The notes beneath the pieces were generated by a model, which was not told where the DNA came from, did not search any database, and saw nothing but the letters and a program-made list of their open reading frames with translations. The translations under genes and the position numbers were made by a program. Shown piece by piece: positions 1 through 24,490 of a stretch of 24,490 nt of DNA. Each line of letters opens with the position of its first letter. Position 1 is the first letter of the stretch. This stretch comes from a virus: positions 1-24,490 of IMG/VR virus record IMGVR_UViG_3300044615_001433; one strand, written 5' to 3'.

Positions 1-608
1 AGGTAAGAATTTATTAGAAGTCTAACTGACTCTACCCAGCCTTCACGAGTGTCTGGAATTTCGAACACCTGTTCTGGTTCTGTTGGGGCATAGATTGAGA
101 AATTCTTATCCTGTCCCACTGTATCAAACCCTACACCAATACCAAGCATTAGCGCATCCATAACCCAAGCAAACAGTGCTCCTGGATCATTCTTGTCAAG
201 GTCCTTTGTAGAAACCATTGCACAGTTTTGTAATGCTGCTGAGTTCTTCTTTTCCATAGTCATAGGAGTTCCAAATGCCCACATACCTCGTCCTGGTGGT
301 GTCCACTTTAATTCAAACATTCTTTGGAATGCTTCTTGTGCAGACTTTTGGGCTTTGTAGTCATTCCATGGCAAGCGGTTTTCTTTAGCATGATTCTTTT
401 GTACTGAATACATACCCTCGATTACACGACGACAAACTTCATGCCATCTTTCCTTAGTTCCATCTTCCTTCATGCGAGAATATGTACGAATAAAAGTAAT
501 TTCTCCAAGTGAATTTTCTGCTGCATCCTTAAACCCAAATGGGCTTTCTTGGTTCTTGTACTTTTCTACGAAGTCCTCTGGAAGTTTAAAACTAAAAAAA
601 TCTGACAT
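1..608 (-). CDS. Class II (B12-dependent) ribonucleoside-triphosphate reductase, N-terminal part
   Basis: The first 202 codons of a gene that runs off the left edge. The translation matches the monomeric, adenosylcobalamin-dependent ribonucleotide reductases (Lactobacillus RTPR type). Visible motifs are PPGRGMWAFGT (about residues 104-114), ALQNCAMVST with the expected active-site cysteine at about 129, LMLGIGVGFDTVG (153-165) and REGWVESVRLLINS (188-201). The enzyme makes deoxynucleotides for phage DNA synthesis in the cytoplasm and works with or without oxygen, but needs host or scavenged cobalamin. The ATG at 608 has an AAAGGA ribosome-binding site just upstream and a TGCTATACT promoter at 642-650, so it is probably transcribed separately from the gene before it. 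The catalytic C-terminal half is outside the window. Family assignment is confident; activity cannot be judged from this part. Confidence 0.9.
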   Translation of the reverse strand, partial: MSDFFSFKLPEDFVEKYKNQESPFGFKDAAENSLGEITFIRTYSRMKEDGTKERWHEVCRRVIEGMYSVQKNHAKENRLPWNDYKAQKSAQEAFQRMFELKWTPPGRGMWAFGTPMTMEKKNSAALQNCAMVSTKDLDKNDPGALFAWVMDALMLGIGVGFDTVGQDKNFSIYAPTEPEQVFEIPDTREGWVESVRLLINSY

Positions 609-641
609 GTGTTTCGTCCTTTCTAAAACGGAATAGTGTTA

Positions 642-650
642 AGTATAGCA
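642..650 (-). promoter_or_regulatory. Extended -10 promoter of the ribonucleotide reductase gene
   Basis: The minus strand reads TGCTATACT, an extended -10 (TGn plus five of six TATAAT matches). It lies about 33 bases before the start codon, giving a short leader that contains the AAAGGA site. An 8-bp inverted repeat (AGAGTTTT/AAAACTCT, 650-674) sits directly upstream of the -10. Confidence 0.6.
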
Positions 651-674
651 GAGTTTTAAAAAAAGCAAAACTCT
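650..674. repeat. Inverted repeat between genes
   Basis: A perfect 8-bp inverted repeat, AGAGTTTT (650-657) and AAAACTCT (667-674), with a 9-base A/T-rich loop. It lies between the gene ending at 698 and the reductase promoter. On the minus strand the T run is in the loop rather than after the stem, so it is a poor intrinsic terminator. Its place immediately upstream of the -10 would also suit an operator. Confidence 0.35.
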
Positions 675-697
675 ACCTAAAGTTACAGTTTATGGTT

Positions 698-1411
698 TTA
701 CTTAAAGTTTTTCTTTTGCCAAAACTTTAGTCTATAACCATTTTGAAAACTAGATCTAACCCTAGATCTTTGCTCTTCTACTTTTGATGCTGGGAAGTTT
801 TTGTCTAACTCCATTGCCCATTCTTCTCTTTTGAATGGAAAAACCTGATACATTGGGGTTCCTTGCTTTATAGTTCCCTTAAAATTCTTCTTAACTAAAA
901 ATGAAAGATGTCCATCAGTAAAGTAATTATCGGTATCTACAACCGCATCAATTGCCTTTAGAGGAGATGGGGGCTGGTGCATTGGAGTTGTGAAGAAAGT
1001 ACTATATCCCTCATCTGTCTGAACCATCCATGTAGGGTGTATTCTTAATATTTTGTTGCAATATATTTCTTTGTCTATTGGCAAGTGAGAAACTTGCTCT
1101 TCTATATGTTCACTAATTAATGCGCTACGGTATTTATCCATATGAATAGGTAATTGTATATTCATATTTCCATCAGTTGTATCTATATAGATATCGCATG
1201 GAACTTTTAATATATACCCCATTGACATTGCATCAAAAAAGGCTTGACATTTTTTTACAGTAAGTCTCATTATTCCTCTATCAGGGATATCGCTTCCTGA
1301 TATTGCTGGTTGATCTTTGTACCAGTTAGGAACATTTTTTGTTCCTGGCTCTGGTTCTGGAACAACATTTGCCAATCCTGGATACATTTGTAAAAATCTA
1401 ATAGTGTTCAT
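698..1411 (-). CDS. Phage protein of unknown function, DUF6065-like
   Basis: A 237-residue soluble protein with no signal peptide or membrane segment. From memory it resembles a family of phage and marine-virus proteins (DUF6065). Features recalled for that family and seen here are an early NVPNWYKDQP segment, RLTVKKCQAFFDAMSMGY near residue 55, HPTWMVQTDEGYSTFFTTP near the middle, a VDTDNYF segment and a C-terminal GTPMYQVFPFKREEW. Its biochemical role is not known. The ATG at 1411 has a GAAAGG ribosome-binding site and its own TGCTATAAT promoter (1433-1441). It sits between a GNAT/hypothetical gene pair and the ribonucleotide reductase, at the border of tail and metabolic genes. The family name is moderately sure; function is open. 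Confidence 0.55.
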   Translation of the reverse strand: MNTIRFLQMYPGLANVVPEPEPGTKNVPNWYKDQPAISGSDIPDRGIMRLTVKKCQAFFDAMSMGYILKVPCDIYIDTTDGNMNIQLPIHMDKYRSALISEHIEEQVSHLPIDKEIYCNKILRIHPTWMVQTDEGYSTFFTTPMHQPPSPLKAIDAVVDTDNYFTDGHLSFLVKKNFKGTIKQGTPMYQVFPFKREEWAMELDKNFPASKVEEQRSRVRSSFQNGYRLKFWQKKNFK

Positions 1412-1432
1412 ATAAGCCTTTCGTTATTATTA

Positions 1433-1441
1433 ATTATAGCA
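1433..1441 (-). promoter_or_regulatory. Extended -10 promoter TGCTATAAT
   Basis: A perfect TATAAT with TGn on the minus strand, 21 bases before the ATG at 1411. The predicted leader of about 14 bases holds the GAAAGG ribosome-binding site. The motif follows closely on the stop codon of the gene ending at 1444. Confidence 0.65.
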
Positions 1442-1443
1442 TA

Positions 1444-1860
1444 TTAAAGGTTTTGCCAGGTTTCTGAATCCTGCATCTCAAGCATGTAACCTGGAGCAAC
1501 ATAGAAATGCATTATCTTTTGATCATGCTCTACTATTGTTGAATTATCAGTACCGCCAGAGATTATCAAAAAACTGTTTCTTTCTGGATTTACAGTAACG
1601 AGATTATCCTGTAAGTGTATATTTTCAATAATAAAGCCAGTTTTACCTGAATAAATCTTTCCATAAAAGCAAAGATATTTTTTTAAGCCTGAAGTAAATC
1701 TTACGCCGTTGTTTTTACGTAGAACATCTTCATTAGAAAATAATAATTTGTAGTCTTGTTTTTCATAGTTTATGTTGTTTTCTTTGCACATAAAAATTAC
1801 TTGATCTTTTATTGAATTCAAAATGTTTTCTTCTATATTAGAAAGTTTATAAATGATCAT
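1444..1860 (-). CDS. Hypothetical phage protein, possibly a cupin-like fold
   Basis: A 138-residue protein that I do not recognise. The N-terminal half is charged (IEENILNSIKDQ, KENNINYEKQDY). The C-terminal half reads as short alternating beta-strands, with a histidine-bearing GTDNSTIVEHDQKIMHFYVAP segment that would fit a small double-stranded beta-helix (cupin or oxygenase type). That is only an impression from strand pattern. Its ATG overlaps the stop of the upstream GNAT-like gene by four bases (ATGA), so the two are almost certainly translationally coupled. It is the last gene of the unit that starts at 3884. Confidence 0.6.
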   Translation of the reverse strand: MIIYKLSNIEENILNSIKDQVIFMCKENNINYEKQDYKLLFSNEDVLRKNNGVRFTSGLKKYLCFYGKIYSGKTGFIIENIHLQDNLVTVNPERNSFLIISGGTDNSTIVEHDQKIMHFYVAPGYMLEMQDSETWQNL

Positions 1861-2363
1861 CTTGAAACTCTTTTACCAAAAAATACATATGGATAGGCTG
1901 GCTGATCAAAAAAGTCTTCTCTTAGATCTATTGCTTGTTCCACAGACGTATTCTTTACATGATTAGTTTTAAAAGCAGAGGAATACATTTTGTTGCCAAT
2001 TTCAGACCCATATTCATGAACAAGTGTTTTATGAAATAAATGCTTTAAAACTTTTGATCCGTAGTATAAAGATGTTTTACCAATACCCTTCATTCTAAAA
2101 ATTGGTGATACGGACATTCTATCTGTTAGAATATTTCCTATATCATCTTCTTTTTTCCATGTGGCATATACATCTGGGTAGTCATTTAAAATATGATCTC
2201 CAACACATACAGATCCAGTTGGATATTTGTCATTAAAATAAACACAGGCAATTCCGTCTAAAGTTTTATGGTTTTCAAAAAATACATAATAAAACCAAGA
2301 TCCCTCAAGTTCTTTAGGATATGTGAGTTCCTTAAAACTTGAGGTATCTAGGACCTTAATCAT
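1857..2363 (-). CDS. GNAT-like N-acetyltransferase
   Basis: A 168-residue protein. The stretch SVSPIFRMKGIGK followed by a helix (TSLYYGSKVLKHL) matches motif A of the GCN5-related acetyltransferases, where the R-x-x-G-x-G loop binds the pyrophosphate of acetyl-CoA. The preceding strands (GSWFYYVFFENHKTLDGIACVYF) fit the usual GNAT N-terminal sheet. The substrate is unknown. In this context an amino group on a host or phage surface sugar, or on a protein, is possible. The start lies only six bases beyond the stop of the Hint-like tail gene, and its end overlaps the next gene by four bases, so all three look like one unit. GNAT assignment rests on one motif and is moderate. Confidence 0.6.
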   Translation of the reverse strand: MIKVLDTSSFKELTYPKELEGSWFYYVFFENHKTLDGIACVYFNDKYPTGSVCVGDHILNDYPDVYATWKKEDDIGNILTDRMSVSPIFRMKGIGKTSLYYGSKVLKHLFHKTLVHEYGSEIGNKMYSSAFKTNHVKNTSVEQAIDLREDFFDQPAYPYVFFGKRVSR

Positions 2364-2369
2364 TGTAGA

Positions 2370-3884
2370 TTATTCTTCTGTTTGATATCCGTCGTAAACC
2401 AAGAAATGATCTGTGTAGAACATATCATAAGGTTCACAGTTGATAGATACAACTTGATGAGGAAGGTAAGAGATAATTAACTCAGTAATAGGTACCCAAG
2501 AGTTATTGTCTGTTGACCAGAGTTCATCTGTTTCTAATAGATCAATAGATGCAATCATCTTGGCTATACCGTCTCTTTTTACGAGCATGTAGTGAGACCC
2601 TGAATAGAACTCACCATTTATAGACACAGACTCTTGTGCTGTTGATGTTCCTATATGCATGATCGTTGTTTCTTTATCAGGGAACATAGAAAGATCTTGT
2701 GGATCCCCTTCCCAATTCTGAACATCTTGCATTGTAAAGTTCGTCCCTAGTCCAGGAACCTCTGTAGAAACAAGAACATCTCCTACTTGAAGATTAGATG
2801 CTTGAGTGTATCCGTTTGTAGTTAAGATTAATGTATTTACACTCACAGACTTTGGACCAGATGGCGTAAATCCATAAGCACCGAATGCTCCGAATGCTCC
2901 GAAGGCACCGAATGCACCGAATGCTCCGAAGGCACCGAATGCACCGAATGCACCGAATGCACCGAATGCACCGAAGGCTCCGAATGCACCGAATGCACCG
3001 AAGGCTCCGAAGGCACCGAATGGTGGCGGAGGACATGTAAATGATTCTGCTCCTGTACATGAGTTTACGTAAATAGCAACTGATGCTCCACAAGAACCAC
3101 GATACTCGGTATAAGCATAATTATTTGTGCATGCGACTGGCACTGGCACTGGTACTGGCTGTGGTACTGGCACGGGAATTGGTTGTGGCACTGGCTGTGG
3201 TACTGGCTGTGGCACTGGTACTGGCTGTGGTACTGGCACTGGCTGTGGCAGAGGAACAAATCCAAATGGTGTAAAACCAAATGGAACAAATGAGAATGCT
3301 GTTGTAACGCTTCCTGATGAAGACGATGTTCCAGAACTTCCATTTTGGTTATCTGCACGAACTGTGTATGTTTGTGATGAACCCATTTCTTGACCTACAC
3401 CTACTGATGTAGAAGATGTGTTTCCACTCTTTCCATCGCTAGATGCCCAGAAATAGTTTGTTATTGCTTTTCCACCATTTGCTGGTGCTGACCAGGAAAC
3501 GTTGTCTTGACCGACCTGAGTTGATGCACTTGGTGCAGATGGTGTTGCTGGAACTGTTGTTATAGGTACAGGTAGTGAAGGCACTGATGCTGGGGAAGTT
3601 CCTGAAGCATTTGTTGCTGTTACAGTAAATGTTGCAGTTGCTCCTGATGCAATTCCAGGTACAACAATTGGAGAAGATAGACCTGTGGCTATTTGTCCTG
3701 TACTTGATGTTGCTGTGTATGACGAAGCAGCAGGAGAATCTGCTGGTAGTTCAAAAGCAACTGATGCTGCTCCGTTGTTGAATGGACGATTTGTTCCTAC
3801 GTCTGTTGCAACAACATTAATTGGTGCCTTTGGTTCTAAGAAGTCGTTTGCCGACTGACTCATTCTACCTGCTTGCTTTGACAT
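2370..3884 (-). CDS. Tail protein with two Ig/FN3-like domains, Pro-rich stalk, Cys module, GAF repeats and Hint-like C-terminus
   Basis: A 504-residue modular protein. Residues about 18-108 and 109-200 are two beta-sandwich (FN3/Ig-like) domains; the second has the typical APSASTQVGQDNVSWSAP and YTVRADNQNGSS strands. Next come a Pro-Val-Gln stalk (about 210-252), one cysteine module (CTNNYAYTEYRGSCG through FTCP, about 254-288) and about 15 Gly-Ala-Phe triplets. The C-terminal 160 residues (345-504) resemble a Hint domain: TLILTTNGYTQASNLQVGDVLV, an SGSHYMLVKRDG block with H431, and VVSINCEPYDMFYTDHFLVYDG with H493. The usual N-terminal Cys/Ser nucleophile and C-terminal Asn are not evident, so it may be structural rather than self-splicing. 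The ATG at 3884 has a GGGAGA site and a TATAAT overlapping the upstream stop. Likely displayed on the tail. Confidence 0.75.
   Translation of the reverse strand: MSKQAGRMSQSANDFLEPKAPINVVATDVGTNRPFNNGAASVAFELPADSPAASSYTATSSTGQIATGLSSPIVVPGIASGATATFTVTATNASGTSPASVPSLPVPITTVPATPSAPSASTQVGQDNVSWSAPANGGKAITNYFWASSDGKSGNTSSTSVGVGQEMGSSQTYTVRADNQNGSSGTSSSSGSVTTAFSFVPFGFTPFGFVPLPQPVPVPQPVPVPQPVPQPVPQPIPVPVPQPVPVPVPVACTNNYAYTEYRGSCGASVAIYVNSCTGAESFTCPPPPFGAFGAFGAFGAFGAFGAFGAFGAFGAFGAFGAFGAFGAFGAFGAFGAYGFTPSGPKSVSVNTLILTTNGYTQASNLQVGDVLVSTEVPGLGTNFTMQDVQNWEGDPQDLSMFPDKETTIMHIGTSTAQESVSINGEFYSGSHYMLVKRDGIAKMIASIDLLETDELWSTDNNSWVPITELIISYLPHQVVSINCEPYDMFYTDHFLVYDGYQTEE
2881..3024 (-). repeat. Nine-base tandem repeat encoding (Gly-Ala-Phe)n
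   Basis: Sixteen consecutive 9-base units of the plus-strand form CCGAANGCN, in frame with the minus-strand tail gene, encoding about 15 GAF triplets. Third positions vary (T, G or A), so the peptide appears to be under selection rather than only recently slipped. Glycine, alanine and phenylalanine alone suggest a hydrophobic, silk-like or elastic segment. Confidence 0.85.
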
Positions 3885-3906
3885 ATTTATTCTCCCTTAA
3901 TTTTGT

Positions 3907-3912
3907 ATTATA
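3907..3912 (-). promoter_or_regulatory. -10 element TATAAT overlapping a stop codon
   Basis: The minus strand reads GCAGTATAATAC. The TAA inside TATAAT is the stop codon of the fibre gene ending at 3908. The element lies 22 bases before the ATG at 3884, and a GGGAGA ribosome-binding site fits in the short leader. TGn is absent here. Confidence 0.5.
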
Positions 3913-5923
3913 CTGCTAAGTCTCCGAAGATCAACCAACCAGAGGCAGTCTTCATTGCTGTTACAACTGAGTTTGTAGTTCTAAACTTTCTTCCTGGTGT
4001 TCCAACTACTCCATTAGCGTCAGAGAACTGGGCTCCTGTGCCTGATGCCTGGTAGAAGTCAATTGACTGTCCAGTTGAGTATCCTGTTGCAGGAAGAGTG
4101 ATTGTGACTGCTCCAGTTAGTGGAACAAACTTGTCTGCTTCTCCTGCTGCTAATGTTGCATTTGATGAGATTGCTGTTGCAAATGTTGTTACAGATGGAA
4201 CTCCCAACTTTGTTTGAGTACCGTCTGAGAAGACTATACCAGATGAAGGAGTTACGGTTGTTGCTTCAAGTGCTCCAACCTGTAGTGCATCAAGTGATCC
4301 CTCTGTAAAGTCTACTGTTGTTGAAGGTTCTGTTGTAACTCCCTTAAACAACTTCCACTTGTCTGCAGAAACATCTCTTACGATACCTGAGTGCTTGTTT
4401 GCACCATCATTGTATCCAACCACAATACCTAGGTCAACTGTATTTGCTGCATTTTGGTGAGCAAGTTGGACCAGGTTATCTTCGATTGTGATAGATGTTG
4501 CAGATGCGCTAAACTGTGTACCGTTAACTGTTAGGTTTCCGTCAACAACAACGTTTCCGTCAACTTCCATGTTACCTGTAAATGTTTGGTTTGCTGCATT
4601 CTTGTATGCTAACTGTGAGGTATCTGAAATACCATGAACATCGGTAGTATCTGAATTGTGTGTTGATACAGCGCTGTCTGCATATGTCTTAGTTGCGACT
4701 GTGCTGTCAATATCAAATTCTTCTGTTTCAAGGTTCCAGTCAATTCCTACACCTGCAAGTGCTGACTGATCTACTGTCACACCTGTAATAGCGTTAGAAA
4801 GTTCTGTTTGAGTTACCAAGACTGTTGTGTCTGGGATACCGTGAACATTTTCTGTTAATAGGTTGTGGTCTGAAATCTTTGTATCTGCTGCAGTTGCTGC
4901 ATCTGCAATAGCCTCAGTCTTTGCTGTGCCAATCGCTGTAGCCTGTGCAGTTGATACTGGTTTGTCTACATCTGCTGTATTATCTACATTTGTGAGACCT
5001 GCTGTAACTATTCCGATTGCAGTTGAAATCTTTGCATCTGCTTCTGTTCCAGCCTCAGAAATTGCTTCACTCTTTGCTGTTGCTACATTTCCTGTAGTTG
5101 CTAGAAGGGATGTATCTGCAATTCCGTGTACGCCTAGAGTAGTTGAGTTATGGGAAGTTATTGCGTCTGAAACATCTGAAAGTAGAGCAAGGTTTGCTGT
5201 ATCTTCGATTCCGTGTACGCCTGTTGTGCTTGAGTTGTGAGACCCAATTGAATCTGAAACATCTGAAAGTAAAGCAAGATCATTTGTGTCAGCAATTCCG
5301 TGTACATTTAAAGTACTTGAATTGAAGTCAGTAATCTTTGCATCTGTGATGTCTCCTGCTTCTTCAATCGCTGCATCAATTGCTTCTTGCTTTGCTGTTG
5401 ATACGTTTGTAAGAGTTGCAAGAAGTGCTGTGTTAGCAATTCCATGAACACCTAATGTCTGTAGATTGTGATCAGAAACTGCCGTGTCTGCATAACTTTT
5501 TGTTGCAAGGTTTGCTGTGTCTGCAATTCCATGTACATTTGTTGTTTTGTCTTTGTGAGTTTCTAAAGCACCTGATATAGTGTTACTTACCTGGGTAATT
5601 GATGCTGCTCCTTCTAAAACTACTAGGTCAACTCTTGCATTTGTTGCAAGCGCTGCCAAGAAATCAGGATTGTCTCCTAGTGCGTCTGCAATTTCTGATA
5701 AAGTATTCAGAGACTCTGGAGACATTCCTACAACTGAATCAATGGCTGCCTGAAGTTCTGTTGCGTTAGCAAAATATACTAATTGGGACCATGTAGATGT
5801 TCCGTTACCCATCTTAAACTTGCTGGTATCAGTTTCAAAACCGATTTCACCTGCTGCTAAAACTGGGTTTGCTGCCGTCCATTGGGCTGCTAATCCTCTA
5901 CGCTGTTGCATTCTAGTTGCCAT
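3908..5923 (-). CDS. Tail fibre protein with Mtd-type N-terminus and seven VHGI modules
   Basis: A 671-residue structural protein. Residues 1-50 (QQRRGLAAQWTAANPVLAAGEIGFETDT, then KFKMGNGTSTW) match the N-terminal domain of the phage major tropism determinant family, which anchors fibres to the baseplate. About residues 110-420 hold seven variants of a module H-N-x-x-T-x-x-VHGI-x-D-T-x-x-LA joined by Ala-rich helices. The C-terminal third carries GNLTVNGT, SITIEDNLVQLA and VDLGIVVGYNDG motifs that are common in phage fibre proteins, ending in a compact beta domain (TGQSIDFYQASGTGAQF to the terminal GDLAV). The ATG at 5923 has a strong AGAAGGAGA site. A GVGIDWN segment is shared with the fibre gene ending at 16678. 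Probably a trimeric fibre involved in receptor contact. Confidence 0.8.
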   Translation of the reverse strand: MATRMQQRRGLAAQWTAANPVLAAGEIGFETDTSKFKMGNGTSTWSQLVYFANATELQAAIDSVVGMSPESLNTLSEIADALGDNPDFLAALATNARVDLVVLEGAASITQVSNTISGALETHKDKTTNVHGIADTANLATKSYADTAVSDHNLQTLGVHGIANTALLATLTNVSTAKQEAIDAAIEEAGDITDAKITDFNSSTLNVHGIADTNDLALLSDVSDSIGSHNSSTTGVHGIEDTANLALLSDVSDAITSHNSTTLGVHGIADTSLLATTGNVATAKSEAISEAGTEADAKISTAIGIVTAGLTNVDNTADVDKPVSTAQATAIGTAKTEAIADAATAADTKISDHNLLTENVHGIPDTTVLVTQTELSNAITGVTVDQSALAGVGIDWNLETEEFDIDSTVATKTYADSAVSTHNSDTTDVHGISDTSQLAYKNAANQTFTGNMEVDGNVVVDGNLTVNGTQFSASATSITIEDNLVQLAHQNAANTVDLGIVVGYNDGANKHSGIVRDVSADKWKLFKGVTTEPSTTVDFTEGSLDALQVGALEATTVTPSSGIVFSDGTQTKLGVPSVTTFATAISSNATLAAGEADKFVPLTGAVTITLPATGYSTGQSIDFYQASGTGAQFSDANGVVGTPGRKFRTTNSVVTAMKTASGWLIFGDLAV

Positions 5924-5983
5924 TTATTTATCTCCTTCTGTACGGTTTGCGTACACTTTCTTTTTTGTATTTAAATTTTTCAT
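5924..5983 (-). CDS. Possible 19-residue micro-ORF between two tail genes
   Basis: An open frame starting MKNLNTKKKV and ending TEGDK that exactly fills the gap between two tail genes. Its ATG follows the upstream stop after one base (TAATATG), and its TAA touches the ATG of the next gene. A GGTGGAG stretch lies at ribosome-binding distance upstream. Its last codons contain the strong AGAAGGAGA site of the next gene, so it could act as a translational coupler rather than make a functional peptide. The product is very basic at its N-terminus. There is no evidence of expression. Confidence 0.35.
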   Translation of the reverse strand: MKNLNTKKKVYANRTEGDK

Positions 5984-5984
5984 A

Positions 5985-7343
5985 TTACACTCCACCGCCA
6001 TCTAGCACTAGGTTAAGAGAAGCGATATCTTGTATTGCTGCCTTAACAAATGCTGTTGTAGCCACCTGTGTTGTGTCAGTTCCAACTTCAGCAGTAGGGG
6101 CTAAAGGTGTTCCTGTAAATGTTGGAGACTGTGCTGGTGCGATGTCAAAGAAAACTGATCCATCGTTTGTAAACTGCCACTTATCTGCAGTCTCGTTCCA
6201 GCGAACCTGAACATTTGCCTCATCTCCACGAATAACTCTTATTCCAGAGTTTTCAGTTGGATTTCCACTTGTAAAATTGCTATTTAAGTCAATGAGGTTA
6301 TCAGCCAGAGAAATTGTCTCGCTGTTGATTGTTGTAACTGTTCCGCCAACTGATAGGTTGCCAGTAACTGTAAGGTTTCCGCCTACTTCTGCGTTATCAT
6401 TTACGTAAACCTTTCCAGTTCCGTTACCTGACAAAGACAGATCTGTATTTGTTGTCTTGCTTGTAACTGTATCAGACTTTAGTCCATTGCTGAATGTCAC
6501 TCCGTTACCGTCAGCGCTTGAGAAATTAGCGCCTGCTTCTACAACTACTGGTCCCTTTATATTAATAGAACCAGTTCCTGTTGGATCAAATTCAATATTA
6601 CCGCTTCCGCTTGTTCGTAGTCCTAGGTTTTCATTAATGTCTGCTGAAACAACGATTGCTCCTGATTCATCCTGAAGAACCTTCTGTCCGTTAACATACA
6701 GAGATCCTGGACCAACATAAATATCTTTCCACATATTTGTAGGAGATCCTAGGTCGTATGTGTTGTCTTCAGAAGGAACAATATTTCCGCCTGCTGTTAC
6801 TGTAGGCAGAACCACTGTTCCAGTAAATGTTGGAGAAGCCTTTGGAGCCTTTAGGTCAAGTGCTGTATTGCGAGCACTTGTTTCTGCTGCTACCTTTGCA
6901 GTAGCGTCTGCTGCTGCCGTAGCCTCTGCTGCTGCTTGAGCGGCGTTAGCCTTGGTAGTAGCATCTGCTGCTGCTGTTGCTTCTGCACCTGACTTAGCGG
7001 TGTTTGCCTTGGTTGTGGCATCTGCTGAGGCTGCAGAAATTGCTTCTGTCTTAGCAGTTGCAATATTTGTATTTACTGTAGCAAAAAAGTTTGCGTCGTC
7101 GCCAACTGCTGCTGCGAGTTCGTTTAGAGTATCTAGGAGACCTGGAGCACCATCAATAAGTTCTTCAATTGCTGCTGCTGCGTCTGCTGTAAAGTATGTC
7201 AGAGTGGCCCAACGATTTGTTCCATCACCAATCTTAAACTTGTTAGTATCAATTTCAAAACCTATTTCTCCAGGTGATAAAATTGGATTTGCTGATGTCC
7301 ACTGCGCTGCAGTGCCTCTTCGCTGTTGTTGTCTTACTGCCAT
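5985..7343 (-). CDS. Tail fibre protein with Mtd-type N-terminus and C-terminal fibre repeat
   Basis: A 452-residue protein. Its N-terminus (QQQRRGTAAQWTSANPILSP, then GEIGFEIDTNKFKIGDGTNRW) is a close paralogue of that of the adjacent 671-residue fibre. A GAPGLLDTLNELAAAVGD helix and an Ala/Thr-rich coiled coil with repeated ADATTKANAAQAAAEATA follow (about 60-160). The C-terminus holds GNLTVTGNLSVGGTVTTIN, SLADNLIDLNSNF and a phage fibre repeat of the SPTFTGTPLAPTA...TTQVATTAFV type. The assembly is probably a trimeric coiled-coil shaft tipped by beta structure. The ATG at 7343 has an excellent AGGAGG site. Its promoter TGTTATAAT (7381-7389) gives a leader of about 30 bases holding a small hairpin. 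The two Mtd-type genes probably arose by duplication and then diverged in the shaft and tip. Confidence 0.8.
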   Translation of the reverse strand: MAVRQQQRRGTAAQWTSANPILSPGEIGFEIDTNKFKIGDGTNRWATLTYFTADAAAAIEELIDGAPGLLDTLNELAAAVGDDANFFATVNTNIATAKTEAISAASADATTKANTAKSGAEATAAADATTKANAAQAAAEATAAADATAKVAAETSARNTALDLKAPKASPTFTGTVVLPTVTAGGNIVPSEDNTYDLGSPTNMWKDIYVGPGSLYVNGQKVLQDESGAIVVSADINENLGLRTSGSGNIEFDPTGTGSINIKGPVVVEAGANFSSADGNGVTFSNGLKSDTVTSKTTNTDLSLSGNGTGKVYVNDNAEVGGNLTVTGNLSVGGTVTTINSETISLADNLIDLNSNFTSGNPTENSGIRVIRGDEANVQVRWNETADKWQFTNDGSVFFDIAPAQSPTFTGTPLAPTAEVGTDTTQVATTAFVKAAIQDIASLNLVLDGGGV

Positions 7344-7357
7344 TTAATTGCCTCCTA

Positions 7358-7372
7358 ATGGGTGCTGCCCAT
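7358..7372 (-). promoter_or_regulatory. Leader hairpin next to a ribosome-binding site
   Basis: ATGGG and CCCAT form a 5-bp stem with a 5-base loop, ending two bases before the AGGAGG site (7351-7356) of the gene starting at 7343. The hairpin lies in the predicted leader. It could protect the message end or tune initiation. It has no T run and is not a terminator. Confidence 0.35.
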
Positions 7373-7380
7373 ATTGTCTT

Positions 7381-7389
7381 ATTATAACA
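7381..7389 (-). promoter_or_regulatory. Extended -10 promoter TGTTATAAT
   Basis: A perfect extended -10 on the minus strand, 37 bases before the ATG at 7343 and just after the stop of the preceding gene at 7398. It is one of the recurring TGnTATAAT elements of this window. Confidence 0.65.
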
Positions 7390-7397
7390 TCCAATTT

Positions 7398-7853
7398 TTA
7401 ATTGAAGTTATCTATTGCTATTCCGCCATCATGTACTGATGAAAAAACCTCGTCTGATGCAAGCCCAGAATCTGTTTCAGATGTCATTGGGCTATCAAAA
7501 AACCCAGAATCAACAAACATTGTCACAATAAGGCCTGTGCCATCAATTGCGGTGTCGTGAATGTGATCTGGAATATTGTTAGTGTCTTCTATTGTTGCCT
7601 GGGTGTACCAAGAACCTTCGTAGTAGAAGTTTACTCTGTTTGTAAGAGTATCTAACCACTGTGTTCCATTAGTTGGTGAAGAAGGAGCAGTTGTGCCTAC
7701 AGCCATAGGTCCTGTTAGGGAATCTACATAGGCCTTAGTTGCTGCGTGATCAGCAAGAGTTGGTTCTCCTACTGTTACTGCATCTCCGAATGTACCGCCG
7801 TTTGTAACGACTAAACCATTCTTGACCTTGAAGTCTTTATCGACTATTGCCAT
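7398..7853 (-). CDS. Small tail-associated structural protein
   Basis: A 151-residue protein. Its start (MAIVDKDFKVKNGLVV) is nearly the same as that of the neighbouring 675-residue fibre (MATVNKDFKIKSGLIV), so both probably share an N-terminal anchoring segment. Next come DHAATKAYVDS and a conserved phage segment, GTTAPSSPTNGTQWLDT...VNFYYEGSW, which also has a counterpart (NGTQWTEM) in the product of the gene at 18731-19321. The C-terminal 50 residues are acidic and Ser/Asp-rich. The ATG at 7853 has an AAGGAG site; no clear -10 was seen, so it may be transcribed with the fibre upstream. The function is inferred from context only. Confidence 0.7.
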   Translation of the reverse strand: MAIVDKDFKVKNGLVVTNGGTFGDAVTVGEPTLADHAATKAYVDSLTGPMAVGTTAPSSPTNGTQWLDTLTNRVNFYYEGSWYTQATIEDTNNIPDHIHDTAIDGTGLIVTMFVDSGFFDSPMTSETDSGLASDEVFSSVHDGGIAIDNFN

Positions 7854-7888
7854 TTACTACTCCTTCTTCCAACTATTTTTATTTTTTA

Positions 7889-9916
7889 TTAAACTAGAAG
7901 TGTTCCCATAACAGTAACTGTTGAGTCATTGTTAGCGGTTGTTACCTGTAGTTGTACGTTTTCTCCTGAAATACCTGCTGAAATTGATGACGCTGAGCCA
8001 TTTGTTCCAACAATTCCGTATTCAGTGATTGCAATGTTATCTGAAGAGTCAAGTGTCAAAAGGACCTTTGATATTTCAGTATGTGTTCCGTAGGCAACCT
8101 TTACAAGGTATTCTGCTGAACGGTAGTCAGCCTTTGCGAAGGCGTGTGCTACTTGAATTCCTGCTGTTGGTGCTGAAAGTGTTGCTGCGACCTGCTTAGC
8201 AACTGAGTTTAACTCAACTGAAGTAAATGAACGATCTGTTCCATCTACCGCAGTACGAGCACGAGCATCTGTGAAGTACTTGTTTGTTGTACCTTCTACA
8301 AGGTCATCAGTATCAGAATCTGCTACACCGTTTTCTGCGGTAATAGTAAGTCCTGCACCTGTGCCTGTGATTGTAATATTTGTTAGTGCTGCACCAGTTA
8401 AAAGTTGTGCTGCTGAAGTCTTAGCACGAGAATCTGTGAAGTAAAGGTTTGTTGAACCCTCTTCAATGTCATCTGTGTCAAGTTCATCAATTGCATCACC
8501 GATTGTTCCACCTACAGCGTCAATTGCTCGCTGGTTTGTGAAGTAAAGGTTTGTGCCTTCTTCGATGTCTGTTGTACTAAGAGCGTCAACTGCGGTTGTA
8601 ATTGCAGAGTTTCTGTCAATTACTTCCTGGCCAATTGCTGCGTTGATCGCAGAGTTACGGTTTGTAACCTCTGTATCAATTGCTGAAGAAATTGCAGAGT
8701 TACGGTCTGCCACTTCTTGTGTAATCTTTCCATCAGTGTAGATATTTGCATCTGACTCTGCTGCATTAGCCTTAGATGTTGCATCTAGTGCGGCAGTTGC
8801 TTCTGCTGCTGCTTGTGCAGCATTTGCTTTTGAAGTTGCATCTGCTGATGCAGTTGCTTCTGCTGCTGTTTGGGCTGCTGATGCATATCCCTGTGCTGCT
8901 GTATCAAGATCAGAGATCTCTCCATCTACATAGGCTGTGTCAGCCTTTGTTGCAACCAAGTTAGCAACATCTGTTGCATAGTTTGGATTGTCAGCGATTG
9001 CTGCTGCCAACTCGTTAAGAGTGTCAAGAAGTTCTGGTGCTTGACCTACAAGTGCAGCAACTTCTGCATCTGTGTAAGCATTAGCAGATAAAATTGCTTC
9101 AGACTTTGCTGTAGCAATATCTCCAGTTACTGTTGTATAGAGTGATGAGTTTGCATTTGATGCAGTTAACTCTGCTGCTGCTTGTGCAGCATTTGCTTTT
9201 GAAGTTGCATCTGCTGATGCAGTTGCTTCTGCTGCTGCTTGTGCAGCGTTAGCCTTTGAGGTTGCGTCTGCTGATGCAGTTGCAATAGCATCTGTTTCAG
9301 CCTGGTCTGCATAAGCCTTTAGCGAAAGATCAAGTGATCCAATTTCGTCATCTGTGTAAGAATTTGCTGATGCAAGTGCTGCATCTGCCTTGGTTGTAGC
9401 ATCTGCTGCTGCTGCAGAAATAGCATCTGCTTCTGCTGTATCAGCATATGACTGGTAAGCAGTTGTAATTGCTGTCTCACGGCCATCTGTGTATTCTTCT
9501 GCTGCAGTTATTGCTTCGCTTTTTGCTGTAGAAACTTCTGCATCTGTTGCAAAAGATCCACCAAGTGTTGTTGAGATTTGTACGTTTGCTGTACCATCAA
9601 AAGATACAGAACCTGTTACGTCTCCTGTAAGTTCAATTGTACGAGATGTCTCAAGTGCTGTTGCTGTGTCTGCATTACCAGTTAAGTTACCAGTTACATT
9701 TGCTGTAATTGTTCCTGCAGCAAAGTCACCATTAGCATCACGCTTTACAACCTTATTTGCTTCGTTAGCAGATGTTGCTGTTCCACCAATAAGATTGACG
9801 ATGTATGTTTGGTCTGCTGTCTTCTTTGTAAGAACGTCAAAACCGTTAACTGTCGCTGTTGTACCCTCAACGATTAAACCACTCTTAATTTTAAAATCTT
9901 TATTTACTGTTGCCAT
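7889..9916 (-). CDS. Long coiled-coil tail fibre protein
   Basis: A 675-residue fibre. The N-terminus MATVNKDFKIKSGLIV is shared with the small protein downstream. A GNLTGNADTATALETSRTI-type segment (about 75-95) is typical of phage fibres. About residues 120-440 are Ala/Ser/Asp-rich heptads, with repeated ADATSKANAAQAAAEATA and a QAPELLDTLNELAAAIADNPNYA helix. Three repeats of TDDIEEG-x-NLYFT-x-x-RA follow (about 445-560). The last 110 residues form a beta domain (YRSAEYLVKVAYG...ITEYGIVG) that is paralogous to most of the 148-residue protein encoded just upstream. The ATG at 9916 has a strong AAAGGAGAT site. A CATAAT overlaps the upstream stop codon but is a doubtful promoter. Probably a trimeric receptor-contacting fibre. 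Confidence 0.8.
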   Translation of the reverse strand: MATVNKDFKIKSGLIVEGTTATVNGFDVLTKKTADQTYIVNLIGGTATSANEANKVVKRDANGDFAAGTITANVTGNLTGNADTATALETSRTIELTGDVTGSVSFDGTANVQISTTLGGSFATDAEVSTAKSEAITAAEEYTDGRETAITTAYQSYADTAEADAISAAAADATTKADAALASANSYTDDEIGSLDLSLKAYADQAETDAIATASADATSKANAAQAAAEATASADATSKANAAQAAAELTASNANSSLYTTVTGDIATAKSEAILSANAYTDAEVAALVGQAPELLDTLNELAAAIADNPNYATDVANLVATKADTAYVDGEISDLDTAAQGYASAAQTAAEATASADATSKANAAQAAAEATAALDATSKANAAESDANIYTDGKITQEVADRNSAISSAIDTEVTNRNSAINAAIGQEVIDRNSAITTAVDALSTTDIEEGTNLYFTNQRAIDAVGGTIGDAIDELDTDDIEEGSTNLYFTDSRAKTSAAQLLTGAALTNITITGTGAGLTITAENGVADSDTDDLVEGTTNKYFTDARARTAVDGTDRSFTSVELNSVAKQVAATLSAPTAGIQVAHAFAKADYRSAEYLVKVAYGTHTEISKVLLTLDSSDNIAITEYGIVGTNGSASSISAGISGENVQLQVTTANNDSTVTVMGTLLV

Positions 9917-9934
9917 TTTTTATATCTCCTTTTA

Positions 9935-10381
9935 TTATGCCTTAAGTCCCATACGTGCGTAACGTACAGTGACTGGCTTGATCGCAGGATCTGGAGTGAC
10001 TGTAATAGCCACGGTATTTCCAGTGCGAGAGACATTAATGGTGCCAATATTCCCATCATTGTCGATTGTTCCATACTCGCTGACTGATACATTTGTACCG
10101 TCAACAAGAATTGTCATTTCAGTTGCGTAGAACTTGTTGTCCCCTGCTGAAGTCTTTGATATTGAAATAATATACTTCACCATACGCCAAACTGTAGCGT
10201 CAAAGTTATCAATAACAGTTAAGTTCTCAATACCATTGATTGTGTTTTCATTGTTACCTGATGAACCCAGATCGGTTGACTGAGCAGAAAGGGTATCGAT
10301 TAAATCTACATAATTTTCTTGAGTAGGTCTATCTCCTGTTTGGAATAGGCCCTTAACTCCTGAAATTGATATCTTTGCCAT
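9935..10381 (-). CDS. Tail protein with the same beta domain as the fibre tip
   Basis: A 148-residue protein. The N-terminus ISGVKGLFQTGDRPTQENYVDLID resembles a segment that often opens short phage tail proteins. The rest (VWRMVKYIISISKTS, FYATEMTILVDGTNVSVSEYGTI, then RYARMGL at the end) aligns by eye with the C-terminal domain of the adjacent 675-residue fibre. It could be a free copy of the tip, a minor tail protein or a fibre-capping protein. The gene is predicted to be leaderless: the extended -10 TGATATAAT ends six bases before its ATG, and no ribosome-binding site lies between them. An 18-bp perfect palindrome covers the position of its -35. Confidence 0.7.
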   Translation of the reverse strand: MAKISISGVKGLFQTGDRPTQENYVDLIDTLSAQSTDLGSSGNNENTINGIENLTVIDNFDATVWRMVKYIISISKTSAGDNKFYATEMTILVDGTNVSVSEYGTIDNDGNIGTINVSRTGNTVAITVTPDPAIKPVTVRYARMGLKA

Positions 10382-10387
10382 GCCGTA

Positions 10388-10396
10388 ATTATATCA
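10388..10396 (-). promoter_or_regulatory. Extended -10 promoter for a leaderless gene (TGATATAAT)
   Basis: A perfect extended -10 whose last base is six bases from the ATG at 10381, so transcription should begin at or very near the A of the start codon. No Shine-Dalgarno sequence lies between the -10 and the ATG. Confidence 0.7.
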
Positions 10397-10401
10397 TCCC
10401 T

Positions 10402-10419
10402 TTTAATAGTACTATTAAA
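10402..10419. promoter_or_regulatory. Perfect 18-bp palindrome, operator-like
   Basis: TTTAATAGTACTATTAAA is fully self-complementary with no loop. It spans about -21 to -38 relative to the predicted start of the leaderless gene at 10381, and it overlaps the stop codon (10415-10417) of the upstream gene. This position is typical for a dimeric repressor or activator site. A role as a transcription terminator is unlikely because there is no T run or GC-rich stem. Confidence 0.45.
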
Positions 10420-10639
10420 GAATATAGTTGCTATAGCCAATAACCTGAAGAGGAATGCCTGGTGTATTTCCTAAACCAATAGCCTGTATTTGAATGGCCG
10501 TAAACTTAACTCTAAATGGCAAAACCTCAGTAATTATTGTTTTTCTTGTAAAATTTTCTATCTGAACTTCAGGATAGTCTATTGGGAATATTCTTTCTGT
10601 CTTTCCTTGCAGCGTATCAAGTAGTTTTGCTGTTGCCAT
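10415..10639 (-). CDS. Small tail-associated protein
   Basis: A 74-residue protein that I do not recognise. It is beta-rich (ERIFPIDYPEVQIENF, TIITEVLPFRVKFTAIQIQAIG) and ends PLQVIGYSNYIL. It has no membrane segment and no cysteines. Its ATG overlaps the stop of the upstream baseplate-like gene in TAATG, so translation is almost certainly coupled. The same arrangement, an RGDT-type baseplate gene followed by a TAATG-overlapping small gene, recurs at 21361-21827, which suggests that these small proteins partner the larger ones. Confidence 0.6.
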   Translation of the reverse strand: MATAKLLDTLQGKTERIFPIDYPEVQIENFTRKTIITEVLPFRVKFTAIQIQAIGLGNTPGIPLQVIGYSNYIL

Positions 10640-11049
10640 TAATCTGTTACATCTTCAAGGATAATCATGCTACCCTGGCAAACTGTCCAAACTCTTGAAG
10701 GATCACTAACCTGAATATCAAAGATGTCTCCTGTCTGCAAAACATTAGATTCCTCTGCGGTAAGCCAAACTGTAAACTCTCCAACTAAGTCATCTTCGTC
10801 TGCAACTGGATGCAATGCCATAATTGTTGTAGCATTGTCTGTAATAATTCCAGGGGTTGATGTTGGTCTTTTAATCTTCATAGCAATATCCCATTCAGAC
10901 CCTGCGCCTTTTAGAATCAAAGGCTCTTTTGCATCATCTGTTACATAAACCTTGAAACCAGAAGTATCTCCACGAACAACAGTCCAAATAACTGTAGGTG
11001 GCTTATTGCCAATATCGTATGATGTTTGAGAACCTCTTAAATTTGCCAT
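10639..11049 (-). CDS. Baseplate-type protein with BppU-N-like Ig fold
   Basis: A 136-residue protein. The segment PPTVIWTVVRGDTSGFKVYVTDD, then a central EWDIAMKIKRP strand, a VWLTAEESNVLQTGDIFDIQVSD segment and a terminal GSMIILEDVTD match the pattern of the N-terminal Ig-like domain of baseplate upper proteins (BppU type), which link receptor-binding proteins to the tail. Two paralogues occur at 21447-21827 and at the start of 19321-20604. The gene is predicted to be leaderless: TGATATAAT ends six bases before the ATG, and the TGA of that motif is the stop codon of the upstream gene. The fold assignment is from memory of family patterns. Confidence 0.65.
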   Translation of the reverse strand: MANLRGSQTSYDIGNKPPTVIWTVVRGDTSGFKVYVTDDAKEPLILKGAGSEWDIAMKIKRPTSTPGIITDNATTIMALHPVADEDDLVGEFTVWLTAEESNVLQTGDIFDIQVSDPSRVWTVCQGSMIILEDVTD

Positions 11050-11055
11050 AATGTT

Positions 11056-11064
11056 ATTATATCA
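11056..11064 (-). promoter_or_regulatory. Leaderless promoter sharing bases with a stop codon (TGATATAAT)
   Basis: The TGA of this extended -10 (11062-11064) is the stop codon of the gene ending at 11062. The -10 ends six bases before the ATG at 11049, and no ribosome-binding site is present. Confidence 0.7.
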
Positions 11065-11601
11065 CGACAAACCGTCTTTGAGTGCACCCCAAGTACCGTT
11101 TCCTTTTGCTTGAACAATTAACAAACCTTGTGCACCCAAAACTGCAGCAACAGCAACATATCTTGCTGGCCCAGTTGCTGGACGACCTTCAACTAAGTTT
11201 CCATGACTATTAACATATATTTTTGCTCCTACAGTATAGGCTATTCCTGTTAGGTTCATTTGTAAAACTCCAGAAACAACTACGACACCCTCTGCATTGT
11301 TTGCTATAGTGCTTTGTACTATTCCAAGAATTGGAACATCTGGGTTATGTGTAGGGCTTGATGGATTATATTTTTCTACCGTTGGCAAACCAGAAATGCT
11401 TCCAGAAATAAAAACGGGAGTTCCAGCAATTAAAGACACCCCAGAGTTATTTTTAACTTTAGAAGAAACACTTGTCATTCCTAATGGTGGCAAAATATTA
11501 TTTAAAGCATCAACTAAAACTTTAAAGTCTCCGTGTACATTAACGGGATCTGATGCTTCAGGATACTTCATGCTAGGATAATTAGATGATGATATAGCCA
11601 T
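11062..11601 (-). CDS. Tail or head-fibre-like structural protein
   Basis: A 179-residue protein, beta-rich and without cysteines or membrane segments. Short hydrophobic strands alternate with glycines (VKNNSGVSLIAGTPVFISGSI, PILGIVQSTIANNAEGVVVV, YTVGAKIYVNSHGNLVEG). This pattern is common in small phage decoration or fibre-tip domains of the type 'GTPVYISG ... ILGIV ... GVV..G'. I cannot name a family with certainty. It is the first minus-strand gene of its module. Its ATG lies seven bases after a TGGTATAAT, so a leaderless message is expected. It is divergent from the plus-strand transglycosylase gene, with about 100 bases and two opposed promoters between the starts. Confidence 0.6.
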   Translation of the reverse strand: MAISSSNYPSMKYPEASDPVNVHGDFKVLVDALNNILPPLGMTSVSSKVKNNSGVSLIAGTPVFISGSISGLPTVEKYNPSSPTHNPDVPILGIVQSTIANNAEGVVVVSGVLQMNLTGIAYTVGAKIYVNSHGNLVEGRPATGPARYVAVAAVLGAQGLLIVQAKGNGTWGALKDGLS

Positions 11602-11608
11602 AATATTT

Positions 11609-11617
11609 ATTATACCA
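11609..11617 (-). promoter_or_regulatory. Leaderless promoter TGGTATAAT
   Basis: An extended -10 on the minus strand, seven bases before the ATG at 11601. It lies back to back with the plus-strand promoter at 11628-11657, so binding of polymerase at one may affect the other. Confidence 0.65.
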
Positions 11618-11627
11618 CCCTATAAAG

Positions 11628-11657
11628 TTGACTTTTGACATAATTTTATGTTATACT
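11628..11657 (+). promoter_or_regulatory. Sigma70-type promoter of the transglycosylase gene
   Basis: TTGACT (11628-11633), an 18-base spacer and TATACT (11652-11657) with an upstream TGT (extended -10). A second TTGACA copy at 11635-11640 is too close to serve the same -10. It is one of the few promoters here with a good -35 and gives a leader of about 40 bases. Confidence 0.7.
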
Positions 11658-11663
11658 TGGTAG

Positions 11664-11683
11664 TAACACCTACCAGGGTGTTA
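11664..11683 (+). promoter_or_regulatory. Leader hairpin of the transglycosylase message
   Basis: TAACACC and GGTGTTA form a perfect 7-bp stem with a 6-base loop, starting almost at the predicted transcript end and finishing 11 bases before the AAGGAGG site. It could stabilise the message or tune initiation. It has no long T run, so termination here is unlikely. Confidence 0.45.
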
Positions 11684-11704
11684 TTGTTTTCTAAGGAGGA
11701 AACT

Positions 11705-12268
11705 ATGATTAAATTTATCGAAAGAAACAAAGAGATCATTAGCACACTCAGTATCGTGGCACTTGTCAGTGTATTTTCTAATGCTGCTAATGCTACACCA
11801 GAACTAAGTACAAAGAACAACCTTAGCCTTGAACAGGCTCAGACAGTAGACACAACCTCGAAAGAGGTTTTTTTGGTTTCTAAGGAAAAAATGTTGGAGA
11901 GTTTTGCAAACAAGACATCTCTTACTGACTTAGAACTAAAGAAAATGCTATCCCTGGTTGGATTTAAGGGCCAGAACCTTGTTGAGGCTTGGGCTGTAGC
12001 AAAGAAAGAGTCTAATGGTCGCCCATTGGCTTTTAACGGAAATGAAAGCACTGGAGACTCCTCATACGGAATATTCCAGATAAATATGATTGACTCGCTT
12101 GGCCCTGATCGTAGAGACAAGTTTGAGTTATCTGCAAATGCTGAACTTTTTAACCCAGTTTTAAATGCACAAATTGCACACCACATGAGCAACGGTGGAG
12201 AAAACTGGACTGCCTGGAAAGGCATGACCCCAAGAACTAAGTTCTGGATGTCTAAATTCCCTAAGTAG
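11705..12268 (+). CDS. Secreted lytic transglycosylase-like lysozyme
   Basis: A 187-residue exported cell-wall hydrolase. Residues 1-30 are a signal peptide: a basic start, a hydrophobic core IISTLSIVALVSVF and a likely cut after SNAANA. A low-complexity linker follows to about residue 65. The catalytic region is SLT/lysozyme-like: AWAVAKKESNGRP with the probable catalytic glutamate E102, then GDSSYGIFQIN (117-127) and a C-terminal NAQIAHHMSNGGENWTAWKG. Such enzymes cleave peptidoglycan glycan strands, so it may serve lysis or cell-wall passage. The ATG at 11705 is chosen for its ideal AAGGAGG site; an upstream in-frame ATG at 11648 lies before that site. It is a lone plus-strand gene, ending one base from the convergent epimerase gene. 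A strong terminator-like hairpin lies inside its linker (11854-11874). Confidence 0.85.
   Translation: MIKFIERNKEIISTLSIVALVSVFSNAANATPELSTKNNLSLEQAQTVDTTSKEVFLVSKEKMLESFANKTSLTDLELKKMLSLVGFKGQNLVEAWAVAKKESNGRPLAFNGNESTGDSSYGIFQINMIDSLGPDRRDKFELSANAELFNPVLNAQIAHHMSNGGENWTAWKGMTPRTKFWMSKFPK
11854..11874 (+). terminator. Intrinsic-terminator-like hairpin inside a coding sequence
   Basis: AACCTC (11854-11859), a GAAA tetraloop and GAGGTT (11864-11869) run into seven consecutive T residues (11868-11874). The GNRA-type loop on a C-G closing pair makes a stable hairpin, and the T run is on the plus strand only. It lies at codons 50-57 of the transglycosylase gene, so a working terminator would cut off most messages before the catalytic region. 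Its shape is textbook. Whether it acts while ribosomes translate the region is unknown. Confidence 0.55.
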
Positions 12269-12269
12269 G

Positions 12270-13301
12270 TTAGTGCTGGGGCTTTTCTATTTGATCTTTA
12301 ATCCAAAGATAGGTATTTTTAATTCCTTCTTTTAAGGTCATAGAATAGTCCCAGCCTAATTCTTTTCTAACCAAGTCATTATTGGAATTTCTTCCTCTAA
12401 CACCTAGTGGGCCAGGAATATGGTTCTTATCTAAAACCTTACCCTCTATGCTACAAGCAATGTCAACCAACTGATTGATAGTAACCATCTCTTCAGATCC
12501 AATATTGACTGGACCCTTAAAGTCAGACTGCATAAGTCTTCTTGTTGCCTCTATGCATTCATCTATGTATAAGAATGAACGAGTCTGTTCTCCGTCCCCC
12601 CAGATTTCTATAGAATCATCTGCTTTTATAACTTTTCGACACATTGCAGCAGGTGCTTTCTCTTTTCCACCGTCCCAAGTTCCTTCTGGGCCATATATGT
12701 TGTGGTATCTAGCAATTGCTACTGGTATCTTGTTATTTTTATTAAATGCCAAAAACATTCTTTCACTAAATAACTTTTCCCATCCATACTCGCTATCAGG
12801 ATCTGCAGGGTATGCATCAGATTCTTTAAGTCCAGGGTTATTAACATCTAACTGTTTGTAGTCTGGATACATGCAGGCAGAACTTGAATAAAATATTTTG
12901 GTCTTATTGATTTCATATTTTTCGTTAAGTCTTGACTGCGCTCTAAGAAGATTAAGATTAATTAAAGCAGAGTTTTCCATAATTTGAGAATCGTTGTCTC
13001 CAGTAAAGATATATCCAGCACCACCCATATCTGCTGCAAATTGATAAATCTCGTCAAACCCCGTAATTAACTTATATGGAATTTCATTGTAGAAGTTTCC
13101 CTGATATCCCTTAAACTGAATAGCCTTTTCAACATTTTCATAAACAGACAAATCTCTTTCGATAAACTCATCTGCCTGTGTTTCTGAAAAATCTGGATGC
13201 TTTAAATCAACACCTCTAACCCAGTATCCTTCTGACTTTAACCTATTTACCATGTGGCTACCTATAAAGCCACCTGCTCCTAGAACTAATGCTGTCTTCA
13301 T
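12270..13301 (-). CDS. GDP-mannose 3,5-epimerase-like nucleotide-sugar epimerase
   Basis: A 343-residue extended short-chain dehydrogenase. The Rossmann loop GAGGFIG is at 8-14, the catalytic Y172-x-x-x-K176 is in EYGWEK, and the SSSACMYP segment carries the conserved C143. The specific fingerprint is that of GDP-mannose 3,5-epimerase as known in plants: AADMGGAGY, KESDAYPADPDSEYGWEK, RYHNIYGPEGTWDGGKEKAPAAMCRK, WGDGEQTRSF and HIPGPLGVRGRNSNN. Those enzymes convert GDP-D-mannose to GDP-L-galactose (and GDP-L-gulose). The ATG at 13301 follows a GAGGAA site. It is the last gene of the glycan cassette and would supply the donor for the fucosyltransferase-like enzyme upstream. Exact product specificity is inferred from the fingerprint. 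Confidence 0.85.
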   Translation of the reverse strand: MKTALVLGAGGFIGSHMVNRLKSEGYWVRGVDLKHPDFSETQADEFIERDLSVYENVEKAIQFKGYQGNFYNEIPYKLITGFDEIYQFAADMGGAGYIFTGDNDSQIMENSALINLNLLRAQSRLNEKYEINKTKIFYSSSACMYPDYKQLDVNNPGLKESDAYPADPDSEYGWEKLFSERMFLAFNKNNKIPVAIARYHNIYGPEGTWDGGKEKAPAAMCRKVIKADDSIEIWGDGEQTRSFLYIDECIEATRRLMQSDFKGPVNIGSEEMVTINQLVDIACSIEGKVLDKNHIPGPLGVRGRNSNNDLVRKELGWDYSMTLKEGIKNTYLWIKDQIEKPQH

Positions 13302-13343
13302 TTATTCCTCACAATTCTCTTAATCAAAGTATATAGCAATATT

Positions 13344-14294
13344 TTAAAGTATTGGCGATATCTGTTTTTCCCAAAACTCCGATATATGCAGGTGCTTATG
13401 AAGCCCAGGGTGTGGCCAATGTGCGCCAGGCCCTTTACCAGATCTTCCATAATCATATGCAATTTTGTGGTAATCGTAAGCATAATCAAATATTTCTGGA
13501 TACTGATCCTTGTACTCTTTATGGCATCCCTGCCAGTTTATCATCTCATAATGAGGAGGCAAAGCATCAATATTTTTTGGATTAACAAGAAACTCAAAGT
13601 GTGGGGCAAACTCTTTTTTTGTTGTATCTGGAACATAGTGTCTAAAGTTATTTTTTAGAAACTCTTCTTGATCATCAGTCAGACCATTTGACCAACACGA
13701 CCAGTATAGTTTTATGTTGTTTGATTCGCAAAATGCTTCTAACATTTTTATATGATCAAGGTTTTGATAGTAAACCCACTCATACGGGAGTATCTCTTCA
13801 TAGTCCCAAGGGGCAGAAACTTTTGTCTTTTTTGGCTTATGATTAATAAACCACTCCTGCATTCTGTCTCCATCTGGCGAAACAAAATAAAATCTTTCGA
13901 AATTAGCAAAATGAGCAATAACAATTTCTGGCTTATATTGATATTGATGAATCATTCCAAAAAAACTTGAAACAAGTTTATTCGCAGCAGCACCCGAATA
14001 AGATATATTACCTATAGGAACCTCAATGCGAGAAGAGAGTAAGTCTGTCCACCTAAGATCCTGTGGCATGCCTTGCCCAAGCGTTATAGAGCAGCCTAGA
14101 GCAACGATTGGTGGTTTTGTAGAAAACTCTATAGACCTTAAGTCATCACTGTTCCATTTATAGTCATATTCTGGCCTTGGTATTTCAGCATGAACTGCTA
14201 ACACTTCTGTTGTGTGAGAATAGTCTTTTTTGGGATTGTTCTTATCAATTAGGTGATTTGGAATTACTCTTGGATTGAACATGTCAAATAGCAT
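13344..14294 (-). CDS. SGNH/GDSL-hydrolase-like protein
   Basis: A 316-residue protein. IVALGCSITLGQG carries the nucleophile-type serine S69 of the SGNH fold. Then come GNISYSGAAANKL (oxyanion region), KPEIVIAHFANFERF, and a C-terminal GAHWPHPGLHKHLH, in which H292 or H295 could be the catalytic histidine. SGNH enzymes remove or move acyl groups, often O-acetyl groups on polysaccharides. Its ATG lies in TAATG overlapping the stop of the preceding micro-ORF. It is encoded between the glycosyltransferase and the epimerase, so a sugar O-acetyl esterase or acyltransferase is the natural guess. A second SGNH protein on the plus strand (22097-22984) shares the N-terminal block and the FxNxER-like strand. 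An aspartate at the usual D-x-x-H spacing is not obvious here. Confidence 0.7.
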   Translation of the reverse strand: MLFDMFNPRVIPNHLIDKNNPKKDYSHTTEVLAVHAEIPRPEYDYKWNSDDLRSIEFSTKPPIVALGCSITLGQGMPQDLRWTDLLSSRIEVPIGNISYSGAAANKLVSSFFGMIHQYQYKPEIVIAHFANFERFYFVSPDGDRMQEWFINHKPKKTKVSAPWDYEEILPYEWVYYQNLDHIKMLEAFCESNNIKLYWSCWSNGLTDDQEEFLKNNFRHYVPDTTKKEFAPHFEFLVNPKNIDALPPHYEMINWQGCHKEYKDQYPEIFDYAYDYHKIAYDYGRSGKGPGAHWPHPGLHKHLHISEFWEKQISPIL

Positions 14295-14371
14295 TAGTAG
14301 ATAACATGCCCTTTCTTTATTTTTCTATATTTTCTCCACATTTTAAATTTATATACCATTCTTTTTAACAT
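14294..14371 (-). CDS. Basic 25-residue micro-ORF
   Basis: An open frame, MLKRMVYKFKMWRK then a Lys/Arg-rich stretch ending GHVIY, with about ten basic and no acidic residues. It starts inside the last codons of the glycosyltransferase gene (ATGTTAA) and ends in TAATG, overlapping the ATG of the SGNH gene. It therefore fills the gap exactly, as expected for a translated coupling peptide. The ribosome-binding site is weak. A similar basic 24-residue frame abuts the other SGNH gene at 22968-23042. No function is assigned. Confidence 0.45.
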   Translation of the reverse strand: MLKRMVYKFKMWRKYRKIKKGHVIY

Positions 14372-15396
14372 ATTGACTCTGGCCATTCTCTCCACCACAT
14401 CTTTTTTCCGTTGTCAATAGGATATTCATTCCAAGAGTATGGCTTTCCAATTGCTTTTTTAGAATTATCAAAGAAATCCCATGTTTCAATTCCTTTTTGA
14501 TGTCTATTTCTGTGTATATAGGCAGTATATGTGCTTCCAGGAGTTCCAACAAAATTTGTTGCATTATGCATTACTAAATTACAAATAAGTCCAAAAACTA
14601 CCTCATCCTGGAATGGAAGTGCCATAAATTCATCTCTAAAATTGTTTACAATATATTCATCTAGTAATATAAACCTATGCTTGTTTTCTTGAACCATCTG
14701 GTGACCTGGCTGGCATGTTGAAACAACTATTGGAAGGTTATTTTGTGCAAACCTATCTAGCCACGATTCAAACATTTCTTGCTTGGTTTCAAACATGTGA
14801 ACATGATCCGACAACCTTAAATGCATGCCTTGAAATTGTCCAATAGAATAATATATCTTGTTTGCTAAGTCCACGTATTCTTTTTTAAACTTAACTGATG
14901 ATATTGCCTTGTCAAGACTTTTGCTTCTGTCATAAAAAAATCTTGAGTACCATCCTAAAGTTAGTTTTAGATGAAGCGTTTTATCTAGAGGAAGTCTTTT
15001 TCTTCCTTCTGCAAAAAACTTTTCATCATCAGAAATTTCTGGCTTGTTACTATAATAAAAATTATTTAAAATATCATCAATTACAAATTCTTCCTGCTTA
15101 AAACTATCTATTTTTTCATCAATAAATATTAGATTTTCGTTAAAGTCTAGAAGGTCTAAAAGATGAGGATACTGCTCTGGATCTGTAAATCCTTCTCTTT
15201 GCTTGTTATAAAATCTACTTGGAGTAAAAATAGGAATAGTTTTAGTGTTATAAAGTTTTGGGTCTGCACCATACCTTGCGTAATGAACTATTGCTGGAGC
15301 GTTTAATTCATGAGAAAGACCAGATGCCAGTTCAAGGCTCATAACTTGATTAATTAAGCCTGTTGGATTATATAGTTGAAAAAATAACTTATTCAT
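14365..15396 (-). CDS. Fucosyltransferase-like (O-FucT/NodZ superfamily) glycosyltransferase
   Basis: A 343-residue protein. The N-terminus FQLYNPTGLINQVMSLELAS has the GxxNQ-type donor loop of the alpha-1,2/1,6 and protein O-fucosyltransferase superfamily. GMHLRLSDHVHMF (190-202) corresponds to the HxRxxD motif that binds the GDP-sugar (H192, R194, D197). GTPGSTYTAYIHRNR (284-298) corresponds to the conserved ST..S...R region near the C-terminus. Such enzymes move L-fucose, or a similar L-sugar, from GDP to a sugar or to Ser/Thr. The neighbouring epimerase would make GDP-L-galactose, a hydroxylated analogue of GDP-L-fucose. The gene starts directly after the TAG of the dioxygenase gene (TAGATG), so the two are co-translated. 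Superfamily assignment is fair; acceptor and donor are inferred. Confidence 0.65.
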   Translation of the reverse strand: MNKLFFQLYNPTGLINQVMSLELASGLSHELNAPAIVHYARYGADPKLYNTKTIPIFTPSRFYNKQREGFTDPEQYPHLLDLLDFNENLIFIDEKIDSFKQEEFVIDDILNNFYYSNKPEISDDEKFFAEGRKRLPLDKTLHLKLTLGWYSRFFYDRSKSLDKAISSVKFKKEYVDLANKIYYSIGQFQGMHLRLSDHVHMFETKQEMFESWLDRFAQNNLPIVVSTCQPGHQMVQENKHRFILLDEYIVNNFRDEFMALPFQDEVVFGLICNLVMHNATNFVGTPGSTYTAYIHRNRHQKGIETWDFFDNSKKAIGKPYSWNEYPIDNGKKMWWREWPESIC

Positions 15397-15987
15397 CTAC
15401 ATCATTTCTTGTTTTGGCTCTTCAGTGGTAATCGTTTTACGAATATCTGTGTATAGATATTGAGGTCCATGCTTAAAGAACCAATGGTCTGGTTCTGTAT
15501 AAAAGAAAAATGCATTTGCTACTAAATTATTTTCTGGATTTGGAAACTCTTCTCTCCAGTGCTGTTGATCATTACCATATGAAAAAACTGCATCATTTTC
15601 TTCAGGCTGAAACTTTTCGCCCTCAACATAAAAATCCCAAGGAGTCTTATGAAAAATTGTATAGTTGATATGATATGTACAGGCGTTATCGTCAACATGT
15701 TTCCAGAGTCTTGCCTGATCTGTTTCATAAATACTAAGAAGACACCAAGAAGGAACTAGTGTGTTTGATTCAAACTCTTCTCTTGCTAAAGGAAGTAGCA
15801 TTTCATGAAACCTTCTTAGGGGTTCAATGTTTTCTCCATGCGTTCCGTCCCATATTGCCCACTGGTGTCTTCCAAATCCTGGCTCAAATGTGTTTTTTTG
15901 TGTTGCCCACAAATGCATTGCTAAATTTTGCAAGTTTGTATGTTCGTGCTTTGGAAATATATTTTTTAATAAAAAAGCATCTTTCAT
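15397..15987 (-). CDS. 2-oxoglutarate/Fe(II)-dependent dioxygenase-like protein
   Basis: A 196-residue protein when started at the ATG at 15987 (MKDAFLLKNIFP), which lies two bases after the stop of the gene before it. An alternative ATG at 16011 would add eight residues and overlap that gene by 22 bases. WCLLSIYETDQARLWKHVDD gives the HxD iron ligands H97 and D99, and SYGNDQQHWREEF gives the distal histidine H143. The spacing and strand pattern match prolyl-4-hydroxylase-type double-stranded beta-helix oxygenases. The basic residue that normally binds 2-oxoglutarate about ten positions after the distal histidine is not obvious. Substrates of this family include prolyl, lysyl and other side chains. 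Location in a glycan cassette between Pro-rich and collagen-like tail genes makes the tail proteins candidate substrates. Confidence 0.7.
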   Translation of the reverse strand: MKDAFLLKNIFPKHEHTNLQNLAMHLWATQKNTFEPGFGRHQWAIWDGTHGENIEPLRRFHEMLLPLAREEFESNTLVPSWCLLSIYETDQARLWKHVDDNACTYHINYTIFHKTPWDFYVEGEKFQPEENDAVFSYGNDQQHWREEFPNPENNLVANAFFFYTEPDHWFFKHGPQYLYTDIRKTITTEEPKQEMM

Positions 15988-15989
15988 TT

Positions 15990-16217
15990 TTACCACTTCC
16001 CAATCGGACATGTTGCTGCTTCTAGTTTAGTCTTTAAGTGCATTAGGCATCCACACTTTTTGCACTGTTTAGTTAATTTTATTAGTTCTGGACAAGCCCT
16101 GCATATTGCCATTCTAGAAGATGCTAACTCCTCATTCTCTACATATTTGTTTGGGTCAAGCATGTGCCATGGCTTAGTCTCGCCTTGGGCTTGCTTCCAT
16201 TCTTCCCACTTTGACAT
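15990..16217 (-). CDS. Small cysteine-rich, probably zinc-binding protein
   Basis: A 75-residue protein starting at the ATG at 16217, chosen because AAGGAGAT lies at the right distance; a longer in-frame start upstream would bypass it. Six cysteines (C39, C42, C52, C55, C57, C70) sit in ICRACPELIKLTKQCKKCGC and the terminal ATCPIGKW. This is the pattern of a small phage zinc-ribbon-like family (DUF6171-like, from memory). Its tryptophan-rich start (MSKWEEWKQ, KPWHML) suggests a protein-binding helix. It is the first gene of the glycan cassette and overlaps none of its neighbours. It could be an adaptor or a metal-binding accessory factor; no function is claimed. Confidence 0.65.
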   Translation of the reverse strand: MSKWEEWKQAQGETKPWHMLDPNKYVENEELASSRMAICRACPELIKLTKQCKKCGCLMHLKTKLEAATCPIGKW

Positions 16218-16230
16218 GTTCTGTATCTCC

Positions 16231-16644
16231 TTATATGTTAATAATGTTTGTACCGTTCCAAATATCACCGACATTTGCTGTCTGGCCTTCTGGAACTTTT
16301 ATAAGTGTTGTTTCACTTTCGAATATTGATATTAGTTGTTCATTTTTTTCAGTATTTGGCTGTCCTATAATTGTAAGGATTATCATGTCGTCACAAATAT
16401 ACGAATACTGTCCTCTTATCGATCCCTCTGTAATTGATGTAGGATCTCCTCCGTTAAACTTTGTACCGTCCCAAATAGCGCCACTTCTAACAGATGAGCC
16501 AAAGTCTGTTAAATTTTTGCCAACAATAGGGAGTCCACTTTCTAGTGCAAAATCAACTCTTTCTTTTTTTGCATCAGGAATATCTGTAAACACGCTAAAT
16601 ACATCCCAGGTGTCTTGACTATTTTTAACTATGCATGCGTACAT
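16231..16644 (-). CDS. Tail-associated protein, possibly fibre assembly type
   Basis: A 137-residue protein. An internal motif occurs twice: RSGAIWDGTKFNGG near the middle and NVGDIWNGTNI at the end. The G-x-x-W-DGT-x-F type is common at the ends of phage tail-fibre assembly (chaperone) and small tail proteins. The N-terminus MYACIVKNSQDTWDVFSVFTD is beta-rich. The ATG at 16644 follows an AAGGAG site, and TGATATACT (16667-16675) provides a promoter just after the stop of the long fibre gene. The position directly after a large fibre gene is typical for an assembly protein, but that is inference. Confidence 0.6.
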   Translation of the reverse strand: MYACIVKNSQDTWDVFSVFTDIPDAKKERVDFALESGLPIVGKNLTDFGSSVRSGAIWDGTKFNGGDPTSITEGSIRGQYSYICDDMIILTIIGQPNTEKNEQLISIFESETTLIKVPEGQTANVGDIWNGTNIINI

Positions 16645-16666
16645 TTTTTCTCCTTATTGTTATATA

Positions 16667-16675
16667 AGTATATCA
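16667..16675 (-). promoter_or_regulatory. Extended -10 promoter TGATATACT
   Basis: The minus strand reads TGATATACT three bases after the stop codon of the fibre gene (16678-16680), 22 bases before the ATG at 16644. It could also drive the glycan cassette downstream, for which no closer clear promoter was seen. Confidence 0.55.
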
Positions 16676-16677
16676 TG

Positions 16678-18711
16678 CTACTCGTAGCAGTCTCCTGTTG
16701 AACAGTCACCAAATTCTCCACCGCATGTAGCGTCACCGCACACATAACCAGAAGATGCTGTAGGTGTTGGTGCTGTAGGTGTTGGTGCTGCAGGAACTGG
16801 TGTTGCAGGAACTGGTGTTGCAGGAACTGGTGTTGCAGGAACTGGTGTTGCAGGAACTGGTGTTGCAGGAACTGGCGACTCAGGGCATGTAAATGATTCA
16901 TTTCCACAAGAGTCAACGTAAATAGTTACAGATCTTCCACAAGATGCACGATATTCAGTATAACTAGAAACATTTGGTGTACATGCTACAGGTGTCACAG
17001 GTACAGGTGTTGGTGATGCAGGTACAGGTGTTGGTGATACAGGTACAGGTGTTGGTGATGCAGGTACAGGTGTTGGTGATGCAGGTACAGGTGTTGGTGA
17101 AGGACATGTGAATGTCTCATTTCCACAAGAGTCTACATAAATTGTAACTGGTCCACCACAAGATGCACGATATTCAGTATAACTAGAAACATTTGGTGTA
17201 CATGCTACTGGAGTTACAGGAACTGGGACTGGAACTGGTATTGGTGTTGGTGAAGGACATGTGAATGTCTCGTTTCCACAAGAGTCTACGTAAATTGTAA
17301 CTGGTCCACCACAAGATGCTCTGTATTCTGTGTAGTTAGAAACATTTGGTGTACATGCTACAGGTGTTGCAGGTACAGGAGTAGGTGCTACAGGATTAGG
17401 ACATTCAAATGTTTCATTTCCACAAGAGTCAACGTAAATTGTAACAACTGCATTACAAGATGCACGGTATTCAGTGTAACTGTCAACGTTTGGTGTACAA
17501 GCAACTGGGGTTGCAGGAACTGGTGTTGGTGTTGTAGGGACTGCAGGACAATTACTTGGCGCAGAAGGCATTGAAGTAGTTGAGCAAGAGTAATTTGTTC
17601 CGCCTCCGCCTGGAAGTCCAGAAACTACAGCAGCATATGCAGAACATGCGTTTCCAATGTCAGTAGTTACAACATTGTTTGCGTCAACTGTAAATTGTTC
17701 CTGTACTGGAGATCCTTGGTAACAATACGAAATGTATGCTGTTCCTGTTGTTGCTATTGGTGCGACAGGTGCGACAGGTGTAGTAGGAGTTGGTCCTACA
17801 GGAGCAACTGGTGTTACAGGAACTGGTGTTGGTCCAACTGGTGTTGTAGGAATTGGTGTAGGTGCAACGGGTGCAACAGGTGTTGGTGTTGGTGATGTAG
17901 GAATAGGGGTTGGAGCAACTGGTACTGGTGTAGGTGCAGCAGGCACTGGTGTAGGTGCTACAGGAGTTGGAGTTGCAATATTTTCATAAACATCTCCATA
18001 AAAAACCCAAGCATCTGTTCCAACCTTTAACAAGGTTCCTTTACTATATTGTCCATCAAGATACATTCTTGCACTTTTGCTATTAACTGTAACTCCGATT
18101 TCTGGAGTAATAGTTGTTGTTCCTGTTCCGTACTCAATTAAATCAATTTTATATCCAACCTGAAGCGCTGTTGTAGAATTTTTGGGGACTGTAAGTGTAA
18201 TTGCTGATGACGTAGAAAGTAGTTGTGTGCTTCCTGCATATGATGGCAATAAAGAAAAATTAGATGTTTGTTCTAATACCGTTGATAAATAGTTAAGGTC
18301 AAACCTTTCATCTACAATGTTCCAGTCAATTCCGTCTCCAGCAAGTTCATTATAACCGCCTACTGCTCCAGCAATAGCATTTGCAATACCTGAGTCTACA
18401 TAAGACGTTGTTGCAAGTAGTGCTGTGTTTGGTATTCCGTGGACATCTAGAGTATCTGCATTATGTGTAGCAATAGCAGCATTTCTATTTACTACCTCTT
18501 CTGCATCTGCATCTACAAGGTTCTGAAGGTGCTTTGCAATTGAGTCTTCCAAAAGAAGTGATGTGTTTGTATTTGCACCATCATAGGTGTAAGATCCATA
18601 GTGATAAAGTCTTAAGGCTGCCTGAATATCTGCTGCATCTGAAAGGCCAGGGATTTTGGTATTGAAAAGTCCATCACCGTTAGGCGTGTTATCAATATTC
18701 TCTGCTGCCAC
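16678..18711 (-). CDS. Pro/Thr-rich tail fibre with four cysteine modules
   Basis: A 677-residue fibre starting with GTG at 18711 (SD-like AGAGGTGA and TGGTATAAT upstream). The N-terminus FNTKIPGLSDAADIQAALRLYHYGS looks like a conserved phage anchoring segment. Next come one VHGI module and a GDGIDWN segment shared with the 671-residue fibre, and a beta domain ending in DAWVFYGDVYEN (about 240). The remaining two thirds alternate Pro-rich TPVPATP/SPTPVPA linkers with a module of about 35 residues: C-TPN-V-x-x-YTEYRASCGGPVTIYVDSC-GNETF-x-CP. It occurs four times, and once more in the 504-residue tail protein. Each copy has four cysteines, so local disulfides are likely outside the cell. A separate Cys-containing segment (YISYCYQGSP to SNCP) precedes them. 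The Thr/Ser-Pro linkers are ideal O-glycosylation or proline-hydroxylation targets. Confidence 0.8.
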   Translation of the reverse strand: MAAENIDNTPNGDGLFNTKIPGLSDAADIQAALRLYHYGSYTYDGANTNTSLLLEDSIAKHLQNLVDADAEEVVNRNAAIATHNADTLDVHGIPNTALLATTSYVDSGIANAIAGAVGGYNELAGDGIDWNIVDERFDLNYLSTVLEQTSNFSLLPSYAGSTQLLSTSSAITLTVPKNSTTALQVGYKIDLIEYGTGTTTITPEIGVTVNSKSARMYLDGQYSKGTLLKVGTDAWVFYGDVYENIATPTPVAPTPVPAAPTPVPVAPTPIPTSPTPTPVAPVAPTPIPTTPVGPTPVPVTPVAPVGPTPTTPVAPVAPIATTGTAYISYCYQGSPVQEQFTVDANNVVTTDIGNACSAYAAVVSGLPGGGGTNYSCSTTSMPSAPSNCPAVPTTPTPVPATPVACTPNVDSYTEYRASCNAVVTIYVDSCGNETFECPNPVAPTPVPATPVACTPNVSNYTEYRASCGGPVTIYVDSCGNETFTCPSPTPIPVPVPVPVTPVACTPNVSSYTEYRASCGGPVTIYVDSCGNETFTCPSPTPVPASPTPVPASPTPVPVSPTPVPASPTPVPVTPVACTPNVSSYTEYRASCGRSVTIYVDSCGNESFTCPESPVPATPVPATPVPATPVPATPVPATPVPAAPTPTAPTPTASSGYVCGDATCGGEFGDCSTGDCYE
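16790..16879 (-). repeat. 15-base tandem repeat encoding Pro-rich linker
   Basis: Five perfect copies and one degenerate copy of GCAGGAACTGGTGTT (plus-strand form) encode TPVPA units. The near identity of the copies at DNA level suggests recent slippage, so length may vary between related phages. Confidence 0.85.
16880..17503 (-). repeat. Four direct repeats of the cysteine module
   Basis: About 105-base copies at roughly 16883-16987, 17102-17206, 17255-17359 and 17399-17503 encode the C...YTEYRASC...VTIYVDSCGNE.F.CP module. The middle two are almost identical at DNA level, the outer ones more diverged. This points to stepwise duplication within the gene. Confidence 0.8.
17000..17100 (-). 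repeat. 21-base tandem repeat encoding SPTPVPA units
   Basis: About five copies of GGTACAGGTGTTGGTGATGCA (plus-strand form, one base longer than the 20 adjoining bases shared by all copies) lie between two cysteine modules. They encode Ser/Thr-Pro-rich linker. Confidence 0.8.
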
Positions 18712-18729
18712 TATAAATCACCTCTTGCC

Positions 18730-18738
18730 ATTATACCA
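18730..18738 (-). promoter_or_regulatory. Extended -10 TGGTATAAT overlapping a stop codon
   Basis: The TAA of TATAAT is the stop of the gene ending at 18731. The element lies 18 bases before the GTG start at 18711, leaving a leader of about 11 bases that still holds the GGTGAT part of the ribosome-binding site. Confidence 0.6.
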
Positions 18739-19321
18739 CTGTAATAAATAAATGAACACGCTTTGGGCCAGCCATGGGCACCCAGGTTGTTCCATTATAT
18801 TCTACACCCTTTATTTCAAGTGGTAATGCTCTGATTGGATCGTCTATTACAGTATTAACTACAAGGCTAGTTGAAACAGGGCCCCCAGTTGGTGATGAAA
18901 TAGAATACTGAATACTAAAGTTTGCAGATGTAAGGTTTACATCACTTGCAATTTCTGTTATATTAATTGGAGGTATTACAAGTGTACCGTTTGCTGCAGT
19001 AACATCCTTTACAGAAGAATAAAAGTTTGTTTTTAAACTAAGCATTTCTGTCCACTGTGTTCCATTTGGAGTTGCTATTTTTTGAAATACTGTTTTATAT
19101 GTTGGTGAATATGGGTTGTAATCAATTGCAATATCTAGTGCCTGTATGCCAGTTGGCTGACTCATTATTGCAGCATTAACATTTGTATCTTGTGGATTTC
19201 CGTTTGACCCTACAATAATACTTCCACGATCACCTTGTGGTCCTATATCTAGGTCTAGACTTATGCTTTCTGGTCCACCAAAAACTGTTAGATCTTCATT
19301 GGATAAAAGTATATCTGCCAC
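18731..19321 (-). CDS. Tail structural protein with a short collagen-like segment
   Basis: A 196-residue protein starting with GTG at 19321; the stop of the upstream gene and this start share a base in TAGTG, so translation is coupled. The N-terminus MADILLSNEDLTVFGGP leads into a brief GPQGDRGS collagen-type segment. Then comes a segment with SPTYKTVFQKIATPNGTQWTEM that resembles the NGTQWLDT part of the 151-residue tail protein. The C-terminal half is beta-rich and ends GPKRVHLFITVV. No membrane segment or cysteines are present. It is probably a fibre or baseplate subunit working with its coupled neighbour. Confidence 0.65.
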   Translation of the reverse strand: MADILLSNEDLTVFGGPESISLDLDIGPQGDRGSIIVGSNGNPQDTNVNAAIMSQPTGIQALDIAIDYNPYSPTYKTVFQKIATPNGTQWTEMLSLKTNFYSSVKDVTAANGTLVIPPINITEIASDVNLTSANFSIQYSISSPTGGPVSTSLVVNTVIDDPIRALPLEIKGVEYNGTTWVPMAGPKRVHLFITVV

Positions 19322-20604
19322 TATTCTGCTCCAAATGGTGTTGGAGTTGGTGAAGGTGTTGGTGATGGCTCAGCAATTGGAGAGGCAGTTGGAGTTTCCC
19401 CTATTGGTGTTGGTGATGGAGTTGGAATTGCAATAGGTGCTGGTACTGGTGTTGGAGATGCAATAGGTGCTGGTACTGGTGTTGGTGCTATTGGGGCAGG
19501 AGCAACAGGAGTTGGTCCTGGTGTTGATGTTTGAGGAAATACTGCAGTAACAATTCCTGAGTGAGCAGAGTGTGTAACTTCTTCTGCTCCTTGAACTGTA
19601 AAGAAATTTGCAGAAACTCCATACAAAGTATAATCTTTAGACTCTGGGTCTTCGTTGTCCTTAAGTCTTGGAGCAAGGGTTATTGTTGCCACATATGTAA
19701 CTCCTGGCTGAAAGTTTCCAGTAAATGTTGTGTCTTTTCCATTAACTCTTTTTTTCCAAACAGTTGATCCAGAGAATTGAGTATTTGTTTCAACACTTGA
19801 GTCTGGCACTAATCCTGAAACTGGAATTGTTACTCCAGAAATTGATGCGTTGCTTATTGTTGTTGCCGTTACTGGAAATGTTGCAGTAACAACTCCTGAG
19901 TTTGCAGTATTTGTAGAGTCAGCATTTTCTACTGAGAAAAAATTTGATGGAATGCCATTTAGAGTGTATCCGCTAGACTGCCTTGGTGTTACATTTATTG
20001 TTGCTATGTAGACTGTATTTGAAGCAAATCTTGATGGGCTTCCAGACCAAGTGACTGTTCCAGAGTATTCTGGTGTATCTATAATTGTGGCTACTGGAAC
20101 TGCGCCTGTTACTGGTCTTGTTAATACAAGTCTTCCATTTGACAAAGGTGTTATTGGGCTTGTTGAGGCTGTTGCACCAGTAACCTGATCTGTTATTGTT
20201 ATTTTTCCTGTTAAAAGAGTTTGAACTGTCTCATAATTGTTAAGCGATCCAGGTACAGTAGATGGTTTTCTAACTTCTACATCATAAACATACTCTGTTC
20301 CAGCAACCAAGGTTGTAGAGTCTGAAGGCCTTATAGCACAAACAACATGAGTTCCATCGTCAGACACACGAGCATAACCTTTGATAGGAACTCCAGAAGA
20401 GCCACGAACTGTTGAAATTGTAAACTGAGCACTATCATACAAAGCGGATGACTCTGTAAAATAATCATCAACATTTGCAAAATTTGTTGGAATTTGGTAT
20501 TGGCTTAAGTCAAAAACCGTTCCATCGTTCTTTTTCGGGTAGATACGAAATTCAAAGGTGTCACCCTTATAGTAATTGAAGTCATATATTGATGGAAATG
20601 CCAT
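19321..20604 (-). CDS. Baseplate/fibre protein: BppU-N-like domain, two Ig-like repeats, Pro-rich tail
   Basis: A 427-residue protein. The N-terminus (YDFNYYKGDTFEFRIYPKKNDGTVFDLSQY) resembles the RGDT-type Ig domain of the two small baseplate proteins in this window. Residues about 175-260 and 265-355 are two homologous beta repeats: F..NTVYIATINVTPR...YTLNGIPSNFFSVENA....NSGVVTATFP, and the matching VTYVATITLAPR...YTLYGVSANFFTVQGA....HSGIVTAVFP. The last 70 residues are Pro-rich (TPVPAPIASPTPVPA...). The gene is predicted to be leaderless: TGGTATAAT ends six bases before the ATG. The layout suggests an anchor, a rigid spacer and a flexible stalk that may be glycosylated. Confidence 0.7.
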   Translation of the reverse strand: MAFPSIYDFNYYKGDTFEFRIYPKKNDGTVFDLSQYQIPTNFANVDDYFTESSALYDSAQFTISTVRGSSGVPIKGYARVSDDGTHVVCAIRPSDSTTLVAGTEYVYDVEVRKPSTVPGSLNNYETVQTLLTGKITITDQVTGATASTSPITPLSNGRLVLTRPVTGAVPVATIIDTPEYSGTVTWSGSPSRFASNTVYIATINVTPRQSSGYTLNGIPSNFFSVENADSTNTANSGVVTATFPVTATTISNASISGVTIPVSGLVPDSSVETNTQFSGSTVWKKRVNGKDTTFTGNFQPGVTYVATITLAPRLKDNEDPESKDYTLYGVSANFFTVQGAEEVTHSAHSGIVTAVFPQTSTPGPTPVAPAPIAPTPVPAPIASPTPVPAPIAIPTPSPTPIGETPTASPIAEPSPTPSPTPTPFGAE

Positions 20605-20610
20605 GGTTTT

Positions 20611-20619
20611 ATTATACCA
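20611..20619 (-). promoter_or_regulatory. Leaderless promoter TGGTATAAT overlapping a stop codon
   Basis: The minus strand reads GTGGTATAAT; the TAA is the stop of the collagen-like gene ending at 20612. The -10 ends six bases before the ATG at 20604, and no ribosome-binding site lies between them. Confidence 0.7.
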
Positions 20620-21340
20620 CGCTGACGTATATAGATTTCATAATTACTGATGCATCAAAGTCTGTACGTATTTGAGGCACTGCCCCACTACCCCAAATTT
20701 TTTGATTTTCTATAAAGATTTGCTGAGTAACTGTTATTGGATATGTGTGCTGATACTTTAGAGACCCTATAAACTGAGAAACATCTAGATCACCGTTAGT
20801 AGAGTAGGTTCTAACCCAAACCTCGGTGTTGCTGCTATGCGTTGTTAGTTCAAAACTATAGGTTATGAATACTTGAGCACCCTCTTGAAGTCCCCTGAAA
20901 TTAAATGCTCTTGCATGGTCATTCCATAATGAAGTACAGCCCTTTGGTAAATATTTTTCATTTGATCTTCCTTCAGATAACAAGAAAGTGCTAACCCAAC
21001 CATCTTCTCCTTCTGAGATGCCAAGTTTAAAAGGTTTCTCAACTTTGTTATGATAAGAAGCCCATCCTGCTTGCTGTCCTGAAGAGGATAGAGAACTTAG
21101 ACCGTCTTTGCCTGGCGATCCTTGTGCTCCTTTTGGTCCCGATTTTCCTTCTGGGCCTTGAGGTCCTTCTTTTCCATCTTTACCGTCTCTACCTGCGGGT
21201 CCCTGTGGTCCAACTGGGCCAGGGACTGGAAGAAATGAAAGAGAATTATCTGTAGAATGAGATGCCTGACTTTGTTCTACTTGTGCAGCATAAGAAGATT
21301 TTTTTACACCAGGAAAATCCATAGATTTAGAAGCAGCCAT
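20612..21340 (-). CDS. Collagen-like tail protein
   Basis: A 242-residue protein. After a short Ser-rich N-terminus there is a run of about 13 Gly-X-Y triplets (GPVGPQGPAGRDGKDGKEGP, then further GPEG, GPKG and GKDG units; about 41-80) of the type that trimerises phage fibres. The C-terminal 150 residues form a beta-rich domain (WVSTFLLSEGRSNEKYLP, VFITYSFELTTHSSNTEVWVRTYS, terminal MKSIYVSVV), probably a receptor-contacting or capping head. X and Y positions hold several prolines, lysines and aspartates. These are possible targets of the dioxygenase encoded at 15397-15987, although that link is inference. The gene is probably leaderless: TGAGATAAT ends six bases before the ATG. Confidence 0.75.
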   Translation of the reverse strand: MAASKSMDFPGVKKSSYAAQVEQSQASHSTDNSLSFLPVPGPVGPQGPAGRDGKDGKEGPQGPEGKSGPKGAQGSPGKDGLSSLSSSGQQAGWASYHNKVEKPFKLGISEGEDGWVSTFLLSEGRSNEKYLPKGCTSLWNDHARAFNFRGLQEGAQVFITYSFELTTHSSNTEVWVRTYSTNGDLDVSQFIGSLKYQHTYPITVTQQIFIENQKIWGSGAVPQIRTDFDASVIMKSIYVSVV

Positions 21341-21346
21341 GAAGAT

Positions 21347-21355
21347 ATTATCTCA
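21347..21355 (-). promoter_or_regulatory. Leaderless promoter TGAGATAAT
   Basis: An extended -10 with five of six matches, ending six bases before the ATG at 21340. An 8-base copy of GATATTAT flanks it on either side. Confidence 0.55.
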
Positions 21356-21360
21356 TGATA

Positions 21361-21447
21361 TTATTTATTTACTTTAAAAGTTTTATCTTTAATCTTAACT
21401 ATTGGGGACAACTCTGGTCTTGGAGTTGATATTTTTACTACTGCCAT
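21361..21447 (-). CDS. Small 28-residue protein coupled to a baseplate-like gene
   Basis: An open frame starting MAVVKISTPRPELSP and ending DKTFKVNK. Its ATG overlaps the TAA of the upstream gene (TAATG), exactly like the small gene at 10415-10639 after the paralogous baseplate gene. It is rich in Lys, Pro and beta-branched residues and has no membrane segment. The conserved arrangement and the lack of any other use for these 90 bases support it as a real gene. Its function is unknown; it may be a small partner of the baseplate protein. Confidence 0.5.
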   Translation of the reverse strand: MAVVKISTPRPELSPIVKIKDKTFKVNK

Positions 21448-21827
21448 TATAGACTTCCTGTAACATCACCAAGAACAGAAATAGTTCCAATCAAAGGTGT
21501 CCAGATTGTTTCTGAATCAATAGTTACCTGTAGATCAAATGTTAACTCTGTTACAACTGATTTAAAACCAGTTCCCCATAGTGACGTAATTGATGATGGA
21601 GCCATAATGTCTACATATCCTATTCCAGGTGTAACTTCCAGGGAATCAAGAAAGTCAGACTGAGGATCATAAGAAGTAGCCTCATACGTCCAATCAGATG
21701 TATCAAAATATGTTGTTTCGTCATCCTGTAAAAATTCCACACGGAGCGGAGATGTGTCTCCTCTAACTATTTGCCATTTAATACGAGCAGGATCTGCTCC
21801 AAATACTTCAGGTCCGTGGGTAGCCAT
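21447..21827 (-). CDS. Baseplate-type protein with BppU-N-like Ig fold
   Basis: A 126-residue protein. The segment ARIKWQIVRGDTSPLRVEFLQDD, a central DWTYEATSYDP strand, LTFDLQVTIDSETIWTPLIG and a terminal GTISVLGDVTG parallel the protein encoded at 10639-11049. It is the first minus-strand gene of the second tail module. Its promoter TGGTATAAT ends eight bases before the ATG, giving a message that would start at or within about two bases of the start codon. A hairpin with a following T run lies immediately upstream of that promoter. Probably a small baseplate or fibre-connecting subunit. Confidence 0.65.
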   Translation of the reverse strand: MATHGPEVFGADPARIKWQIVRGDTSPLRVEFLQDDETTYFDTSDWTYEATSYDPQSDFLDSLEVTPGIGYVDIMAPSSITSLWGTGFKSVVTELTFDLQVTIDSETIWTPLIGTISVLGDVTGSL

Positions 21828-21835
21828 AATAATTG

Positions 21836-21844
21836 ATTATACCA
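21836..21844 (-). promoter_or_regulatory. Promoter P1, TGGTATAAT, for the second tail module
   Basis: An extended -10 eight bases before the ATG at 21827. A TTGGTA at a 17-base spacing upstream could be its -35; this lies in one arm of the inverted repeat at 21850-21902. Confidence 0.65.
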
Positions 21845-21849
21845 TAAAA

Positions 21850-21902
21850 ATTGACTAATACCAAGGTTGGTGGGTATAGGACAAACCAAGGTATTAGCCA
21901 AT
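21850..21902 (-). terminator. Large interrupted hairpin with T run between two promoters
   Basis: Pairing ATTG/CAAT (21850-21853 with 21899-21902), CTAATACC/GGTATTAG (21855-21862 with 21890-21897) and GGTT/AACC (21865-21868 with 21884-21887) gives a three-part stem with a 15-base loop. On the minus strand it is soon followed by a run of five T residues. It lies between promoter P2 (21908-21916) and P1 (21836-21844), so it could end P2 transcripts early or act as an attenuator or operator. It may equally be a DNA-binding site. Confidence 0.4.
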
Positions 21903-21907
21903 AATAA

Positions 21908-21916
21908 ATTATACCA
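21908..21916 (-). promoter_or_regulatory. Promoter P2, second TGGTATAAT copy
   Basis: The 13-base sequence ATTATACCATAAA (plus strand) occurs at 21836-21848 and again at 21908-21920, so the extended -10 is duplicated on either side of the hairpin. A transcript from P2 would start within the first hairpin arm. Confidence 0.5.
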
Positions 21917-21928
21917 TAAAGGACAAAA

Positions 21929-21976
21929 CGGACATGATATTTAAAGTTATCAAATTGTTATAATAGCCAATGTCCG
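21929..21976 (+). promoter_or_regulatory. Plus-strand extended -10 promoter flanked by a CGGACAT inverted repeat
   Basis: TGTTATAAT (21956-21964) is an extended -10 directed to the plus-strand SGNH gene, with a leader of about 125 bases. CGGACAT (21929-21935) and ATGTCCG (21970-21976) form a 7-bp inverted repeat around it, one arm near -40 and the other at the start point. This would suit a repressor pair or looping site. The rest of the leader is AT-rich, with a second possible -10 (TATACT, 22018-22023), a short palindrome (AAGATATCTT) and the AGGAGAG site just before the ATG. Confidence 0.45.
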
Positions 21977-22096
21977 ATTTGTTACTTTTAGAACCATATG
22001 CCAAGATTGGGATAGTGTATACTTTTAAATATATAAGAGAAAAGAGTATCTTTATAGTTTTAAAAGATATCTTATATATAGTATATAGGAGAGTTT

Positions 22097-22984
22097 ATGA
22101 GTAAAGTTTATCATGAATATCTTTCTGGCAATCTTATTGGCCCAACAATAAGTATGAACATGGATATAAATAAAAACACGACCTATTTGCAAGTATGTCC
22201 AGACTGCTCCCACGATGAGTGCCTACCAGAAAGAGGTCGATCAAATGAAAAATCAAAAAGTACAAATTCTTTAGATCCAAAAATTTCTTACAGGATAAAC
22301 AACTTCGGTTATAGGTCTGATGATTTTGATATAAGAGATTCTGAATCTAATTTTTTATATAGCGGTTGCTCTAATACTTTTGGTATAGGGGTACCGCTTG
22401 AATCTATATGGGCCCATCAATTAAACTCTTTCTTAGGTGGAGAAAAATTTATAAGTTTGGGAATTAACAGTGGGTCTTACAAAACAATTGTTTATGATGT
22501 TTTTAATTACATAAGAAACTTCGGAAAACCAAAAGGTGTATTTTTACTTTTTCCAAACATTGAAAGACAAATAGTTTTTCTTGGCAATAACGATAAAAAT
22601 GTTAATATTTTTGTGCAAGTTTACAGAAATACTTCTTCAAAAATTTCAGAGGTCATTACAGAAAAATCAAATATGTTTGAGTTTTATAACACAGTCAAAA
22701 TGCTAGAAGACTATCTTTTTGAATTAGGTATACCACTTGTATGGACAACATGGGATATGGCGCTAGATAAGAAGATATCATTGACCAAGGGATTTAATAA
22801 CTATGCCAGCCTTGACAATTTTGATATTTATAACAAAACACAAAACGCCCCTATACCAGAAAAACTAGATAACGAGTATTGGAATGTAGCAAGAGACTCT
22901 TCGCACTTAGGATCAAAATATCATTTGTACTATGCGTCAATACTTTATGAAGAATGGAAAAGAAAATATGAAAAAAATAATTAA
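22097..22984 (+). CDS. SGNH/GDSL-hydrolase-like protein, plus-strand copy
   Basis: A 295-residue protein. NFLYSGCSNTFGIGVPLESIW contains the nucleophile-type S92. LGINSGSYKTIVYDVFNYI follows, with the block III asparagine N124. KPKGVFLLFPNIERQ is a core strand, and ARDSSHLGSKYHLYYA near the end gives the D267-x-x-H270 pair typical of SGNH esterases. Unlike the copy at 13344-14294 it has a short N-terminal CPDCSHDEC segment (C34, C37, C42) that could bind a metal. Likely an O-acyl esterase or transferase acting on a glycan. The ATG at 22097 has an AGGAGAG site. It is divergent from the tail genes and sits alone on its strand, apart from a micro-ORF overlapping its end. Confidence 0.7.
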   Translation: MSKVYHEYLSGNLIGPTISMNMDINKNTTYLQVCPDCSHDECLPERGRSNEKSKSTNSLDPKISYRINNFGYRSDDFDIRDSESNFLYSGCSNTFGIGVPLESIWAHQLNSFLGGEKFISLGINSGSYKTIVYDVFNYIRNFGKPKGVFLLFPNIERQIVFLGNNDKNVNIFVQVYRNTSSKISEVITEKSNMFEFYNTVKMLEDYLFELGIPLVWTTWDMALDKKISLTKGFNNYASLDNFDIYNKTQNAPIPEKLDNEYWNVARDSSHLGSKYHLYYASILYEEWKRKYEKNN

Positions 22985-23042
22985 CAAAATTAAATTTTAT
23001 TTTTTTAAAAGAAAAAACAAAAACAAAGACTATCTTTATTAA
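22968..23042 (+). CDS. Basic 24-residue micro-ORF
   Basis: A frame starting MKKIINKIKFYFFKRK and ending DYLY. It overlaps the last 17 bases of the SGNH gene and ends two bases before the stop of the convergent membrane-protein gene. It is rich in Lys and aromatic residues, with one acidic residue. The ribosome-binding site is weak (GGAAAAG). It resembles the 25-residue basic frame next to the other SGNH gene in size, charge and position, but not in sequence. It could be a real peptide or chance in AT-rich DNA. Confidence 0.35.
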   Translation: MKKIINKIKFYFFKRKNKNKDYLY

Positions 23043-23044
23043 AA

Positions 23045-23314
23045 TTACTTTTTTTCAACTTTTGCAATATGTTCAATTAAAATCTTATACATCTCGTCGA
23101 GTTTGTTTTCTTGTCGCAATCTTGACTTCTCTGAGGCAATCCTTTGCTCATCTAGTGCGGTTTCAAGTCTATTAACCTGGTCTTTTAGCGATGAGCCAGA
23201 ATTCGGCTTAAGTTCGCTGAGATAATGTTTTACAAGCCACTTGATTGCAAGTCCAAGTGATGATACAATTGTAAGTATGGCTACGATTAGCGAAGCCCAG
23301 TCCTGGATTGTCAT
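23045..23314 (-). CDS. Small membrane protein with coiled-coil tail, holin-like or DUF2746-like
   Basis: An 89-residue protein. Residues about 7-29 (ASLIVAILTIVSSLGLAIKWLV) form one membrane segment with a short N-terminal outside part. ELKPNSGSSLKDQVNRLE and a charged coiled coil to the Lys-rich end follow. The KPNSGSSLKDQV segment is common in small actinophage membrane proteins (DUF2746-like, from memory), some of which sit near lysis genes. A single membrane pass with a charged tail would fit a pinholin, a holin regulator or a membrane anchor. The TATAAT ends nine bases before its ATG, so the leader is a few bases at most. It is divergent from the plus-strand gene at 23347. Confidence 0.65.
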   Translation of the reverse strand: MTIQDWASLIVAILTIVSSLGLAIKWLVKHYLSELKPNSGSSLKDQVNRLETALDEQRIASEKSRLRQENKLDEMYKILIEHIAKVEKK

Positions 23315-23323
23315 AACTAGATT

Positions 23324-23329
23324 ATTATA
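23324..23329 (-). promoter_or_regulatory. -10 element of the small membrane protein gene
   Basis: A perfect TATAAT on the minus strand, nine bases before the ATG at 23314, without TGn. The 32-base gap to the divergent gene at 23347 also holds a TATTTT six bases before that ATG. Both genes may therefore be nearly leaderless from overlapping promoters; AAGGGG could also serve as a distant ribosome-binding site for the plus-strand gene. Confidence 0.45.
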
Positions 23330-23346
23330 AGGGGTATTTTACAAAA

Positions 23347-24117
23347 ATGAAAACAGACATACTTAACACACTAGAGTATTCTAAGAATTTAATTATATCC
23401 CCTGACATGGATGGTTTTATGACCGCAAAATTATTGGAGCGTTTTAACGGTTCGAAAATAGTGGGTTCGTATGACAAAAATATTTTATGTCTCGCCGACG
23501 GGATCAATCCAGAAGAATGCTTGTTCGTCGACTGCGATATGAATCGTCAAGAGTATGTATCTCTCGGCAACCATATGCGACTCTTAGAAGATAATATGTC
23601 AGTCGAGTCGTTTAATCCGAATGTGCACTTCGGCGTTTCGACATATAGCGACAAGTTTCCTTTCGCAACCGCTTTTTTGATTTCGTTCGCAATAGAGGCT
23701 GACCTATCCGAACAAGACCTTATACGCATGGCTTTCGCTGACTCAACTCTCAAGAACATGGAGAAATACAGCGATAACATGCGAAACTGGTCTACACGGA
23801 TGGATCATCATGCAACAAGGTACATAATAGACAATTCGGACATTGCAAAAAGAAATGATGCACAAGCAAGGTTTGATTATGTTGATCAATCATTTACATC
23901 AAAACGTTATGGCAAGACTCGTTACATAGATACCCTAAATAACGCCCTAGCAGGGCAGGAGATGAAGTTTGAGCCATTAGTCCAGGGTATGAAGTATGTA
24001 TGTGACAAAGTTGGCATAGAAACGCTTATAAGGTATAATAGAGATATCATCTCTTATGCAGAAATATTCACAGGAGAATATTCTGTTACATATGACCAAG
24101 AAAAGGAATGGGTATGA
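23347..24117 (+). CDS. Possible DHH-like phosphoesterase, mosaic gene
   Basis: A 256-residue protein without membrane segments. ISPDMDGFMTAKLL (D20, D22) resembles motif I of DHH-family phosphoesterases. LFVDCDM (D62, D64) and SLGNHM (N75, H76) resemble the second and third metal-binding motifs, and a literal DHH follows at 153-155. These enzymes cleave phosphodiesters with manganese. The similarity is by motif only and the C-terminal DHHA1 domain is not evident, so it may be a degenerate or new relative. Base use changes inside the gene: the first 460 bases are rich in TTCG/TCG (at least nine TTCG in about 360 bases), while the rest matches the AT-rich neighbours. This suggests recombination. 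Its end overlaps the next gene (ATGA). Confidence 0.5.
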   Translation: MKTDILNTLEYSKNLIISPDMDGFMTAKLLERFNGSKIVGSYDKNILCLADGINPEECLFVDCDMNRQEYVSLGNHMRLLEDNMSVESFNPNVHFGVSTYSDKFPFATAFLISFAIEADLSEQDLIRMAFADSTLKNMEKYSDNMRNWSTRMDHHATRYIIDNSDIAKRNDAQARFDYVDQSFTSKRYGKTRYIDTLNNALAGQEMKFEPLVQGMKYVCDKVGIETLIRYNRDIISYAEIFTGEYSVTYDQEKEWV

Positions 24118-24299
24118 CAAAAGAACAAATTTTAGAAATAATGATCGATACGGTAAATGAGCATAACTTTAATTTAATGCTCCAATCAGGAATGGACAAT
24201 GAAAAGATTCTAGAAACTCTTTCGGGCCAGCGTCCAGCATTGGAACATATGTTTGGTATGATTTATTCAAAACTTGAAGATGCAAAGGTTTTTGAGTAA
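24114..24299 (+). CDS. Small acidic helical protein of unknown function
   Basis: A 61-residue protein starting at the ATG at 24114. An ATG six bases earlier is in frame, but it directly touches the AAGGA site, whereas the later one is well spaced from it. The start overlaps the stop of the phosphoesterase-like gene in ATGA. The sequence (TKEQILEIMIDTVNEHNF, DNEKILETLSGQRPALEHMFGMIY) predicts three amphipathic helices, with no cysteines or membrane segment. It is probably a small partner of the gene before it. I do not recognise a family. Confidence 0.6.
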   Translation: MTKEQILEIMIDTVNEHNFNLMLQSGMDNEKILETLSGQRPALEHMFGMIYSKLEDAKVFE

Positions 24300-24312
24300 A
24301 ATCTGAAAAATT

Positions 24313-24490
24313 TTATTTGCCACAACTACAGTTCGTGCAGCAAGTTTCTGAAAATAATTTTACAGCCAAGGATGTCTCTTCTGGTCTGCCCAAATCTTCC
24401 CAAAATACTTCTCTTCCCATGTTGTCTGTTACTGGGAATGGACTTGATTCGAATTTAGGGTTTTGTGGTTCTGGGCGTACTTCTATGTCC
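24313..24490 (-). CDS. Partial protein with Cys-rich C-terminus
   Basis: An open frame of 58 codons that enters from the right edge and ends at TAA (24313-24315). The visible end reads EVRPEPQNPKFESSPFPVTD, then MGREVFWEDLGRPEETSLAV and a terminal SETCCTNCSCGK. The last cysteines (CC-x-x-C-x-C) could bind zinc, copper or an iron-sulfur cluster, or form disulfides. The 5' part is outside the window. It is convergent with the plus-strand gene ending at 24299, with 13 bases between the stops. Confidence 0.55.
   Translation of the reverse strand, partial: DIEVRPEPQNPKFESSPFPVTDNMGREVFWEDLGRPEETSLAVKLFSETCCTNCSCGK

Follow-up and report, generated by a model that had tools for sequence, protein, structure and literature searches.

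A Hint domain with altered active-site residues, predicted to be N-cleaving, ends a phage fibre-like protein and is associated with a GNAT-like partner gene

A fibre-like protein of 504 residues (P0001), encoded on the minus strand at positions 2370-3884 of the window (the whole stretch of 24,490 nucleotides analyzed here, taken from an IMG/VR virus record), ends in a Hint domain that, on balance, we take to be a C-terminal, N-cleaving autoprocessing domain resembling B-type bacterial intein-like domains (BILs), with a predicted cut between Lys345 and Ser346. This reading is based on the fold of the domain, on the position and invariance of its Ser1, His, and Asp residues, on the existence of cousins with Cys1 and a terminal His-Asn, and on the association of a lysine at position -1 with a partner gene. 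Inteins, hedgehog, and bacterial exported proteins all have known Hint domains of the autoprocessing kind. In the present case, a catalytically altered Hint domain with a matched partner gene ends the fibre-like proteins of an aquatic phage group that is widespread. Whether such fibres mature through a Hint domain thereby becomes directly testable, and the domain would offer a small natural N-cleaving module of the Ser type, together with a possible modifier of the junction lysine.

Layout and setting of the fibre-like protein

From its N- to its C-terminus, P0001 consists of a beta-rich, fn3-like region with a weak PKD-like match in Pfam, a Pro/Val/Gln-rich stretch (3132-3254), a Cys-rich knob of 34 residues (CTNNYAYTEYRGSC...FTCP, 3030-3131), 15 Gly-Ala-Phe repeats (2883-3017), and the Hint domain (2391-2849), all on the minus strand. 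Profile and structure matches delimit the Hint domain as Ser346 to Asp498 (1-153 in intein numbering), and a tail of six residues separates Asp498 from the stop. Neighbours in BFVD are labelled as Fibronectin III, PASTA, or Hint proteins of uncultured Caudovirales. The two upstream neighbours on the same strand (3908-5923 and 5985-7343) are tail proteins that carry Mtd_N (major tropism determinant N-terminal) domains (Pfam E 2.6e-13 and 4.3e-14, respectively) and match tail-fibre PHROGs, which places P0001 in a tail-fibre cluster and makes it, by gene setting, a putative fibre protein.

The Cys-rich knob, which is single in P0001, occurs in four copies (CTPN...YTEYRASC...TCP) spaced by PTPVP-type stretches in a second fibre-like protein (16678-18711, minus strand). 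The tail region also holds a gene resembling NAD-dependent epimerases and GDP-mannose dehydratases (12270-13301, minus strand), and a lysozyme-like SLT_3 protein (11648-12268) is encoded on the opposite, plus strand within the run of tail genes.

Evidence for the Hint fold

The Hint segment of P0001 has no Pfam match at E<=1, and the window's Hint family does not reach the curated Pfam cut-offs of PT-HINT, Hint_2, or Intein_splicing. Among the 38 distinct relatives of the domain that make up profile A1, the best Hint-type Pfam matches were to Intein_splicing (E 0.059, three members) and Hint_2 (0.1, two members). Compared with proteins of known structure, the A1 profile matched 2lwy, a Clostridium bacterial intein-like domain, with an E of 1.3e-6, and the more diverse profile A2 (23 sequences) matched 2lwy (1e-5), the gp41-1 intein (9.5e-5), and the Ser1 PolB1 intein 9hth (0.015). 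An AlphaFold2 model of the segment, built from the A1 alignment (pLDDT 89.5, pTM 0.84), found Tetrahymena BIL2 as its best Foldseek match in the PDB (E 1.7e-7), followed by 2lwy, inteins, and hedgehog. Structural alignment with VIA-align gave Z scores of 17.7 to BIL2 (6y75; 138 residues, 2.3 A), 17.3 to the DnaB intein, 16.9 to 2lwy, and 16.2 to hedgehog (1at0).

The initial annotation had read a Hint-like fold in the last 160 residues from short strings at 2370-2852 and had suggested structure prediction against Hint and intein folds as a check. The strings do lie at the C-terminal end of the protein, on the minus strand of the 504-residue frame, and the model recovers BIL domains, inteins, and hedgehog at Z 17.7-16. 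On these profile and model matches we consider the Hint fold settled. With Ser346 at the block A nucleophile position and His431 in block B, the domain belongs, by its modelled fold and its N-terminal motifs, to the Hint superfamily. Hint domains in uncultured phage proteins are already known to databases, since BFVD labels some of the relatives 'Hint domain containing protein'. Within the titles, abstracts, and passages searched, which included passages of PMC5259590, PMC3556154, PMC5526547, PMC6143709, and PMC8790156, we found no description of a phage fibre that terminates in a Hint domain, and the same portions of the literature yielded no account of the Ser1/Asp state, the constraint on the Ser1 family, or the pairing described below.

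An altered active site with invariant residues

Structural alignment sets residues 9 to 161 of the Hint model, which correspond to Ser346 and Asp498 at the two ends, against residues 1 to 440 of the Mtu RecA intein. Model residue 9 also pairs with hedgehog Cys258. In the alignment with 9hth, the SGSH of the P0001 domain falls on the TADH of the intein's block B. These alignments thus place a serine at the nucleophile position, retain the block B histidine, and replace the terminal Asn by Asp. The predicted nucleophile Ser346 (Ser1; codon TCT, 2847-2849) is preceded by Lys345 (2850-2852), the -1 residue of the bond predicted to be cut. Block B contributes Ser428 at position 7 (2601-2603), where most inteins have Thr, and His431 at position 10 (2592-2594), and Asp498 (2391-2393) stands in for the terminal Asn, all coordinates again referring to the minus strand. 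Around the end of its Hint domain, the window protein reads Tyr-Asp-Gly, giving Gly499 at +1 and no penultimate His, and its block F position 4 (F:4) is Ser.

Three IMG/VR profile or protein scans returned 61, 222 (80 kept), and 177 (80 kept) relatives, and a fourth, with an Alexandravirus-type query, returned 20. Together with four named phage records, the scans gave 216 loci, which reduce to 108 distinct domain stretches, 106 of them complete. Two incomplete rows (L026 and L089), the window itself (L062), and a doubtful bacterial hit (L194) were excluded, and a sequence with a stop inside the domain stretch (L021) was left out of A1 only. The bacterial hit, a weak relative of 39 residues whose inspected frame is full of stops, was the single relative found alongside seven pattern matches in one scan of bacterial genomes. 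Among cultured phages, the window's own Hint domain had no match, and matches were obtained only with divergent members of the family.

The complete domains fall into 89 with Ser1/Asp and 17 with Cys1/Asn, with no mixtures. Throughout the Ser1 family, Ser1, the His at B:10, and the terminal Asp are each present in 89/89 distinct complete domains. At B:7, 87 domains have Ser, one has Thr, and one has Ala, and F:4 is Ser, Thr, Cys, Gly, or Asn, but never Asp (0/89). The disappearance of the block F Asp from all members, together with a B:7 that is mostly Ser, indicates that the active site of this family is altered. The residue ahead of the terminal Asp is His, Tyr, or Phe, the +1 residue varies, and 2-42 residues (median 6) lie beyond the Asp. 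A block F Cys nucleophile was also considered, as INCEPYD looked invariant, and was rejected: Val or Thr occupies the position in L090-L093, L095, and L117, and the invariance stems in part from the search patterns.

A rapid tree of all 106 domains, built with the tested columns omitted, served to estimate constraint. Within the Ser1 domains, the median number of changes over the 153 columns is 14, and 13 columns are unchanged, including Ser1, Thr6, His86, and Asp153. The Ser1 codon is TCN in 58 domains and AGY in 31, with at least six switches between the classes and no other residue at the position; the block B Ser is TCN in 87/87. The invariant residues could be structural, and invariance near EPYD tells little because many of the search patterns required EPYD-like motifs (one pattern of the second IMG/VR scan included the terminal Asp, and that of the third did not). 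The initial annotation, whose interval begins at Lys345, had found no N-terminal Cys or Ser nucleophile in a Val/Asn context, and overlooked Ser346, the very next residue, which aligns with residue 1 of inteins and with hedgehog Cys258. Its description of a domain without the usual splicing residues holds for the terminal Asn, which is Asp498, and for the +1 nucleophile, which is Gly, but not for Ser1 and the block B His. With these two residues invariant and the N-terminal half of the chemistry predicted to be in place, the cleaving role is the one now favoured among those it had offered, with anchoring or cross-linking as less favoured possibilities.

A junction lysine and its GNAT-like partner

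Directly downstream of P0001 lies a gene for a protein of 168 residues (1857-2363, minus strand) that is GNAT-like, with a candidate acetyltransferase fold, according to its model and weak profile matches. Acetyltransferases account for almost all top-ranking Foldseek rows for the model (pLDDT 82.5; best E 4.4e-3), structural alignment reaches a Z of at most 7.5, and the profile matches are to RibT (E 0.073) and, in one member, Acetyltransf_7 (E 0.037). YPD and RxxG motifs are conserved in the partner. Its homologues adjoin the Hint gene in most loci, in 56/88 clusters at 99.5% identity and in 15/23 clusters at 60%.

Lysine occupies position -1 in 69 of the 89 Ser1 domains, whereas just four lysines fall between -2 and -20 in the entire set of 89. 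Pairing was counted over 85 domains, with four (L164, L172, L147, and L168) omitted because their partner status is unknown. The partner accompanies 63 of the 65 domains with Lys(-1), nearby in 59 and elsewhere in the record in four, versus none of the 20 domains that lack Lys(-1), where absence is judged on records that are mostly fragments. Of the 397 domain residue traits compared, Lys(-1) best predicts the presence of the partner (mutual information 0.67, next 0.33), and the two agree in 83/85 domains. In L072 and L073, both fragment records, Lys(-1) is present and the partner was not found; direct reading of L082 gives Gly at -1. In the reverse direction, two partner-based scans gave 61 loci, 60 of which have the partner by profile, these being loci rather than distinct sequences, on contigs many of which overlap the earlier count. 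The Hint gene lies upstream in 56 of the 60, and in the other four the partner is at a contig edge. Where Ser1 is visible (55 loci), Lys(-1) is present in 53, and the remaining two (L243 and L244) have Lys(-2)-Gly(-1).

On the tree, Lys(-1) changed at least five times and the partner at least six times. Well-supported branches yield three independent pairs, which are in the same direction or neutral and never opposite; with so few independent events, the link is not significant across lineages by the sign test.

In a group of the window's own type (L019, L024, L025, and L074-L081), Lys(-1) has been lost and the GNAT-like gene is absent too; in the first three of these, the gene after the Hint gene encodes a DUF6065-like protein of 237 residues. 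The window carries a phrog_7084/DUF6065-like gene of its own (698-1411, minus strand), with homologues in haloarchaeal tailed viruses at 31-34% identity. In three loci without the partner (L082, L133, and L138), two genes of about 220-250 codons come next after the Hint gene; their similar HDH-containing sequences appear, by eye, dioxygenase-like.

Proposed mechanism and alternatives

We infer an N-O acyl shift in which Ser346, aided by His431 and Ser428, would attack the carbonyl of Lys345. Water or a different nucleophile could then resolve the ester formed on Lys345, Asp498 being a possible base for this step, and the mature fibre would end at Lys345, with the 159-residue Hint part released. 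The GNAT-like partner may act on or recognise the Lys345 junction. The C-terminal site, the lysine at -1, and the switching of Ser1 codons without a change of residue favour this N-cleaving reading, against which count the loss of the block F Asp, the altered B:7, the exceptions among the loci (L072/L073 and L243/L244), and the weaker nucleophilicity of Ser relative to Cys. A bolder version, which we offer tentatively and hold to be unlikely as a whole, is a two-gene fibre system in which the Ser1/Asp Hint domain activates the fibre's C-terminal Lys as an ester and the GNAT-fold partner acylates or otherwise acts on the same Lys. If true, such a system would yield a phage fibre whose C-terminus is modified or covalently transferred.

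The strongest competitor, although itself rather improbable, is that the Hint fold has been retired from chemistry and persists as a stable cap, a trimerisation domain, or a receptor-binding fibre tip. Phage fibre tips are often plain beta domains, and the terminal location of the Hint domain would suit such a role, as would the loss of both the Asn and the block F Asp, along with that of the +1 nucleophile in the window protein. A retired fold would, however, leave unexplained why Ser1 stays constant in 89 sequences despite the repeated codon-class switches, and why lysine is fixed at -1 while nearly absent from the residues before it, with Ser1 and Lys meeting at the predicted cut.

Considerably less probable is a hedgehog-like transfer, in which a lipid, sugar, or amine would attack the Ser1 ester and tie the fibre covalently to the virion, the partner, or a host surface. 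The conserved terminal Asp could act as the base of such a reaction, an acyltransferase-like gene is linked, and hedgehog Hint (Hog) domains stop at the first acyl shift, according to a passage of PMC7664689. Nevertheless, Ser replaces Cys, no acceptor has been identified, and nothing like a sterol-recognition domain extends beyond the Hint domain of P0001.

True splicing, with Asp taking the role of Asn, which would excise the Hint domain and join the last residues to the fibre, is very unlikely: 42/89 relatives do combine S1/SxxH/F4 Ser/HD|S (His-Asp then Ser), and inteins with a terminal Asp are reportedly able to splice (as Amitai, Dassa, and Pietrokovski are said to have described in 2004), but the terminal Asn and block F Asp are missing, the window protein, ending in Tyr-Asp-Gly, has neither a +1 nucleophile nor a penultimate His, and the C-extein would comprise just 2-42 residues.

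Comparison with known Hint systems

By analogy, the P0001 Hint domain may act in the manner of B-type BILs or of an intein's first half. B-type BILs are defined, in a passage of PMC7765530, as having intein motifs minus the C-terminal motif, and the likeness rests on the Hint fold shared with 2lwy and 6y75, which are both BILs though not necessarily of the B type, and, set against that definition, on the presence of the inteins' N-terminal motifs and the absence of an intein-type C-terminal motif. The window family differs from B-type BILs in having Ser1 and an invariant terminal Asp, in having also lost the block F Asp, in occupying the extreme C-terminus of a phage fibre-like protein, and in having a GNAT-like partner.

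Hog domains resemble the window family in fold, in C-terminal position, and in the first acyl shift without a second (the passage of PMC7664689 cited above), whereas the family has Ser1 instead of Cys1 in 89/89 and no sterol-recognition region, only six residues separating the P0001 domain from the end of the protein. Hog identity was rejected on the Cys1 test and the missing C-terminal region. The mini-inteins gp41-1 and Ssp DnaB share the fold, blocks A and B, and the equivalence of the end residues; the window family, unlike them, lacks a terminal Asn and a sizeable C-extein and is not inserted in a conserved protein. Assignment to the class 1 inteins was rejected given the terminal Asp in 89/89, Gly499 at +1, and the six residues that follow, and class 3 was rejected because Ser1 is present; F:4 in the window protein is also Ser, not Cys. 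Pretoxin Hint (PT-HINT) domains match the Alexandravirus version (Pfam E 9.4e-6, slightly below the curated cut-off), whereas the window family has no such match and no toxin domain downstream of Hint.

The canonical cousins are found in jumbo phages of the Alexandravirus/Rivsvirus type, where Cys1, Thr at B:7, the His, the F:4 Asp, the terminal HN, and a +1 Thr are present in 17/17 domains; the window family departs from them at Cys1, TxxH, the block F Asp, and HN|T. The GNAT-like partner was not found in the three Alexandravirus/Rivsvirus records searched. The virion protein of these phages (AD1_108, pEaSNUABM5_00108) resembles P0001 as a Hint-terminated linker protein in a tail-fibre operon. 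The Alexandravirus-type proteins are collagen-like, with a tail of about nine residues beyond the HN, and in the two that were scanned the entire length matches phrog_38766, which is annotated as 'virion structural protein'.
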